Assembly: GCF_002368415.1 (NCBI RefSeq)
Contig: NZ_AP018290.1
Location: 7,245,717-7,309,716 of the forward strand
Origin: Calothrix sp. NIES-4105
GTDB taxonomy: Bacteria > Cyanobacteriota > Cyanobacteriia > Cyanobacteriales > Nostocaceae
DNA length: 64,000 nt
Direction: 5' to 3'
The first letter of the stretch is position 1; each line of letters starts with the position of its first letter. The notes beneath the pieces were generated by a model that saw only the letters and a list, made by a program, of their open reading frames with translations, did not search any database and was not told the DNA's origin. Below, piece by piece: positions 1 to 64,000 of this stretch. The position numbers and the translations under genes are program-made.

Positions 1-213
1 AAAGATGGCTTTGTTACTTTTGATGAGGAAGTAGAAATAACTGAGCCTCAAAATGTTACTATCATTTTCAGAGCAACTAATCAAGATAGTAAACCTGCGA
101 AGTTCAAGACTCAACAGGAATTAACAGATAAAATCATTCAGGGTTTACATGAAGCTATTACAGGTAAAACAGTTCCGCTATCAGCGTTATGGGATGAAGT
201 AGATGCAGACTGA
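1..213 (+). CDS. Antitoxin-like protein, 3' end only (partial)
   Basis: The reading frame is open from base 1 and ends at TGA 211-213, giving the last 70 residues; the start lies outside the window. The visible part ends in a helical stretch (LTDKIIQGLHEAITGK) and an acidic tail (LWDEVDAD), as in small type II antitoxins. It overlaps the start of the downstream RelE-like toxin by 11 bases, the usual arrangement of an antitoxin-toxin operon. The antitoxin call is inferred from position and size; I recognise no specific DNA-binding fold in this part. Confidence 0.55.
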   Translation, partial: KDGFVTFDEEVEITEPQNVTIIFRATNQDSKPAKFKTQQELTDKIIQGLHEAITGKTVPLSALWDEVDAD

Positions 214-592
214 TGATAAGCCTGTCAAGGTAGTACTTACTGAGTTGTTCTTAAAAAATCTTAAAGATTTAGCCAAATCCTATCGTTCTGTTAGGAAAGA
301 TATATTACCCTTAATTAATAAATTGAGCGATGGTGAAATAGTAGGCGACCGCTTAAAAGGATTCGACTATGAAATATACAAAGTAAGGGTAAAAAATAGC
401 GATAATTAGAAGGGTGCTAGTGGTGGATACAGAGTTATTTACTATGTTAAAACAACTGACTGTATTATTCTAACTAATATTTATTCAAAATCAGACTACG
501 AAAATATAGATGATAGCTTAATAGAAAAGTCGATCCAAGGATATCTAGAAAAAGAAAGTCATAGTCACCTGTCAGACAACAACAACGAATAG
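203..592 (+). pseudogene. RelE/ParE-family toxin with an in-frame amber codon
   Basis: Residues 1-68 read as a RelE-type ribosome-dependent mRNA interferase or gyrase-poison fold (FLKNLKDLAKSYRSVRKDI, then DRLKGFDYEIYKVRVKNSD). A TAG at 407-409 stops the frame. The same frame continues with the rest of the family fold (GGYRVIYYVKTTDCIILTNI, then YSKSDYENI) to TAG 590-592. Only one codon therefore separates this from a full toxin of about 129 residues. The last residues (HLSDNNNE) appear to come from the adjoining ABC-transporter remnant and not from a natural RelE end. The partner antitoxin upstream is open. Unless the amber codon is suppressed, the toxin is inactive. Confidence 0.75.
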
Positions 593-805
593 CTATCGTG
601 TGTGCGGAGCGTAAACTGATCAGCATTAGTTTTGGTAGACGAACTAACAAGAACATTAGATATAAAAACATCCTAAGAAGTAATGAATTTGCTCTCGGAA
701 CTCAACGAGCAAGGTATTACGATTGTAATTGTGACTCATGAATCAGATATAGCCGCTCAAACCAAACGAATAGTTTGAGTTCAAGACGGCTTAATTTCAA
801 ATTGA
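566..805 (+). pseudogene. Remnant of a MacB/LolD-like ABC transporter ATPase (C-terminal part)
   Basis: Pieces of an ABC ATPase are readable on the plus strand: a signature-motif remnant (QQQRIAIV, near 577), the Walker B/D-loop region (ALVLVDELTRTLDIKTS, from 623) and the H-loop region (LNEQGITIVIVTHESDIAAQ) ending ISN at 805. The signature motif and the Walker B region are in different frames. There are further stops (TAA in the ETLD region, TGA after KRIV), so the gene is dead. It is fused at its 5' side to the toxin pseudogene, so a deletion probably joined two loci here. The family is the macrolide/lipoprotein exporter type ATPases. Confidence 0.65.
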
Positions 806-1417
806 TTAGCGGAAAATATTAGGTAGCAAATACGTGGCGCCTACAAACAAAACGTAAAAAGCAAAACCGAAAAACAAAGTGTTCAAAACGGTAGCTACAT
901 AGCCTAAGCACATTAGTAAACCGTCAGACTCAATGGTTGCAACTGCTAATAGCAACATTCCGACAGCCGGAATCATATTTGTAGCAGGAGGATACGGCGA
1001 CATTAGTAATATTGCTAACCAAGTCAAGCATATGCCATTCAGGCGCCAAGTTAAATCATTATCGGCAACCTTCTCAAAACGTGGACGAGAAATCTTTTCT
1101 AAGACTTTAGTCACACGCTGTAAATTTTGCAGCAGTGCTTGGGCAAAACGTTTAGGAAATTGAAAAGTAGCAATTTTTCTTGGAAGCCACGGTGTACGCC
1201 TTCCCAAAGCCATTTGCCCTGCCATCAACAAGCAAGCAACACCGAGAGGAGTGCTTAACCCTGGTGGCATAGGTAATAAAAATGGTAGTACTAATAATGC
1301 AATCACTAAGCTAAAGCCCCGTTCTGAGGTTTCTGAGATAATGTCACCCAAGGTTAGAGGTTTATCAGCTAAATGTTGCAATAATGTCTTGATATCTTGA
1401 GAAAATCTCAGGTGCAT
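806..1417 (-). CDS. ExoD family protein
   Basis: A 203-residue integral membrane protein. It starts with the family's short cytosolic region (LADKPLTLGDIISETSERGF), followed by hydrophobic segments around residues 35-70 and 120-200 and the proline-rich loop LPFLLPMPPG. This matches ExoD (exopolysaccharide synthesis, ExoD) in length and order. ExoD was named from a Sinorhizobium mutant affected in exopolysaccharide and alkali tolerance; its biochemical activity is not established. It stands alone, facing the pseudogene remnants downstream, and no polysaccharide genes are nearby. Confidence 0.8.
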   Translation of the reverse strand: MHLRFSQDIKTLLQHLADKPLTLGDIISETSERGFSLVIALLVLPFLLPMPPGLSTPLGVACLLMAGQMALGRRTPWLPRKIATFQFPKRFAQALLQNLQRVTKVLEKISRPRFEKVADNDLTWRLNGICLTWLAILLMSPYPPATNMIPAVGMLLLAVATIESDGLLMCLGYVATVLNTLFFGFAFYVLFVGATYLLPNIFR

Positions 1418-1610
1418 AACACTTCAGGGTAAATGGATATCGGTAAAATTATTCTTACCAAACTTTACTCTAATCCATACCTAAAGTTTGTATCCGCACA
1501 TTTTGGCATTAATATTTAATTTATTTTCTGACAGCAAAATTAGCAATCTTTATGAATCATATGTACTACCTACGCCAGAGCCGGGAATTAATATGTATTA
1601 TAAATGACAT

Positions 1611-1890
1611 TTAAAAGGGATTATAGTAATCAAATTTTGTTTGTCCACGGCTTGCAATGACTGATTCAAGACATTCTTCGCTCATCATCACCTTCGCATT
1701 TCCCAATCGTTTTTAAATGTTCTAATAATGACCGTCGTGTGGAATTTATTTGAGTGTTTGTTTTAGATTTTAATGCTTTGCTTTGTTCTCGTGCTTGATT
1801 ATCTTTTGTTTTCAAATAACGTAAAAAATTTAAAGTTTCAGCTAGTACCGTTCTTACATCAGCAGGCGGGTGAGGACACCCACCCCACAA
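1611..1890 (-). pseudogene. Small cyanobacterial antitoxin-like protein, frameshifted near the 3' end
   Basis: The frame reads VLAETLNFLRYLKTKDN, then RRSLLEHLKTIGKCEGDD, and stops at 1666. After GDD the next frame over continues with SEECLESVIASRGQTKF to a stop at 1611, the expected end of this small family (a DUF2281-like helix followed by an LLEHL...GDD.EECL tail). A one- or two-base indel near 1675-1685 is the simplest explanation. The apparent TTG start at 1890 lies in an interspersed repeat, so the true N terminus is uncertain. Similar small proteins often precede PIN-domain toxins; no toxin follows here. Confidence 0.5.
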
Positions 1891-1897
1891 TTCCAGG

Positions 1898-4351
1898 TTA
1901 ATTCAATAAACTGTTTGTCAAAGCAATATTATCTACAATGGTGTTGGCGCCGTTAGAATTACGATTAATCTCATATATAGATGGTAATAAATGCTGATTT
2001 AAAGCCATTGCTTGCAGGCAACTATTTATACTTGAAGTTGCTTGATTATATAATGTAATTTTCTGCTCAACAACATCCAATAAACGTTGATTTTGAGCGA
2101 TTTTCTCTGTTGCTTCTTGCTCTAACGTCTGCTCTAAATAACTACGCGCGCTGGCGTACTGTTGTAATATTACGTCAGCTTGCTTGTCTGCTAACGGTAA
2201 AAGTTGGTTTTTGAGAGTTTGGTTAATTGTTTGACGGAAGGTTTTACGGATAGTACTGGATACTTTTGGTTCAAAGTCTAATTTTAATAGTTGTCGAATT
2301 TCTGGTTCTGCGTCTATCATGCTTTCGCTGTCGTAACCAAGCGAGGTTTGCTGTAATGTTTTGCGAAAGTGGTTGATAGAAAAAGTGCCTTCTTCGTAGA
2401 ATTTTGGACTTTCGCGTACAAAACGGTCGCATTCAACGCTTGCAGCATTGATTAAAGCTAGAGTAATTTCTTTCTCAAGTAATTTAAGTTCTGTCTCTAT
2501 ACCGCTGTCGTTACCTAGTAAGCGGTACAATTGACGATAGTAGTCTGATGTATTAATACGCGCGCTTAAGCGTCTGAAGTAGTTACTTATTAATCCTAAA
2601 GTAGATTGAACTAACACGTCTTCGAGTTGATTTGCCAGATAATAAAAAGCTTCTACTAGAATAGCTAATAGCGGCGCCGTTGCATTGCGAGGATGGCTAA
2701 TAGTCGCGCGTCGATATGCGTCTGCAACAGAAAATGATTCTAATAACTCATCTAAACGTTGAATCATTTTTGCTTGAAGCTGTCGAAAATCAGATTCAAA
2801 AGCATCGCACTCATTATTAATTGTACTATTTACTTCTTGAATAACATGAGAACGCAGTGCATTGCCAATTTCTTGCAACTCACGGTTAAGACGCTGTAAC
2901 TCGTGATTTTTCATCGCTTCAATTTCGCGGGGTTGACTGTATAACTCACGCTGCACAGTTTGATAATGATTCTTAAGTTGAATACAAACAGTTTCTAAAT
3001 CATCAGCAATATTTTTGAATAGTTGTGGACGTTTTTCTTCGTTGAGATAACGAGTGATGGCGCCTCTAAATTCTTCTATTCCACTATCCTGAATTAATTG
3101 TTCGATTAACTCGCTGCCGCATTCACCTAAAATTCGGGTATAGTTTTGGTTGGGTGTTTCATATCCGTTTACCGATATGCGAAACTGAGTTGGAGACAAT
3201 TTGCCAGAATTCACACAGTAATTATTAAAAGCATAAACAAACTGTGGTGTTTCTTCTTTACCATTCAACCCTTTGACGCTTTCAGCAAAAACTGTATCTA
3301 AACCGTATCTATCACTGGCACCACTTTGTCGAATCAAGCTACCATAAAAGCCTAGCAAACCACTTGTTTTATAAACTCTGGTACTTTCACGAAACTGTAC
3401 ATTCAGTAAACTTTCAAGTCGTTGCCGCAACTGGGCATTATACCAAGTTTCATCAATCCGGTTAAAAACATAAAATACTCTATCACGTATCCCAGGATTA
3501 TTAGCGATTGTTTCTATAAGCTGGGTTTCTTCCTTCGTCATTTCACCTGCTGCCGCAGATTTTAAAACACATACCACTGCTGACGTATCAGGATGCTGAA
3601 TTTTAGCGTAAGCTAAAGCTGCATCACGGGCAACAGGTGCATCTATACCAGGTGTATCTATAATGACGTTACCATCTTGCAGCAAAGGATGATAACAGTA
3701 ATATTCAATTCGCTTTAATACCGCGCTGTTACTACCTCTGCGCGCGTAAAGGGCAGCTTCTTGGAGTGTTGTAAAATTGAACTCTTCCATCGAATAGGTG
3801 GCATTGTCGAGAGTATTAATTCGTTGCCTGTTTGCAATATACCCTTCTAATAATAAAATTAAAGCCTTAGCTTGCTTTGCTAACTCTGATTTCGTTTCGC
3901 CACCTTCTTTTTCAATAATTGCTTTACAACCTTGCTGCAATAAATCAACTACTTCAGCTTTATTTATATTGGTAACGTTGGCAAAACCTAATTGCTGACA
4001 TATTGAAATAGCTTGTTCGCTAACTTCTGCTTCACTCAAAAACGTCAACACCACTCGTTCTCTATCAGGTTGGGCGTACTCAATCTTACATTCTGTTCCC
4101 GTCGCGTGTCCTTCTGCACTATATAATAGTTCACGTCCGAGCAGTGCATTGATTAGCATCGACTTACCTGCACTAAAGGCGCCTGCAAACACAATTTCAA
4201 ACTTTGGCGAAATCGCTTTACCCAAAGAAGTTTGGACAGGAGTAATATCGCACGTGCGTAAAGCAGACTCTTGGTGCAGAAGTTCTAAAATACCATCTAC
4301 TTGTGCTTTAAGGTTCTGACACTGCAACGGGGACTGTGACATGGTAGACAC
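1898..4351 (-). CDS. Bacterial dynamin-like GTPase
   Basis: An 817-residue protein with an N-terminal dynamin-type GTPase domain. The G1/P-loop is GAFSAGKSMLIN (about residues 56-67), a threonine-containing switch (HATGTECK) follows, G3 is DTPGID (about 236) and G4 is NRID (about 300). The remaining roughly 450 residues are helical, with a hydrophobic patch near LLAILVEAFYYLANQL that could be a membrane paddle. Bacterial dynamins bind and remodel membranes in a nucleotide-dependent way. This one is longer than the well-studied Nostoc BDLP (about 690 residues) and resembles the larger dynamin-family GTPases common in Nostocales. It appears monocistronic; no second dynamin gene is adjacent. Confidence 0.85.
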   Translation of the reverse strand: MSTMSQSPLQCQNLKAQVDGILELLHQESALRTCDITPVQTSLGKAISPKFEIVFAGAFSAGKSMLINALLGRELLYSAEGHATGTECKIEYAQPDRERVVLTFLSEAEVSEQAISICQQLGFANVTNINKAEVVDLLQQGCKAIIEKEGGETKSELAKQAKALILLLEGYIANRQRINTLDNATYSMEEFNFTTLQEAALYARRGSNSAVLKRIEYYCYHPLLQDGNVIIDTPGIDAPVARDAALAYAKIQHPDTSAVVCVLKSAAAGEMTKEETQLIETIANNPGIRDRVFYVFNRIDETWYNAQLRQRLESLLNVQFRESTRVYKTSGLLGFYGSLIRQSGASDRYGLDTVFAESVKGLNGKEETPQFVYAFNNYCVNSGKLSPTQFRISVNGYETPNQNYTRILGECGSELIEQLIQDSGIEEFRGAITRYLNEEKRPQLFKNIADDLETVCIQLKNHYQTVQRELYSQPREIEAMKNHELQRLNRELQEIGNALRSHVIQEVNSTINNECDAFESDFRQLQAKMIQRLDELLESFSVADAYRRATISHPRNATAPLLAILVEAFYYLANQLEDVLVQSTLGLISNYFRRLSARINTSDYYRQLYRLLGNDSGIETELKLLEKEITLALINAASVECDRFVRESPKFYEEGTFSINHFRKTLQQTSLGYDSESMIDAEPEIRQLLKLDFEPKVSSTIRKTFRQTINQTLKNQLLPLADKQADVILQQYASARSYLEQTLEQEATEKIAQNQRLLDVVEQKITLYNQATSSINSCLQAMALNQHLLPSIYEINRNSNGANTIVDNIALTNSLLN

Positions 4352-4662
4352 TTTACTAGTTACTATGCTTACATTTTAGAAATGGCTGTATTTAATATGG
4401 CTCAGTATTATTACAGAGAAAGCTTAAAGAATTAGACAATAGATAACATCGCATTGCCATTAACTTGTAGCACGGGCGTCTCGCCTGTGCAGTGACATAA
4501 GTAAAGATTATTACCACAGAGGCACAGAGAACACAGAGAGAGTATATCAAATCAAAGTAGTTTAGGCGCCTGTTTTGTGCGTAACAGATATAATTCTATG
4601 AGCAGTATTGGAGAAGCTTGAGAAAACCCTATATAGCAATATGAAACTTTGATTGTAGAAAA
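4352..4662. other. Intergenic region with degenerate repeats, no gene seen
   Basis: Between the dynamin and Uma2 genes. It holds a short GC-rich inverted repeat near 4471-4495 (GCACGGGCGTCTCGCCTGTGC) and a CACAGAG-type tandem-like repeat near 4513-4545. The second is related to the ACAAAGG repeat that lies inside the MITE at 60.3 kb. No open frame with a recognisable product. Confidence 0.5.
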
Positions 4663-5277
4663 TTATACGATTTCGTCAGGATTGATTCCTAGCTGGCGCA
4701 ATTTTTCCGCAAGTTCTTCCACTCTTTTTTGAGCTTTGATAGCTTCTTGTTTAGCTTCGACAGCTTCTTGTTTAGCTAACTGTGCTTTCTCTTCACCAAA
4801 AAGAATTAATTCTCCCTCAAGGGTGAACCATCGTAACCATAACCTATCAATACCTCGAAATGCTCCTTCCCATAACCCCAAACTTAAACCTAATTCTGGC
4901 ATATCAAGGCGCCCGTCGCTGTTAAAATTTATAGCTTCATAATGACCACCAACGAGTATATACGGCTTAACCTCGTTAATATAGTAAATAAATACTATAT
5001 AGTAGGGGACTCGCAAAATATGTTCATACACTTTGTACCATAGGGGGTGGTTCTTATCATAGTAAAGATTGAGGTCAGCAGCGCTGTAAACTAGATCACG
5101 ATTCCAGTTTGTCGGCTGAAAAGTTAAACGTAAAAGTAAAGGTTGGAAATAATGGAAATCGTCTGGCAAACCTGGTTCAAGAGGGTTCTCACTAGGTAAA
5201 TCATACATTGTTGGTAGGGTTAAGTGAGGAGGGAGAGGTGGGTCTGATTGAGGAATATAGTTAAAAACGGAAGTCAT
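4663..5277 (-). CDS. Uma2-family protein lacking the nuclease core
   Basis: The start is taken at MTSVFNY (5277); upstream in-frame residues look untranslated. The N terminus (PTMYDLPSENPLEPGLPDDF, then AADLNLYYDKNHPLWYK) and C terminus (LWEGAFRGIDRLWLRWFTLEG, coiled-coil, LRQLGINPDEI) match the long Uma2 (DUF820) proteins abundant in cyanobacteria. In those, about 65-75 residues carrying the PD-(D/E)XK core normally sit between the PLWYK and VYEHILRVPYY segments. Here PLWYK is followed directly by VYEHILRVPYY. The in-frame loss should remove the catalytic acidic and lysine residues, so the product is unlikely to cut DNA. The frame itself is intact. Family comparison is from memory. Confidence 0.65.
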   Translation of the reverse strand: MTSVFNYIPQSDPPLPPHLTLPTMYDLPSENPLEPGLPDDFHYFQPLLLRLTFQPTNWNRDLVYSAADLNLYYDKNHPLWYKVYEHILRVPYYIVFIYYINEVKPYILVGGHYEAINFNSDGRLDMPELGLSLGLWEGAFRGIDRLWLRWFTLEGELILFGEEKAQLAKQEAVEAKQEAIKAQKRVEELAEKLRQLGINPDEIV

Positions 5278-5381
5278 AGTAATAAGCTCAAATAATAGTA
5301 AGTATAAAATTGGCAACGGATGCAACGGATGAGTGTTACAAATAGTGATTTTTAAGGGTGTCTTAAAAACGCCTTTTCAGC

Positions 5382-5905
<524 letters not shown>

Positions 5906-5953
5906 AAAGTTAATTTTTGTTGTTTTTACCTGTTTAAAGGTTCCCGCAAACCT

Positions 5954-6331
5954 CTAACAACTGCTTCTTTGTAAAGCATTCGCTTTAAGTAATAGATTTT
6001 CGTGGGTTACTTGCATCAATGCTAGGAGTTCCGAATGTTCTGTATCCTTAAGTGTCCCAGCTTGTTGATTGTATAGTAATTCGCTTAATCTTTGGTCTTG
6101 AGAGGGCGCCATCTGTAATTCTGTAAGCGCAATCACTTTTTCATCAGGTAAAGAGTTAATAGAGAAATTTTCTAGGTTTTTAGTAGGTGCTTCTTTAGGA
6201 GTTATAGGAAGAAGAGAGAGTGTAATTGCTTGCGTTAAAACATCTGCTATGTCGCGATTAGTTAATTGAGCTAGATGTTTGGCTTTATCATAAACCGACG
6301 ATGGCAGGTTAAGAGTAATTTGAGTATCCAT
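5954..6331 (-). CDS. Small cyanobacterial protein of unknown function, C terminus frameshifted
   Basis: A 125-residue protein starting with a ribbon-helix-helix-like stretch (ITLNLPSSVYDKAKHLAQLT) followed by a helical region (SELLYNQQAGTLKDTEHSEL, then LMQVTHENLLLKANAL). The family usually ends in an EAVRRGLREPL-type tail. Here the frame stops at NALQRSSC, while the next frame reads KEAVVRGLREPLNR to a stop at 5926. A one-base indel near 5970 probably removed the last 14 or so residues. The role is unknown; the RHH-like start suggests an antitoxin or regulator. Confidence 0.55.
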   Translation of the reverse strand: MDTQITLNLPSSVYDKAKHLAQLTNRDIADVLTQAITLSLLPITPKEAPTKNLENFSINSLPDEKVIALTELQMAPSQDQRLSELLYNQQAGTLKDTEHSELLALMQVTHENLLLKANALQRSSC

Positions 6332-6438
6332 ATGGTTTTGTATGGTTTCACAGTCTTAAGGTTGTTGAAGGCAGTAACACGATTATTCCATATTACCGTT
6401 TTCTCTATAAATGTAAGGCGCCGTTTCTGACTCTCGTA

Positions 6439-6609
6439 TTATTTATTACAACCACTGATTTTTAATAACTTAGATTGTTTTGCTGCGCTTAAAAGCTCAG
6501 ATAATGTTTGAGCAGCTTCGTGTGCATCATAGGTCAACCACACAAATGCATCGGTAGATGCTAACTGTTGGAGTAGTAGCTTTTTTGACTCTAATTTTAA
6601 TTCAGTCAT
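6439..6609 (-). CDS. Hypothetical small protein
   Basis: A 56-residue frame from MTELKLESKK (the start at 6609 is preferred over the upstream ATG at 6636 because family-like residues begin there). It reads LLLQQLASTDAFVWLTYDAH and AAQTLSELLSAAKQSKL. It is helical with no signal peptide or membrane segment. The function is not recognised. It lies alone between other small minus-strand genes. Confidence 0.4.
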   Translation of the reverse strand: MTELKLESKKLLLQQLASTDAFVWLTYDAHEAAQTLSELLSAAKQSKLLKISGCNK

Positions 6610-6844
6610 ACAAGAATAGAACAGGCTGTTATACAATCCTGATTTTATTTTAAATCATGCCGAGGCGCTTTTGTTTGGCTTTACGCAACGCTTCAAACAT
6701 TTAAATGAAACTTGGAATATTTAAATTAGAAGCAGATACATGGCGCCAAGTAGTGTAAATAAGTCGTGTTATAAGCCGCAACTAACAAAGCGTTAAAACT
6801 AATGTTCGAGCAATAAATATAAACTTATACCTTAAATAATGCTT

Positions 6845-7579
6845 CTAATTTACTTTACTTAATGCCTGAATTGCAGTAAATAACTGTTTTGGACACTTTT
6901 CACCCATTACCTCACGATAAGTTACCTCAAACAGGTATTCTCCCAAGATTTTGTAGATTTTTCCTAACTGCCTAACTGTACTTCCGTGTTTGTCGGTATC
7001 GTATACATCTTCAAAAACATTCAAGGCTTTGACAAAAGAAGAAATTGCCTGCTCAAAGCGTTCTTGCTGCTTTGCTATTAAGCCTAAGTTGTAATAATCA
7101 TCGGCTGCTTGAAACTCACCACGTACTCCCACTGGTAGCGATTTTTGCAACTGTTCTTTTAACTGCTTCACTTGTTGGGCAGCTTTTTTCGCTTCGGCAG
7201 CATCTAAAAATCGTTCCATAGTATCGAGCGCGCGGAAGCTGTAATCGTAGTCAAACACATCATTATTATGCTTGATTTCGTTGCGGATATTACGTAATTC
7301 CTCTACCCAGCTACGTTCTCTATTATCAAGCTTATTGCGTTCGTAAAAAGCTTCCCAGTGCTTCTGCAATAACTTGATTACTGCTGCGGGGTCATTCCAT
7401 TTGAGATCGGCGCCGTCAAAATAGTAATGCTCCAAACTCCGTTGAGCATTCTGCAACCAGTTTGAGCCGTACTTATCCTCCATTTTACGGCTAATAAACG
7501 GTTTAAGCGCTGGAGGAAGAATTTCTTCAAGCGCTCTATCGACTAACTGTTTATTAGATTTGCGCGCGCTCTGACTCAT
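6845..7579 (-). CDS. Swt1-type HEPN domain protein with TPR-like C terminus
   Basis: A 244-residue protein. Residues 1-130 match the Swt1-type HEPN domain (FISRKMEDKYGSNWLQNAQR, then LLQKHWEAFYERNKLDNRER) and carry the conserved RX4H pair in RNEIKH, typical of HEPN ribonucleases and RNA-binding proteins. A charged coiled segment follows (residues 130-150), then a TPR-like helix pair (YYNLGLIAKQQERFEQAISS). HEPN proteins act in toxin-antitoxin, Abi and restriction systems, usually as RNases. No partner nucleotidyltransferase (MNT) or other antitoxin is adjacent, so the role is open. Confidence 0.7.
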   Translation of the reverse strand: MSQSARKSNKQLVDRALEEILPPALKPFISRKMEDKYGSNWLQNAQRSLEHYYFDGADLKWNDPAAVIKLLQKHWEAFYERNKLDNRERSWVEELRNIRNEIKHNNDVFDYDYSFRALDTMERFLDAAEAKKAAQQVKQLKEQLQKSLPVGVRGEFQAADDYYNLGLIAKQQERFEQAISSFVKALNVFEDVYDTDKHGSTVRQLGKIYKILGEYLFEVTYREVMGEKCPKQLFTAIQALSKVN

Positions 7580-7734
7580 TAGTCTGCATCTCCTGGGAAC
7601 CCAAAGCTGGTATCTTTCCTATTATGAGCATTTTTTGTAACTTCGGTTCCCAAAAGCTAAATTTTTATATATGTATTTAAAATTACATTTTATCTAAGCG
7701 TGTATGAGAATCTGTGGTGTTTATTGTATTATGG

Positions 7735-7790
7735 GACGGGCAAGGATGCCCATCCCACAAGATGGATGCTCATCTTACAAGATGGTTAAT
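7735..7790. repeat. Interspersed GGGCAAGGATGCCC-type repeat
   Basis: A palindromic unit (GGGCAAGGATGCCC) is followed by CCACAAGATGGATGCTCATC and a further degenerate copy. The same family occurs near 9192-9215, 13935-14035 and 48421-48505, always between genes and usually next to CTTGTGG. It is an extragenic interspersed repeat with no evidence of coding. Confidence 0.7.
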
Positions 7791-7854
7791 TGAATTTTTG
7801 GAGATACAGCAAATTTCAGATACGTGAGGTACATAAATAATGCCCAAACCTTTT

Positions 7855-7880
7855 TAGAGACGCGACATGTCGCGTCTCTA
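7855..7880. repeat. 26-bp perfect palindrome (TAGAGACGCGA family)
   Basis: The sequence TAGAGACGCGA, a 4-base CATG centre and TCGCGTCTCTA form a perfect 26-bp palindrome. Two further members lie at 11866-11893 and 47090-47117; they differ in the arms or centre but remain perfect palindromes. Confidence 0.85.
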
Positions 7881-7912
7881 CATGTACCGCATGTACACAA
7901 AATACGCTGTAT

Positions 7913-8638
7913 TTAAGCTGACTCGCTAATAATAGCTTGTAACAGTGCATTAATTTTTTCTGATTTTGATTCTTTGCCATACTTTTCCTCAAAAAGTTGA
8001 ATTTCTGCTTCATACTCTTCTGAAGTTTCACAGTCTAACTCAAAATATTCGTTGTCTTTGTACCCGTACAAAACCAAACTCGAATCAATTCTTTTTAAAA
8101 ATGGTTGAGCAGGATTAATATCTTTGAAAATATGGAAGTGACTGATTAGAGAACCGTAAAAGTAGCTAAAAAAATAATTAATTTCATGTCGCGAAAACTC
8201 ATCCTCAAATGGTTTTTGTGTGTTATTGTAATCTTTAGCTTCTAGACCATCCTGTATAATTTTGTACAGCCTAAAAGAAACAGAGCCTCTATGGTCACTT
8301 ATATTCATTAAGTAAAAAAAACTTTGTTCATGTTTTTTTATAACGAGTAATACGGGAAAGCTGAATGAACCTTTGTGATGGTCAAAAGCATTACCGCTTT
8401 TACCAAATATTGATTCTAGCGTTACAAAAACTTCTGCTAAATTTAATTTATTTCTTTTATCATTTTCAGAACGAAAAAGCAAGTGGTAGAACCAAAAATC
8501 TGGGTCTTCAATTGGTAAGCTATTATCTCTAAGTAAGTCATATTCTGAATCGTCTAGCCTGAAAAGGTCATACTTTATACCTTTGCATTCCAGGTCTATC
8601 TTACTTCGTTCTTTTATTTGCCTAACTACTTGCATCAT
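7913..8638 (-). CDS. Hypothetical protein, 241 residues
   Basis: I do not recognise the family. The product is soluble, with no signal peptide or membrane segment, and rich in aromatic and charged residues (YDLFRLDDSEYDLLRDNSLP, then FWFYHLLFRSENDKRNK). It ends in an acidic helical tail (ETSEEYEAEIQLFEEKYGKE). The second M (MQVV) is an equally good start. It is the last gene of the 1.6-8.6 kb run of minus-strand genes. The codon pattern looks like a real gene, and the flanks are repeat-rich. Confidence 0.6.
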   Translation of the reverse strand: MMQVVRQIKERSKIDLECKGIKYDLFRLDDSEYDLLRDNSLPIEDPDFWFYHLLFRSENDKRNKLNLAEVFVTLESIFGKSGNAFDHHKGSFSFPVLLVIKKHEQSFFYLMNISDHRGSVSFRLYKIIQDGLEAKDYNNTQKPFEDEFSRHEINYFFSYFYGSLISHFHIFKDINPAQPFLKRIDSSLVLYGYKDNEYFELDCETSEEYEAEIQLFEEKYGKESKSEKINALLQAIISESA

Positions 8639-8784
8639 AAATTGTACTTAACCTAAGCAATATCATTTCAGCTTACATCTTGCACCTTCTCAATAATGGT
8701 AAGGTGGGCAGTGCCCACCCTACGTAAGAATAAGCATTTTATTCTCAATAAGCTGATGGTGCAAGATGTGATTCAGTACAATAA

Positions 8785-8892
8785 TACTGTAAGTTGCCTG
8801 ATGATGGAGATAGAATTGTGGAAATTCTCCGCATCCGGGAAAAATCTGAAGCTATGAAGTGGTTAACTGAATTTGGCAGGAGGGAGGAATGA
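8785..8892 (+). pseudogene. 3' remnant of an unknown small gene coupled to phd
   Basis: A frame open from 8785 reads LPDDGDRIVEILRIREKSEA and MKWLTEFGRREE, then stops with TGA overlapping the ATG of the phd-like gene (ATGA). The overlap suggests this was the upstream gene of an operon. Its 5' half is replaced by interspersed repeat DNA (GGTGGGCAGTGCCCACC near 8702-8720). The product is not recognised. Confidence 0.4.
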
Positions 8893-9146
8893 GACAAGTA
8901 CCCATCGATGAAGTAAAAAACGATTTGTCCGGCTATTTACAAGTTGCCGAAAAAGAGAGTGTAATTATTACTCGTGATGGACAACCAGTCGGAATTTTGA
9001 TTGGTTTGGAGGATGCAGAAGATTTATGGGAAGATTTACTGGTGCGCTCCCCAGGCTTTGAAGCAGAAATTGCTCAGGCTCGTCAAAGTTTGAAACAAGG
9101 TAAGGGAATTAGCATTGAGGAACTAAGAGCTAAGTATACAGATTAA
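8889..9146 (+). CDS. Phd/YefM-family antitoxin
   Basis: An 85-residue protein with the Phd/YefM N-terminal DNA-binding fold (VPIDEVKNDLSGYLQVAEKE, then VIITRDGQPVGILIGLEDAE) and an acidic helical tail (ARQSLKQGKGISIEELRAKY) that would wrap the toxin. An AGGAGGGAGGA stretch just upstream of the ATG is a strong ribosome binding site. No RelE, Doc or PIN toxin follows; the next 130 bases are repeat DNA. It is therefore an orphan antitoxin, possibly kept to neutralise a toxin elsewhere. Confidence 0.85.
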   Translation: MRQVPIDEVKNDLSGYLQVAEKESVIITRDGQPVGILIGLEDAEDLWEDLLVRSPGFEAEIAQARQSLKQGKGISIEELRAKYTD

Positions 9147-9279
9147 ATAATATTAAGATAATTTGACTTATCTTACTTTATTTAAAATCTTGTGGGGTGG
9201 GCATCCTTGCCCGCGCTTATATTATTGTAATTGTTACCTTCATATGTCGAAATGCTCCTTGCCATAACCTCAGAGAATT

Positions 9280-9495
9280 ATGACTCCAACTCCCACCACC
9301 CAACACCTTTCTCCGGAAGCGATTAATCTGCTGGTCAACGAATTGCCTGATTATATAAAAGCTGCGCTCTTGAAAAAGTCTGCCGAACTTGAATGCTCGT
9401 TGGAAGCTACAATCGAAATGGCAATATCCAGCTTTTTAGATGAAGAAGCGTTTAGCTTTGAGGATTGTTTAGTTGCGAGGGCGCCTGAAAGATAA
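9280..9495 (+). CDS. Hypothetical small protein
   Basis: A 71-residue frame (LSPEAINLLVNELPDYIKAA, then KKSAELECSLEATIEMAISS). Helical and acidic, with no signal or membrane segment. The composition resembles the small antitoxin-like proteins elsewhere in this window, but no partner is adjacent. The function is not recognised. Confidence 0.45.
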   Translation: MTPTPTTQHLSPEAINLLVNELPDYIKAALLKKSAELECSLEATIEMAISSFLDEEAFSFEDCLVARAPER

Positions 9496-9796
9496 GGATA
9501 AATAGGTTTGGTGTAATTGAGAATCATTCACAATTGAGAGTTGGTGCGTGACGCTTGTAAGGTGCGTGAAAGCAGTTTATTATTTCATTTCCTTGCAGAT
9601 TGTAATAGCTTTCACACACCCTACGGTTGAATGGCACTTACTTAAGCTAAAAAACTTTATTTATGTTGGGTTCCGCAAAGCCTCCACCCAACCTACGATT
9701 TTTAGGTAGGTGCCATTGCAGGTTACAGTTGTTATTGTTGCGTTCATATGGAAGGGCGCCGTATTCTCATTTAAGCACCCTACGATAATATATCTG
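9496..9796. repeat. Repeat-rich intergenic region upstream of the AraC gene
   Basis: It contains degenerate copies of GGTGCGTGA / CACACACCCTACGG and GGGTTCCGCAAAGCC / CCACCCAACCTACG. These are the common cyanobacterial extragenic repeats. An in-frame extension upstream of 9797 runs through this DNA and is not taken as coding. Confidence 0.5.
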
Positions 9797-10720
9797 ATGG
9801 CGCCTGAAACAAAACCCACAGCAACGGTTCCGGTAATTGATTATCATTCCTCACCAGAAGCATCTAATTTGGTGCTACCAAAACCTGCTATTCATCAGAT
9901 TACTTGTAAGGATTGGCATTTTGAAATACAGCGTCAACCTGCCCATGATACTGGTGAACACCGTCATAATATGAATTTGGTAACGATGGTGACATCAAAA
10001 ACACCTATTAATCAATCTATTGATGGGCAAACGCAACGGAATTTAGTTGGTGATAATAATTTATTTATTCTTCCTGCGGGTTTACTGCATCACTGTAAAT
10101 GGCGCCAAGATATAGAGTTTATGTGTATGGGACTTGACGCACATGTATTTATACGGGTGGGGCAAGAATTAGTTAATCCCGACCGAATCGAATTGATACC
10201 TCATTTTGCTACGGTCGAAGACCCGCTAATTCAAGGTATTTTGCTTACTATTAAAGATGAGTTGATTACTTCTGGAATTGGCAGTAATTTGTTTATCGAC
10301 CAACTCAAAGCGACATTAGTAACTCATATTTTACGTAAATACGGGGTTCGTAAGGTACAGATTGCGACTTATGCGGATGGTTTGCCGCGTCACAAGCTTA
10401 ACCATGTATTAGATTACATTGAAGCAAACCTTAATAATAGTCTTGGGTTAGAAGAACTAGCGCAACAAGTGGGAATGAGTCAATTTTACTTTAGCCGATT
10501 GTTTAAGCAGTCGTTAGGCATTACGCCGCACCAGTATGTAATTCAGCAACGAGTTGAACAAGCAAAACTTCTACTTCAAAAAGGAGAACTTGGTTTAGCG
10601 GAAATTGCCCTAGAGTGTGGGTTTGCCAATCAAGGACATTTTAACCGACATTTCAAACACCTTACAGGCGCCACTCCCAAAGAAATAGCAAGAACGTATA
10701 AAAACGGCAAAAATATATAA
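9797..10720 (+). CDS. AraC-family transcriptional regulator
   Basis: The N-terminal cupin-like sensor (HRHNMNLVTMVTSKTPINQS, then LFILPAGLLHHCKW) is followed by a C-terminal double helix-turn-helix (LNNSLGLEELAQQVGMSQFY, then FKQSLGITPHQYVIQQRVEQ, then LAEIALECGFANQGHFNRHF). The AraC signature is complete. ATG 9797 is chosen because the upstream in-frame part is repeat DNA. The gene lies 65 bases upstream of, and in the same direction as, the first of three quinone-reductase-like genes. By context it probably controls this cluster, perhaps responding to a reactive small molecule; the ligand is unknown. Confidence 0.85.
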   Translation: MAPETKPTATVPVIDYHSSPEASNLVLPKPAIHQITCKDWHFEIQRQPAHDTGEHRHNMNLVTMVTSKTPINQSIDGQTQRNLVGDNNLFILPAGLLHHCKWRQDIEFMCMGLDAHVFIRVGQELVNPDRIELIPHFATVEDPLIQGILLTIKDELITSGIGSNLFIDQLKATLVTHILRKYGVRKVQIATYADGLPRHKLNHVLDYIEANLNNSLGLEELAQQVGMSQFYFSRLFKQSLGITPHQYVIQQRVEQAKLLLQKGELGLAEIALECGFANQGHFNRHFKHLTGATPKEIARTYKNGKNI

Positions 10721-10785
10721 GACTTGCAGCCCGTGCGAGCGCTATTCTAAGCACAGTCAAGGCAATGCTGTGTTTGTGTCATCCT

Positions 10786-11784
10786 ATGAAAGCAATTCAG
10801 GTTCATCAATTTGGCAACTTTGAAGCGATTAAACTTGAGGAAATTGCTGATAAGTCACCGCAACCAGGTCAGGTAATAGTGCGGGTTTATGCAGCAGGTG
10901 TTAATCCCGCAGATTGGTATGTTGTCAACGGTTTGTTTCAAATACCACCTGCACTACCTGTTACACCTGGATTTGAAGCAGCAGGTGAAATTATAGCAGT
11001 GCATGAATCGGTAACAAACTTGAAACCAGGCACCAGGGTTTTAGTTGCTTTACCTTATTTAACAAATGATACTGCTCAATTTGGTGCTTTTGCGGAGCAA
11101 TTACAGATTCCTGCTGCAAATGTCGTTCCTATACCCGATGGTATTGATTATATTAAAGCCGCAGCAATTCCCGTTGTTTACGGTACAGCTTATATTGCTT
11201 TAAAAAATCGCGCGCAACTACAACCGGGTGAAACACTTCTAGTTACAGGAGGTACTGGAGGTACTGGTTCAGCAGCAATTCAAATTGGCAAACTTTTAGG
11301 CGCCAAGGTAATTGCAACAGCAAGTGGTTCAGAGAAGCTACAAAAGATAAAGGAACTAGGCGCCGATTATGCTATAGATTACAAGCAAGAAAATGTCGCA
11401 GAACGTTTAAAAGAAATTACTGAAGGCAAAGGTGTAAATGTTGCGTTTGAAACCGTTGGTGGAGACTTGTTTGACGCAGTTTTGCAATCAATGAGTTGGG
11501 AAGGTCGTTTATTACCGATTGGGATGGCGAGTGGTATTATTCCCGAAGTTAGCACAATGAAAATTTTGGCTGGTAACTTTTCGATTATCGGTACAGATTT
11601 TGCTGCGTACACCGTGCGTCATATCGATTTAGTTCGAGAAGCTTTAACAGAAATATTAAATTGGCATCATGATGGAAAGCTTCAAGGAGCAACTGTGAAA
11701 ACAATCCCATTAGAACAAGCAGCAGAAACATTTGAACTAGTACATACTGGTAAAGCAGGCAGCAAAGTTGTATTAACAGTGTAA
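10786..11784 (+). CDS. NADPH:quinone reductase-like MDR oxidoreductase
   Basis: A 332-residue medium-chain dehydrogenase/reductase of the zinc-free quinone oxidoreductase type. The N-terminal GroES-like part (MKAIQVHQFGNFEAIKLEEI, then VNPADWYVV) is followed by a Rossmann motif in the GGTGGTGSAAIQIGK region and a typical GKAGSKVVLTV end. The conserved zinc-binding cysteines of alcohol dehydrogenases are absent. The start at MKAIQVHQFG (10786) matches the pseudogenised paralog at 14071. It probably reduces quinones or alpha,beta-unsaturated carbonyls with NADPH. First enzyme gene after the AraC regulator. Confidence 0.85.
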   Translation: MKAIQVHQFGNFEAIKLEEIADKSPQPGQVIVRVYAAGVNPADWYVVNGLFQIPPALPVTPGFEAAGEIIAVHESVTNLKPGTRVLVALPYLTNDTAQFGAFAEQLQIPAANVVPIPDGIDYIKAAAIPVVYGTAYIALKNRAQLQPGETLLVTGGTGGTGSAAIQIGKLLGAKVIATASGSEKLQKIKELGADYAIDYKQENVAERLKEITEGKGVNVAFETVGGDLFDAVLQSMSWEGRLLPIGMASGIIPEVSTMKILAGNFSIIGTDFAAYTVRHIDLVREALTEILNWHHDGKLQGATVKTIPLEQAAETFELVHTGKAGSKVVLTV

Positions 11785-11805
11785 AGAATCCCCCCACTAC
11801 CCCCC

Positions 11806-11966
11806 TTAATAAGGATACTGCTAGCGAATAGGGGTTCAGACCCCTCATTTTACACAAAATGGTGGGTAGAGACGCGATTAATCGCGTCTCTACGAGGGTC
11901 TGGAATGACGCAAAATCGTGGGTATGATGGGCGCCACCCTCGAATCGCCAGCAGTATCCTTAATAA
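11806..11966. mobile_element. 147-bp MITE with 15-bp terminal inverted repeats and 7-bp target duplication
   Basis: The left end GGATACTGCTAGCGA (11813-11827) pairs with the right end TCGCCAGCAGTATCC (11945-11959) with one mismatch. TTAATAA flanks both sides (11806-11812 and 11960-11966). The target was itself a G-run palindrome (CCCCC-TTAATAA-GGGGGG). The 28-bp palindrome at 11866-11893 lies near its centre. It is too small to code for a transposase and so must be moved in trans. Confidence 0.75.
11866..11893. repeat. 28-bp perfect palindrome (GTAGAGACGCGATT family)
   Basis: The 14-base arm GTAGAGACGCGATT is followed at once by its exact reverse complement. Same family as 7855-7880 and 47090-47117. 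Here it is nested inside the MITE. Confidence 0.9.
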
Positions 11967-12027
11967 GGGGGGAACAAGAGTAGACAGAAATCTTAGCCTT
12001 CTTTGTAAGAAAATTAATACCATTCTT

Positions 12028-12062
12028 AGCCCCCCCTTATTAAGGGGGGGTTGGGGGGGATC
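12028..12062. repeat. G-run palindromic repeat
   Basis: CCCCCCTTATTAAGGGGGG followed by TTGGGGGGGATCAAC. Members of this family also lie at 11795-11812 with 11960-11970, 17655-17716, 32287-32351 with 32531-32560, and 43421-43525. Extragenic repeat, not coding. Confidence 0.75.
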
Positions 12063-12073
12063 AACAATATCGG

Positions 12074-12172
12074 ATGCAAACATGGAAAAATGGAAGAATT
12101 GTCCATGAACGCTATTTCTACGACCCTAGTAGTTTTCAAGGTCTTGCCAAAGAAATCAACCAAATGCATTAA
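12074..12172 (+). pseudogene. C-terminal remnant of a SnoaL/NTF2-like protein
   Basis: The frame reads MQTWKNGRIVHERYFYDPSS and FQGLAKEINQMH, then stops 6 bases before the next reductase gene. The WxNGxIVxExxFYD pattern is the typical last strand of SnoaL-like NTF2-fold proteins. The 5' part has been replaced by the G-run repeat and MITE insertions immediately upstream. It was probably an intact cluster member before those insertions. Confidence 0.55.
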
Positions 12173-12178
12173 ATACAA

Positions 12179-13186
12179 ATGAAAGCTTACCAAATTCAAG
12201 ACGCTTCAGGTATTGATGGCTTAAAGCTGGTGGAACTTCCAGAACCATCGCCCAGTTTTGGTCAAATTTTAATCAAAGTTCAAGCAACCTCGCTTAATTA
12301 TCGCGATACTGCAGTAATTGCAGGCGCCTATCCCAATCAAAAACTACCAGTAATTCCTCTATCTGATGGTGCGGGTGAAGTTGTAGCGGTAGGTGAAGGT
12401 GTTACGCGCGTTAAAGTTGGTGATAGAGTTGCAGGTTGTTTTTTTCAAGATTGGGTTGCGGGCAAGCTAGACAGGCAAAAAATTCTATCAGCTTTGGGTG
12501 GTTCTATTGATGGGATGTTAGCTGAGTACGTTGTCTTAAATCAAGATGGAGTAGTTATATTACCTGAACATTTTTCTTATGAAGATGGCGCCACCCTTCC
12601 TTGTGCTGCTGTTACTGCATGGCAAGCATTAGTAACAAGAGGTGGAATAGCTGCGGGAGAGACGGTACTATTGCTAGGTACAGGTGGTGTTTCGATTTTT
12701 GCACTGCAATTTGCCCGCATTGCTGGCGCCAAAATTATTATTACATCCAGCAGCGACGAAAAATTAGAACGTGCGAAAGAAATGGGTGCCGCTGAAACTA
12801 TTAATTATAAAACTTATCCAAACTGGCATGAAAAAGTTCGTGAATTTACTCAACTTGAAGGTGTAGACCAAGTTATTGAAGTTGGTGGTGCTGGAACATT
12901 AGATAAATCATTACGTGCTGTTCGCGTTGGTGGTCGCGTTAGCTTAATTGGTGTTTTAGCTGGTACTGGTGGAAATGTTAATCATACTAATATTCTTTTG
13001 AAAAGTATCGATGTGCAAGGAATTTATGTTGGCAGCCGAGAAATGTTTGAAGCAATGAATCGAGCTATTACGCTACACCAAATTCGTCCTGTTATTGATA
13101 AAGTTTTTCCATTCAACGATGCACCCGAAGCTTATCGTCATCTACAAAGCGGCGCCCACTTTGGTAAAGTTGTAATTAAATTTTAG
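12179..13186 (+). CDS. Zinc-dependent-type alcohol dehydrogenase / MDR oxidoreductase
   Basis: A 335-residue MDR enzyme. The GroES-like N terminus (VQATSLNYRDTAVIAGAYPN) and the nucleotide-binding motif (LLLGTGGVSIFALQFARIAG) are clear, and it ends HLQSGAHFGKVVIKF. The NYRD motif places it among quinone-reductase-like alcohol dehydrogenases. The catalytic zinc Cys of classical ADHs is not evident. It lies 18 bases upstream of the SnoaL-like gene, so the two are probably co-transcribed. Substrate unknown; a small aldehyde, alcohol or enone is likely. Confidence 0.85.
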   Translation: MKAYQIQDASGIDGLKLVELPEPSPSFGQILIKVQATSLNYRDTAVIAGAYPNQKLPVIPLSDGAGEVVAVGEGVTRVKVGDRVAGCFFQDWVAGKLDRQKILSALGGSIDGMLAEYVVLNQDGVVILPEHFSYEDGATLPCAAVTAWQALVTRGGIAAGETVLLLGTGGVSIFALQFARIAGAKIIITSSSDEKLERAKEMGAAETINYKTYPNWHEKVREFTQLEGVDQVIEVGGAGTLDKSLRAVRVGGRVSLIGVLAGTGGNVNHTNILLKSIDVQGIYVGSREMFEAMNRAITLHQIRPVIDKVFPFNDAPEAYRHLQSGAHFGKVVIKF

Positions 13187-13204
13187 ATATTAGGATTACC
13201 GTCT

Positions 13205-13597
13205 ATGACAATTGGTGAAGAAGCCTTTGCACTTTTTAAGCGCGCGGTTGAAACAGGAGAATATCAACCAATGTTAGATGCAATGGTTGAAGATTACAAG
13301 TTTGTTTATCCTGTTCCCGGTTCCTTTCATGGTGAAAACCGAGGACGCGATGTATTTGCAAATTATTTACAAACAACCGCAGCTAACTTACGCCCAACCC
13401 TTGAACTTTATCGTACAACACATTTAGGTAACATCACGATATTTGAATTTAACGTTAGTGGCACGTTAAACGAGCAATCTTTTCAAACAAGCGTTGCTCA
13501 AGTATATGAGGAAAAAGACGGCTTTCTTATTGGTCATCAAGAATATATAGGTGACTTGGCGCCTTTTATGGCGATGGCTGATAAGAGTAAAAGTTAA
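13205..13597 (+). CDS. SnoaL-like / NTF2-fold protein
   Basis: A 130-residue protein (EEAFALFKRAVETGEYQPML, then YKFVYPVPGSFHGENRGRDV). The pattern is that of SnoaL-like NTF2-fold proteins: N-terminal helices around a cone-shaped pocket and the sheet strand TIFEFNVSGTL. Some members are cyclases or isomerases, many are unassigned. Located between the MDR gene (18 bases upstream) and a small dimeric-barrel-like gene (18 bases downstream), so one operon is likely. Confidence 0.75.
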   Translation: MTIGEEAFALFKRAVETGEYQPMLDAMVEDYKFVYPVPGSFHGENRGRDVFANYLQTTAANLRPTLELYRTTHLGNITIFEFNVSGTLNEQSFQTSVAQVYEEKDGFLIGHQEYIGDLAPFMAMADKSKS

Positions 13598-13615
13598 TTG
13601 TTGGAGAAAATCAAA

Positions 13616-13906
13616 ATGCAATTTTTAGTTATAGCTAAGGTTATTGAAGGCGTTCCAATGGACAAAGTATTACCTTTGGTTCAAGCAGAAGCAGCGAAAG
13701 TATGGGAATATTATGCAGCAGATATGGTTCGTAGTATTTCTTACATCGCTGATAATAGTGGCGCCGTTTTACTTTGGGAGGCGCCAAGCTTGGAAGCAGT
13801 AACCGAAATGGTTGCTCAATTACCAATGGTGCAAGAAGGTGTTTTAAAAGCTGATATTACACCATTGAAACCTTACACAGGTACAGAATCATTGTTCGCA
13901 AAATAA
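13616..13906 (+). CDS. Small protein, probable ferredoxin-like dimeric barrel
   Basis: A 96-residue frame starting at ATG 13616. GGAG lies 12 bases upstream, and the in-frame TTG at 13598 is less likely. The sequence MQFLVIAKVIEGVPMDKVLP, then VRSISYIADNSGAVLLWEAP, then VTEMVAQLPMVQEGVLKADI looks like the muconolactone-isomerase/YCII-type dimeric alpha-beta barrel. The call rests on pattern only. The gene belongs to the reductase cluster and might detoxify or isomerise the same substrates. Confidence 0.55.
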   Translation: MQFLVIAKVIEGVPMDKVLPLVQAEAAKVWEYYAADMVRSISYIADNSGAVLLWEAPSLEAVTEMVAQLPMVQEGVLKADITPLKPYTGTESLFAK

Positions 13907-13934
13907 ATCTTTATCTCTTGTGTATCTCTTGTGT

Positions 13935-14035
13935 ATCTCTTGTGGAATGGGCATCCTTGCCCGTTCCTAACACAAACATCTTGCATGAGGCGCTCCGGGA
14001 TGCCCGCTCCACAAGAACAAGAAACTGCCCCACAA
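13935..14035. repeat. Interspersed GGGCATCCTTGCCCG-type repeat
   Basis: Two oppositely oriented units, CTTGTGGAATGGGCATCCTT...CCCG and CGGGATGCCCGCTCCACAAG, face each other across about 40 bases. This forms a long imperfect hairpin between the cluster genes. The same arrangement occurs at 48421-48505. Confidence 0.7.
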
Positions 14036-14070
14036 GAAAATATCCTATTTCAAATAAAACAAAAAATACA

Positions 14071-15036
14071 ATGAAAGCAGTACAAGTTCACCAATTCGGC
14101 GCCCCAGAAGTTCTTAAAGTCGAAGAAATTCTACACCAACACCAAACGCTGGACAAGTATTAATTAGGGTTCATGCAGCAGGTGTTAGTCCACTCGATAC
14201 TTATGTGCGCGAACAAAGTCATGGCGCCCCAATACCATCCTTACCATATATTCCTGGTTTTGAAGCAGCAGGTGTAATTGAAGCTGTAGGTGAAGGTGTC
14301 ACCAAGTTTAAAGCGGGCGACCGTGTTTATGCAAATACTTTTTTAGGAGCATATGCAGAATTAATCGTGCATGATGCTGAATCGGTTTATCATTTACCTA
14401 ATAATATTTCGTTTGCACAAGCTACTGCTGCTGTCAATTCTTATCCCACAGCTTATTACGCACTGTTTAATCTAGCTAAAGCTAAACCTGGAGAAACTGT
14501 ATTTGTACATGGCGCGGCTTGGTGCAGTTGGTAGTGCCGCTGTACAAATAGCGCACGCTTATGGTTTAAAAGTAGTTGGAAGTGCAGGAAGTGAGCAGGG
14601 GTTAGAATTAATAGAGAAAGAAGGCGCCCACTTTACAGTTAATCATCGCGAACGAGGCTATTTAGATAAAGCGTTAGAATTCACAGGTGGTAAAGGCTTT
14701 GATGTAATTTTAGAAATGAACGCTACGAAAAAGTTAGCAGACGATGTTAACTTAATTGCACCATTTGCTCGTATTATTATCATTGGTGGAACGGATGGTG
14801 CAGTAAATCTAGACCCTACACGATTGCTTTGGAAAGGCGCCAGTATTATAGGTTTATATATTGGACTTGCAACTCCACAAGAATCAGCACAAATACATGC
14901 TGCAATATACGCAGGACTGGAAAACGGCACATTACGTCCAGCAGTAGCACAAGAATTTGCACTATCCGAAGTCGCTAAATCTCATGAAGCAGTTAGGCAA
15001 GCAAGCAGTTCAGGAAAAGTTGTATTGAAATTTTAA
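14071..15036 (+). pseudogene. NADPH:quinone reductase, two frameshifts
   Basis: A full-length MDR gene can be read only by switching frame twice. It begins MKAVQVHQFGAPEVLKVEEI, shifts near 14130 into TPTPNAGQVLIRVHAAGVSP, and runs to GETVFVHGA. It then shifts near 14515 into GAVGSAAVQIAHAYGLKVVG and ends SGKVVLKF. It is closely related to the gene at 10786. The breaks fall in conserved positions, one in the glycine-rich nucleotide-binding loop, so none of the fragments should be active. Resequencing would exclude assembly errors. Confidence 0.8.
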
Positions 15037-15065
15037 ACATTATGCCATTGAAGTTAAACAAATAA

Positions 15066-15437
15066 CTATCTTCTGCGGCTTTTTTTGTTGGATAGCTTGG
15101 CTTTAGTGCCTCGAATAACGATTAGCAAAGGAATTAAAGCAAAAAGTAAACTAGGTAGAACTGCTAAAGAAGATGAAGATATAGCAACACCTAAGAGCAA
15201 AAAAAATAAACCTCCGAACAATGCCCAGCCTGTCAAAAGCACCCACAAGGGCATGGCGCCAGTAGACATACCTCTCATTGCTCTACCTTCGCTATAAATT
15301 TCTCCTATCGGGTCATAAGCAGAAGGAATTTTTTCTACATAAGTAGAACTTTGTTCGGCAGGAATATCCACAGAAACCTTATCTTCGGGCTTTCTGTAAT
15401 CGCTAAAAAAATCCTGATTGTCGTTATTATTGCTCAT
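15066..15437 (-). CDS. Hypothetical membrane protein
   Basis: A 123-residue frame from MSNNNDNQDFFSDYRKPEDK (start 15437 preferred; the upstream M at 15482 adds an unlikely leader). A polar N terminus of about 60 residues is followed by two close membrane helices (LWVLLTGWALFGGLFFLLLG, then LAVLPSLLFALIPLLIVI) and a basic tail (KAKLSNKKSRRR) expected in the cytosol. Function not recognised. It converges with the reductase pseudogene. Confidence 0.6.
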   Translation of the reverse strand: MSNNNDNQDFFSDYRKPEDKVSVDIPAEQSSTYVEKIPSAYDPIGEIYSEGRAMRGMSTGAMPLWVLLTGWALFGGLFFLLLGVAISSSSLAVLPSLLFALIPLLIVIRGTKAKLSNKKSRRR

Positions 15438-15684
15438 ATATGTACCAAGCGGTAAATTACTCACCCTACTAATTATTCTCAACAGCTAAATACATCATTA
15501 ATGAGAATGATTTCGGAAACTCACGCTCATAGTACATTAGCCCTCAACAAAAAGTATTATCTGTAATTCAAGCTTTTCTCCGATGTACGAGAGCGCGCGG
15601 AATTCCTATTATGAACTCATGAAGGCAAGCAGCCCAGACGCTGCAAGGTTTCAAATCTAACTGACTATACTTGAGGATAAGACA

Positions 15685-15927
15685 ATGAATAACGAAATTA
15701 ATGCAGTAGAACTATCCAATGACGAACTTGATACTGTAGCTGGTGGTTTGGCAATTACTTTAGGTGACGTTGGTGGTTTTGCATCTGATGCATCAAACAG
15801 CTATTCACTAAAACAACTCCAAGTTGGTCAACAAACATTCGCTGGTTCCACTGGTAGCGGTACAGCTTCTGTAGCTAATTTAACAGACATCTTTAGCAAC
15901 GCTGGTCAAGCTATCGCTGTTAAATAA
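15685..15927 (+). CDS. CTB-type double-glycine bacteriocin precursor
   Basis: An 80-residue peptide. The leader MNNEINAVELSNDELDTVAG ends in a double glycine (residues 20-21) with the ELSxDELDxVAGG pattern of cyanobacterial CTB-family bacteriocins. The 59-residue core is small, polar and glycine-, serine- and threonine-rich (FAGSTGSGTASVANLTDIFS) and contains no cysteine. Such leaders are normally cut during export by a C39-peptidase ABC transporter. No transporter, HlyD protein or modifying enzyme is adjacent, so it is an orphan precursor in this window. The preceding 190 bases have no gene and probably hold its promoter. Confidence 0.8.
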   Translation: MNNEINAVELSNDELDTVAGGLAITLGDVGGFASDASNSYSLKQLQVGQQTFAGSTGSGTASVANLTDIFSNAGQAIAVK

Positions 15928-16148
15928 TCTCTATTTATAAGTCTCTTAAAACCACATTCTTTTATAACTTTACACGGTGCTAGTAATTTAATATTGGCGC
16001 CGTTTATTCAATATTTTGACATTAGGCACATATTTTTCAACAAGAAGGGAATAATTGAGGTGTGGTAACTGTTGATAAATGACAGTGGATAGCTCTATAA
16101 TATATAAGTGTCTGGCAGCACCAGTTTCAGAAAAAGGAACATAAATAT

Positions 16149-16412
16149 ATGAATATTCAACTTGTTGAATCTTTAGCTAATGCAATTAAAGCTTTGTCTA
16201 CTGAAGAACGGGAGTTATTAAACCAAAAATTAACACATCAATCTAATTGGCAAAACTTACGAACAAAAATTTTAGCTGATGCTCAAGCTGTTCAGCAAAG
16301 ACGTAATGGTCAAGCCTCTGAGCCAGATATTGACCAAATTATTCATCAGATGCGAGAAGAGCGAGATGAGGAATTATTATCAGGTTTATCCCACAGTCAA
16401 GAACAAGTATGA
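16149..16412 (+). CDS. vapB: VapB-like antitoxin
   Basis: An 87-residue protein (LVESLANAIKALSTEERELL, later DIDQIIHQMREERDEELL). It starts with the LSTEEREL helix common to small cyanobacterial antitoxins that precede PIN toxins. Its TGA overlaps the ATG of the PIN gene (ATGA), so translation is coupled. It should bind and inhibit the PIN nuclease and repress the pair. Confidence 0.75.
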   Translation: MNIQLVESLANAIKALSTEERELLNQKLTHQSNWQNLRTKILADAQAVQQRRNGQASEPDIDQIIHQMREERDEELLSGLSHSQEQV

Positions 16413-16837
16413 CCAGGCAAATTATTTGTGTAGATGCTAATTTTATAGTTAAATTAATTAACAATCCTTCAGAAACCTCACCTCATTTAAAATTGTGGAA
16501 TAATTGGGAGCAAAACCAGACTCAGATTATTGCTCCAACTCTCTTATGTTACGAAGTTACAAATGTATTTCATCGAATGCAACTGGCTAAACAGTTATTG
16601 ATTACAGAAGCTCAGAAATTTCTCAATAATGCTCTGAGTTTATCCATTCAATTTTACGGTGATCAGCAACTTCATCAACAAGCCTGGGAAATTGCACAAC
16701 AATTTAATCTCTCAGCTACTTATGATGCTCATTACTTGGCATTAGCTCAAAGATTTCAGGCTTCATTTTACACAGCTGATAAACGCCTATTTAACAAAGT
16801 TCATTCTGCTTTGCCTTGGGTCTATTTAGTGGAATAA
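16409..16837 (+). CDS. vapC: PIN-domain ribonuclease toxin (VapC-like)
   Basis: A 142-residue PIN protein. The first catalytic Asp is in ICVDANFIVKL, the central Glu probably in LLCYEVTNVFHR, and the last acidic cluster in SATYDAHYLALAQ with FYTADKRLFN. All the metal-binding positions expected of VapC are present, so the toxin looks active. It overlaps vapB by 4 bases. Confidence 0.85.
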   Translation: MTRQIICVDANFIVKLINNPSETSPHLKLWNNWEQNQTQIIAPTLLCYEVTNVFHRMQLAKQLLITEAQKFLNNALSLSIQFYGDQQLHQQAWEIAQQFNLSATYDAHYLALAQRFQASFYTADKRLFNKVHSALPWVYLVE

Positions 16838-16866
16838 TTGTGTTGAAAAACAGTTGAAAAATATTA

Positions 16867-17631
16867 TTACGCCATTTGAAGTCCAATATCCAAAGTTCCT
16901 GCGTAGCCATTTTGAGCAGGAGTCAGCTTGAGTAACATTTGGGCGCCACCATCATTAAATATTCCGTCTTGAGCATTGTTTCCCGTGCGCTGTCCCTTGC
17001 TCACATAAGGCGCCTTTGTATACACCTGGTCGGAAATTGAGTCATCAAAGTATAGCTGTGATGTAAACTCATGACCCTGACCTGATGTTGCATTAGTGCG
17101 AACTTTTACATGTATATGCACAGTTCTGCCTGGATACCAACCAGGATAAATGGTTGTAAAATTAGCAGTTCCATCGGCATCTGTTACTTGATAACCGCGT
17201 AGGTACTTTTTGCCAGATGTATTAAAACTTCGGTCTTGCACGTCCGAATAAACCCCTAGTGCGTCACAGTGCCAAATATCTACAATTGCATTTTCTAAGG
17301 GTACACATCCATTACTGCCGACTTGAGAAATTTTTAGTGTTAATTGGAGTGGTACGCCTTCTTTTACTGTACCGTCTGTTGGGTCGGAGCGAATATCCGA
17401 GCGGTTGAGCTTCTCATCTACGAAATATGGTCCTTCGGTTTGCTCTGGACTCACGATACACGCGGGTGCGCTAGCGAGTTTGGTTCCTGATGCTGGAACG
17501 TTTGAACTAAATTGTGCCTGCGCGGAGCCAAACTTTCTACCTGTGCATCCAATTACAAGTATTGCTGTTCCGGCTGCCCGAAGTAGAGTAAGTGCTTGTC
17601 TTCGACTTAATAGATGATAATTTTTTTTCAT
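16867..17631 (-). CDS. Secreted intradiol ring-cleavage dioxygenase
   Basis: A 254-residue protein with an N-terminal Tat-like motif (SRRQALTLL) and a lipobox-like VIGC, so it is exported and possibly lipid-anchored. The dioxygenase domain shows the iron-binding pattern: Tyr in WHCDALGVYSD, Tyr in IYPGWYPGRTVHIHVKV, and the two His of HIH. Intradiol dioxygenases open catechol-type rings with non-heme Fe(III). Secreted members are thought to act on extracellular phenolics or plant-derived catechols. It is monocistronic; a G-run repeat separates it from the repeat protein upstream. Confidence 0.85.
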   Translation of the reverse strand: MKKNYHLLSRRQALTLLRAAGTAILVIGCTGRKFGSAQAQFSSNVPASGTKLASAPACIVSPEQTEGPYFVDEKLNRSDIRSDPTDGTVKEGVPLQLTLKISQVGSNGCVPLENAIVDIWHCDALGVYSDVQDRSFNTSGKKYLRGYQVTDADGTANFTTIYPGWYPGRTVHIHVKVRTNATSGQGHEFTSQLYFDDSISDQVYTKAPYVSKGQRTGNNAQDGIFNDGGAQMLLKLTPAQNGYAGTLDIGLQMA

Positions 17632-17654
17632 ATATTTGAGGTAATGGTTATAAT

Positions 17655-17716
17655 CCCCCTAACCCCCCGATGATTTGGGGGGACAGACTCAAAGTCCGGT
17701 TATAGGGGGGAGTTTT
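17655..17716. repeat. G-run palindromic repeat
   Basis: AATCCCCCTAACCCCCCGAT, TGATTTGGGGGGAC, then a TATAGGGGGGAG end. It forms an imperfect hairpin between two minus-strand genes and belongs to the family at 12028 and 43421. Confidence 0.7.
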
Positions 17717-17836
17717 TTTAGCTTAACAACTGAGTTAGGAATGTTTTAAAGGTTTATTTGCACTGTTACACTAATAATTAGCTCCTTTTTATGACTTTGT
17801 TGCTAAATACAGGTAAATATTCAGGTAAATATTGAG

Positions 17837-18506
17837 CTATTTTGCTTTTTTTGGGGCTTTGCCTGGAGGCTGAGGAGGAATGCCAAGGGCTTCTATCAAT
17901 TTTTGTTCAGTTACACCTAGTTTTGCTGCTGCGGCTTTAAAATCTGGACGAGGACGGCGCCCCGAACGCTCTGAAGGATTAGGAGGATTCGCAGGTACTC
18001 CCAAGGCATCTTTTAATTTTGCTTCGCTGACTCCTAGCTTAGTTGCTGCTGCAGCAAAATCTGGACGACGAGGGCGCCCGTTTCTATCAGATGCATTTGC
18101 AGGTACTCCCAAAGCTTCTTTTAATTGTGCTGGGCGTGGACTCCCAGCTTAGTTGCTGCTGCTGCAAAATCTGGACGAGGAGGACGCTGGCTTCGGTCTG
18201 AAGGATTTGGCGGATTTGCTGGTACTCCCAATGCTGCTTTTAATTGTGCTGGGCGTGGACTCCCAACTTTGTTGCAGCAGCAGCAAAATCAATTTTGGGG
18301 CGTTTGCGCTGTCCGTCCGGTCGCTCGTTAGATGGTTGTGACGCCTGTGCAATTTGATTGACAGGTTTAGCGTTTGCTTGATTTAGTGAAATAAAACCAA
18401 CTGAGCCGACCAGAACGGGAATTGCTGTGAGAAGTAATAATTGTACTTTACGGATATTCATCTGTCTTGGGATATATTGTTTACATTTATGATTTAACTG
18501 ACCCAA
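17837..18506 (-). pseudogene. Secreted tandem-repeat protein broken by two identical frameshifts
   Basis: The N terminus has a signal peptide (VQLLLLTAIPVLVGSVGFIS, NQANA), followed by Gln/Pro-rich sequence and then four tandem units. Each unit resembles RPDFAAAATKLGVSEAKLKD, ALGVPANPPNPS. The first two units carry the same altered spelling after KLGV (reading HAQHN then stop), and after each the frame shifts by one base. The last units are in frame to KAPKKAK. All three minus frames are needed to read the protein. Function unknown; such proteins in cyanobacteria are secreted and low-complexity. Confidence 0.65.
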
Positions 18507-18810
18507 AATTACAGTTCGCCCTCCTTCTAAATTACAGTTTTGTAATTTAAGCTAGTAGTAGTCCGTGTCATTAATTTTGGTAGGTACGTAGTAGCGCGGA
18601 GAGTGCAAAAAGTAAGGTGGGCACTGCCCACCATACCGTCGGCGCCGTTAATTATGAGGTAAGGTGTTCATATTTCTGATTAAAGAAGCTAAAAATGACA
18701 GCCTACCCAGTTTCTGAATTACATTTTTGTTATTTGAAATTCTTCACTGTAATACTCTCAAAATTCGTGCTAATGTTATTTAAGCGATTGCTTAATTAAT
18801 TTGAAAGTCT

Positions 18811-19706
18811 ATGAATAGCACACAATCGTTGGAATTAGCTGGTGTACCTGTCCGTGGTGCGTCCCCCTGCTGATCCCAACAAACCAGCGCGCTTGATTGT
18901 ACTTTGGCATGGGTTTGGAGTTCCCAACAGCGAGGAAATGTTAGCTGAAGTTTTGCCATTAGAAAATGTACAAGCGTGGAAAGCGTATCTTGGGCTGCCT
19001 CTATTTGGAAAGCGTTTACCTAATGGAGGACTGGAAGAAATTATGCGGCGCCAGCTATCGGCAGAGCGTTCTGCAACTGTTGCTTCCTGTTATAGAACAA
19101 GCGATGCAGGAATTACCTAAGATTGTTCAGGCATTGCAATTACGCTATGGAATTTCCGAAAAAGAAGGTATTGGATTGTTTGGTTTTTCGGCTGGTGGAA
19201 TTGCTGCTTTACTGACCTTAATAGAAAGTTCTCTTACTATTAAAGCTTGTGTGCTAGCTGGAGTAACGAAAGATTTAGAATCGGCAGTAAATACATATGA
19301 GCGCGCGACGAAACAATATTATTCAGTATTAAAAGAGCAATTTCCTTGGATGAGTGAAAATGATATCCCGTACAATTGGAGTGATGCTTCACTTGCTGCT
19401 AGGCACCGTTTAAACTTTGTGGCTCGCACTGCAATACTTATTCAGCGTCAACCAATACCTGCGGTTTTGTTTGTTCACGGTGTACAAGATGAAGCGTATG
19501 CTGTCACCGATATAGAAGAACTATATCACATTATGATACAGTACTATGAACAAGCCCATCAGCCAGAGCGTTTATTTATGAAAACTTTTGCTCATTTGGG
19601 ACATCAGCTTGACCTAGAAGCTGCTAAAAATTCTCCCGGCATACAGCATGATTTGACCCAATTGCAACAATTTGTGACGAAATGGTTTAGCGAACACTTA
19701 AGTTAA
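18811..19706 (+). pseudogene. Alpha/beta hydrolase, two frameshifts
   Basis: Begins MNSTQSLELAGVPVR at 18811, shifts near 18855 into RPPADPNKPARLIVLWHGFG, and shifts again near 19045 into YRQSVLQLLLPVIEQAMQ. It then continues with the nucleophile elbow GLFGFSAGGIAAL and a C-terminal part holding the catalytic-acid region VLFVHGVQDEAYA and the final His in FAHLGHQLD. The Gly-Phe-Ser-Ala-Gly elbow and the histidine are intact, so the gene was active recently. Probably a carboxylesterase or dienelactone-hydrolase-like enzyme. Confidence 0.7.
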
Positions 19707-19829
19707 GCTTTAAATTTTAGATATTAAGTTTTAGGTCGAAGGCAGAAGTACAAGGGCGCTAAAATCTAAATACGTGATTACTCATTTATCTATCCGAATC
19801 ACCTGATACTTTTACCAAAGGTAATTGTC

Positions 19830-20057
19830 ATGACGTTACGTGAACTTGAAGAGCAAGCAATGAGGTTATCTACTGAGGAGCGCTTACAATTGATTAATGC
19901 ATTAACGCGCTCACTTCAACCAAAACCTCAGTCAATGGTTAAGCCTAAAGGTCTAGCCGCGAGCTTAATTGGCATTGCGAAAACCGAGACGGCGCCACCT
20001 ACAGATGAAGAAGTAAAAGCTATGCTAGATGAAAGGTTAGTGCAAAAGTACTACTAA
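19830..20057 (+). CDS. VapB-like antitoxin
   Basis: A 75-residue protein (LRELEEQAMRLSTEERLQLI, then TDEEVKAMLDERLVQKYY). It carries the LSTEERLQL helix of the small antitoxin family. Its stop codon is followed directly by the ATG of the PIN gene with no spacer. Confidence 0.75.
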   Translation: MTLRELEEQAMRLSTEERLQLINALTRSLQPKPQSMVKPKGLAASLIGIAKTETAPPTDEEVKAMLDERLVQKYY

Positions 20058-20474
20058 ATGCGAGTTTTATTTGATACGAATGTCTTGCTAGATGCTTTGC
20101 TGACACGGGAACCTTTTGCTGCGGATGCTGCTTTTTTGTTCTTAGCAGTTGAATCAGGTCAGATAGAGGGATTTATATCAGCGACTACTATTACAGATGT
20201 ACATTATCTGGTTGGGCGCCAGACGAAGAGCGCAGAAATTGCCATTACCGCAGTGACTCGATTATTGACGTTGATGGAAATTTGTGCAGTGGATCGTGGA
20301 GTGCTGGAGCAGTCGTTGTTGCTGGGTCTAACCGATTTTGAGGATGCTGTGCAGGTAAGTTGTGCAATTCAGACGGGTTTAGATGCCATTGTGACTCGTG
20401 ACGTTGCGGGATTTACAGGTGCCCCAATTTCTGTTCTGTCACCTGGGGAACTTAAAAATAGGTTAATAAGCTAA
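20058..20474 (+). CDS. PIN-domain toxin (VapC-like)
   Basis: A 138-residue PIN protein. The first Asp is in VLFDTNVLLDALLTREPF, later acidic residues are in GLTDFEDAVQVSCAI, and DAIVTRDVAGF ends the active site. All catalytic positions are visible, so this is a probable active ribonuclease toxin with the antitoxin directly upstream. Confidence 0.85.
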   Translation: MRVLFDTNVLLDALLTREPFAADAAFLFLAVESGQIEGFISATTITDVHYLVGRQTKSAEIAITAVTRLLTLMEICAVDRGVLEQSLLLGLTDFEDAVQVSCAIQTGLDAIVTRDVAGFTGAPISVLSPGELKNRLIS

Positions 20475-20605
20475 AAACTTAATTAGGACAATTAACATCA
20501 CGCCATTTGAAGCCCGATGATTTGACTAATAGGTTTAGCGTTTGCTTGGTTGATACATCTACAAATGCCAATGCATTGGGTGCAACTTTAGTACTAGGGT
20601 GCCAG

Positions 20606-20749
20606 GAAGTTTTAGCTGCTTACGATGCAGCTTATTTGGAGTTGGCGCTGCGGTTGCGGTTGCCACTGGCAACTCTTGATACTCGGTTAGCAGAAGCTGC
20701 TACGAGGTGTGGTGTAGATTTGGTTATTATGGATCAGAAAAACCCATAG
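20606..20749 (+). pseudogene. C-terminal fragment of a PIN-domain toxin
   Basis: From 20606 the frame reads QEVLAAYDAAYLELALRLRL, PLATLDTRLAEAA and GVDLVIM, the last third of a VapC-type PIN domain. The N-terminal catalytic Asp region is missing. The upstream 100 bases are unrelated: they match short pieces of the dioxygenase end and the repeat-protein start. It cannot be an active nuclease. Confidence 0.6.
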
Positions 20750-20768
20750 AAGTTGCTCGCGTATTTAT

Positions 20769-21173
20769 TTAAAAGAATTTTTGCTTCTCTTCTTCTATAC
20801 CTGATAGTTCTACAGCCTCTTGCAGCAAGGAATTAATTTCTCCTTGTTGACAATCGAATACTGAGTACCCTTCAGTTAAATCGGCGGGTTCTCGATAAAA
20901 AAGTACAACTACTGGTAAAGATTGAATATGTTGGGTAAAGTGTGAGATAAATTGAACGTTTTCGATTCCGAGTATTGAGGCAATTTCTTGAGCGTCGGGT
21001 GGGGGATTTAAATCTCTGAAACATCTCAAGACAAATTCTTCGATAATATCGTACTTTCTTTCTGTTTCTTTGGGTAAATACAATACCTCGCTAGAATAAG
21101 CACCTAATATTTCTTTGCCTGCCAAAGCTTCGCGGTGATTGTCTGTGATTGTTGTTTTAATCCATAAATGCAT
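20769..21173 (-). CDS. Hypothetical partner of the SF1 helicase
   Basis: A 134-residue soluble protein from MHLWIKTTITDNHREALAGK (start 21173; an earlier M at 21206 lies deeper inside the helicase gene). Acidic C terminus (LLQEAVELSGIEEEKQKFF). It overlaps the helicase 3' end by 17 bases, so it is translationally coupled. Family not recognised. The overlap suggests the two proteins work together. Confidence 0.6.
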   Translation of the reverse strand: MHLWIKTTITDNHREALAGKEILGAYSSEVLYLPKETERKYDIIEEFVLRCFRDLNPPPDAQEIASILGIENVQFISHFTQHIQSLPVVVLFYREPADLTEGYSVFDCQQGEINSLLQEAVELSGIEEEKQKFF

Positions 21174-24100
21174 TGGCTTGTGAATGTCCTTCATGATTTT
21201 TAGCAATGTTTAATATGTGTTTATATATTGGACTAGCTTCGCTTTTTAATTCTGTGTAGTTATGGGAGGAACCAGTTATAATTAGTAATTTTCTGCCTCT
21301 ACTCATCGCTACATTAATACGCTCTGGGGTCTGTAGAAACTCGCTTGGCAATACTCCAGGCTTGTTCAAGACAAGGCTTACAAACATGATATCTTTTTCC
21401 ATGCCTTGAAATTCGTCTACTGTTCCAATGGTAAGTGTGACGTTTGGGGGTAAGTCAATATTTTTTTGGTTACATAAGCTTTTAATCAGGTTTGTTTGAG
21501 CTTTATATACAGAGGTAATACCAACTTCTATTATTTTAGATGAATTTCTCTTATGAACGAAGCTTTTCTTCATTTTCATGAGAATTGAAATTATCAATTC
21601 TGCTTCGCTAGGGTTTTGCCGACCTGTTCCAATTTGCTGATGATACCAATCGCTGTCATCTAATGGTAAGTCAACCCACATTAAATGATGTTTACTAGTT
21701 AACAATTTGGGAATTGTAATTCTGTGCGCGCGTTCGCTGTCTTGCTTTTTATAGCCAATTATGAGTTGATTTCCATAAAACGGGTTAATTGCTGACATAA
21801 TTTGCGAGTGCATACGATATTGCTTTATTAGCATTAAGGTTCGAGAAGCGTTTATCTTGTCTAAATACTCATATCGCTCTTTGAATAAAGATGTAGTTAA
21901 TTGCTTTTGTAACTCAACAGCATCTACCCCTAAAGATTGAGCAGCTTCAATAAAACAAGATTCTTCTCCAAATATAGGTGGTAGCTGTTTGTAGTCTCCG
22001 ACTAAAACAATTTTTTTGCCTAGTAAGCAAGGAACTAATAGCTCGGTCGGTGTTGCTTTAGATACTTCGTCAACAATGACAGCATTAAATTCTGAAAAGC
22101 GGTTCAAAAAACTTTTTTTGCCTGTGTGTATACAAGTGGCGCCTACAACATTAGCATGTTTTAAGAAAAGTTCATATAGTTGATCACTAATTTCTATATT
22201 GCCCGTGCGAATTCGAGCAATCCAATCTTCTTTGATTTTAATTTTAGTTTCTAGTCTTTTAGCTTCGGTTTCACCACCGACAGACGATAACCAAGGTTCT
22301 CTTTCCAAGTTTAAAAATTCTAAATCAGGGATAGGTTTATCGAAGAATCCGGGTACAGATTTTTGAGTTCGTAGCTCTTCCCATATGCGATGACCTAATT
22401 TATATTTATCATCTTTAAATTTGATATGAGCCATTATCTTATCATATTCTTTGTTTAACGAGTTCGCTTGTTCTGAAGCTGACTGCTCACTCAGTGCAGA
22501 TTCATTCTGTGAAGATAAGTTTGCGTCATATACAGATGATAATGTATGTTGAAAGGGTTGAATAATCTTGTTTTCAGCAAAAGGAATAAACTCTTCTATA
22601 AATGCAGCCATAGAAATAAGATTTTCATTAACTTTCATCAACTCTTCAATTTCCAGATTATCTTCAACTTCTATTAAATCTATAGTTTGAATATAAGGGT
22701 CAAATACTTTAGAAAATGCTTCTTTAAAATATTCTGCCTCATCAAACCACGATTGAGCGTCTTCTAATAAAGTTTTGTAATGACCTTTTTCATTTTTAAC
22801 TTTGGTTACTTCTTGGTCGTATTGAGTACTAAGCTCTGTGACTTTAGCTTCTGCAATTTGTAATTCAGAATTATACTCATCGTATATTTTTATTGCCAGG
22901 CTAGAGTTTTTTGCGTGATAAAAGTGATTAGCGTCAATAGATAGATTCTCAATAGAGCTTTTCAATTGTTCTTTGGCACGGTGTAATACAGGTTTATAAA
23001 GGCGCCCAACAATAAATAATGCAGATAATCTTTTGAGATTGATAAATTTATTATATATATATTCATATTGATTAATTCGGTTTGGTAACAAATTTATTTC
23101 TGCTTCTTCCCATGAACGAATTAACTGAACAACATTTATTTTGCGTCTCCATATTTTAAAAGCATCAAAAAAAATAGTTATAAAGTTAATGATTGTAGTA
23201 TTAGTAGGTTTTTTTGGTGTAATCAAGTTTATAAATCTACTTAATCTATCAGATATACTAGTATAGCTAGAACTGAAAGAAACTACTTCTGATGATTCAT
23301 CTGTAATTCCCTGGTCAAGTAGATGTTTGAGCTTCTGTACAATATTTTGCTGCTTTTCTATCTCTGGACGTATTTTTGCAATCTTGTCTCTTATCTCTTG
23401 TGTACGTTTTAAAGAATCCTGTTGATTTGAAATATTTGATCTAATTTCTTCATATAATAAAATAAAATCTTTTTTCAACTGAACAATATAGCCATCCGGC
23501 TTAATGTCTAAAATTAGTTGCTTAATTTCAGTTGCTATTTCCCATAGATTAGATTTAGTTTTATTCAAATTTTGAGCAATTTTAGGAATTTGGAGTTGAG
23601 TTAATAATTGCTGTAATTCATGATTGAACTCATAAGTAAATTGATGAGTTTGCAATTCTTCGATAAGTGCTTTTATACCCTGCTCAATCTTTACTGTCGC
23701 TAAATATTTCTTTTTTAATTCAAGTGCCGTTTTATGATATTGGTCAGCCATTGATTTTTTATTTTCAGTTGCAGCTAGTAATTTAATTCTTTGTTGCTGC
23801 CAGTCAGCCCATTCAAAAATCTTTTCCCAATGATTAACAAATAAGTCTACTAGAGAAGCCTTTTTTTGAAGCTCCGGCAAATTTCTGTCACATTCTTCTG
23901 CTACAGACCTTAACCATCTTATGACTGCGTTTTTTTCAAAAAATTCTAGAGCGTCTTTACTAATCTTTGTGCTTTCACCTACCCTCACAGCAAGTATGCT
24001 TGGATGCTTTGGCAATTTTGATAATACATTATCTACTGCTGAGTTCGACTGGCAGGATATAAGAATTTTTCCACCTTGAAGAGCTATTAGACAACAATAC

Positions 24101-24948
24101 ACGAAATTAACAGTTGATTTTCCTGTCCCTGGTGGCCCTTGTAATAAAAAAAAGTCTGGTGAAGCTTGAATCATTTTTATCGCTAGCCTCTGGTGTTCGT
24201 TAAGATTGTCTATATTTGGACATTTCTCTAAAGGTTTTGGCACCATTGATGCTGCTGGAAGTGTTAGCTCTTCATTATGACCAAAAAGAATTGTCAAAAG
24301 ACCAGGTAGACGATTAGCTTTTTCTTGCAAACGTTTAATGGCATCTTTTTGTATACGAATTGGATACAAGTCACCAATTAGAGGATTAGTAATGATTCCG
24401 CTGATGGAATTGAGTTCTATATGTTCTTCACTTAATAAAACTTTAAGAGTATGTGTTTGTAGATTAAGTGATTCAAATTTAGCTGATATTTGCTTAAAAT
24501 CTGCAAAATCTATCTCTTGCTTTATTTCGATGAGAAATTTTTCTGATGTTCGTAATTCAGATTGCTTTTCTATGATTTTAGGTGGTAAACATCCAATTAC
24601 GGCGCCAGTATCATCTGTTAACAAGAAAAGGCTATCGCTTCGATAATGCTGCTGATAAAATTTTTTGAAAGAGAGACTATGAGAAACTGTGGATATAACC
24701 TGATGCTTTTTTGGCTGCTTGATAGTATATAAGTTTATACTATCGCCTTGACGACACTGCTTAATAGTTTTTAATATATCTGCTGAAACAAATGGAGCAA
24801 GAGTTAAATGTATGTACTTTGAATTATCACTGTCAGTTCGAGAAGAAACAAAAGCGATTTGAAACTGTTTTTTTTCAATTAATCGTTCACATGCATCCAG
24901 ATAACTTACCCAAAATTTTAGTCGGTTGGCTTTTATGGTCATAATCAA
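21157..24948 (-). CDS. Large SF1 (DNA2/UPF1-like) helicase with coiled-coil insertion
   Basis: A 1263-residue protein. The N-terminal 230 residues are unknown. Walker A is LLQGPPGTGKSTVNF (about residues 268-282). Motif II is AVIVDEVSKATP (about 955), then VGDYKQLPPIFG, QYRMHSQIM, GTVDEFQGMEKD and NVAMSRGRK. All UPF1/DNA2 motifs are intact. About 670 residues between motifs I and II form long helical, coiled-coil-like segments, far more than in standard helicases. Similar giant SF1 helicases occur in prokaryotic defence islands; that link is an inference. The following gene overlaps it by 17 bases. Confidence 0.85.
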   Translation of the reverse strand: MIMTIKANRLKFWVSYLDACERLIEKKQFQIAFVSSRTDSDNSKYIHLTLAPFVSADILKTIKQCRQGDSINLYTIKQPKKHQVISTVSHSLSFKKFYQQHYRSDSLFLLTDDTGAVIGCLPPKIIEKQSELRTSEKFLIEIKQEIDFADFKQISAKFESLNLQTHTLKVLLSEEHIELNSISGIITNPLIGDLYPIRIQKDAIKRLQEKANRLPGLLTILFGHNEELTLPAASMVPKPLEKCPNIDNLNEHQRLAIKMIQASPDFFLLQGPPGTGKSTVNFVYCCLIALQGGKILISCQSNSAVDNVLSKLPKHPSILAVRVGESTKISKDALEFFEKNAVIRWLRSVAEECDRNLPELQKKASLVDLFVNHWEKIFEWADWQQQRIKLLAATENKKSMADQYHKTALELKKKYLATVKIEQGIKALIEELQTHQFTYEFNHELQQLLTQLQIPKIAQNLNKTKSNLWEIATEIKQLILDIKPDGYIVQLKKDFILLYEEIRSNISNQQDSLKRTQEIRDKIAKIRPEIEKQQNIVQKLKHLLDQGITDESSEVVSFSSSYTSISDRLSRFINLITPKKPTNTTIINFITIFFDAFKIWRRKINVVQLIRSWEEAEINLLPNRINQYEYIYNKFINLKRLSALFIVGRLYKPVLHRAKEQLKSSIENLSIDANHFYHAKNSSLAIKIYDEYNSELQIAEAKVTELSTQYDQEVTKVKNEKGHYKTLLEDAQSWFDEAEYFKEAFSKVFDPYIQTIDLIEVEDNLEIEELMKVNENLISMAAFIEEFIPFAENKIIQPFQHTLSSVYDANLSSQNESALSEQSASEQANSLNKEYDKIMAHIKFKDDKYKLGHRIWEELRTQKSVPGFFDKPIPDLEFLNLEREPWLSSVGGETEAKRLETKIKIKEDWIARIRTGNIEISDQLYELFLKHANVVGATCIHTGKKSFLNRFSEFNAVIVDEVSKATPTELLVPCLLGKKIVLVGDYKQLPPIFGEESCFIEAAQSLGVDAVELQKQLTTSLFKERYEYLDKINASRTLMLIKQYRMHSQIMSAINPFYGNQLIIGYKKQDSERAHRITIPKLLTSKHHLMWVDLPLDDSDWYHQQIGTGRQNPSEAELIISILMKMKKSFVHKRNSSKIIEVGITSVYKAQTNLIKSLCNQKNIDLPPNVTLTIGTVDEFQGMEKDIMFVSLVLNKPGVLPSEFLQTPERINVAMSRGRKLLIITGSSHNYTELKSEASPIYKHILNIAKNHEGHSQANAFMD

Positions 24949-25050
24949 CTATCCCTATCGATACACCCTGCAAGGCGCCTTATTACATCTGTGTAAAATT
25001 TTTTGTATACCAATCCTATATCGAAGAGTGAAAATCGCTCTTAGCCCAGA

Positions 25051-25081
25051 TACCCGACTTTAACTAGCATGAAGTCGGGTA
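25051..25081. repeat. Hairpin TACCCGACTT / AAGTCGGGTA
   Basis: A perfect 10-bp inverted repeat with an 11-base loop, 100 bases upstream of the helicase start. It has no T-run and so is unlikely to be a simple terminator. It may be an extragenic palindrome or an operator of the helicase gene. Confidence 0.5.
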
Positions 25082-25310
25082 TATGAATCACATCTTCATA
25101 AATGATTTATGACTGCTATATTTTGTCTATATTAAATTTTATTTTTTATGGTTTTTCTAAAGTTGTCATCAGTATTATTACTTATGTCATATTTAGGCTT
25201 TCTCCTATTATATCTTGCACTTTGTTCTACCTCAAGATATTAGTGATTTTGGTTTGAACTTAAGGCGCCTGCTAAAATGAAAACAATTACAGCAGCATTG
25301 CACTAAACCT

Positions 25311-25547
25311 ATGACAAGTGTAGTAATCAAGCCTTCAACTTGGCTAACATGGGGGATTCGAGTTGAGAGAATTAACAATCTCAACCTATTTAAGTTCACC
25401 GAAGAACTGGGGTTGCGTATGCAAGAACTTCTTGATAAGAAAAAAGCCGACTTATTGACACCAGAAGAAGCTGCTGAATTAGAGGCAATAGGCGAATTAG
25501 ATACCATATTTAGTTACATTAACGCAATAAACGCATCACAGTCGTGA
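25311..25547 (+). CDS. Hypothetical small antitoxin-like protein
   Basis: A 78-residue frame. Its C-terminal half (LRMQELLDKKKADLLTPEEA, then ELEAIGELDTIFSYINA) follows the LTPEEXXELEXI pattern of a common small cyanobacterial family often linked to toxin-antitoxin operons. No toxin follows; the next gene is a kinase 200 bases downstream. The function is uncertain. Confidence 0.5.
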   Translation: MTSVVIKPSTWLTWGIRVERINNLNLFKFTEELGLRMQELLDKKKADLLTPEEAAELEAIGELDTIFSYINAINASQS

Positions 25548-25748
25548 CAGCGCGTGCGCCAGTATAGATTCATTTTTGATTCGTTATCGTCAGCTATTAA
25601 ATCAAAATTACATATAAATTCCATTGAATTTCAATACTTTTTCAATTGATAATCAATGCATGACGATTTCATAATAGAGCTTGAAATGAGAAAGCGGCTA
25701 TGCGTTAGATGGCTAGATACAGTATGATAAATGACTTAATTGTTACCA

Positions 25749-27104
25749 ATGGAAGCTTGGGAACCCAATCAACCAATACAAAACGGAAGATTCATTATTC
25801 AAAAAGTGCTTGGAGGTGGGGGCTTTGGTGTTACCTATAGTGCAACTGAATACCCTAGCGGTAAATTAGTTGTTATTAAAACCCTAAAACCCGAACAGCA
25901 AAGTCAACCAGATTTTAACAGACGACAGCTAAACTTTGTCAATGAAGGAATGCGTTTAGCCAAATGCAATCACCCGCATATTGTCAAAGCGCGCGAATTT
26001 ATCGACGAAGATGGACTTTTGGGGATGGTAATGGAATATGTTGATGGTTCGGATTTGGCATTTTACCTTAAATTCCGAGGAAAATTAAAGGAAACAGAAG
26101 CTTTATCTTACATTGACCAGGTTGGAAAAGCTTTGGAGTATGTCCACCAACAAGGATTATTCCATTTGGATGTCAAGCCCAATAATATCCTGTTACGCCG
26201 TGGTACAAAAGAAGCCGTACTAATTGATTTTGGCTTGGCACAGGAATTTACAACTGGTCAAGTAGGAATAGCAAGTGGTGGCACAGTAGGTTATGCACCT
26301 ATTGAACAACATGAAGGACAAGGCTTACTTGGTGATTATACTGATGTTTATGCTTTAGCTGCAACACTGTATACTTTACTAACAGATATAGTACCTGTTC
26401 AAGCGAGTTTTAGGAGGGTTGAACAATTACCGGCGCCAAAGCAATATAATCACAGAATTAGTAGCTATGTTAATGATGCTATTGTCAAGGGAATGGCATT
26501 GGAACCTCAAGATAGACCGCAAACTGTGCGGGAGTTTAGAGAGTTACTGGGTGTTATAACTGGCGCCAAATCAGTTACAAATGTTAACGAAATAAAAATC
26601 AATAGTTTTAACGCTCCTAAAGTTGTAACACCAGTCCAAAGTGAACCAAATGTTAATTATGCTGAATTAGAGAGTTTGTTAAAAACCCATAACTTGAGAC
26701 AAGCAGATCGTGAAACCTATCAACTGATGCTTCAAGCAGTTGAGCGTCAGACACAAGGTTGGATGAAAAGTCAGGAATTAAAGAACTTTCCTTGTACCGT
26801 TCTGAACAAGATTGACGAACTATGGAAATTGTACAGTAATGATAGATTTGGCTTTAGTGTTCAGCAGTGCATCTGGCGTAATATTAGTATTTCTTCTGGT
26901 AATCTTGCAACTTTTTATATGTTTTGTGAGCAAGTGGGCTGGCGAAGCAATAATGAATGGTTGAAGTATGATAACTTTACTTTTAGCTTAGACGCTCAAA
27001 AAGGTCACCTTCCTTCATTTGGATATGGTGTTCAGCCCTTCCATGAATGGCAACCTAGCTGGCAGGATTTTTTAGAACGCACTACTCTTTGTCTATCGCA
27101 ATAG
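25749..27104 (+). CDS. Serine/threonine kinase with C-terminal GUN4 domain
   Basis: Start MEAWEPNQPIQNGRF at ATG 25749 (an in-frame TTG lies 9 bases upstream). The kinase domain (residues about 15-285) has the glycine loop VLGGGGFGVTYSA, Lys in VVIKTLKP and the catalytic loop HLDVKPNNILL, in which Arg of HRD is replaced by Leu. The DFG motif IDFGLAQEF follows. Residues about 305-450 match the GUN4 domain (ELESLLKTHNLRQADRETYQ, then FPCTVLNKIDELWKLY, then RFGFSVQQCIW). GUN4 binds porphyrins such as Mg-protoporphyrin. First gene of a signalling cluster, all on the plus strand except the last. Confidence 0.85.
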   Translation: MEAWEPNQPIQNGRFIIQKVLGGGGFGVTYSATEYPSGKLVVIKTLKPEQQSQPDFNRRQLNFVNEGMRLAKCNHPHIVKAREFIDEDGLLGMVMEYVDGSDLAFYLKFRGKLKETEALSYIDQVGKALEYVHQQGLFHLDVKPNNILLRRGTKEAVLIDFGLAQEFTTGQVGIASGGTVGYAPIEQHEGQGLLGDYTDVYALAATLYTLLTDIVPVQASFRRVEQLPAPKQYNHRISSYVNDAIVKGMALEPQDRPQTVREFRELLGVITGAKSVTNVNEIKINSFNAPKVVTPVQSEPNVNYAELESLLKTHNLRQADRETYQLMLQAVERQTQGWMKSQELKNFPCTVLNKIDELWKLYSNDRFGFSVQQCIWRNISISSGNLATFYMFCEQVGWRSNNEWLKYDNFTFSLDAQKGHLPSFGYGVQPFHEWQPSWQDFLERTTLCLSQ

Positions 27105-27284
27105 GTATTCATAAAAATTAGTTTGAAGAGAAAGTAATCTAGTAGTTGCGCGCGCTCGCAAACTAATTATCTTGTGTATCAACGGTTCGATGTTGTTTGG
27201 GTTTTTAGAAATAGTTTTACTGGCTATGGTGCCGAATAATTAGTTAACTCCAATTCTTTATTATTAGGAAGATACCGTATCACC

Positions 27285-30047
27285 ATGAAAACCAATTTAT
27301 TTTTCGGTAGGCTGGTAACAACTTCAATAGCTTTAAGTAGCATTTTTATCATGAGTCAGCCTAATAATTCTGAGAATTACCGATTAGCAACTACTTCAAT
27401 AGAACACACTTCAAATCTACAGTCTAGTCAGGCTCAAAATAAAGCTTTATTATTACAAGCTAGCGTCAATCAGCCTGTAACAACTCCAGGAATATCTCTA
27501 GGTTGGGTAGGCAGTATTTTCTTATTAGCATCTGGAGCTATTGCCTATACCACAATAGCAAAAAAAGGAATTGTGGTAATTAAAAATGATGAAGTTGGAA
27601 TTGTGATCAAGAAATTTAACCTTAATCCCTTTTCCCCAAAACTTCAGGCAGGTCAAATAATAGCTTTGCAAGGAGAAGCTGGTTCCCAAGCAAAAGTACT
27701 TGTCCCTGGTTCGCATTGGGGTTATTTTCCTCAAATGTATACTGTTCGCAAGGAGAAAGTAATTCAAATTCTCCCAGATGAAATTGGACTAGTTGTAGCT
27801 AAAGATGGTGCTAATATACCATCGGGTCAACATTTCGGCAAGCCTGTTGAATGTAAAGACTTTCAGGATGCGGTTGCATTTATTAAAAATGGTGGTCAGA
27901 AGGGTAAGCAGCTAGCAATCCTACAATCTGGCACTTACCGAATTAACACTGAACTTTTTGAAATTACCAAGAAGCCAGCGATTCATATTTCTCCAGACGA
28001 AATTGGACTAGTTGTTGCCAAAGATGGTGCGAATATACCATCGGGACAACAGGGACAACTTTTCGGCAAGCCTGTTGAATGCAATGACTTTCAGGATGCA
28101 GGTGCGTTTATTAATAATGGCGGTCAGAAGGGCAAGCAGCTAGCAATCCTACAATCTGGTACTTACCGAATTAATACTGAACTTTTTGAAATTACTAAGA
28201 AGCCATCGATAAATATTCCCCCAGACAAAATTGGGCTAGTCGTTGCTAACGATGGCGCCACTATGCCGTTAGGACAACAGTTCGGGAAAGTAGTAGATTG
28301 CAATGACTTTCAGGATGCTCATGCATTTATTCAAAATGGAGGTCAGAAGGGTAAGCAGCTAGCAATCCTAAAACCTGGTGAGTACGAGATTAACACCGAT
28401 TTATTTACCGTTTACCTTGATTCAGTAATTAATATTCCTCAAGGAGAAATTGGATTAGTCGTTGCTAATGATGGCGCCAACAAACCAGAACAACAACAAC
28501 TCGGTAAAGTTGTAGATTGCAATAATTTTCAGGATGCCCATGCGTTTATTCAAAATGGCGGTCAAAAGGGTAGACAATTAGCAATTCTCACATCTGGAAT
28601 TTACCAGATTAATACTGATTTGTTTACTGTAATTACTAGTGCTAATGCTACCCAGTATGGCATGAAGCCTCATGATTTACAGGTATATACTATCGAAGCT
28701 GAAAAAATAGGTATTGTCACCACTTACGATGGTATCCCAATTCAATCTGATGAAATTGCTGGGGCGCCTGTTGCAGGTCATGACAACTTCCAAAATGGGC
28801 AAAAATTTATTGATGGAAACGGAAGCAGAGGTTTACAAGAAGAGATTTTGCCATCAGGGTCATGGAACATAAATCCTTGGTTTGCAAGGGTTGAGCAGGT
28901 AGAACTGACTGATGTTCCCGTTGGATCAGTTGGGGTTGTTATCTCCCAAGTTGGTAAATATTCTGAGAATAAGGATGGTGTTGTCGAACCTGGATATAGA
29001 GGAGTTTGGAATAAACCCCTTCGTCCTGGTAAGCACGTAATTAACACAAAAGTCATGGATGTGGAGATGGTGCCAACTCAACCGATAACATTAGACTGGT
29101 CGAACAAAGAAAAGCCATTTACAAACTACGATTCAAGTTTGAATGCGATAAAACTTTGCTCACTAGATGGTTCTTTTCATTTTCATGTAGAAGTAACGCA
29201 GGTTATTCGCGTACCAGAAGAAAAGGCGCCTACAATGATTTACCGTGTTGGTAAGAAAGATAGTAATTCGGCAAACAGTTCTATAAAAGCCTTAATTGTT
29301 AAAGTACTACAGCCAGCAGTTGAAAATTACTTCCGTGACTCTGCCCAAAATTCAGAAGCGCTAGACTTTCTTGAGCAACGTAATGACCAAGGAAGGCAAG
29401 CACATGACTTTATTAAATCAGCGCTCAAGGATTATGGTGTTGAAGCAGAAAAAACTTTAATTGGTGAGATTGACTTGCCGGATGATTTGCAACAGATTTT
29501 AACGGAGCGCAAAATTGCTTCAGAACAGCGCAAAACCATAGACGAGCAAAGCAAGACAGAAAAAGTACGTCAAGAACTTGCGCGCGAGATAGCGGAGACT
29601 GAAATTCAAGAAGATTTAATCAAAGCTCAAAAATCTGTAGAGATTGCTGAACGTGAAGCTATAGCACAAAGATACAGAAATGATGTTGAAATAGAACGAG
29701 TTCGAGAACTACGTCAAATAGAATTAATAGCTCTAGCGAACACTATTGATGTTATTGGTCGTGATGGTTGGGTAGATATTGAAAAACTGAAGGAGTTAGT
29801 CAAACTTAAACTTCCAGAAGTCTGGGTTAGCAATTCTCAGGATGGAGGTTCTGGATTAATCGATGCAGTAATGCCTCAAGTGTTACGAACTCTCAAAACT
29901 AGTACTATTGTTTCAAGTGACGTATCAACACAAACAAATAATACATTATCGACTTCATCTAGTTCCAATAATAGTTTACCTTTCTCACATCAAGTTAATA
30001 AAGCATTAGAGACTTCATCGCTATCAACGGTACTTCCTGAAGATTAA
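27285..30047 (+). CDS. SPFH/flotillin-like protein with tandem extracytoplasmic-type repeats
   Basis: A 920-residue protein. Two hydrophobic segments lie near the N terminus (about residues 8-25 and 70-88). Then come four similar units of about 70 residues beginning near residues 164, 235, 311 and 384 (core IGLVVAKDGANIPSG, then ECKDFQDAVAFIKNGGQKGK, then YRINTELFEI), with degenerate copies on either side. An SPFH/band-7 domain follows (about 545-730), then a charged coiled coil (REIAETEIQEDLIKAQKSVE) and a serine-rich tail. It should oligomerise at a membrane as flotillins do. It lies between two kinase genes, so scaffolding of signalling is a reasonable idea. Confidence 0.8.
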   Translation: MKTNLFFGRLVTTSIALSSIFIMSQPNNSENYRLATTSIEHTSNLQSSQAQNKALLLQASVNQPVTTPGISLGWVGSIFLLASGAIAYTTIAKKGIVVIKNDEVGIVIKKFNLNPFSPKLQAGQIIALQGEAGSQAKVLVPGSHWGYFPQMYTVRKEKVIQILPDEIGLVVAKDGANIPSGQHFGKPVECKDFQDAVAFIKNGGQKGKQLAILQSGTYRINTELFEITKKPAIHISPDEIGLVVAKDGANIPSGQQGQLFGKPVECNDFQDAGAFINNGGQKGKQLAILQSGTYRINTELFEITKKPSINIPPDKIGLVVANDGATMPLGQQFGKVVDCNDFQDAHAFIQNGGQKGKQLAILKPGEYEINTDLFTVYLDSVINIPQGEIGLVVANDGANKPEQQQLGKVVDCNNFQDAHAFIQNGGQKGRQLAILTSGIYQINTDLFTVITSANATQYGMKPHDLQVYTIEAEKIGIVTTYDGIPIQSDEIAGAPVAGHDNFQNGQKFIDGNGSRGLQEEILPSGSWNINPWFARVEQVELTDVPVGSVGVVISQVGKYSENKDGVVEPGYRGVWNKPLRPGKHVINTKVMDVEMVPTQPITLDWSNKEKPFTNYDSSLNAIKLCSLDGSFHFHVEVTQVIRVPEEKAPTMIYRVGKKDSNSANSSIKALIVKVLQPAVENYFRDSAQNSEALDFLEQRNDQGRQAHDFIKSALKDYGVEAEKTLIGEIDLPDDLQQILTERKIASEQRKTIDEQSKTEKVRQELAREIAETEIQEDLIKAQKSVEIAEREAIAQRYRNDVEIERVRELRQIELIALANTIDVIGRDGWVDIEKLKELVKLKLPEVWVSNSQDGGSGLIDAVMPQVLRTLKTSTIVSSDVSTQTNNTLSTSSSSNNSLPFSHQVNKALETSSLSTVLPED

Positions 30048-30063
30048 AGCTTATTATTTTGCC

Positions 30064-31485
30064 ATGCCAGCCAAAATTACCCTTACTGTCACCCAAGGCA
30101 AACTCCAAGGACGACAATTTATTTTTGACTCCCGCACTAGCTGTATTCTTGGTCGAAATGCAGATTGTAATCCAAAATTGCCTGATGATGAAGACCATCG
30201 CGCGATTTCCCGCTACCATTGTTTACTAGATATAAATCCCCCCGCTATCCGGGTGCGAGATTTTGGTAGTAGAAATGGCACTTACGTTAATAGCAAAAAA
30301 ATTGGACAGCGGCAAGTCGAACAAACTCCAGAAGAAGGCGCCAAGCTACAATTTCCTGAACACGACTTACAAGATGGAGACGAAATCAAACTGGGTAACA
30401 CTATTATCCAAGTTGGTATTGAACAAATTGGTATTGAAAGTGACCCATTGCATATAAGTATTACCAACTTTTTTCCAAGCACTATTGATGCAGACAATAC
30501 CTCAAAACAGCAACCAACACAACCGCTAAATTTTTTGAACAAGATTAAAGGCTTGTTAAAATTAGCTGAAAGTGGCGCCGATAACCTAATTGCAATTCGA
30601 GGTTATCAAATTGTTAAACTGCTAGGAAAAGGTGGATTTGGGGAGGTTTATTTAGCACGACACAATCAATCGGGTAAATATGTCGCACTGAAGATGATGT
30701 TACCATCTGTAGCTGCTGTTGGTGAGCAAGCTTGTAAAATGTTTCTCAGGGAGACGGAAAACACTAAGGCTTTACGCCATCCCAATGTAATAGAACTAAT
30801 AGATTATGGATACTCTGAAAACATTTTCTTTTTCACAATGGAGTATTGTAAGTGTGGTAATGTATTTGATTTCATGCAGCAACAGGGTGAACCACTATCT
30901 GTTGATATAGCGTTGGCGATTACTCTACAAATTCTCGATGGTTTGGAATATACCCACAACGCCGAAATTCCTTATGTCAAACTTGATGGTGGTGGGTTTG
31001 GTAAAGGTAGAGGTTTAGTTCACCGTGACCTTAAACCTAATAATATCTTCCTGGACTGGGTTGATGTTGATCAAAAATTTGTTGCCAAAGTCGGAGATTA
31101 TGGCTTATCTAAAGCATTCGATATAGCAGGTTTGAGCGGTCAAACGCTCTCTGGTACTAAAGCTGGTACTCCATTTTTTATGCCTCGACAGCAAGTACTT
31201 AACTTTAAATACACCCAACCAGATGTAGATATTTGGGCTACTGCTGCTTGTCTGTATTATATGCTCACTGCAAATTTTCCCCGCAATTTCACAGGCGCCG
31301 ATCCATTTTTAGCAGTGTTGCAAAATGACCCAGTGCCAATTAGAGCGCGAAATGCATCAATTCCACAACCTTTAGCAGAGGTAATTGATTTAGCGTTGGT
31401 GGAGAAGCCAGAAATTCACTTTAAAACAGCGATGGAGTTTAAGCAGGCGTTACTCTCGGTGTATTGTAATATATATAAAAGTTAA
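30064..31485 (+). CDS. FHA domain-serine/threonine kinase
   Basis: A 473-residue protein, 17 bases after the flotillin gene. The FHA domain (residues about 20-105: CILGRNADCNPKLPDDED, ISRYHCLLD, RDFGSRNGTYVN) recognises phosphothreonine. The kinase domain (about 175-470) has the loop LLGKGGFGEVYLAR, Lys in YVALKMM, and HRDLKPNNIF. The metal-binding motif is DYGLS in place of DFG. The HRD Arg is present, unlike in the GUN4 kinase. The FHA domain could bind the phosphorylated partner kinase or flotillin. Confidence 0.9.
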   Translation: MPAKITLTVTQGKLQGRQFIFDSRTSCILGRNADCNPKLPDDEDHRAISRYHCLLDINPPAIRVRDFGSRNGTYVNSKKIGQRQVEQTPEEGAKLQFPEHDLQDGDEIKLGNTIIQVGIEQIGIESDPLHISITNFFPSTIDADNTSKQQPTQPLNFLNKIKGLLKLAESGADNLIAIRGYQIVKLLGKGGFGEVYLARHNQSGKYVALKMMLPSVAAVGEQACKMFLRETENTKALRHPNVIELIDYGYSENIFFFTMEYCKCGNVFDFMQQQGEPLSVDIALAITLQILDGLEYTHNAEIPYVKLDGGGFGKGRGLVHRDLKPNNIFLDWVDVDQKFVAKVGDYGLSKAFDIAGLSGQTLSGTKAGTPFFMPRQQVLNFKYTQPDVDIWATAACLYYMLTANFPRNFTGADPFLAVLQNDPVPIRARNASIPQPLAEVIDLALVEKPEIHFKTAMEFKQALLSVYCNIYKS

Positions 31486-31488
31486 TAA

Positions 31489-32208
31489 CTAATCCAACAA
31501 TTTCACCTTTAAAGTATAACCTTGTCTCCCTTCGGTTTTGAGAAATTCAGGTTCACCAGAATCTGACTCCACCTTTCTACGAATTTCCCAAACTAGATGA
31601 GTCAGGTCATTATTACTGCGCTCAAAACTATCATCGTAAATCGCTTTTATTAACTCTTCACTACTGCACAGCGCTACAAGATTATTCACATGATTTTTGT
31701 TAGCCATATAATCAATAAGCTTTTTCGCTTGCGGGCGCAGGTTTACAGTCTCCCTATTACCATTTACCCGCCAGAGTCTTTGCTGACTAACACTATAAGC
31801 TAAATAAACATGCTGAAATTGCTCAACCGCGTCAGTTATAAAATTTTCAATATTTATGAAAGTTAGCTTCCAAAACACAGGATTCTCTGGTTCTAAAAGA
31901 TTATCCAGAATCTCAATTATATCATTATGTTTCAAACACAATCTACCATCTCTACGCACATCGATTTTTTCGCCTTCTCCTCGTTTGATAAAAGTTCCAT
32001 TTGCACTTGGTCTTTCATCCACTACCCACCAGCAATTATCATGATATTCAAGGACACAATGTTGTCGCGAAATTGTTCTTTTGGGGTTAGGAAGCACAAT
32101 ATCGTTATGAGGATCACGTCCTAATGTTAGGCGCTCCTTTTCTATTCTTATAGTATAGCTATCGCCTTGTGGTGGCTGAATTTCTAGCGAAGGATAACCT
32201 GAATACAT
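31489..32208 (-). CDS. FHA domain protein with OmpR-type winged helix
   Basis: A 239-residue protein convergent with the FHA kinase, 3 bases apart. The N-terminal FHA domain has TLGRDPHNDIVLPNPKRTIS, RQHCVLE and DERPSANGTFIKRG. The C-terminal part (about 145-239) matches an OmpR/PhoB-type winged helix (LRPQAKKLIDYMANKNHVNN, then VWEIRRKVES, ending KTEGRQGYTLKV). This FHA plus transcription-factor domain could couple kinase signalling to gene expression. No receiver domain is present. Confidence 0.8.
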   Translation of the reverse strand: MYSGYPSLEIQPPQGDSYTIRIEKERLTLGRDPHNDIVLPNPKRTISRQHCVLEYHDNCWWVVDERPSANGTFIKRGEGEKIDVRRDGRLCLKHNDIIEILDNLLEPENPVFWKLTFINIENFITDAVEQFQHVYLAYSVSQQRLWRVNGNRETVNLRPQAKKLIDYMANKNHVNNLVALCSSEELIKAIYDDSFERSNNDLTHLVWEIRRKVESDSGEPEFLKTEGRQGYTLKVKLLD

Positions 32209-32286
32209 GATTAGCTCCTAAATTAATAGAATACTTGTATTAGTTCTTGCAGGCGTAAGAGTATATATTTGTTTGTATCATAACTG

Positions 32287-32322
32287 ATCCCCCCTAGCCC
32301 CCCGCGTGTCAGGGGGGAACAA
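32287..32322. repeat. G-run palindromic repeat
   Basis: TCCCCCCTAGCCCCCCGCGT followed by GTCAGGGGGGAAC. A second copy continues to 32351 and is interrupted by the MITE at 32352. Same family as 12028. Confidence 0.7.
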
Positions 32323-32341
32323 GAGTTCTCCTCTTAGCCCC

Positions 32342-32540
32342 CCTTATCAAGCTACGGTGTACACACATCTTCTTATCCTTCTTGTATTTCCTCTTTGTGT
32401 ACGAGCGTGTCAAAGTGGTTTATCCCTTTAATGAACCACTGCATGTCACTGCATGTCACAAAGAAAGAAAGGAAAGTTAAGGTTTATTTCGTACTTAAAC
32501 AACTTTGAAGGATTTGTGTGTACACGGTAGCCTTATCAAG
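32342..32540. mobile_element. 179-bp MITE with 16-bp terminal inverted repeats and 10-bp target duplication
   Basis: The left end CTACGGTGTACACACA (32352-32367) and the right end TGTGTGTACACGGTAG (32515-32530) are inverted with one mismatch. CCTTATCAAG is duplicated on both sides (32342-32351, 32531-32540). The target was the G-run palindromic repeat, now split into CCCCCTTATCAAG and CCTTATCAAGGGGGG. No transposase. The stop codon of the methyltransferase gene lies inside this element. Confidence 0.8.
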
Positions 32541-33515
32541 GGGGGTTGGGGGGATCAACAGCGACGCCGTAGTATATCTAATTCCTAATTGTTGTAAGGT
32601 TTCCTCGTTTACTTTTGTTGTGTCTCCGGTTTCTGTGTTTCTAAACAATGCTGCGAAGGCGCCTGCTCCTAAACCTGACTGAGGAAACATTCTGTAGCAT
32701 GGCATCGTAGTTAAGTGTGACTGGTAGTCTTTTAAATGACTAACTTCGACTAGTTCATAAGTCGGGAATTTTTGTAGTAGCCATTCGCATACTTGTTCGT
32801 TTTCTTCGGGTGAGTAGGTGCAGGTTGTATATGCAAGATAACCTTGTGGCGCCACAATTTGTGCAGAGTTGGCGATAATACGTTTTTGGCGGTTGGCGTT
32901 TTTGTTAATATTGGTCGGATGGAAGCACCCTGGTACTTTTTCTCCTTTAGCAAGTAAAGATTGTCCGGAACATGGTGCATCGACTATTACTAAGTCACTT
33001 GATTTTGATATCGCTTCAGCAAAAATACTCGAATCACGATTTAATACAGCTACAGGAGTAACTTGACAGCGTTTGAAATTAGAAATTAACATTCCCAAAC
33101 GTTTACCAATCACTTCGTTGGCAATTAGTAACTTCGGTTGCAGAACTCTCCAGGCAAAGATGCTTTTTCCTCCTGGCGCCGCACACATATCAAATATCAA
33201 GTTAATTGGTTGATGAATTGCCAAAAAAATAGACGCGGCAAATACCGATGAAAAATCTAAACAGTAAAAATATCCTTGTTGGTGTAAAGGATGTTGACCT
33301 GGCTTTTGATTTAATTCTAACCTGTCTACAAAATCTGGTTGCCAATCAACAGGTTTCACTACACTCAAGTTAAAGTCACTTGGCTTATCTCGACACCAGA
33401 GAATGCTAGGGTTATACACCTGCGGATTAATTAAAGCATTAATAAATTCTTCTTGCTGCTGAGTATCTTGATACAGGCGCCGTGATAGTTTGAGTAATAA
33501 ATTAGATATTTCCAT
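32484..33515 (-). CDS. RsmB/NOP-family RNA (cytosine-5) methyltransferase
   Basis: A 343-residue SAM-dependent rRNA or tRNA m5C methyltransferase of the NOL1/NOP2/Sun family. The SAM-binding motif is DMCAAPGGKSIFAW, motif IV is DAPCSG, and the catalytic Cys lies in TCTYSPEENEQ. The core ends around RYTTASLL. The last 20 or so residues (IPPTPLDKATVYTQILQSCL, STK) are encoded by a G-run repeat and then by the MITE, which supplies the stop codon. The catalytic part is complete, so the enzyme is probably active with a replaced tail. Confidence 0.85.
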   Translation of the reverse strand: MEISNLLLKLSRRLYQDTQQQEEFINALINPQVYNPSILWCRDKPSDFNLSVVKPVDWQPDFVDRLELNQKPGQHPLHQQGYFYCLDFSSVFAASIFLAIHQPINLIFDMCAAPGGKSIFAWRVLQPKLLIANEVIGKRLGMLISNFKRCQVTPVAVLNRDSSIFAEAISKSSDLVIVDAPCSGQSLLAKGEKVPGCFHPTNINKNANRQKRIIANSAQIVAPQGYLAYTTCTYSPEENEQVCEWLLQKFPTYELVEVSHLKDYQSHLTTMPCYRMFPQSGLGAGAFAALFRNTETGDTTKVNEETLQQLGIRYTTASLLIPPTPLDKATVYTQILQSCLSTK

Positions 33516-33633
33516 AATAATATGTGTAAAAGCTATATAGATATTCGACCAACAATTAAACTGTCACATCATAACAAACCGTTAATAAACATAGCATCAT
33601 ACTAAAAAATACTATTTGCCCGCAATACTCGTC

Positions 33634-35013
33634 ATGTTACTAGATAATTTTCGCGCAAAATTACGCAAGGAAGCACAACTATGGCGCGATGCTGGCATAA
33701 TTAACGATGTACAGTACCAGCAACTTACCCAGTACAATCAAGCTAATCTAGAAGAGCCTGTAGTACTCCAACGCAACGCTAAAACTGCAACTGCTCTGTT
33801 AAGCATACTTATTGTTACTGTTGCAATTACTTTTTTCGCTGCGACCGAGCAAGCACTAACGCGAGAAATCAAAGTTTTGCTGCTACTCAGTTTATTGGCT
33901 GCATCAAATATTACTGGATTTTACTTGTGGCAGCAACCGATTAAAGCACAGTTAGAAGGCACAAAACCAGTAAGAAGGAAGCATACACTGGGACAGAGTT
34001 TACTGATTCTTAGCGCACTGCTGTTAGGTGTAAACTTATCTGTGGTAGCGCAATTGTTCCACATCAATCAGGCAAATTACGAATTGTTACTGTTGTGGGG
34101 TGCAGGTGTCACTCTAATGGCATACAGCTATAAAGAGCAGAAGCTGGCAATTTTTGGACTAGTTATTGTACTAGTTAGTTATCTGACTTCCTTAAGTGAA
34201 CTGCCATATCTCAATGATGTTAGCTGGTCAGTAATTATAGTAGAACACATGCCTCTGTTACTGTGGGTTGTGTTTGTACCACTGGCTATTTGGTGTAGGT
34301 CGCGCATTAGTTTTACTTTAACTGCAATTGCATTTACTCTAACCTTGCTGCTTAATATCAAGCCGCTACAATATCTCAACGCAACAAATAATTTTTCGTA
34401 CTTAGCTGCGTTTGCCTTCATACTCCCACCTGCTTTGCTGTGGAGTTATGATGATTTACTATTTCCCAAAGTTAGTAAACGTTACTTTCAACAAGTCGCG
34501 CGTAATCTTGCTTTGATATGTTTGTGGATATTTTTTTACATACTAGGATTTAAAAGCTACTGGCAGGCGCCTTCTTTAACACTTTCACATATAAACCCAG
34601 TAAACCTAGAGCTTCATACTTCTATCATCATTGATATTGCCTTTCTAAGTCTAATTGCGGTGATTCAATGGCTATTTATGATACAGCAAAAATTCAGTTG
34701 GAATAATCTAATAATTTTAACTGGGATTGCTATATGCGGATTGGCACCGTTTTTTTATTACCTCAATATTGATGTACCCAGTGCCCCAACTATACTATTC
34801 AACGCTCTTTTTATTATATTTGCCCTACTCTTAATACGTCATGCCCTTCACACACGCGAACATAAAGAATTTTGGGGTGGCATTTTAATGCTGACGCTAT
34901 TAATCGTAACTCGAATGTACGAGTACCAAACCGACTTACTACTAGCAAGCTTAATATTAACACTCTATTCAATTGCGGTGATAGGAACAGTTGTCGTGGT
35001 TCGTCAGAGATGA
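33634..35013 (+). CDS. DUF2157 multi-spanning membrane protein
   Basis: Start at ATG 33634 (MLLDNFRAKLRKEAQLWRDA); the upstream in-frame TTG gives an unlikely leader. A short cytosolic N terminus typical of DUF2157 (GIINDVQYQQLTQYNQANLE) is followed by about a dozen hydrophobic segments up to the C terminus. The stop TGA overlaps the ATG of the next gene (ATGA). DUF2157 proteins are usually paired with GDYXXLXY-domain proteins; the function of the pair is unknown. Confidence 0.8.
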   Translation: MLLDNFRAKLRKEAQLWRDAGIINDVQYQQLTQYNQANLEEPVVLQRNAKTATALLSILIVTVAITFFAATEQALTREIKVLLLLSLLAASNITGFYLWQQPIKAQLEGTKPVRRKHTLGQSLLILSALLLGVNLSVVAQLFHINQANYELLLLWGAGVTLMAYSYKEQKLAIFGLVIVLVSYLTSLSELPYLNDVSWSVIIVEHMPLLLWVVFVPLAIWCRSRISFTLTAIAFTLTLLLNIKPLQYLNATNNFSYLAAFAFILPPALLWSYDDLLFPKVSKRYFQQVARNLALICLWIFFYILGFKSYWQAPSLTLSHINPVNLELHTSIIIDIAFLSLIAVIQWLFMIQQKFSWNNLIILTGIAICGLAPFFYYLNIDVPSAPTILFNALFIIFALLLIRHALHTREHKEFWGGILMLTLLIVTRMYEYQTDLLLASLILTLYSIAVIGTVVVVRQR

Positions 35014-35660
35014 AAACATCACAAAATATCTCACAAAATATCTATTTAAAACCAAAAGAGCGCCTATATATTTGTTTAATCTTGCAATTGTGTACCATTA
35101 TCATATTACTCGTGCCTACTTTATATACACGTTACACAGGTAAAACAGTTATTTTACAAACAAGACCAACAGACCCTTACGATACACTACGCGGTTACTA
35201 CGTCGCATTAGAATATGATATATCGCGCGTAGAGACATTAAAAAAATTACCTGGCTGGAATGACTTGGTACGGCAATATCCCGGTATTAATTCCCAATAT
35301 TACCCAGTAGCAGAAAAAACTAATTTATATGTCATTTTACATAGTGAAACTATAAATCAACCTTGGCGCCCGTTACGAGTTACAACAACTTTACCTGCAA
35401 CATTACCAGAAAACCAAGTTGCACTGAGAGGTCGCTATGAATATGGTTCCATAGTTTACGGACTAGAAAAATATTATATGCCCGAAGTTCAAGCCGATTT
35501 TGGCAATCAAGATATTTTTCAAACTCGTCAAATTCGACTTGGACAACCTAAGCGTATCCTACTGCTCTTCAAAATTGATTCACAAGGCAATCCGGCGCCG
35601 TTAGAGATGCAAGTAACCGATACATCTATGAATGGGAGGATTCACAGGTATCGGTTTTAG
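35010..35660 (+). CDS. GDYXXLXY-domain membrane protein
   Basis: A 216-residue protein with a single N-terminal membrane helix (LCLILQ-like, LCTIIILLVPTLYTRYTG). An extracytoplasmic domain carries the family pattern, here DPYDTLRGYYVALEYDIS (GYYVALEY, a variant of GDYxxLxY). It ends with the MNGRIHRYRF stretch. Coupled to the DUF2157 gene by ATGA overlap. Confidence 0.8.
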   Translation: MKTSQNISQNIYLKPKERLYICLILQLCTIIILLVPTLYTRYTGKTVILQTRPTDPYDTLRGYYVALEYDISRVETLKKLPGWNDLVRQYPGINSQYYPVAEKTNLYVILHSETINQPWRPLRVTTTLPATLPENQVALRGRYEYGSIVYGLEKYYMPEVQADFGNQDIFQTRQIRLGQPKRILLLFKIDSQGNPAPLEMQVTDTSMNGRIHRYRF

Positions 35661-35662
35661 TT

Positions 35663-35845
35663 AAAAGTGCTGAGTGCTGAGTGCTGAGTAAGAGTTAGGA
35701 GGCGCGTCGGGGCGGGTTTACCAAAATTTCCGGTTGTTTACCAGGATGTAGGTAAACCCGCCCGTACAAGAGGCGCGGAGTTAGGAGTTGAATACTCAGC
35801 ACTCAGCACTTTCTACTCAGCACTCTCTACTCAGCACTTTCTACT
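35663..35845. repeat. Heptamer STRR arrays (GTGCTGA / TCAGCAC)
   Basis: Tandem GTGCTGA heptamers at 35666-35690 and inverted TCAGCAC copies at 35790-35845 flank about 100 bases that contain GTTAGGAG units and a hairpin (GGGCGGGTTTACC / GGTAAACCCGCCC, around 35710-35765). This is the short tandemly repeated repetitive family of filamentous cyanobacteria. It separates convergent genes. Confidence 0.85.
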
Positions 35846-36551
35846 CAGCACTCAATTGGTATTTACTTTTTAGTAAGGCGCCAACACCAACTGCTGCGAG
35901 TGCGCTAAGGGGAATATTTGATTCTGGTATTTTTCGTTTTGGTTCTTCTGGTTTTTTAATGTAGTATTCGTAGACTACTTCTACTTTGGCTGCTGCTAAG
36001 GTATTAAATATTTGAGCTAGGTTTCCTGCTCCTGTACCAGAAGACTTTGCAACTGCGGTAACTGGTAGTGTCAATGTATCTGAACCGATGAACAAATCAA
36101 AATCACTTGTTAATAAAGTTGATGCTGTTTTGCTGTTGGATAAGTTATTGTAAGTGGCGCCTGATGCTCCGGTGAAATCTAATGTTTCATCATCTGCGGC
36201 AAATGACTGTGCAATTGATGCAGTAGGGAGCGTTGTTAATAAAACGCTTTTATCTGGTTTGAGTAAGCTAACTTCAGCAGCTAAATTAGCTGTGACATCG
36301 GCAGGTTGTGCATCTAGGTTTTCTAGCCGAATTGAACCTTGGACTTCTGAACCTAATTGCACAAACACTTTTTTTAATTCGCCTAAATTCGGGTCAAATT
36401 TGGGTAAAGTAACGAATTTATCAAAGTTTGTTTTCTGAATATCAACATAACTTTCGTATTTTGCAGTAGTTAACGTTGCGGCTTGTGTAGTTATAGGCGC
36501 CGCAAAAGCAACCACAACTGCTGCCGCTAACTGTATAGAATGGCGATGCAT
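35841..36551 (-). CDS. PEP-CTERM choice-of-anchor protein (secreted)
   Basis: A 236-residue protein with a signal peptide (LAAAVVVAFAAPITTQAATL), a beta-rich body (LTTAKYESYVDIQKTNFDKF, then LPKFDPNLGELKKVFVQLGS) and a C-terminal PEP-CTERM-like sorting tail (IPESNIPLSALAAVGVGALL, KSKYQ). The body resembles the choice-of-anchor E family, in which the C terminus is processed by exosortase. The last few codons and the stop lie in the heptamer array, so the tail has been remodelled by the repeat. Confidence 0.7.
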   Translation of the reverse strand: MHRHSIQLAAAVVVAFAAPITTQAATLTTAKYESYVDIQKTNFDKFVTLPKFDPNLGELKKVFVQLGSEVQGSIRLENLDAQPADVTANLAAEVSLLKPDKSVLLTTLPTASIAQSFAADDETLDFTGASGATYNNLSNSKTASTLLTSDFDLFIGSDTLTLPVTAVAKSSGTGAGNLAQIFNTLAAAKVEVVYEYYIKKPEEPKRKIPESNIPLSALAAVGVGALLKSKYQLSAE

Positions 36552-36961
36552 TATTAGTATTCCCTTATGATTGACTTTTTACTTTTCTTAGCGATATACC
36601 CTTTGCTAAGAGATTAATAGTAATTACCATATTTAAGCAATATCACTTACAGTATCTTGATTGAATCTTTATTAATAGATTTATTCAATATTTATGACTA
36701 TGATTTTTACCGGAGGACAATATTTTTTTTATAAATAATTTATTGAATTTTCATAAACTTACTGTAAAACTAGCTATCCCACAATTAAATTAATTTTTAA
36801 TTTCAAATTTATGTAATTAATCTATATAACTTTATACTTGATATATAAAGTTTTTACAATTGCAAAGTGAGCATAACAATGCGAGCAAAAATAGCGTCCA
36901 CTCGCTAATTTATGCCCAATTGGCTTCTCTTAATACTGCTGTTTTATATTTCTGCTTAAAA
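36552..36961. other. AT-rich intergenic region, no gene seen
   Basis: About 410 bases between two minus-strand secreted-protein genes. Very AT-rich with runs such as ATTTTTTTTATAAATAATTT. It probably contains the promoter and 5' region of the choice-of-anchor gene. No open frame with codon structure, no repeat family recognised. Confidence 0.5.
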
Positions 36962-38194
36962 CTAACTTTTAACTTTTGCTGATTTGTGCAAGCGCTTCAA
37001 AATATACATAGAACCAAGAGTACAAAACAGCGAACCTAGCCCATAAGTTGGTTCAGGTACGCTTTTCGGAATCTGGGAAACAGGTGTCAACAAAAACGCT
37101 CGGACTAAGGGTTGGGAGTTAAAAATGCCTGAACCTACAATTTGACCTTTATTATTAATAGCTGATGCCGATCCGAGTTTCCAACCAGAATTAGGGTCAA
37201 TTAGAGTGTTGAGGTCTGTTACCGTGCCGTTTTCCCACAATAGCGCGCGAAAATCAGAAAATGTGTAGCCCACAATTTGACCATTGTTATTGATATCAGA
37301 AGCATAACTATTGGGGTAACCATCAAGACTAGCAAGCTGTTGTAGACCTTTAGCGCTATCCCACAAAAAGGCACGAGAACCATTATTATCAACGCTTGAA
37401 ACACCTACTACCTGACCATTATCGTTAATGCTGTTGGCTTGGCTAAGGAATGTACCAAAGCTACCTAAATTTTGAGGACGAGTGTTACCATCCCATAAAA
37501 CCGCGCGAACACTACGGTCATTAGATGCAAAACCCACTACCTGCCCGTTGTTATTGATTGCTTGGGCGCCGCTATTATTGTATTCGTTGAGCAGACCTAG
37601 ATTTTGTAAACCCGACGCGCTATCCCATAAAAACGGCTGAATTCTGCTGTTGTTTTCCGAACGTCCTACTACCTGACCTTTATTGTTAATTGCATTAGCA
37701 GTACTGGAATTATCACCGGGGAGAGTGCCGAGATTTTGTAGACCATTAACGCTATCCCATATAAACGCACTTCTATTAATACCTACTCCTGGTGAGTAAA
37801 CGCCTACTACCTGACCATTATTATTGATACTATTAGCTGAACTGGTATCAATTCCACTCGTGTCAAGGTTCCTAATTCCGTTAATGCTATCCCAGAGGAA
37901 AGCTCGATTATCACCCCTGTTTGTTGTGCTTGCTGTTCCTACTACTTGACCACTATCATTAATGTCAGAAGCTGAACTAGTAATCCCGCCAAGAGTACCT
38001 ATGTCAGTAACCGAATACATTATTGCTGCATTACTCGGCTTTGAATTTATTAAACCTACTACAAAACAGGTTGTTAGTATATGATAAAAATTTATCGACT
38101 TGGCAAAGCTAATAAAATTACTTAAAAATAAGTGCTTTATTAGTTCTTGTCTGGGTTTACTTGTAATGCAACATGCAGTCTTGATTTTTAACAA
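36962..38194 (-). CDS. Secreted HAF-repeat protein with PEP-CTERM anchor
   Basis: A 410-residue protein. After an N-terminal signal-anchor (HILTTCFVVGLINSKPSNAA) comes DIGTLGG and about seven repeats of the type SINNNGQVVG...AFLWDSANGLQNLG, the HAF repeat that probably forms a beta-propeller. The C terminus SVPEPTYGLGSLFCTLGSMY, ILKRL is a PEP-CTERM signal (PEP, hydrophobic helix, basic end). Exported, sorted by exosortase, probably displayed on the envelope. Function unknown. Confidence 0.8.
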   Translation of the reverse strand: MLKIKTACCITSKPRQELIKHLFLSNFISFAKSINFYHILTTCFVVGLINSKPSNAAIMYSVTDIGTLGGITSSASDINDSGQVVGTASTTNRGDNRAFLWDSINGIRNLDTSGIDTSSANSINNNGQVVGVYSPGVGINRSAFIWDSVNGLQNLGTLPGDNSSTANAINNKGQVVGRSENNSRIQPFLWDSASGLQNLGLLNEYNNSGAQAINNNGQVVGFASNDRSVRAVLWDGNTRPQNLGSFGTFLSQANSINDNGQVVGVSSVDNNGSRAFLWDSAKGLQQLASLDGYPNSYASDINNNGQIVGYTFSDFRALLWENGTVTDLNTLIDPNSGWKLGSASAINNKGQIVGSGIFNSQPLVRAFLLTPVSQIPKSVPEPTYGLGSLFCTLGSMYILKRLHKSAKVKS

Positions 38195-38525
38195 GCAACA
38201 CCTCCTATATTCCTATATATTTACAGTACTTTTATTGGTGGATAATTTTATATAAATACTGAGTAAAGCGCATCTACAATTAGATATAGGAATTCTAAAT
38301 TCTTTTTGAAAAAATATAGTATCTTTCTGGTGGCTTATGCCAACCTACGTAGGATTTAGAAAATCAAATACGAATCCTATAGAATTCAAAATTGAGCATA
38401 AAATTTGGAAAAACTTATATATCACGTTTATTTCTTGAGGATGAGGATTTATGCCTAGCTGGAGCGATACGCTAAAAGGTAGCTAACAATACCAAAAAAG
38501 TTATTATTCTATCAAGAGGCTAAAA
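38195..38525. other. Divergent intergenic region, no gene seen
   Basis: About 330 AT-rich bases between the HAF gene and the DUF2171 gene. A short frame at 38451 (MPSWSDTLKGS) ends quickly and has no support. It probably holds two divergent promoters. Confidence 0.45.
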
Positions 38526-38777
38526 ATGGTGGATTTAGAAGAGATTAGAGAGGATAAACCAATTTATGCTTTACGCGGAGCTTCTGATGTGCATATTGGT
38601 ACTGTAGATAAGGTCGAAGGTGGTAAGTATATTAAACTTACTAAAACTAGCGCTGCTGATGGACAGCATCATTGGTTCCCTATTGACTGGGTGAGAGCAG
38701 TCGATGAGCGCGCGGTGTATTTGAATAAGACTGTTGATGAGGTTTCGGAACAGTTGATGAATGAACAACCTGTATAA
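38526..38777 (+). CDS. DUF2171 domain protein
   Basis: An 83-residue protein (IREDKPIYALRGASDVHIGT, VDKVEGGKYIKLT, HHWFPIDWVRAVDERAVYLN). The PRC-barrel-like pattern with HHWFPxxWV is typical of DUF2171. Soluble, function unknown; commonly found in stress-related contexts. AAGAGGC lies 9 bases upstream of the ATG. Confidence 0.75.
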   Translation: MVDLEEIREDKPIYALRGASDVHIGTVDKVEGGKYIKLTKTSAADGQHHWFPIDWVRAVDERAVYLNKTVDEVSEQLMNEQPV

Positions 38778-38780
38778 ATA

Positions 38781-38912
38781 GTGCTGAGTAGAAAGTGCTG
38801 AGTGCTGAGTGGAAGTTAGGAGTTAGGAGTTATGAGTTAGGAGTTAATAGTTGAATACTTATTACATGGCACTCAGCACTCAGCACTCAGCACTCAGCAC
38901 TCAGCACTCATT
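38781..38912. repeat. Heptamer STRR array
   Basis: GTGCTGA-type heptamers, then GAGTTAG heptamers (GTTAGGAGTTAGGAGTTA), then five or more ACTCAGC heptamers in the opposite sense. The two ends can pair. Same family as 35663-35845, again between convergent genes. Confidence 0.9.
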
Positions 38913-38917
38913 ACTGA

Positions 38918-40756
38918 TTATTCGATTTTGAGGTTGAATGGTAAACGTGCGTATACGTTGAGTGGGTCGTTGAAATTTTGCAAAACTTGAATTTCTTGCT
39001 GTAGTTTTTGCAATTCTGAATTTAGGAGATGTTTGGGGTCAGGTTTTGTATTGTTTATACCCAAAGCGGTTTGGACTTCATCAGCCGCGCGACTGAAAAA
39101 GCGCTCTTCAAAGGTACCACGTTTGGGATATTCTTGTAGTTTCCAATTCTCTCCTAACTTTGCTATTTCGGCTGCATGTCCGATAGCTGCATCTAAACCA
39201 CCTATTTCATCAATTAAGCCAATGTCTTTTGCAGCAGTTCCCGACCATACCCGACCTTGGGCAATTTCTGCGACTTTTTCTTGGGGTAATTTGCGTCCTT
39301 TGGAAACTTTATTTAGGAACAAGTTATAAATACGGTTAACGCTGCGCTGATACACTGCTAATTCTTCGGGTGATTTGGGACGTGCGACTGTTTGGTTATC
39401 TGCGTATTTGCCAGTTTTGACTGCATCCCAAGTAATACCGTTATCATTGGCAAGTTTCTGGAAGTTCATTAGCAACCCAAATACACCGATAGAACCTGTA
39501 ATTGTATTTGGTTCGGCAAAAATTCGGTTGGAATCAGTTGCTATCCAGTAACCACCGGATGCAGCAACGTCACCCATTGATACAATAACGGGTATATTGC
39601 TTTCACGAGTTAATTTTACCTCGCGTTGAATTACTTCGGCAGCAGTAGCACTACCACCAGGGCTATTAATACGCAGTACTACAGCTTTAATATTTTTATC
39701 ATTACGAATTTTATTAAAAATTCTTGCGTATCGAGTTCCACCAACCTGCCCACTCTCACCTTGTCCGTCTACTATCTCACCCTCTGCGTAAACTACGGCA
39801 ATTTTATTTCCTGTAGCAGCACTTTCAGTAGGCTTTTTATCAGTAGCTTCAGCGTAGTCAGAGAGACTAATCTGTTTAAATGTTCTATCTTCGCGTTTTG
39901 CGTCGGTTAAGGTTTTGAGTTCATCAACTACTTCGTCTTGGTAAGCTACTTTATCTACTAAACTTAACTTTTTCGCATCTGCTGCTTCCAGTATTGGCTG
40001 AGTATCAGCAATATTCTGCAACTTCGTAGCGTCAATTTTACGACTTCCTCCTACCGAACTTCGCCATTCGCTCCACACATCATCTAATAGTTTCTGTGTT
40101 TGTTCGCGGTTTTCGGGACTTAGTTTATTGAGTACATACGGTTCAACCGCACCCTTAAATTTGCCAACCCGCACTACTTGTACACCGATACCATATTTTT
40201 GAAAGGCGCCTGAGAGAAACATTGGTTGTGAACTAAACCCGTTAACTTCCATTGCTCCCAAAGGATTTACTACTACAGTATCAGCAACTGAACTTACATA
40301 GTACTCACGTTCGCTCCATTCCATGCCGTATGCGATGACTTTTTTACCCGTCGCGCGGAATTTTTCTAAAGCTTGTCGAACTTCCTTAAGTGTGGCAAAT
40401 CCTGCCGCACTCGACGCTCCTGCTCCTTTGGTTCCATCAAGATAAATACCAACAATTCGCTTATCGGTTCGCGCTTTGTCTATAGCATCTAAAACGTTTC
40501 GCAAAGTCATGCGTTGTTCTTCTGAACCTGAGAGAACTTCTTGAAACACTTCACTCGAACTGGGTGCAGCATCGGTTATGTTCATCGATAAGTCGAATAC
40601 TAAAACCGACTTGTCCTTAACTACCGGGGAAACATCGCTTGATGCTGCCGCAAATAGCAGTACCAAAAGACCTGTGGCGCCGACCCCGCAAAATATAAAT
40701 AGCCCCAGCAAGCTTCCAATTACGCTAGCAAATGTTTGTTTGATAAAATTACGCAT
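38918..40756 (-). CDS. sppA: Signal peptide peptidase SppA (67K type)
   Basis: A 612-residue double-domain SppA with an N-terminal membrane helix (SVIGSLLGLFIFCGVGATGL). The catalytic Lys is in VVRVGKFKGAVEP of the first domain and the Ser in MGDVAASGGYWIATDSNRI of the second. RINSPGGSATAAEVIQ is also conserved. SppA degrades leftover signal peptides and membrane fragments; in cyanobacteria SppA1 has been linked to light-stress acclimation. Monocistronic. Confidence 0.9.
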   Translation of the reverse strand: MRNFIKQTFASVIGSLLGLFIFCGVGATGLLVLLFAAASSDVSPVVKDKSVLVFDLSMNITDAAPSSSEVFQEVLSGSEEQRMTLRNVLDAIDKARTDKRIVGIYLDGTKGAGASSAAGFATLKEVRQALEKFRATGKKVIAYGMEWSEREYYVSSVADTVVVNPLGAMEVNGFSSQPMFLSGAFQKYGIGVQVVRVGKFKGAVEPYVLNKLSPENREQTQKLLDDVWSEWRSSVGGSRKIDATKLQNIADTQPILEAADAKKLSLVDKVAYQDEVVDELKTLTDAKREDRTFKQISLSDYAEATDKKPTESAATGNKIAVVYAEGEIVDGQGESGQVGGTRYARIFNKIRNDKNIKAVVLRINSPGGSATAAEVIQREVKLTRESNIPVIVSMGDVAASGGYWIATDSNRIFAEPNTITGSIGVFGLLMNFQKLANDNGITWDAVKTGKYADNQTVARPKSPEELAVYQRSVNRIYNLFLNKVSKGRKLPQEKVAEIAQGRVWSGTAAKDIGLIDEIGGLDAAIGHAAEIAKLGENWKLQEYPKRGTFEERFFSRAADEVQTALGINNTKPDPKHLLNSELQKLQQEIQVLQNFNDPLNVYARLPFNLKIE

Positions 40757-40901
40757 TACAGTCCACTTTCAATTGTCAATAGTTAACAGTCAATCGTTAT
40801 TAGTCATTCGGAATTAGTTGCTAGCAAATGACAAATGACAAAAACTAGTGACTATTGATACACCGAAGCCAATGGCTAAAGATTTTTATCGTTACTATTA
40901 C

Positions 40902-41951
40902 TTATTCTAAACGTTGCAAACTTCTTGAAGACCGAAGGGAAGCCAAAGTGGTGTTACCAGTACAGAATAGCACTGTTGTGATTTCGGCGATTAAAACAGA
41001 TGCTAAATCGTAAACAGCCGCTTCTGAATCTGCTGCCGCGCGTAAAAATGGCATTGCTAACCCAGCAAGGGAAGCTCCCAATGCAATTGCTTTAGCTACA
41101 TCCAAACCATCGCGCAGTCCTCCCGATGCTATTAATGGTATATCAGGAGCAACCGCTTTGATACTAGTTATACATTCTGCTGTTGGCAAACCCCAATCAG
41201 CAAAAGTTCTACCTAGGCGCCGCTGCAAAACTGTCTCCGCGCGTTCACCTTCGACTTTTGCCCAAGAAGTGCCTCCTGCTCCTGCGACATCAATAACTTT
41301 AACTCCGGCAGCAATTAGCTTTTGTGCCATTTCTTGAGAAATACCGTTACCTACTTCTTTTGCTATTACTGGAACTGTGATTTTTGAACACAATATATTT
41401 ATTTTGTCAAGCAAACCTTTAAAATTTTTATCACCGCGCGGTTGGATGCACTCTTGCAAAGGGTTGAGGTGCAAAATTAGTGCATCAGCTTCAAGCATGT
41501 CCACAATTTGTAGACATTGGTCTAAGCCGTATTTATAGTTAAGCTGAACGGCGCCTAAGTTAGCAAACAGCAGTGCATCTGGTGCGTGTTTACGAATTGC
41601 GAAGGTATCAACGACTTGGGGTTTTTCCACAGCAACACGTTGTGAACCTACACCCATTGCAATTTTACAGTTTTGTGCGACTTGGGCAAGACGATGATTG
41701 ATGATACCGGCTTCTTCGGTACCCCCGGTCATTGAGGAAATGAGTAGAGGTGCGTCCAGTGTCTTGCCTAGAAACGTTTGACTAAGATCAATTTCATCGC
41801 AGTCGATTTCTGGCAAGCAGCAGTGAGTAAAGCGGTACTTCTCGAATCCTGAAGTAGTTTGTCGAAACTGGACATCCTCTTCTAAACAGATACGGATGTG
41901 GTCAGCTTTACGCGATTGTGTTTGTGCCGAGATATTTACAGGAACGTTCAC
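40902..41951 (-). CDS. fni: Type 2 isopentenyl-diphosphate delta-isomerase
   Basis: A 349-residue FMN-dependent isomerase that interconverts IPP and DMAPP for isoprenoid (carotenoid, phytol) synthesis. Visible motifs: [83 protein letters not shown] and [20 protein letters not shown]. Length is normal. Divergent from tldD; the 70 bases between them hold both promoters. Confidence 0.92.
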
Positions 41952-42023
41952 GAGTTTAAAGTCAAATATAAAGTGTGCCGTTTTTCGTTAAATATAGTAT
42001 AGTTACTCACACATCCTCTGAAA

Positions 42024-43421
42024 ATGGCAACAAAATTAGCTGACGTACACAACCTACTTTCAGACTTGATTAAGCGTTACTCTCCGCGCGTCGATTATTT
42101 AATGATTCGTTTTGAAGAAGCTCTTGGGACAGATATTGTATTGCGTGGTGACAAAGTAGAAACTCTCAGCGAAGGAATTTCAATTGGTGGACATGTTCGT
42201 GCATGTTACAAAGGTGGTTGGGGTTTAAGTAGTTTTAACCGGATTGATACAATTACAGAACGCATTGAAGAAGCTATTACTGCCGCGCGGATGATAGGGG
42301 ATGAGGAAACTATACTGGCGCCAATTAAGCCAGTACGAGCAAGTTGTAATTTACCATTAACAGGAACCGATCCGCGAAAAATTCCTTTAGCTAAAAAAAA
42401 AGAATTGTGTGATTTTTATACAGACCTGCTTAAGAGTGTAGATGGTCGCATTACTACAACCTCGGTTCGCTACGCTGACAGCGCGCAGAAAGTAATGATT
42501 GCTACCAGTGAAGGAACATTCATCGAACAATCGTGGGTTGACATGGAAATGCGTTTCGCTGCAACTGCAAGAAATGGTGAGACTGTACAAACTGGACGTG
42601 AGACAACAGGTTCACGTAAAGCGTTTGAAGATTTAGTTCATTTGGACGACCAAGTTAAAAGTGCTGCGACCCGCGCGGTTAATGCATTATCTTTACCACC
42701 AGTCAAGGGTAATACTTATACAGTAGTTATTGACCCCATATTAACAGGCTTATTCGTTCACGAAGCTTTTGGGCATCTTAGCGAAGCCGATATGGCATAT
42801 GAAAACCCTGATTTACTCGAAGTTATGACAATTGGGCGCCGTTTTGGCAATGAAGAATTACAAATTTTTGACGGTGCGGCGCCAGCAGGACATAGAGGTA
42901 GTTATTTTTATGATGATGAGGGAGTACCTGCAACAACTACACAATTAATCAAAGATGGTGTGTTAGTAGGAAGATTACATTCACGGGAAACTGCTGGTAA
43001 ATTAGACGAGGCGCCCACAGGTAACGCCAGATGTTTAAATTATCACTATGCTCCTATTGTGCGGATGACAAATACTTGGATTGAACGTGGCAAAATACCT
43101 GTTGAAGATTTATTTAGTGATATTAAAGAGGGAGTATACGCGCGAAACTGGTTAGGTGGAATGACCAATGGTGAAATGTTTACATTTAGCGCTGGGGAAG
43201 CATGGATGATTCGTAATGGTAAAATCGCCGAACCAGTTAAAGATGTTACGTTATCGGGGAATGTGTTTCAAACATTGGAAGATATTGAAGGTATTGGTGA
43301 TGATTTTTATTGGGATGAGTCTGGGGGATGTGGCAAAGGTGGACAAAACGGTTTACCCGTAGGTTGCGGTGGCCCAAGTTTAAGGATTAAAGATGTAGTA
43401 GTAGGTGGTGAAGCTGTTTGA
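42024..43421 (+). CDS. tldD: TldD-type metalloprotease
   Basis: A 465-residue TldD/PmbA family protein with the zinc motif HEAFGH (residues 246-251) and the conserved SYFYDDEGVPATTT and C-terminal GGCGKGGQNGLPVGCGGP. TldD with TldE forms a heterodimeric peptidase. TldE is often adjacent in cyanobacteria but is not in this window; a G-run repeat and DGQHR gene follow instead. Confidence 0.9.
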   Translation: MATKLADVHNLLSDLIKRYSPRVDYLMIRFEEALGTDIVLRGDKVETLSEGISIGGHVRACYKGGWGLSSFNRIDTITERIEEAITAARMIGDEETILAPIKPVRASCNLPLTGTDPRKIPLAKKKELCDFYTDLLKSVDGRITTTSVRYADSAQKVMIATSEGTFIEQSWVDMEMRFAATARNGETVQTGRETTGSRKAFEDLVHLDDQVKSAATRAVNALSLPPVKGNTYTVVIDPILTGLFVHEAFGHLSEADMAYENPDLLEVMTIGRRFGNEELQIFDGAAPAGHRGSYFYDDEGVPATTTQLIKDGVLVGRLHSRETAGKLDEAPTGNARCLNYHYAPIVRMTNTWIERGKIPVEDLFSDIKEGVYARNWLGGMTNGEMFTFSAGEAWMIRNGKIAEPVKDVTLSGNVFQTLEDIEGIGDDFYWDESGGCGKGGQNGLPVGCGGPSLRIKDVVVGGEAV

Positions 43422-43525
43422 TCCCCCTAACCCCCCAATGATTTGGGGGGAACAAGACGAGCATTAAAATCTCTTTATTAAAGCAAAAAATACCTTTTTT
43501 TTAGCCCCGCTTATTAAGGGCGGAT
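43421..43525. repeat. G-run repeats
   Basis: ATCCCCCTAACCCCCCAATG, GATTTGGGGGGAAC and then a second partial copy (TTAGCCCCGCTTATTAAGGG, CGGATC). Lies between two convergent genes and begins at the tldD stop codon. Confidence 0.7.
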
Positions 43526-43604
43526 CAAGTAGTGTATAATACAAAAATATAATTTTTCTGGCTCCTAGCTAGCACTAATCAGTATCTTCGAGCTATAACA
43601 GTTC

Positions 43605-45218
43605 TTAAGTTTCTTTATAAATATCCTCATCATCTTCAATTTCATCAGATTCCTCTTCGTCCTCCTCATCAGAGTCAAGCGAATCTCGAACTTCTGCAAA
43701 TAACTCATCTGATTCAGAAGCTTCTTTGATCTGCTCATTAATAAAATCAACTTCAGGTAATATCACATGAAAATCTTTTCTCCAAGTGGAAATTAAAGCT
43801 TCATTCCAATTAACCTCATTACTTACATCTTCTTTTGTACGTTTGATCAATTCTCTTACGCCATCAGAAGAATTGGACAATATCATTTTAACAAGTTCTA
43901 TACATTTCTCATATCCAGAGCCTGTAGTTATCATGGTAAGGTTTTCATTCGGTCGCACAAGAACATTAGACCAATGAGGTTGATCTCGGTTGAAAAAACC
44001 GTCTTTATCCATTTTTGTAATACTATGCGATATAGCATCAAGAGTTCCTTGAATTCGATACTCGGCGTTGATTCTAAGCAAGAACCTTGAAACAGCGAAA
44101 AAAAGTATTTTTTGTCCCAGAACAGTATATAAAATGTTCGAGTTTCGTAATTCTTTTATGCTTAATTTTTGACTTGCAGTTAATCGAGGTTGCTCCGGTT
44201 GGATAGGAATATTTATATTTACGTAACTAATCTGTGACACCCAATCTTTGAATGGCTGAAGTTCAGTAAAAAACCATTTCAGTAAGGTTTTTGTACCTAT
44301 TTCAGAAAGTCTAGGATGAGACTCATAATAAGTTTTCAGACCAATATCACGCTCAGTTTGTGAGTTAAACACTTTTTTTAAAGCTTGCTTGGAATAATCT
44401 TTCAATAGTTCACTAGTGCATTGGCTAACTAAATCTAGAGTCGTTAAGTAAGGCTCTGATTGAGTTAAGCTTCTTGATTTTGAAGACCATTTAACAAATC
44501 TATCTTCAAGCACTCCCTCCTCTAAGAGCTTTCTAGGAATCAATGCTACTATTTTACTGTCATCAAGCAATAGCTGAGTTTGTTTATCGATTGATTTTGC
44601 AGTCTTGTTTATAACTGTAAAGATATTGCGAGTTGCTTTGATTATCTCATCTCTTACAGTTTCGGTTAAGTCTGGATAACCAACCCTGCCAAAATTTCCG
44701 AATACTAAATAAACGACTGGGATGTCAAATTTTTCAGAAAAATCGTAATTTTCTGTTTTTTCTTGAGTGGTTAAATTTTCTTTTCCAGTATGAACATACC
44801 AATGTTTTTTTAATGCAAGCAACCTATGTTGACCATCGATTACAATTCTAGCTACATTTTTATATAACTTTAAATTAACCCATTTTTCTACAGTTTTTCC
44901 TTGACTACTAACTTCAGAGAAATCCCAAAACTCTCTTTGGTCATTTGAGTTAGGTAAAAGGACTACTACAATTGAATTAAAAAAGCGAATTCCTCCCTGC
45001 GCTAGGTAAGAAAATATTTCTGTATTTGCTCTGTTTTCATCTAGTTTTCTCTGAACTCGTTCAGAAAAACTCCAACTGCCTTGAATTTCATCAGCAAACC
45101 TAATATTTTCAACTGCATCACTTTGGTCAAGAGTTGTTATGAAGTATCTAACCTCGCCAAACTTACCGCTAATTGCTTTATATTCAATAGTCTCTGGAGA
45201 CTGATTATCTAATTCCAT
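43605..45218 (-). CDS. DGQHR-domain (DndB-like) protein
   Basis: A 537-residue protein with the family signature in VARIVIDGQHRLLALKKHW (residues 127-131) and the typical upstream IQGSWSFSERVQRKL and FFNSIVVVLLPN. DGQHR proteins include DndB, which regulates phosphorothioate DNA modification, and related ParB-like proteins of uncertain chemistry. The last 40 residues are a long acidic tail (DSDEEDEEESDEIEDDEDIY) resembling DNA-mimic or nucleic-acid-displacing segments. It lies 3 bases after the GIY-YIG gene, so the two are one transcript. Confidence 0.8.
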   Translation of the reverse strand: MELDNQSPETIEYKAISGKFGEVRYFITTLDQSDAVENIRFADEIQGSWSFSERVQRKLDENRANTEIFSYLAQGGIRFFNSIVVVLLPNSNDQREFWDFSEVSSQGKTVEKWVNLKLYKNVARIVIDGQHRLLALKKHWYVHTGKENLTTQEKTENYDFSEKFDIPVVYLVFGNFGRVGYPDLTETVRDEIIKATRNIFTVINKTAKSIDKQTQLLLDDSKIVALIPRKLLEEGVLEDRFVKWSSKSRSLTQSEPYLTTLDLVSQCTSELLKDYSKQALKKVFNSQTERDIGLKTYYESHPRLSEIGTKTLLKWFFTELQPFKDWVSQISYVNINIPIQPEQPRLTASQKLSIKELRNSNILYTVLGQKILFFAVSRFLLRINAEYRIQGTLDAISHSITKMDKDGFFNRDQPHWSNVLVRPNENLTMITTGSGYEKCIELVKMILSNSSDGVRELIKRTKEDVSNEVNWNEALISTWRKDFHVILPEVDFINEQIKEASESDELFAEVRDSLDSDEEDEEESDEIEDDEDIYKET

Positions 45219-45221
45219 TTT

Positions 45222-45776
45222 CTAACTCCTCTGTGTATTAAACTTAGGCTGACATAATTGAATTAATAGACTTTCCAACTCTCTAGAAATATTTTTTGGG
45301 CAAGGAAAACAAATAAATAAAAATTCATCACTAGGTCTTGAACTTCCATACTTTGAGAAAAAACCATCGTCTCGCTCCAAATGCTGAATAAATCTATCTC
45401 TTAAGTTGTTTGCAGTGCCAATATAATCTGGACGTTGGAAAATACTACATGAGATTAGAAGATTTTTTAAGATTCTTCGTTCTTTAGGCTGAGAAACAGC
45501 TTTGATAAATTGATCCATTTTTTGAGACAAACCAACTGACTCACCACAAGTATCAACAATAAACTTACTTCTATTATCTTCCTCAGAAAATTTTGTTTTA
45601 AATACTGTATTTTTTATGCGAGCATCTATGTAATCAGACAAGTTGCTTTCTAAAAAATCAAACGCATGATAAATGGCATAAATACCTGCCTTTTCAGGAA
45701 GAACATCTGTTGCAGAGATGGTTGCTGTTACTACGATGAAATTATCAAAAAACTTGTCGTGAACTGTTTCTTCCAT
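45222..45776 (-). CDS. GIY-YIG nuclease family protein with long insertion
   Basis: A 184-residue protein. GIY is at residues 31-33 (EKAGIYAIYHAF) and YIG at 118-120 (PDYIGTANNLRDRFIQHL) with the conserved Arg in LRDRFIQH. The metal-binding Glu is in ELESLLIQLCQPKFNTQ. The usual spacing between GIY and YIG is about 10-15 residues; here it is about 85, filled with a mixed helical region. All catalytic residues are present, so DNA cleavage is plausible. First gene of a two-gene operon with the DGQHR protein. Confidence 0.75.
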   Translation of the reverse strand: MEETVHDKFFDNFIVVTATISATDVLPEKAGIYAIYHAFDFLESNLSDYIDARIKNTVFKTKFSEEDNRSKFIVDTCGESVGLSQKMDQFIKAVSQPKERRILKNLLISCSIFQRPDYIGTANNLRDRFIQHLERDDGFFSKYGSSRPSDEFLFICFPCPKNISRELESLLIQLCQPKFNTQRS

Positions 45777-46285
45777 AAATATAAATTCTAAAAAGTTTAG
45801 GTCAGAAAACTCAGTTTCGGAATTTTTAAATTATTAGGTCACTCTATCGAAAAAGCAAAATTGTATTTTAAAGGAATAGCATAAAGTCAGAAGAATTAAA
45901 AATACGTTGAACTCCCTTTAAGACTTAAGTATAAATTATAACATAAAGTTTTATCTTACTCAATCACATTTTGCAAAAAGCCGACAGCAAAACGCTTGTC
46001 CTTGTAGGGAAAAATTTCTCCTTTTTGCCAAGCTAAATGGCAAGACTGACAACGATACTAGTTAAATCCGGGAATAGGGATGATTCTTAATATTGCCCTT
46101 ACAGAAAATATCACACACTGGTATTGTTTAGCTAGTTACTTAAAATAAAAAGTGGCACCTGTTGGTATTGTAAAAGAGCGCGTCTGACATCAAAGATAGT
46201 AGAGACGTGATTTATTATATTATCACTGGCGCCTCAATACCCATACTGTTAAAATTATAGTAATTATTTATACTATAGTTACACT
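45777..46285. other. Intergenic region, no gene seen
   Basis: About 510 bases. It contains a half copy of the TAGAGACGTGATT repeat near 46200 and otherwise unstructured AT-rich DNA. It probably includes the promoters of the GIY-YIG operon and of the secreted protein at 46286. Confidence 0.5.
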
Positions 46286-46843
46286 ATGATTAAGCATTTA
46301 ATGATTGCTTTGAGTCTGACAGCACTAACTGGCTTATCTCCAGCTACTAGCACCAACCAAACCAATCTTTTGGCTAGAACAAACTTACTGACTCAGTATA
46401 CAACTGGCGAAACTCCATTAATTTCCCACAAGAAAGCAAAGCTGGGTGACATTAGTTTATCAATGACTGAAGTACAAGTTCGTAAAATTCTGGGCAAACC
46501 TAAAAGTGTCAAAAATGAGGATAGTCCTGCGGTTGGTAAGCTTCGCTATTTACAATATCAGGATATCTATGTAGGTTTGGTTGAGGATGTGAACAAACCT
46601 AATAGCTTTTCGGTGTATAGATTTTCTACAAGAAGCCGTAAATATACTACGCCAGATAGTATACGTGTAGGAGATAATCGCGCGAAAGTCATTAAAGTCT
46701 ACGGTCAGGTATCTCCACAACAGGAAGGTCGGAAAACTTATTTTAGTTACCAAATAGATTTAAAAGATATTCCAGCTGCTTTGATTTTTGAAATCGAAGC
46801 TGGTCGAGTGACAGAGATTAGCTGTATCGAACAGTTAACTTAA
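46286..46843 (+). CDS. Secreted protein with two SmpA/OmlA-like motifs
   Basis: A 185-residue protein with a signal peptide (LMIALSLTALTGLSPATSTN). Two copies of a BLIP/SmpA-like pattern, LGDISLSMTEVQVRKILGKP and DSIRVGDNRAKVIKVYGQ, suggest a small extracytoplasmic domain repeat. Function unknown. Confidence 0.65.
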   Translation: MIKHLMIALSLTALTGLSPATSTNQTNLLARTNLLTQYTTGETPLISHKKAKLGDISLSMTEVQVRKILGKPKSVKNEDSPAVGKLRYLQYQDIYVGLVEDVNKPNSFSVYRFSTRSRKYTTPDSIRVGDNRAKVIKVYGQVSPQQEGRKTYFSYQIDLKDIPAALIFEIEAGRVTEISCIEQLT

Positions 46844-47148
46844 TATACTAGTACTTTAGGCAAGGAGGGAAGCTAAAATTTTAGATATTAGGAGTTATTG
46901 AGCGTTACAAAACATTAAAAATTAATTTTTGGCTGAAAATAGTGTATGACGCATCTTGAAAGCAAAGCCACGACGAAACCGCAAGTCTTTATAAGTTATG
47001 CTAATGCAGACCATCCGTGTAGTTGATGGGACTGAATTAAAACGGCTTCTTTTACAAAACACTGATTTGGTATCGAAATATTTAAACACGTAGAGACGTG
47101 ATTAATCACGTCTCTACATCACGTCTCTACAAATTTTATTTGGATAAA
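46844..47148. other. Intergenic region, palindrome only
   Basis: About 305 bases between two convergent genes. No gene seen. It contains the palindrome at 47090 and otherwise degenerate sequence. Confidence 0.45.
47090..47130. repeat. 28-bp perfect palindrome GTAGAGACGTGATT family
   Basis: GTAGAGACGTGATT is followed by its exact reverse complement (47090-47117), then by a partial repeat (ATCACGTCTCTAC). Compared with 11866-11893, one position in each arm changes (C to T and G to A), and base pairing is kept. Confidence 0.9.
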
Positions 47149-48270
47149 TTATGCGGGGTTTGTTTGCATTCTCTTCTGAAGTAAGTTGATGACAGAAGCT
47201 TTTTCTAAGATTCCAAGTAGTACACCGTTATCACGAATTACAGCAAGTGCGGATAACTTTTGTTGTTCAAGTAGTTGTACTACGTCTAACAATGATTTAT
47301 CAGATTGTACAGTGGTGGATGCTTCGATTGGTCGCATTACTTCGCTGATTTGCGTTTCTGACCATAATGCAGTAGGTACCGCGCGCAAGCTATCTACTGA
47401 TACTGCTCCTAATAATTCTCCCTCGGCACCTGTCACTAAGAACCTGCGATATTGACCGTTTAATATTTGCTCGTCGGCAAACTCTCTTAAGCTCAGATTA
47501 GCATTAACTATTGGGCTATCTGGAGTAACTGCATCTGCTGCTGTCAAACCTGTGAGTTGTTGTTGTAAGGTTGCAACTCTTGAAGCATTACCAGCGTTTT
47601 GCAATAAGAAGTAACCTATCAACAAGTTCCAAGAATTAGCAAAACTGCCAAACAGGAGTAGGGGAATTAAACCAGAGGCAATTGCTACCCAACCAAAGAT
47701 TTGTCCAACTCGACCAGCAAAAACTACACCTTTATAAGGATTGCCTGTAATTTTCCAAACGATAGCTTTTAATATATTTCCACCATCAAGTGGCAAGCCA
47801 GGTATTAAGTTAAATAATGCTAATGATAAGTTAACAGTAGCTAGCACCGCAAGAATTGCTGCAAATGGACCAGTTGCAGAGGCGCCAAAACCAATAACTG
47901 TAAATATACTAAATAGTAATAAACTAACTAAAGGACCCGCAATAGCTACCCAGAAAGCGGATGCTGGCGTTTTTGATTCTTTTTCTAAAGAAGCTAAACC
48001 ACCAAATATAAAAAGCGTGATAGACTTTACATCAATACTTTGGCTCAGGGCAACAAAGCTATGTCCCAATTCATGAGCGAGGACAGAGGCAAATAGTAAC
48101 AGTGCTGTCATCAATCCTAATAGTGTTGCCACTCCGGAGCCTAAGTAAGGAAATTGTGCTGCTAGTCCACTACCATAGCTCCAAGTTACCAGTCCTAAGA
48201 TCAAAAACCAGGATGGATGGATGTAAAAAGGAATGTTAAAGAGGTTGCCAACCCGAATTGTTCCATTCAT
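47149..48270 (-). CDS. Site-2 protease (M50) with CBS domains
   Basis: A 373-residue intramembrane metalloprotease with about six membrane segments. The zinc motif is HELGH in SVLAHELGHSFVALS; the third ligand is in NLIPGLPLDGGNILKA. Two C-terminal CBS domains (about 240-370) are probable nucleotide sensors. S2P proteases release membrane-bound regulators such as anti-sigma factors. It stands alone. Confidence 0.9.
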   Translation of the reverse strand: MNGTIRVGNLFNIPFYIHPSWFLILGLVTWSYGSGLAAQFPYLGSGVATLLGLMTALLLFASVLAHELGHSFVALSQSIDVKSITLFIFGGLASLEKESKTPASAFWVAIAGPLVSLLLFSIFTVIGFGASATGPFAAILAVLATVNLSLALFNLIPGLPLDGGNILKAIVWKITGNPYKGVVFAGRVGQIFGWVAIASGLIPLLLFGSFANSWNLLIGYFLLQNAGNASRVATLQQQLTGLTAADAVTPDSPIVNANLSLREFADEQILNGQYRRFLVTGAEGELLGAVSVDSLRAVPTALWSETQISEVMRPIEASTTVQSDKSLLDVVQLLEQQKLSALAVIRDNGVLLGILEKASVINLLQKRMQTNPA

Positions 48271-48420
48271 GGCGTGTACCTTTGATTTAGACGTTGAGAG
48301 GTTTACTTTTAACCCCTTGATGTCTTTATAGTAACGAATTGTTAAGCAATTTTAATCTTTATAACGGTAGTAGTGTCCGTCCGTTCAGGTGTGGTTTTAC
48401 CTAAACTACTCTTGTGGGGG

Positions 48421-48505
48421 TACTCTTGTGGAGTGGGCATCCTTGCCCGCCCCTTTAAATTGAAATAGGACGGGCAGGACGGGCGGGGACGCCCGTTCCA
48501 CAAGA
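48421..48505. repeat. Interspersed GGGCATCCTTGCCCG-type repeat
   Basis: CTTGTGGAGTGGGCATCCTT followed by GCCCGCCCC, and in the opposite sense GGGCGGGGACGCCCG and TTCCACAAG. It forms an imperfect hairpin upstream of the gene at 48552. Confidence 0.7.
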
Positions 48506-48551
48506 CAAACAAAGATAGAATTTAAGTATGAGTACATTAATAATTAATTAT

Positions 48552-48941
48552 ATGAAAGTTTTAGGGTTAGTCCTGCCTGCCTTGTTTTTGCTGACAACTC
48601 CTGCTGTCGCTGTTGAATATCAGGGACAGAATATTGATGGTAAAGTGCTGAATGCCAAAGCTTACTATTATGCGACTGGTGGAGTTTATGATGTTCAAGT
48701 ACGTTTTGATAAAAGACGCGCGATAATTTACTTTTCAGATGGAAATCAAGCAATTATACAGCTACATCAGAAGGTTATTACTGACTCTAAAGTTATTGAA
48801 GGTTTTGGGAGATTAGGACAATATCCTGTAAATGAAGTATTCAGTGTTGGATTAATACCTGATAATGAATGGGCAGGTAGTGGTCTGCAACCGTCAAATC
48901 CACTTGAAGGGTTGTGGAGAATTACCTTAGAAAATTTATAA
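48552..48941 (+). CDS. Secreted hypothetical protein
   Basis: A 129-residue protein (start MKVLGLVLPALFLLTTPAVA at 48552 gives a clean signal peptide; an upstream ATG at 48528 adds 8 residues). The body reads VEYQGQNIDGKVLNAKAYYY and ends WAGSGLQPSNPLEGLWRITL. A conserved cyanobacterial-type secreted protein; function unknown. Confidence 0.6.
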   Translation: MKVLGLVLPALFLLTTPAVAVEYQGQNIDGKVLNAKAYYYATGGVYDVQVRFDKRRAIIYFSDGNQAIIQLHQKVITDSKVIEGFGRLGQYPVNEVFSVGLIPDNEWAGSGLQPSNPLEGLWRITLENL

Positions 48942-48980
48942 TTTATAGCGATATTATAATTATTTGTGAAAGAAAATATA

Positions 48981-50516
48981 ATGTTCTATCCAGGTGAGGT
49001 TTTAATAGCTACCTTTGATGTCCGTCTAATTATCCTTTCAATAGCGATTGCAATAGTTGGTTCTTGTATTGCTTTAGATATAGCTGAACAAATTTTCATT
49101 GCTTCAGGACGTGCGCGCGTTTGGTGGCTGTTAGGTGGTGCTACTACTTTGGGAATTAGTATCTGGGTAATGCATTTTACGGCCATTCTGTCATATAAAC
49201 TGCCGATACGAGTCGATTACAATTACACAACCGTAATGATTTCAATGGTTGTAGCTATTGTCGGTTCGGGGATTGGATTTTATCTGATTACTCGCTCCTC
49301 AACAGTGAAATGGCTAATGTTATTTGCTGGCAGCATTTTCATTGGTGGTGCGGTTATCGGTATGCACTTTACTGCAATGTCAGCGCTCTTAGTTCCAGTT
49401 CAACAGTTGCACGACCTAAAGTTATTTATTTTGAGTGGTTTAGTATCAATTGGTATATCCTTCGCTGCATTGTCGCTAACATTCTACAAACAGGTAAGAA
49501 TACCTTTGAATGTGCAGAAAGTTGGCAGTACTTTGTTAATGGGAGTTGCGATTTGTGGAATGCATTATATTGCAATTGCAGGTGTTAGGTTCCGCGCGGT
49601 AGATTTTTTGAAGATGCCTAAGATGCCTCCCGTGGATAACACACCATTGGTAATTGCCATTAGTATTGCAGCTTTAATTACCTTAATATTAGCAGAGCTA
49701 TCTGCATTTTTTGGTCGGCGTTTAAGTGCTGAGGTGGCAAAAACAGAAGTTTTGCGGCAAAGCGAAGAAAAGCTGGAATTACTGGTTAAACAGCGCACCG
49801 CAGAATTAGAGATGGCATTGTCAGCTGCTTCTTCAGCAAACGAAGCCAAAACACAATTTTTAGCTAACATGAATCACGAACTGCGGACACCGTTAAATGG
49901 GATTATTGGGTTTTCGAGCATCCTTTTAGAGCAAACTTTTGGTGTATTGAACGAGAAACAGCAACAATATATAAACGTAATATATGAATGTGGATATCAG
50001 CAGTTAAACTTGATTAACGACTTGCTTGATATAGCCAAAATTGAAGCGGGAAAAGAAGAATTAGAAATCGTTACTTTATCAGTAGAAGAAATTTGTCATA
50101 TATGTATTTCGGTTGTGAGCGAGGAAGCATCAAAACGTGGGTTGCAATTATTATTAGATATTTCGCCAGAAATAACGACTTGCAACGCTGATGGGCGCCG
50201 TTTGAAGCAGATTTTATTAAACTTGCTTTCAAATGCTCTTAAGTTTACTGAATCTGGTTCTGTGACTTTAAAAGTTGACAGTGAGGCAGGATTTATTAAA
50301 TTTGCTGTTATCGATACTGGTATTGGCATTTCCCAGGAAGAAGGAGAAAAGCTGTTTGAACTATTTCAGCAATTTGGTAGCAGTTTTAGGAAACGGCAAG
50401 GCACAGGGTTGGGGTTGGCTGTGTCGAGGAATTTAGCCCGACTACATGGAGGCGATATTATACTTAGGTCGGAGGTAGGGCGCGGTAGTTGCTTTACTTT
50501 ATTATTACCATTGTAA
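48981..50516 (+). CDS. MHYT-domain histidine kinase
   Basis: A 511-residue protein from MFYPGEVL (an in-frame GTG lies 15 bases upstream). The N-terminal seven-helix MHYT domain has three motifs: VMHFTAILS, GMHFTAMSALL and GMHYIAIAGV. It is proposed to bind copper and sense a gas such as O2, CO or NO. A short coiled linker, HisKA (NMNHELRTPLNGIIGFSSIL) and HATPase (DTGIGISQEEGEKLFELF, then GTGLGLAVSR) follow. No receiver domain and no adjacent response regulator. Confidence 0.9.
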   Translation: MFYPGEVLIATFDVRLIILSIAIAIVGSCIALDIAEQIFIASGRARVWWLLGGATTLGISIWVMHFTAILSYKLPIRVDYNYTTVMISMVVAIVGSGIGFYLITRSSTVKWLMLFAGSIFIGGAVIGMHFTAMSALLVPVQQLHDLKLFILSGLVSIGISFAALSLTFYKQVRIPLNVQKVGSTLLMGVAICGMHYIAIAGVRFRAVDFLKMPKMPPVDNTPLVIAISIAALITLILAELSAFFGRRLSAEVAKTEVLRQSEEKLELLVKQRTAELEMALSAASSANEAKTQFLANMNHELRTPLNGIIGFSSILLEQTFGVLNEKQQQYINVIYECGYQQLNLINDLLDIAKIEAGKEELEIVTLSVEEICHICISVVSEEASKRGLQLLLDISPEITTCNADGRRLKQILLNLLSNALKFTESGSVTLKVDSEAGFIKFAVIDTGIGISQEEGEKLFELFQQFGSSFRKRQGTGLGLAVSRNLARLHGGDIILRSEVGRGSCFTLLLPL

Positions 50517-50519
50517 TTG

Positions 50520-50544
50520 ATCCCCCCGTTTTGTGCGGGGGGAT
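50520..50544. terminator. Hairpin between convergent genes (terminator-like)
   Basis: ATCCCCCC, a loop of 9 bases, then GGGGGGAT, followed by TTTAAAC. It lies 4 bases after the MHYT kinase stop and 13 bases before the end of the PD-(D/E)XK-like gene. It is suited to end transcription from both sides. Confidence 0.65.
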
Positions 50545-50556
50545 TTAAACACAACT

Positions 50557-51171
50557 TTAATTTATAGAGACAAGAGGCTGAAACGCTTGTAATAAAATAC
50601 CTAAAATTTTATCAACCTGATTAATATAATATTCAACAGAATCTATATAAACAGTTGTTTCTTCGATAAATAAAAATTTCCAATTAGTCCCGCTAGTAAC
50701 AGACCCATAAATTCGCTTGATCTCGTTCCCTTTAGCTTGATTGAATAATTGTGCTGCAACCATTGCCGCAACACATTGACCAAGACCTCCAATAATATCT
50801 TCTTTTTTCGCTTCAAAAATAAACATTACAGGCGCCGTAATAAAGAGTTGTTCACGTGACCCACTGAGGATATAATCACAAAAGCCTTGTAGACCTTTTG
50901 TTGCATCAACATTAAATTCCTTCCCGGAAAAGAATGATATCTTATTGCTTAATAACTTTCTTAATTCAACCAAAATTGGCGCAATCATCAACTCAGAACG
51001 AGCTTTTTCAGTACCTACTGAAGTTGCTAAAGGAACATAGTCAGCCAATATTATTTTTAAAATTTCTGATGGTGGAACTGGACTAACATCACTAAATAAA
51101 TTTCCAGTTTCATCAAGTGTTAAATTAAAGCTGCTTTGTGCCTTGGAAAGAGTAAAATCGCTGTATGCCAT
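50557..51171 (-). CDS. PD-(D/E)XK nuclease-like hypothetical protein
   Basis: A 204-residue protein. A possible nuclease core is visible: Asp in LQGFCDYILSGS, then FIFEAKKEDI (E-x-K) and a following Gln-containing helix (LGQCVAAMVAAQLFNQAKGN). These resemble the type I restriction HsdR/PD-(D/E)XK pattern of several cyanobacterial proteins of unknown role. It is not paired with a methylase or helicase. It precedes the gene that carries the integrated element. Confidence 0.6.
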   Translation of the reverse strand: MAYSDFTLSKAQSSFNLTLDETGNLFSDVSPVPPSEILKIILADYVPLATSVGTEKARSELMIAPILVELRKLLSNKISFFSGKEFNVDATKGLQGFCDYILSGSREQLFITAPVMFIFEAKKEDIIGGLGQCVAAMVAAQLFNQAKGNEIKRIYGSVTSGTNWKFLFIEETTVYIDSVEYYINQVDKILGILLQAFQPLVSIN

Positions 51172-51319
51172 TTTTCTACCTTTATTTATGACTTCTACAA
51201 GAAACGGCGCCCTTTAAATAAGCAGCACTCAATATTCGCTCTATCTATTTTTACATACATCCATCATTCGTTAGAAGAAAAGTAACTTTTGGCTCACTAA
51301 TATAACCACTAATATAACT

Positions 51320-51512
51320 ATGTGTGTCAGGAGAAAGAAGTTGAGAAAGCTTAGAGTATTTATTAGCTTGCTAGTTGCTTGTGTAATTGCTGTGTCATAT
51401 TACACACCCTCTAATGCGGCAAGAGATAATAGAAATTTGCCGACATCGGTTACTAGCATCGGTCGTATTGAACAAGTTGCGGCATTTACGGGGCCAATGC
51501 CAACGGGAGTTA
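51320..51512 (+). pseudogene. 5' fragment of a secreted royal-jelly/gluconolactonase-like protein
   Basis: Begins at ATG 51320 with a signal peptide (LRVFISLLVACVIAVSYYTP) and mature start (VTSIGRIEQVAAFTGPMPTG). At 51500 the element starts; the frame then continues briefly into it (VKLQHK) and stops. The rest of the protein is at 59730-60857. Joining the two 13-bp copies in frame gives PMPTGVTVTRSGRIFVNFPR, the expected sequence of a major royal jelly/yellow-like six-bladed propeller. Confidence 0.8.
51500..51512. repeat. attL core
   Basis: CCAACGGGAGTTA, left copy. On the element side it is followed by AGTTACAAC. Combined with the right junction, the reconstructed attP reads TTAACTCC-AACG-GGAGTTAA, a perfect 8-bp inverted repeat around a 4-bp centre. 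The chromosomal side differs (AATGCC), as expected for an integrated element. Confidence 0.8.
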
Positions 51513-51590
51513 AGTTACAACACAAATAATCGCCTGTATACTGTGCTATGCTTACCCCTAACAATTTATCCACTAGGGCAATACTAGGAA

Positions 51591-52859
51591 ATGTACAGTA
51601 AACAACAATCTAGCAGTAAGCAAGCTGATGTCAGGATAGGTACCGATAGAGGCATACTACGATTACAGTTTAGTAAACGTGTATCAGAGCAGTTCTATCA
51701 CAAACCTCAAAAATACTTTGGTCTAGGTGGTAGGGTAGACTCACCTGATAACCGTAGTTGGGCTGAGGGTATAGCTAGAGATATTCAAACCGATATTGAT
51801 TATAGGAATGGTGAGAACTTTGATATCACCCTTCAGAAGTACTTGGAGATTAGACCGAGTAAGGTGGTTGAGTTACCCGGTAGTAAACAGGTACCTACAC
51901 TAGGTGAGTTATGGGGTGAGTTTGTGCAATGGAAGGTGGATAATAAGCAGATAGGCGAAGTTACGAAGATAGGTTCATACGACAATAACTACACTTATTT
52001 ACTAAATAACTTCTCAGCAAAACAGCTAACTGAAGCGCTATCTCATGATTTAATAAATGATTTGACCGCTAGGACTGCTAACCATGTATCGGTCAAAAAA
52101 TTACTTAGGTTGCTATCAGCAATGAGTGTTAGAGCTATTAGTCAAGGTAAGCTACATCATAACTACTTTTTTGACGTTGCTAAAAACTATAACCCACCTA
52201 AAAAAAGCAACCAGTTAGCAGAAGAAGAAGATTATAGGGCGTATAGCATAGAAGAGAGAGATATTATAATTAAAGCTTTTTATGCATCGACTAAGCGTAG
52301 CCATAGACATATAGCTGAGTTGGTAGAGTTTCTGTTCCTAACTGGTATGCGACCTAGCGAAGCGTTCGCGCTTAGGTGGAAACATATTGATTTTGATAGA
52401 GGTTGGATAAAGATACAAACCAATTACAGTTCACTCACAAGGAAGGAAACAGGCAAGACTAAGACCAATGTAGTAAGGATATTTAGGTTAAAAGGGCAAG
52501 TCAAATTACTTGATTTACTCAATAGGATTAAAGGTGATGAAAAAGCAGATGATTTAATTTTTACGACAGTTACGGGTAAAAGATACTCTTTAGGTAGAAT
52601 GTTCGATGCATGGACTGCAAGCGATAGCTCAAGGGATGGCAAGGAGTACTATTATTTGGGTGTAGTTAAGCAATTAGCGGAGCAAGGGTTAATTAGTTGC
52701 TACCTAACACCCTATTCGACACGTCACACCTTTATATCAATACAGGCTAATGCTGGAACCGACCTAGGATTATTAGCTGACACTTGTGGTAACTCGGTCA
52801 ATATAATAATGAAGCACTACTTACAGCCTGATAAAGAGCGCATGTTATCAAATATTTAA
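51591..52859 (+). CDS. int: Tyrosine recombinase / integrase
   Basis: A 422-residue integrase reading away from attL, 78 bases inside. The SAM-like N-terminal domain is about residues 90-200. In the catalytic domain, Arg I is in LTGMRPSEAFALRW (R254), box II is PYSTRHTFISIQAN (R378, H379), and the nucleophile is the Tyr in IMKHYLQP (Y410). The first His of the usual H-x-x-R is a Tyr (Y-S-T-R). That substitution is tolerated in several phage and plasmid integrases. It should carry out integration and excision between the 13-bp cores. Confidence 0.9.
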   Translation: MYSKQQSSSKQADVRIGTDRGILRLQFSKRVSEQFYHKPQKYFGLGGRVDSPDNRSWAEGIARDIQTDIDYRNGENFDITLQKYLEIRPSKVVELPGSKQVPTLGELWGEFVQWKVDNKQIGEVTKIGSYDNNYTYLLNNFSAKQLTEALSHDLINDLTARTANHVSVKKLLRLLSAMSVRAISQGKLHHNYFFDVAKNYNPPKKSNQLAEEEDYRAYSIEERDIIIKAFYASTKRSHRHIAELVEFLFLTGMRPSEAFALRWKHIDFDRGWIKIQTNYSSLTRKETGKTKTNVVRIFRLKGQVKLLDLLNRIKGDEKADDLIFTTVTGKRYSLGRMFDAWTASDSSRDGKEYYYLGVVKQLAEQGLISCYLTPYSTRHTFISIQANAGTDLGLLADTCGNSVNIIMKHYLQPDKERMLSNI

Positions 52860-52920
52860 ATAAAGGTTAGGCATTAGGTGATAAATACCTATACGCCTCT
52901 ATGCATTAGTTATGGAAAAA

Positions 52921-52940
52921 TGTTTAACAAATTGTTTAAC
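52921..52940. promoter_or_regulatory. Element-specific GTTTAAC site 1
   Basis: TGTTTAACAAATTGTTTAAC, two direct GTTTAAC units 12 bases apart, preceded by TTATGGAAAAA. It lies between the 3' end of int and the 3' end of the convergent RHH gene. Candidate operator or replication iteron. Confidence 0.6.
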
Positions 52941-53027
52941 TTTTTTACTACTACTAACTCTACCTAAGCATATAAGAGTCAATAGTTAGCTCAAGTTGAT
53001 TGCTACACAGTTATACAAAGTTGGGGT

Positions 53028-53228
53028 CTAAGTCGATGGAGGCGTTGAACTGTTAACTGTTGAGGTGTTACCGTTCTTTAATTCACGCTCAATCTCCTGT
53101 TCTACTGCGCGAGTCAACAAAAATGCAGCTAGGTTAGATGGCGGTCTACCTTGCTCTGTAGCCTTATCGACTATCCATTGATAAATTTTTGGTAGTACCA
53201 CGACGTTGAACCGCTGTTTACTAGGCAT
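53028..53228 (-). CDS. Ribbon-helix-helix (CopG-like) regulator
   Basis: A 66-residue protein (RFNVVVLPKIYQWIVDKATE, QGRPPSNLAAFLLTRAVEQE). The pattern of beta-strand, helix, SNLAAFLL helix is that of CopG-type repressors. It faces int and may bind the GTTTAAC sites. It is the only minus-strand gene of the element. Confidence 0.65.
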   Translation of the reverse strand: MPSKQRFNVVVLPKIYQWIVDKATEQGRPPSNLAAFLLTRAVEQEIERELKNGNTSTVNSSTPPST

Positions 53229-53339
53229 TTCGTTGATTTAACACACTTCACACTAATACTACACCAAACGTTCCGATAGTTGACAAGAGAACGTTATACG
53301 TGTTAAGAACATCAATAACGTTTAGAACGTTCCTAGTGT

Positions 53340-53639
53340 ATGACAGAGGTACAAGTACAAAACAACGGGGTCAAACCCCTAACAAAGCAGAAGCGTAGCC
53401 GCGTGCTACCCTCTCTATCTTTGACTTCTAACGCTAGTGAGATGAGTGATGCGACTTACACCTGTAAGGTTGATAACTCACCCAGTAGTTGGGATGCACT
53501 ACCCATTAACGCTACCTTCTCCCTATCGGCTGATGGTTCGTACCCAAAGTTAAAGATACATAAATCAAAAGCTTGCGACTTACGTACAGGTGAGTCAATC
53601 GGTGTGGGGGGTGGCAGATGCTATCGAGTGTTCTTCTAA
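53340..53639 (+). CDS. Hypothetical protein of the element
   Basis: A 99-residue frame (MTEVQVQNNGVKPLTKQKRS, later PINATFSLSADGSYPKLKIH). Lysine- and serine-rich with two Cys near the C terminus. Function not recognised. Lies just before GTTTAAC site 2. Confidence 0.45.
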   Translation: MTEVQVQNNGVKPLTKQKRSRVLPSLSLTSNASEMSDATYTCKVDNSPSSWDALPINATFSLSADGSYPKLKIHKSKACDLRTGESIGVGGGRCYRVFF

Positions 53640-53756
53640 AACAATAAGTATAGGAGTAATTAGCTACTACCCCTACACCTAATCAAATCAATTAAATCAC
53701 GTGCAATTGTGGCAGAAAGTGAAGCATAAAGCAACCTATATCAGTTGAGTAAATAA

Positions 53757-53775
53757 GTTAAACAAATTGTTTAAC
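53757..53775. promoter_or_regulatory. Element-specific GTTTAAC site 2
   Basis: GTTAAACAAATTGTTTAAC, here as an inverted repeat (GTTAAAC / GTTTAAC with 5-base centre). Located 52 bases upstream of the small gene at 53827, so a promoter-operator position is likely. Confidence 0.6.
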
Positions 53776-53826
53776 TATTTTCGACAAGTAATAAACAGGC
53801 TAATACTAATAGTTAGGTGAGTAGAA

Positions 53827-54033
53827 ATGACTGAATTAAATCAACAACTTTATCAAGTTAGTTTAAACGTGTTGACTGAGGCTGGTGTACCCGAACCATT
53901 AGCTGATGCAGCTAGCAGAATCGTAGCTACTGATGACCCCAATCAACCTAATCTAGGTAGGAGTGATGCTGATATCCAAGTATGTCAAACAGTAGCTTAT
54001 ATCTATAACGCAGTACAGAGGCTAGCCGATTAA
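53827..54033 (+). CDS. Hypothetical small protein of the element
   Basis: A 68-residue acidic helical protein (LYQVSLNVLTEAGVPEPLAD, AASRIVATDD). Its TAA overlaps the next ATG (TAATG), so it is translationally coupled to the 46-residue membrane protein. Confidence 0.5.
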   Translation: MTELNQQLYQVSLNVLTEAGVPEPLADAASRIVATDDPNQPNLGRSDADIQVCQTVAYIYNAVQRLAD

Positions 54034-54173
54034 TGAAGGATGCTACCCCATTATTCCTAGGGGTAGCTCTAATCGCTACCCTATCTTTTTACCAGTGGCA
54101 ACACAACAACGAATTAAGTAAATGTAGAGCCGAATATCAGGGTTTTAAGGATGGTGTAATGTATGGAAAATAA
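54033..54173 (+). CDS. Small single-helix membrane protein of the element
   Basis: A 46-residue frame (MKDATPLFLGVALIATLSFY followed by a polar tail). It starts at the TAATG overlap and ends 11 bases inside the P-loop ATPase gene. Its single membrane helix and coupling to both neighbours suggest a component of the same complex. Confidence 0.5.
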   Translation: MKDATPLFLGVALIATLSFYQWQHNNELSKCRAEYQGFKDGVMYGK

Positions 54174-55293
54174 GAACTTAAATAGAGTCAATTTTGTAGA
54201 GATGCCCTTACCATCACTACAACAGTTTGATAGGTTTTTAGGTTGGATGGTAGGTAGGGTTTTATTTAGTTCGTGGATGTTTACCCTATGGTCAATTAAA
54301 AGTACAGCGAGGCTAATAGTTAACATCACAGAGCAGTGCGAACGCGCTACACATCAGCTTTTAAAGGTTTACGAACAGTTACCCCACATGGGTACAATAG
54401 CACCACAAACTATAGATACCACCGCTACTCTACTAACAGGTGAACCGGAGAACATAGTCACTAATTTGACTGATGCAATTGAGGGTAAGCACCTAATAAT
54501 AGTTGGTGATACTGGTACGGGCAAAAGCATGATTGCTCAATACTTAGCCTATGCCGTAGGTGGTAACGTTAAAGTCTATGACCCCGATGCTTCGCCTGAT
54601 GAATGGGTGGGTTTAAATGTAGTTGGTAGGAGGGGCAACTTTGAGGCTATTAATGATGAGATGAATAATGATTTAGCTGAGTTAGAGAGGCGTATTGATT
54701 TAAGGGGTGAGTTAGGTGATAAGGCATTAGCTGGATTAGATACTGTGTTAATAGCCGAGGAGTTCCCACTACTAAGAGATTCGGTTGAGGTAGCCTCTGA
54801 TTGGTTCCTTAAACATGGGCGTAGGGGTAGGAAACCTAAACAATTTATCATCGCATTATCTCAGGATGATACTGTTAAGAGCTTTGGCATCGAAGGCGAG
54901 GGTGGTGTTAGGAAGGGCTTTAAGATGCTTAGGTTAGGTAAGTTCGGGGTTACGCACGCCAAACAGTTGAAGGATGCCCAGATTGAGCAGTGGTTAAAGT
55001 CGGGTAGGTACAGGTGTATGTTGGATGATTACCCTTGTCAGCTACCAGATTTAAGTAGTTTTAAAATGTTTACACCAAGGTTAGCCACCCCTACCCCTAA
55101 CCAGGCTGCAACCACGCCAGAACCGGAGTTACCAACGGTGGATGATACCCTGAAAAAAGCCGCCAAAGCCTGTCTAGAAGCGGGTATGAGTGAATCTAAG
55201 GTGATTAAGGAGGTTCTAGGTTATCAGGGTGCAAATTATCAACAGGGTAAGGAGGTACTCTTGACTATCATTAAAAAGCACAACAAACCTTAA
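54163..55293 (+). CDS. P-loop ATPase with N-terminal membrane segment (FtsK/HerA-like)
   Basis: A 376-residue protein. A hydrophobic stretch near residues 20-50 (FLGWMVGRVLFSSWMFTLWS) precedes the Walker A GDTGTGKS (about 114-122), Walker B DTVLIAEEFPLL, and FIIALSQDDTVKSF. The arrangement fits membrane-associated DNA-pumping ATPases of the FtsK/HerA/TraG type. It might support DNA transfer or segregation of the excised element. No relaxase gene is seen. Confidence 0.7.
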   Translation: MENKNLNRVNFVEMPLPSLQQFDRFLGWMVGRVLFSSWMFTLWSIKSTARLIVNITEQCERATHQLLKVYEQLPHMGTIAPQTIDTTATLLTGEPENIVTNLTDAIEGKHLIIVGDTGTGKSMIAQYLAYAVGGNVKVYDPDASPDEWVGLNVVGRRGNFEAINDEMNNDLAELERRIDLRGELGDKALAGLDTVLIAEEFPLLRDSVEVASDWFLKHGRRGRKPKQFIIALSQDDTVKSFGIEGEGGVRKGFKMLRLGKFGVTHAKQLKDAQIEQWLKSGRYRCMLDDYPCQLPDLSSFKMFTPRLATPTPNQAATTPEPELPTVDDTLKKAAKACLEAGMSESKVIKEVLGYQGANYQQGKEVLLTIIKKHNKP

Positions 55294-55783
55294 GGATTAT
55301 CCATACGAAAAATACACCCGTAGCACTCGCGTAGCACTTCGTAAACTTTATAGGTTTTAGTAATCGCGGGTAGCTACCAGAGGGGTGTAGGTAGTAACGT
55401 TGAACTAACCGCTAGCGCTACCTGAAGTAAAGTTGATTTTTCGCTAACGCATTTTTATCATGTCGGCAATAGCATCTAGGGGGTTTATATAATACTAAAA
55501 TGTTTAACAAAATGTTTAAGTTTTTTGCCAATTAGATATAGCTGCAAGCATCTATGATTTATACTCAATAAAGCTTGTGATGTATTTGAGGTTATAGTTT
55601 TGGGTTAGTTTCAGGACTCATTGATTAAACCGTAGAGATGAGTTTAGGCTCCGATAGAAATTTTTGCGTGGCTAGCAATCAACTGTATAAAAAAGCGGTT
55701 GATTTCACAGAAAAAAAAAAGTACCGTAGTACCAATACAGGTACCACGGCTTAGTTTTCTTAAAACAAGGATTTTATTTTAGT
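55294..55783. promoter_or_regulatory. Regulatory region upstream of the primase gene, with GTTTAAC site 3
   Basis: About 490 bases without a gene. TGTTTAACAAAATGTTTAAG lies at 55501-55520. An inverted GTACC / GGTACC arrangement (GTACCGTAGTACC and GGTACCACGG near 55720-55750) lies just upstream of the primase start. A likely replication-control or promoter region. Confidence 0.5.
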
Positions 55784-58552
55784 ATGAACACGACGCTTTT
55801 AAAACAACCTCACGGAACAAATTTAGATTTAACTACTCGCTACAGTAGCATAACCCTCTTACCATTAAATAGTACTGATTTATACGATTTGACTGTAAAA
55901 CGCGGTCTAGACCCCAACTGGGTGGTAGCGAACGTTAGACGGATAAGTAAAGCTGATGCTAGTGAGCTATTAGGCTATCCAGCACCATCGGGCGGATTAT
56001 TGATAATGAGTGCTGACGGTAGCTTCCAGTTTAAGCCAGATGAACCCTGGATTAATGAGGAGACGGGGAAGGTAGTCAAGTACTTAACGATGAGCGCTAA
56101 GAAGGGTGATTACGGTGCTATATTGCCAATCAATCCAGTTAAGGAGGATGACTACTGGAGTGATGACGCGAAGCTTTTAGCGGCTTGTAGGATTGTAAAC
56201 GGACGTAAGCGCATAGGCATTACTGAAGGTGGTTTTAAGGCTCAACGTGGATGCTCTATCGGTATACCTTACATCGGTATATTAGGTGTCACTATGGGCA
56301 TGACTGGTAGTAAAAATGGTACCGTATTACGTTATTTACTTGAGTCAATTAAGCGTCCAATTAGGTTGGGTATAGACGTAGTTATTACTTTTGATGCCGA
56401 TTTAGCTAAGAATGAGAATGTACAAAGGGCACTACGTAAGCTAGCTAACGAAATGTACAAAGACATTGATGCTATTAAGAGTGACTCTAGAGTATACTTA
56501 GTCAAATTACCTCTTGGTGGACTTACAGGTATGGACGAAAGTATTAAGGGGATGGATGATTTCATCAAGGCTCATGGTGCTGATGAGTTCTACAATTTAT
56601 TTGATAATGCCGAGTTAATAGAGAGGCTAGAGACTAACTTAGAAAAGACGACTAGCTTAAGTCAGATAAAAAAACCAATACCTTTAGGGAAGGCGTTAGC
56701 TGAGAAATACAAGGGTAATTACCTCTACCATGCACAACAACAAATGTGGAGGAAGTACAACGGTAAAATATGGGAGATGATATCAGGTGATGTGTTTGAG
56801 TCTGAGGTATTTAACGACTTGGATAAAATAACTAATCTGGAGACTGAAGCACAAATTAACGGTGCTAAGAGGGCACTCAAAAACATATTGATTGAGAGGG
56901 AATGGGTACAGCTAAACCAACAGGAGAATATAGCTTTTAATAATGGTATCTACAATTTAGTTAAACAAAATCTTAAAGATTTTGAACCAGGTGATAGACT
57001 ATTAAGCCATTTGCCTTATGACTACGAAAAAGTAGAAATTAAAGGTAGCGTAATTGATGCTTTACGTGAATACTGTCCAGAGCATTATGAGACTTACAAG
57101 AGGATTAAAAACGGCAATGAGCGAGGAATATGGGAACTGTTAGCTATCATTAACGCTATCATTACAGGCTTATTTCAAGAGAACCAAAAGTTCCTTTATA
57201 TAGAAGGTGAACCAGCTACAGGTAAAGGGACTTACGTTGATATGTTAATGGAAATAGTAGGTAGAGATAACAAGTACTCAACAGAGGTTAGAAATCTAGG
57301 TAATTTAAATACACGTGCTGAGTTGATTGATAAAAAACTACTAATCTGTCCAGACGAACGCAAAAAAGTACTTGTTGATGACGTACTTAAAATAGTTGCA
57401 TCGGATTATATAGAATGCAAGCGTTTATATAGCCAGCCATTTAGCTTACCATTTAAGGGGGCACTCGTAGTGGTAGCTAATAATTATATATTTAATGGTG
57501 ATGCAACAGGTATCGATAGACGGATAAAAAAAGTTAACTTCCTTAACCCTGTACCAGCTAGTCAGAGGTCAGAAAATTATAAGCAATTACTCAAGACTGA
57601 AATACCTAAATTAGTAAGCATAGCGCTGCAATTAGACCCCAGTGAGGTGGATGCATTCATTAAAGCTGATGATAATGAAGTGCCAAATAAATTTAGCGTA
57701 GAAGGTTGGTTAGAGCTAATTAAAACTGATAGCGTAGCTAAATTTATTGATGAGCGAGTCAGGAGAGTTGAGGGTGCTAAGTTTAAAACTCGTATAGGTA
57801 GGGTTACATCAAAGACAACTAGCTTTGATACCACTAAAATCGTAGAGGCTTTTGCTGATTTCTGTCAGGTAAATGATTTGTATCCAGGTAAGTTCGATGA
57901 GGTTGCTGATAGGTTCATTGAAATCACTGCTGGTTATTTAGGTTGGGATGTCATTAAGGATAGAGACAGTCAAGGTAACTTCATTGGCGGCGAGGTTAGG
58001 TTACGTGATAACCACATCGATTACGATGTCCCTACCCATAGTGAGTTATTTGAAATAGGTTTGTTGAATAAGTCTACACAGTCTACACAGTCCATACAGG
58101 ATAAGGATTACAGGTCTACACAAGGGTCTACACAAGGTGTACATGATGTAGACCTTACACCTACACAACAGTATGTAGATGAACCTATAGAACCTACACT
58201 TACAAAGCAGCCTAATGTAGACCTCAAGTCTACACAGTGTAGACCTAATGTAGACCCTAATGTAGACCTCAAACCCTTACCAGATAAGGATAATGTAGAC
58301 TATGTAGACCTAAATGAGTCAAACCTAAATAATTCAATAAAGGGGGGTGCTAGCTCAATAAGTAGTAAGGGGCTAAATGTTGGCTCAATAGTCAAGTGTA
58401 AGGATAAGCGCTATCCAGAGATATATAGAGTCGTTGGTGGTGGTAATGGCAAGTGGCAGTGCGAACCGATTAGCCTAACTCGTAAGCTTACCAATGCCGA
58501 CTCTCAAACATTCACTACTAACCAATTGGAACTCTACGAGATGCCCTTCTGA
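55784..58552 (+). CDS. DUF3854-D5-type primase-helicase
   Basis: A 922-residue replication protein. The first 260 residues match DUF3854, a Toprim-like primase region (RKRIGITEGGFKAQRGCSIG, then DVVITFDADLAKNENVQRAL). The middle is a D5/P4-type SF3 helicase with Walker A GEPATGKGTYVDM (about 474-486) and Walker B KLLICPDE. The C-terminal third has a low-complexity STQ/VDL-rich linker and a final small domain. Typical of plasmid and phage-satellite replication proteins; it would replicate the excised circle. Confidence 0.85.
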   Translation: MNTTLLKQPHGTNLDLTTRYSSITLLPLNSTDLYDLTVKRGLDPNWVVANVRRISKADASELLGYPAPSGGLLIMSADGSFQFKPDEPWINEETGKVVKYLTMSAKKGDYGAILPINPVKEDDYWSDDAKLLAACRIVNGRKRIGITEGGFKAQRGCSIGIPYIGILGVTMGMTGSKNGTVLRYLLESIKRPIRLGIDVVITFDADLAKNENVQRALRKLANEMYKDIDAIKSDSRVYLVKLPLGGLTGMDESIKGMDDFIKAHGADEFYNLFDNAELIERLETNLEKTTSLSQIKKPIPLGKALAEKYKGNYLYHAQQQMWRKYNGKIWEMISGDVFESEVFNDLDKITNLETEAQINGAKRALKNILIEREWVQLNQQENIAFNNGIYNLVKQNLKDFEPGDRLLSHLPYDYEKVEIKGSVIDALREYCPEHYETYKRIKNGNERGIWELLAIINAIITGLFQENQKFLYIEGEPATGKGTYVDMLMEIVGRDNKYSTEVRNLGNLNTRAELIDKKLLICPDERKKVLVDDVLKIVASDYIECKRLYSQPFSLPFKGALVVVANNYIFNGDATGIDRRIKKVNFLNPVPASQRSENYKQLLKTEIPKLVSIALQLDPSEVDAFIKADDNEVPNKFSVEGWLELIKTDSVAKFIDERVRRVEGAKFKTRIGRVTSKTTSFDTTKIVEAFADFCQVNDLYPGKFDEVADRFIEITAGYLGWDVIKDRDSQGNFIGGEVRLRDNHIDYDVPTHSELFEIGLLNKSTQSTQSIQDKDYRSTQGSTQGVHDVDLTPTQQYVDEPIEPTLTKQPNVDLKSTQCRPNVDPNVDLKPLPDKDNVDYVDLNESNLNNSIKGGASSISSKGLNVGSIVKCKDKRYPEIYRVVGGGNGKWQCEPISLTRKLTNADSQTFTTNQLELYEMPF
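58070..58310. repeat. Dense TGTAGAC / GTCTACA repeats within the primase gene
   Basis: At least a dozen copies of GTCTACACA or its reverse complement TGTAGACC crowd into 240 bases, in both orientations. They encode the STQ/NVDL linker. The density on both strands is more than the protein needs and resembles replication iterons inside a replication gene, as in phage lambda O. Confidence 0.55.
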
Positions 58553-58823
58553 GGATAAGGCGCCGTCTATTAAGGCTAGGTTAACTATTTAGTGTTGAGT
58601 AGGTTAAGTCAATTAGCTGGTGGTTGTACACTCATCACGCTGTACAACCACTACACGGCTCAATGAAGCTAAGTTAATCAAGGGTAGATGCGTACTACTA
58701 ATGGTTGCTGTAAGTGTGTACCTAAAAATCACTAAATGTAGCTGAGAGTACCTTGCATCCCACTATACACTACCTCTATTTATCTGTTACACTTAATTCA
58801 TTGTATATGTATAGGGTACAACA

Positions 58824-59099
58824 ATGACTGAGATAGCTAGGAAACGAGGTAGACCACAAGGCATTCCGAGAGAGGGTGGTTACGGTACTGGGGTAAAAAC
58901 TAAGGTTGTGAGAGTCCCTGAAGCGGTGGCTGATAACATCAAGGAGATTCTAAGTAGCTTTGAACAAATTAAGGTGTTAGTCGATAGTTGGGGTGAGGCT
59001 ATCAATGAGGCTACTACTAAATCAAGTGTAGGTAAGCCATCGCCACGATATGACCAGGCTATAAAGCTATTGGAGGAGTTAAGGGGCTATTTGGGGTAG
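58824..59099 (+). CDS. Small DNA-binding-like protein of the element
   Basis: A 91-residue basic protein (MTEIARKRGRPQGIPREGGY, then KTKVVRVPEAVADNIKEILS). The AT-hook-like KRGRPQG and the following RHH-like strand and helix suggest a partition or regulatory protein. The family is known from cyanobacterial plasmids; function not established. Confidence 0.55.
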   Translation: MTEIARKRGRPQGIPREGGYGTGVKTKVVRVPEAVADNIKEILSSFEQIKVLVDSWGEAINEATTKSSVGKPSPRYDQAIKLLEELRGYLG

Positions 59100-59716
59100 T
59101 AGGTTGTAGCGTAGTTATAGGGGCATCCCTTGCCCCTACGTGCCACTGTACAGCTAAATATTTGAGTGATTAGCTAGATGTTGTAGGTGTGAGGCTAATT
59201 TAGTTAGCTAGCTAGCGTCTTTATATTGAGTAAAATAGGTGAAAATTAGTTGGTGTAGGGGTTATATGCTTTGGCTTATATTGCTTATGGAAAAATGTTT
59301 AACAAAATGTTTAACAAATATTAGAAAGTAATCTACCCCTAAACACCCCTCGATGGAGCCTGACCCGATTGGAGGCAACCAACCGACCTAAGCTACCTGA
59401 CCTTAAAACAGCACAAAAACTTATCGAATTTACCTTCACCTATCAATTTACACTTAAGTTTGAGCTATAACCCTTACTGTGCATAGCTAGGGGTTATTAT
59501 CTACTAACAGTAACCCCACTACGACCCTAACAATAACCCCTGTTTGTAGGCATTTTCACCTAACAGTAAGTATTTATCACCAAAATAGCGGTATACTAGC
59601 CACATATACCCCACTAGAAGGGCTTAGAACGGTCGGTGAGGGGTCAGTTACTATTTTTGAACTATATTTAATAGGTTAATGGCTGGAAGTGTTGATATAA
59701 CGTAGTTGTGTTAACT
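59100..59716. other. Right-end non-coding region of the element, with GTTTAAC site 4
   Basis: About 617 bases. TGTTTAACAAAATGTTTAAC at 59296-59315 is preceded by TTATGGAAAAA, as at site 1. It also holds several TAACCCC and AGTAACCCC units around 59510-59560. It may include integrase arm-binding sites or an origin. No gene is supported. Confidence 0.5.
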
Positions 59717-59729
59717 CCAACGGGAGTTA
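59717..59729. repeat. attR core
   Basis: CCAACGGGAGTTA, right copy. It is preceded by GTTAACT on the element side, which makes an AACTCC / GGAGTT inverted repeat, and followed on the chromosomal side by the host-gene sequence reading VTVTRSGRIF. Confidence 0.8.
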
Positions 59730-60857
59730 CTGTTACAAGAAGTGGTCGTATCTTTGTCAACTTTCCTCGTTGGGGTGATAAAGTCGATTTTACAGTCGCA
59801 GAAGTAAAAAATGGTCGCGCTGTCGCTTATCCAAATTTAGAAATTAATCGACCTAACACTAGTGACCAATCAAAATCTTTCGTTTCTGTACAAAGTGTTG
59901 TCGTCGATCCGCAAGACCGTCTCTGGATTTTGGATACTGGAAGTATCGAATTTAAGCCTACTTCCTACGGTAGACCTAAGCTCATTGGCGTTGACCTCAA
60001 ACAAAACCGTATCTTCAAAACTATCTTATTTCCTCAAGAAGTCGCTTTACCCACCACATATTTAAACGATATCCGGTTTGACTTGCGACGAGGTACTGGC
60101 GGAATGGCTTTTATTACCGACTCATCCGACCTTGGTCCGAATGGCATTATTGTTGTTGACTTAGCTAGCGGTAAAAGCTGGCGCCGACTTAATGACCATC
60201 CCTCAACTAAAGCCGAACCTAATTTTTTACCTAGCGTTGAAGGCCAACCACTAATGAGCAAACTACCGAATCAACCACCTAGTTATATTACTCCCTTCCC
60301 ACTCAAAGAATACTGATTTGGAATTAACCACAAAGGACACAAAGGGCACAAAGGAAGAAGGAAGATAGGTAATCTTATGCCGGGAAGGGAGTAAAATAGG
60401 CGCCGATGGTATTGCGATTAGTGCAGATGGTAAACGTCTATTTTATTGCCCTCTAGCTAGCCGTAACCTTTACAGTGTCAGCGTTGATGCATTAGCAAAT
60501 CCACAAACAAGTGATGCACAAGTTGCACAAACAGTAGTTTCGCACGGTGATAAAGGTGGAGGTTCTGACGGACTAGAATCAGATTCACAAAACCGAATTT
60601 ATCTAACAAACTACGAGCATAACGCTATTTACCGTCGTAACGAGAACGGAATGATTGAAACTCTTATTCATGACCCGCGCGCGCTTTGGCCTGATACAAT
60701 GTCAGTAGCAAGAGACGGTTATCTTTACTTCATCGCGAATCAATTACATCGTCAACCTAGATACCACCAAGGCAAAGACTTACGTCAAAAACCTTACAGC
60801 CTATTCCGAACTCGAATTAACGCCCAACCAGTTTCTTTAGTAGGAACTTCCAAATAA
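59730..60857 (+). pseudogene. 3' part of the royal-jelly/gluconolactonase-like gene, interrupted by a MITE
   Basis: From 59730 the host frame continues VTVTRSGRIFVNFPRWGDKV and VDPQDRLWILDTG up to PPSYI, where the MITE (60288-60394) begins. After the MITE, the frame reads GADGIAISADGKRLFYCPLA, then GGSDGLESDSQNRIYLTNYE and ends LVGTSK at 60857. The part after the MITE is in a different frame. This C-terminal half completes the six-bladed propeller of the family. Together with the 5' fragment it forms one gene broken twice. Confidence 0.75.
60288..60394. mobile_element. About 107-bp MITE with 13-bp perfect terminal inverted repeats
   Basis: Left end TTACTCCCTTCCC (60288-60300), right end GGGAAGGGAGTAA (60382-60394), exactly inverted. 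TA dinucleotides flank both sides, compatible with IS630/Tc1-type insertion, although the exact target duplication is unclear. The inside has an ACAAAGG repeat also common in cyanobacteria. It interrupts the propeller gene. Confidence 0.7.
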
Positions 60858-60910
60858 AAAACATCAAAACCTTTTCTCCATCCCACAAAAAAACATGTTT
60901 CTGGCGCAAC

Positions 60911-61247
60911 CTAAAATAATCTCAGCACACCAACTTTCTCATCATTATTTAAATTCTCAATATCATCGTAGTGACTTCGTAAAATAGCTTCAATATCCGC
61001 TGTTTTACAGTTACCCCGTCTAATCCAAATAATTTTGGGTGGAAAACCTTGTAGCAAACATAGCTCACTGAAATCTGCATCCTTGGTAACAATTAAAAAA
61101 CCTTCTTGTCGCGCGTATTGCCAAACCTCAGTATCTGGAGCTTTATCAAGACCCAAGCGGTAAAGATGGTTGGAGTCAGTCAGGGTAAAGGTCTTGCAGA
61201 CGATTCACCAAAATAGGGGACAAATGATGGTCGAAAAGTAACTTCAC
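60911..61247 (-). pseudogene. DUF5615 PIN-like toxin, frameshifted
   Basis: GTG start at 61245-61247, overlapping the antitoxin stop (GTGA). It reads VKLLFDHHLSPILVNRLQDL, YPD, then a stop. A tandem duplication of four bases (CTGACTGACT near 61174-61185) shifts the frame. The other frame continues SNHLYRLGLDKAPDTEVWQY, EGFLIVTKDADFSEL to the end at 60911. Removing the extra four bases restores one full toxin of about 110 residues. The N-terminal Asp and the later KDAD are conserved, so only the shift kills it. Confidence 0.75.
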
Positions 61248-61468
61248 GTTTTCACAATCATCGACGTTTTTTCTCGGTCAGCTGCATAACTGAGGCAAGC
61301 ACGAATATCATCCTCAGTTAAGTACGGAAAATCCTCAAGAATTTCTTGGTGAGACATTCCTGCCGCAAGATATTCTAGAACGTCGTAAACTGTAATCCTC
61401 ATCCCTCGAATACAAGGTTTACCACCACGCTTACCTGGCTCAATAGTTATGATGTCTCGGTAACTCAT
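61244..61468 (-). CDS. DUF433 antitoxin
   Basis: A 74-residue protein (DIITIEPGKRGGKPCIRGMR, ITVYDVLEYLAAGMS, EILEDFPYLTEDDIRACLSY). The GKPCIRGMRIxVxDVL signature is that of DUF433 antitoxins, which pair with DUF5615. The frame is intact while its toxin is frameshifted. Confidence 0.85.
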   Translation of the reverse strand: MSYRDIITIEPGKRGGKPCIRGMRITVYDVLEYLAAGMSHQEILEDFPYLTEDDIRACLSYAADREKTSMIVKT

Positions 61469-61804
61469 GCTTTCACCTCATATGGGCTATATAACGATTT
61501 TAATCCTAATCTATACATTTGATGCATGAGACGAAAGATTATTAACTATTATCTCCATTTAACTCAACGCCAAATATATATAGGTAAATTTGAATTAGTT
61601 TTAGTGTAAACTATAGGATGTTGCGCCTAATGAGTTCAATATGTATGATTTTGGCGCGATTTGACGCACGAATATGTGCTGCTAGCAACTGTAACCAGAC
61701 CCTAACAGTGGCTATGGCGTATCATTGTTGAAGCAGCATAATTCAAATTGATGCAGCCAGAACAAAAGTGCAACTGACATCCAAAAGCCGAAAATCAGAA
61801 CAAT
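61469..61804. other. Divergent intergenic region, no gene seen
   Basis: About 335 bases between the DUF433 gene and the hybrid kinase. It should hold both promoters. No recognisable repeat or gene. Confidence 0.45.
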
Positions 61805-63520
61805 ATGCCTGACTTACTCAGCAACTTCCTTTCAACTGCCTTTATTCCCCACGGGCATTGTTATCTCTGGAAGCCCGGTTTAGTTTGGCTACATTTAACT
61901 TCAGATGTATTGACCGCGATGGCTTATTACTTAGTCGCCATCGCAATTGTTTACTTTAGAAATGAGCGCAAAGACCTTCCAGCCGAAACTGTGACGCTCC
62001 TCACTGGGTACTTTTTTGTCTTTGCTTTGTGTGGTAGCACCCATTTAATGGGAGTTGTGACGCTCTGGTATCCCATTTATTGGTTTTCAGGGTTACTAAA
62101 AGCCCTTAATGCTCTATGGTCAGCCTATGCGTTCACCTTTTTATTAATTCCTTTAATTCCAGTTGCTCTGGATGCACCAAGTCCAGCCCAGCTAGCGATC
62201 ACGAACCAGGAATTGGAAGATAGCCGAAACCGCATCCAATTGATCAATGTGGAACTGGAGCAACGAGTGCAGCAACGCACAGCACAACTGGAAGCGTCCA
62301 ATCGCGCCAAAGATGAATTTTTAATCCGCGAACAAGTCGTCCGAACTGAGGCTGAGGCAGCTAATCGCGCGAAGGACGAGTTTCTCTCGGTTCTCTCTCA
62401 TGAATTGAGAACACCGCTCAATGCCATCTTGGGGTGGTCGCAAATTTTACGGAAACAACATCTGAGTCAGGATAGAGCAGCGCGTGCTTTGGAGACGATC
62501 GAGCGGAACGCTAAATCTCAAGCAAAGATCATCGAAGACATTCTAGATATCTCTCGCATTATAACAGGCAAGCTACGTTTGCAAGTCCAACCAGTAAATT
62601 TAGTTACAATAATTGAGGCAGCCATTGAGTCTGTGCGGTTGGCGGCTGAGGCAAAGTCAATTCACATTAAAAGTGTCTTGGATTCTTCAAATAATCACAT
62701 ATCTGGTGATGCCGACCGTTTACAGCAAGTCATTTGGAACCTGCTTTCAAACGCCATTAAGTTCACGCCTCAAGGAGGGCAATTACAAGTTCGCTTGGAG
62801 TGCGTTAATTCCCATGTCGAAATTATAGTTAGCGATACAGGAGTTGGCATCAGCCCAGATTTTCTACCTTATGTGTTTGATCGCTTTCGCCAACACGACA
62901 GTACCAGCACTCGAAGTTATGGTGGACTAGGTTTGGGGTTAGCAATTGTTCGTCAGCTAGTTGAATTACATGGCGGCACAGTAAGCGTGGCGAGTCCAGG
63001 AATAGGACAGGGGGCAACCTTTATTATAAAGCTGCCCGTCATGATTACCCACGAAACATCGAGTCAGCCAGAGGCATTAGACTTGAGCGCCCCTGCTGAT
63101 AATAATATTGATGCGGCGCCTAGCTTGGAAGGCTTACAAATATTAATTGTGGAGGACGAGGTAGATTCGCTAGAATTGCTAAGTACAATTTTGCAAGGCT
63201 ATGGCGCTCAAGTTATTCCCACTGCCTCTGTTAGTGAGGCATTGGAAATCATCGAAAACGCTACAGATCAAAGCTTAGATGTTTTAGTGAGCGATATTGG
63301 GATGCCGAATGAGGATGGCTACTCACTAATTCGGAAACTGCGGCAACTTGAAGCACAGCGTGGCGGTTGGATGCCAGCCGTTGCACTAACGGCGTATGCA
63401 AAGAGTGACGATCGCAGGCAGGCTCTATTAGCAGGCTTTCAAATGCATCTTGCAAAACCCGTAGAACCAGCGGAGTTAGCAACGGTGATTGCCAGTTTGA
63501 CAGGACGAACATCAAAGTGA
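61805..63520 (+). CDS. Ethylene-receptor-like hybrid histidine kinase
   Basis: A 571-residue protein. Three N-terminal helices match the ETR1-type ethylene-binding domain, with Asp34 and Tyr41 in SDVLTAMAYYLV and the copper ligands Cys76 and His80 in CGSTHL. ETR1 has the same pairs (D25, Y32, C65, H69). A coiled linker follows (QRVQQRTAQLEASNRAKDEF). HisKA has His199 in SVLSHELRTPLNAILGW, the HATPase motifs DTGVGISPDFL and GGLGLGLAIVR follow, and a C-terminal receiver has phospho-acceptor Asp497 in VLVSDIGMPNEDGY. It lacks the GAF domain found in plant receptors. Confidence 0.85.
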   Translation: MPDLLSNFLSTAFIPHGHCYLWKPGLVWLHLTSDVLTAMAYYLVAIAIVYFRNERKDLPAETVTLLTGYFFVFALCGSTHLMGVVTLWYPIYWFSGLLKALNALWSAYAFTFLLIPLIPVALDAPSPAQLAITNQELEDSRNRIQLINVELEQRVQQRTAQLEASNRAKDEFLIREQVVRTEAEAANRAKDEFLSVLSHELRTPLNAILGWSQILRKQHLSQDRAARALETIERNAKSQAKIIEDILDISRIITGKLRLQVQPVNLVTIIEAAIESVRLAAEAKSIHIKSVLDSSNNHISGDADRLQQVIWNLLSNAIKFTPQGGQLQVRLECVNSHVEIIVSDTGVGISPDFLPYVFDRFRQHDSTSTRSYGGLGLGLAIVRQLVELHGGTVSVASPGIGQGATFIIKLPVMITHETSSQPEALDLSAPADNNIDAAPSLEGLQILIVEDEVDSLELLSTILQGYGAQVIPTASVSEALEIIENATDQSLDVLVSDIGMPNEDGYSLIRKLRQLEAQRGGWMPAVALTAYAKSDDRRQALLAGFQMHLAKPVEPAELATVIASLTGRTSK

Positions 63521-63679
63521 AATTGAATTGAGCCGGCGTTGGAGGCGCCGAACAATGTGGAGCGTTGCTAATTGGTTGTACATATGATCTTAAAAAATGT
63601 TCATCTAGTATTACTGAATACCAACAACGACTAAAACATTTAATTTCAATTTTTACTACAACGTTTTAGAATGTTTTGT

Positions 63680-64000
63680 TTAAACATACGCTAAACTAGG
63701 TGAACTTTGGCTATTAGGATTAAACTTATCTAATTTGATATATTCTCTATATAAATCAATAATTTTCATCTCAAATAGACGATATTCAATATATTGCCTA
63801 ATTTCTTTATCAACAATACAATTAATTGAACCGTCTGGATTAATCTCATTATATTGTCGATTTCATTTGGCGATTGGATAACCGCTACAACTGCCGTAAA
63901 ATTTACATTTGCTACAAGTTTCTTGAATTGTCTCTTCTGTACGCCATTTTGTTTCATCAGCCCTGTTTACTAGTTTACTATCCCAATTTTTGGAATAGTA
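63680..64000 (-). pseudogene. Radical SAM/SPASM protein, C-terminal end with in-frame TGA (partial)
   Basis: Read from the window edge: YYSKNWDSKLVNRADETKWR, TEETIQETCSKCKFYGSCSG, YPIAK, then TGA (63863-63865). The same frame goes on NRQYNEINPDGSINCIVDKE, IRQYIEYRLFEM to a stop at 63680. The CxxCxxxxxC spacing and the following Cys fit a SPASM auxiliary Fe-S cluster domain of peptide-modifying radical SAM enzymes. The TGA is probably a mutated TGG. The catalytic N terminus lies outside the window. Confidence 0.55.

Follow-up and report, generated by a model that had tools for sequence, protein, structure and literature searches.

An 8,217-bp element within an MRJP-family gene of Calothrix sp. 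NIES-4105, probably a recently integrated, modular plasmid related to pDU1

Genes interrupted by elements in cyanobacteria were surveyed in 2016 (PMC4874684); the excerpts of that survey used here count 101 elements in 22 ortholog groups, report interrupted genes without a role in nitrogen fixation, and mention an ATPase confined to the nifD elements. Its Table 1 does not name MRJP, DAHP synthase or moeB (two rows give hypothetical protein only), and the phospholipase D listed there is different from the alpha/beta-hydrolase found here. Elements of the nifD type, according to the same excerpts (PMC4874684), have their own site-specific recombinase and direct repeats and lie inside a protein gene, and in these respects resemble the element described below. 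The dusA-associated integrases, in the excerpted part of PMC4482086, are also tyrosine integrases entering a conserved stretch of a coding gene, and their islands are highly diverse except for the integrase, again a likeness; they offer a precedent for such an insertion, but have other hosts, and the four members described here lie in four different genes. The free plasmid nearest to the element is pDU1 of Nostoc sp. PCC 7524 (NC_008440, 6,361 bp), the replicon on which the pRL vectors for Nostoc are built (PMC10079941, in excerpt); in its record the ATPase is annotated only as an ATP-binding protein, and the small proteins are called hypothetical. No description of an integrated pDU1-type element was found in the literature searched (titles and starts of abstracts), nor in the excerpts of PMC9679502.

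We analysed a stretch of 64,000 nucleotides of the Calothrix sp. NIES-4105 genome (the window), in which the element, its ends and the host gene are arranged as follows.

51320 to 51512, plus strand: 5' part of the host MRJP-family gene, with an apparent signal peptide (by eye)
51500 to 51512, plus strand: attL core CCAACGGGAGTTA, the integrase start lying 91 bp downstream
51500 to 59716, no strand assigned: the element, 8,217 bp including one core copy, with 13-bp repeats and an empty site in congeners G380 and G353
59681 to 59698, plus strand: right-end motif GGCTGnAAGTnnTGATAT, with 18 bp between it and the core; common to the right ends of loci L051 and L053, and with 2 mismatches in L049
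59717 to 59729, plus strand: attR core CCAACGGGAGTTA
59730 to 60290, plus strand: middle part of the host gene (PF03022, 82.5 bits for 59708-60316)
60291 to 60391, no strand assigned: MITE of 101 bp that G380 lacks; its 10-bp terminal inverted repeats are perfect, a TA stands at either side, and it puts a stop into the joined frame at 60314-60316
60402 to 60857, plus strand: 3' part of the host gene (PF03022, 54.9 bits; 96% to G380)

The sequence-only reading had proposed 13-bp direct repeats at both ends, a length divisible by three and an in-frame join, and each was recovered exactly: a search of the window gave two exact copies of CCAACGGGAGTTA (51500-51512 and 59717-59729), the core-to-core spacing is 8,217 = 3 x 2,739, and the join is in frame, reading ...GPMPTGVTVTRSGRIFVNFPRWGD... 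The attP that it reconstructed is, as it had stated, a perfect inverted repeat about a 4-bp centre (8-bp arms, centre AACG). Since 126 of 20,000 first-order Markov sequences equalled or beat this palindrome, it is modest evidence by itself, supporting the site without proving it; nor is it general, the arms being 6 bp in L053 and 3 bp only in L051. Within the 12.04-Mb assembly the exact core occurs at those two sites only, and the assembly thus holds neither a circular attP nor an empty attB of that core, which we counted against the integrative-plasmid reading set out below. The window contained no tRNA, and positions 51300-61000 gave no Rfam match at gathering scores.

We examined if an uninterrupted homologue, the search for which had been suggested with the sequence-only reading, was present in related genomes, using as query the N-terminal and middle parts of the host protein, joined, against 60 relatives, among which the own genome was counted. 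Nine of the 60 genomes matched, among them two of six congeners. In G380 a 406-codon frame crossed the junction without a break, colinear apart from a few small gaps, the MITE being absent, and matched the two host halves of the window at 92% over 246 residues and 96% over 151 residues; this congener therefore displays the empty site. A second empty junction was found in G353, where the gene contains stops and has lost about 730 bp. Both congeners read CCAACAGGAGTTA at the core, one base off the window core, and the two together place the split site beyond chance. Relatives with the same gene boundary but unrelated halves were looked for as well, and the opposite was found, G380 carrying one continuous gene. 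The own genome gave two split pieces only with this query, and no intact paralogue. The 8,217-bp element splitting a secreted propeller gene of the MRJP family was in this way confirmed as real, with a PF00589 integrase inside, a core repeat at each end and the empty site seen in a relative, as in tyrosine-recombinase integrative elements. (As a side observation, contig 10 of G353 holds a 15.4-kb repeat.)

Compared with G380, the host halves gave dN/dS values of 0.09 and 0.07; with two outgroups for polarity, four amino-acid changes fell on the window branch and three on the G380 branch, and 22 were unresolved. The host gene has thus hardly decayed, as would fit a recent insertion. The gene itself is dispensable, as its copy in G353 is decayed and four of the six congeners gave no match.

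The low dN/dS of the host halves and the exact in-frame join would also be expected if this were a programmed interruption element like those of nifD, hupL and fdxN, whose excision in heterocysts or some other cell type would restore the gene. The organism would suit that role: 117 of the 118 family genomes gave a nifD match, and nifD is of full length in the own genome, which therefore probably fixes nitrogen; interrupted genes outside nitrogen fixation are, in addition, on record in the excerpts of the 2016 survey (PMC4874684). Low dN/dS is, however, equally what a recent insertion would give, and the dispensability of the gene speaks against such a role. The MITE in the host gene, already put forward in the sequence-only reading as an argument against programmed excision, bears directly on this: one MITE was found, the joined host frame stops at it after residue 259, and excision alone would consequently not restore the host gene. 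The own genome holds at least 13 near-full-length copies of this MITE at 87% or better (itself included) among 40 scored of 423 candidates; among the matches listed, three besides itself reach 99-100%.

We then compared the integrase with recombinases (433-434 aa) taken from three interrupted nifD regions. In L170 and L171, NifD pieces flank the recombinase on both sides; in L175 it lies between a C-terminal NifD piece and an N-terminal NifD match. We call these recombinases XisA-type from their place, the name following the account of nifD elements in the survey excerpts (PMC4874684). BLAST aligned the window integrase with the three at E 0.004-0.006 over only 38-44 residues around the catalytic motif; with phmmer (filters off) they scored at most 1.8 bits against the window integrase; against the profile of its clade their score was at most 7.2 bits; and the one that was scanned matched PF00589 under the cut-off. 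Close kinship of the window integrase with the XisA clade was thus not found in the comparison with these three nifD-region recombinases, which are related to it only at the superfamily level, and in this, as in giving no sign of programmed excision, the element differs from the nifD type as excerpted (PMC4874684). The assignment to the same class as the nifD elements accordingly survives for site-specific insertion by a tyrosine integrase and fails for kinship of the recombinases. With this comparison and the MITE stop, programmed excision was set aside, and we regard it as very improbable.

The genes and repeats within the element are these.

51591 to 52859, plus strand: tyrosine integrase, 422 aa (PF00589, 49.6 bits, cut-off 27.1)
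52921 to 52939, plus strand: repeat TGTTTAACAAAWTGTTTAA, copy 1, candidate operator or iteron
53028 to 53228, minus strand: ribbon-helix-helix (RHH) protein, 66 aa (PF07878, 27.1 bits, cut-off 26; 53% to the pDU1 protein)
53340 to 53639, plus strand: o99, 99 aa, no family, conserved beside the ATPase (60% to pDU1; 27 of 28 distinct ATPase loci)
53756 to 53774, plus strand: repeat TGTTTAACAAAWTGTTTAA, copy 2, 2 mismatches
53827 to 54033, plus strand: o68, 68 aa, no family (45% to pDU1; 18 of 28 loci)
54163 to 55293, plus strand: FtsK/HerA-type ATPase, 376 aa
55501 to 55519, plus strand: repeat TGTTTAACAAAWTGTTTAA, copy 3
55784 to 58552, plus strand: primase-helicase, 922 aa, with DUF3854, D5_N and DUF5906
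58824 to 59099, plus strand: o91, 91 aa, no family (relatives in L053 and L115)
59296 to 59314, plus strand: repeat TGTTTAACAAAWTGTTTAA, copy 4

All four window copies of TGTTTAACAAAWTGTTTAA lie inside the element (0.03 expected from shuffles); with up to 3 mismatches allowed, no copy turned up in nine other loci, which included L067 and pDU1. Integrase residues R254, K291, R378, H379 and Y410, which we take to be catalytic, were invariant in 26 relatives. The element has its own primase-helicase, as had been read from the letters, all three Pfam domains scoring over their cut-offs; the match to the NCBIfam P4-family primase (62.1 bits) is under the cut-off of 108.7. An N-terminal DUF3854 is shared with the CyRepA group, at the head of whose plasmid Rep proteins this domain stands, but CyRepA ends in a DEXDc helicase domain and the window protein in D5_N and DUF5906 (PMC10079941, in excerpt). 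Family matches of the element proteins included no excisionase and no relaxase or conjugation gene; this too was counted against the integrative-plasmid reading.

Synteny with pDU1 covers four genes of the element. RHH (minus strand), o99, o68 and the ATPase stand in the same order and orientation in both, at 53%, 60%, 45% and 59% identity, respectively. pDU1 differs in having its own Rep, without a match to the window primase, and a small 183-aa PF00589 protein; the window element in turn has no pDU1-type Rep, and is integrated where pDU1 is recorded as a free plasmid. The ATPase matched 10 plasmid records (pDU1 being the best) and the primase 39 (best 33-35%). ATPase relatives at E 1e-8 or better were present in 33 of 376 genomes of the order. 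A choice of 31 loci with such relatives was scanned (the window, L067, two plasmids, 18 of 20 stretches and 9 of 11 further loci), 28 remaining after three duplicates were dropped, and among the 28 we counted o99 in 27, o68 in 18, a broad-clade integrase in nine, the primase in six, a pDU1-type Rep in four and RHH in three, the last count weighing against the integrative-plasmid reading. The broad-clade integrase was present in all six primase loci and in none of the four loci with a pDU1-type Rep; absences in this set are soft, because several stretches stop at contig ends. The block genes gave dN/dS of 0.07-0.10 at dS above 1 and, by these ratios, are under purifying selection.

A second chromosomal copy of the block was found in the own genome (L067, at G000:C1 near 4.1 Mb), with o99 at 89%, o68 at 79% and the ATPase at 83%, its integrase and primase being only about 30% identical to those of the window. 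DNA similarity between the two copies starts at the o99 start codon, stops inside the 3' portion of the ATPase gene and has sharp borders, and modules have therefore been exchanged between copies in one genome. We claim no ends for L067, an 11-bp repeat there being near chance and the fetched congeners differing over the stretch. A third copy in the same genome lies on contig C7 (13,693 bp), where o99, o68 and the ATPase accompany a large serine recombinase; C7 showed no exact terminal overlap, which was counted against the integrative-plasmid reading, and its plasmid state is thus an assumption. Apparent tandem copies at the ends of contig 1 of G342 are most simply a terminal redundancy of the contig.

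The predicted structure of the ATPase resembles FtsK/TcpA motors and has the fold of their motor domain, the coupling protein TcpA of plasmid pCW3 and FtsK being 14-16% identical to the ATPase; a further difference is that no conjugation genes were found in the window element. TraB of Streptomyces is a membrane motor that moves double-stranded DNA. We offer as a speculation, and a doubtful one, that the o99-o68-ATPase block may be an unrecognised DNA-moving module of pDU1-type plasmids and chromosomal elements in filamentous cyanobacteria. A motor anchored in the membrane would then drive double-stranded circles across the envelope or along the filament, and around the block the modules for replication (pDU1-type Rep or DUF3854/D5 primase) and for integration (tyrosine, serine or none) would be exchanged.

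Phage satellites of the P4/PICI kind, which are packaged by a helper phage, have an integrase and a P4-type primase-helicase in about 8 kb, a layout that the element, whose primase is under the NCBIfam cut-off for the P4 family, may follow. Its integrase and primase matched PHROGs and have distant phage homologues (91 and 21 records, respectively), and the packaging ATPase B204 of the virus STIV was among the lower-ranked Foldseek and VIA matches of the ATPase. The phage matches of the integrase span most of it, however, at no more than about 30% identity; those of the primase cover at most 49%; B204 ranked under TcpA and FtsK; and the ATPase, which has its plasmid records, matched no phage record. 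Viral contigs gave four matches to the ATPase alignment (one at 25%, three over 26 residues) and one short match to the integrase query, and no capsid, portal, terminase or other packaging gene was recognised among the scanned proteins. A satellite of this kind is not favoured and seems to us quite unlikely, with the reservation that only the ATPase is free of phage matches. The suggestion of a plasmid-like satellite in the sequence-only reading thus stands as to plasmid-like, and its satellite is better read as an integrative plasmid.

The integrase has relatives at E 1e-40 or better in 25 of 388 genomes of the order, the own included. Repeats were sought in 15 loci and the right-end motif in 15, making 16 distinct loci in all with the window, and both ends were resolved for four elements, in four different genes, i.e., the window element and the following three.

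G330 (Nostoc sp. UHCC 0702): sibling of 5,836 bp, 16-bp core, in the middle of a DAHP synthase gene, the rejoined frame being complete
G330 (Nostoc sp. UHCC 0702): sibling of 1,994 bp, 14-bp core, near the 3' end of a PGAP1-like alpha/beta-hydrolase gene
G321 (Nostoc sp. CENA543): sibling of 1,587 bp, 19-bp core, at the 5' end of a moeB-like gene (ThiF plus rhodanese)

In CENA543 the DAHP synthase gene runs colinear and unbroken across the sibling's site, and UHCC 0702 has further DAHP synthase homologues; the 1,587-bp element has room for little besides its integrase. All four share an end architecture: from the left core to the integrase start downstream there are 91-97 bp, and at the right end GGCTGnAAGTnnTGATAT or its 2-mismatch form stops 10-18 bp short of the core. 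As the motif was drawn from the window, L051 and L053, zero mismatches there follow by construction, and L049 (2 mismatches) is the independent find; in 11 of the 15 loci scanned for it no right end was found. TACTAGA occurs within 60 bp upstream of the integrase gene in 13 of 13 relatives, and similar copies stand in the right ends of L049, L051 and L053 (degenerate in the latter two). Core and arm sites are the arrangement of lambda-type integrases, and we read the shared end sequences as probable core and arm sites of this integrase, which by its relatives belongs to a clade entering protein genes. Two candidates were rejected: tRNA targeting (upstream of the integrase gene in L056 and L060 a stretch resembles a tRNA 3' end by eye, and ARAGORN called none there) and the L052 repeat TTTTAAAATATTT as a core, since it is of low complexity and gives no rejoined frame. 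The nearest siblings lack the plasmid block, so that the pairing of plasmid and integrase was not seen elsewhere at high identity, and this was again counted against the integrative-plasmid reading.

Upstream of the window integrase gene exact TACTAGA is absent, and there are only two degenerate ACTAG copies. This departure from the 13 relatives, the lack of a circular form in the assembly and the lack of a recognised excisionase could mean that the element is mobile by origin and now stuck, i.e., that it integrated recently and can no longer excise. Against this, the clade-invariant integrase residues are kept, both ends match those of the siblings, the block genes are under purifying selection, and RHH or o91 could serve as direction factor; we think a stuck element unlikely.

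The element is best explained, with good though not full confidence, as a modular integrative plasmid related to pDU1 that entered the chromosome recently; the kind is known, the combination of parts new. A pDU1-related core (RHH, o99, o68 and the FtsK/TcpA-type ATPase) is combined with two further modules, a DUF3854/D5/SF3-type primase-helicase, which would serve replication, and a tyrosine integrase, which would serve chromosomal entry. The integrase would have recombined the attP of the circle with 13 matching bp in a conserved region of the MRJP-family gene, no bases being lost, and the same integrase would excise the element, giving a circle that may replicate from its own primase-helicase and may reach other cells, perhaps with the ATPase motor. 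The presence of a pDU1-type block in chromosomes, combined there with different replication and integration modules, would add to the natural history of these plasmids and give the block a testable role. The integrase clade, with four sites in four genes and a common end architecture, could yield site-specific integration tools for cyanobacteria; and programmed excision should not be presumed whenever a gene of a heterocystous genome is interrupted.

A sibling element of the same integrase clade, 5,836 bp long, interrupts a DAHP synthase gene of Nostoc sp. UHCC 0702 (G330:C1, near 3.95 Mb) in mid-frame; the DAHP synthase gene of Nostoc sp. CENA543 is present uninterrupted. Genes of the o99-o68-ATPase block were seen at other loci. 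In Nostoc sp. CENA543 (G321:C1, near 1.97 Mb), a 131 bp direct repeat, with copies 10,562 bp apart, encloses an integrase, o99, the FtsK/HerA-type ATPase and a relative of o91, the 91-aa protein encoded near the element right end. On a small contig of the window's own genome (G000:C7, 13,693 bp), the block was found together with a serine recombinase of 548 aa.

Within the element, the primase gene carries in its 3' portion (58069-58312) numerous GTCTACA/TGTAGAC copies, which build an inverted repeat of 97 nt that is 73% complementary. By eye, the sequence listings also showed a similar stretch, reading CCCGATTGGAGGCAA, common to both elements of this genome (59370-59384 in the window; 3924-3936 at L067, the second chromosomal copy of the block). 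The host gene carries, in addition, a MITE:

60291-60391, MITE with ends CTCCCTTCCC, flanked by TA on both sides

At least three further copies of its family in the same genome, among the matches listed, are 99-100% identical, and this level of identity suggests that the family was active recently.

At the element right end (window 59708-59730), a GTG offers the downstream part of the host gene an in-frame start codon, and likewise, at the sibling locus L049 in Nostoc sp. CENA543, a right-end ATG gives an in-frame start to the moeB-like gene. The inserted element may enable translation of the 3' part of its target gene; for the propeller gene in the window, a product begun at the right-end GTG would be without the signal peptide.
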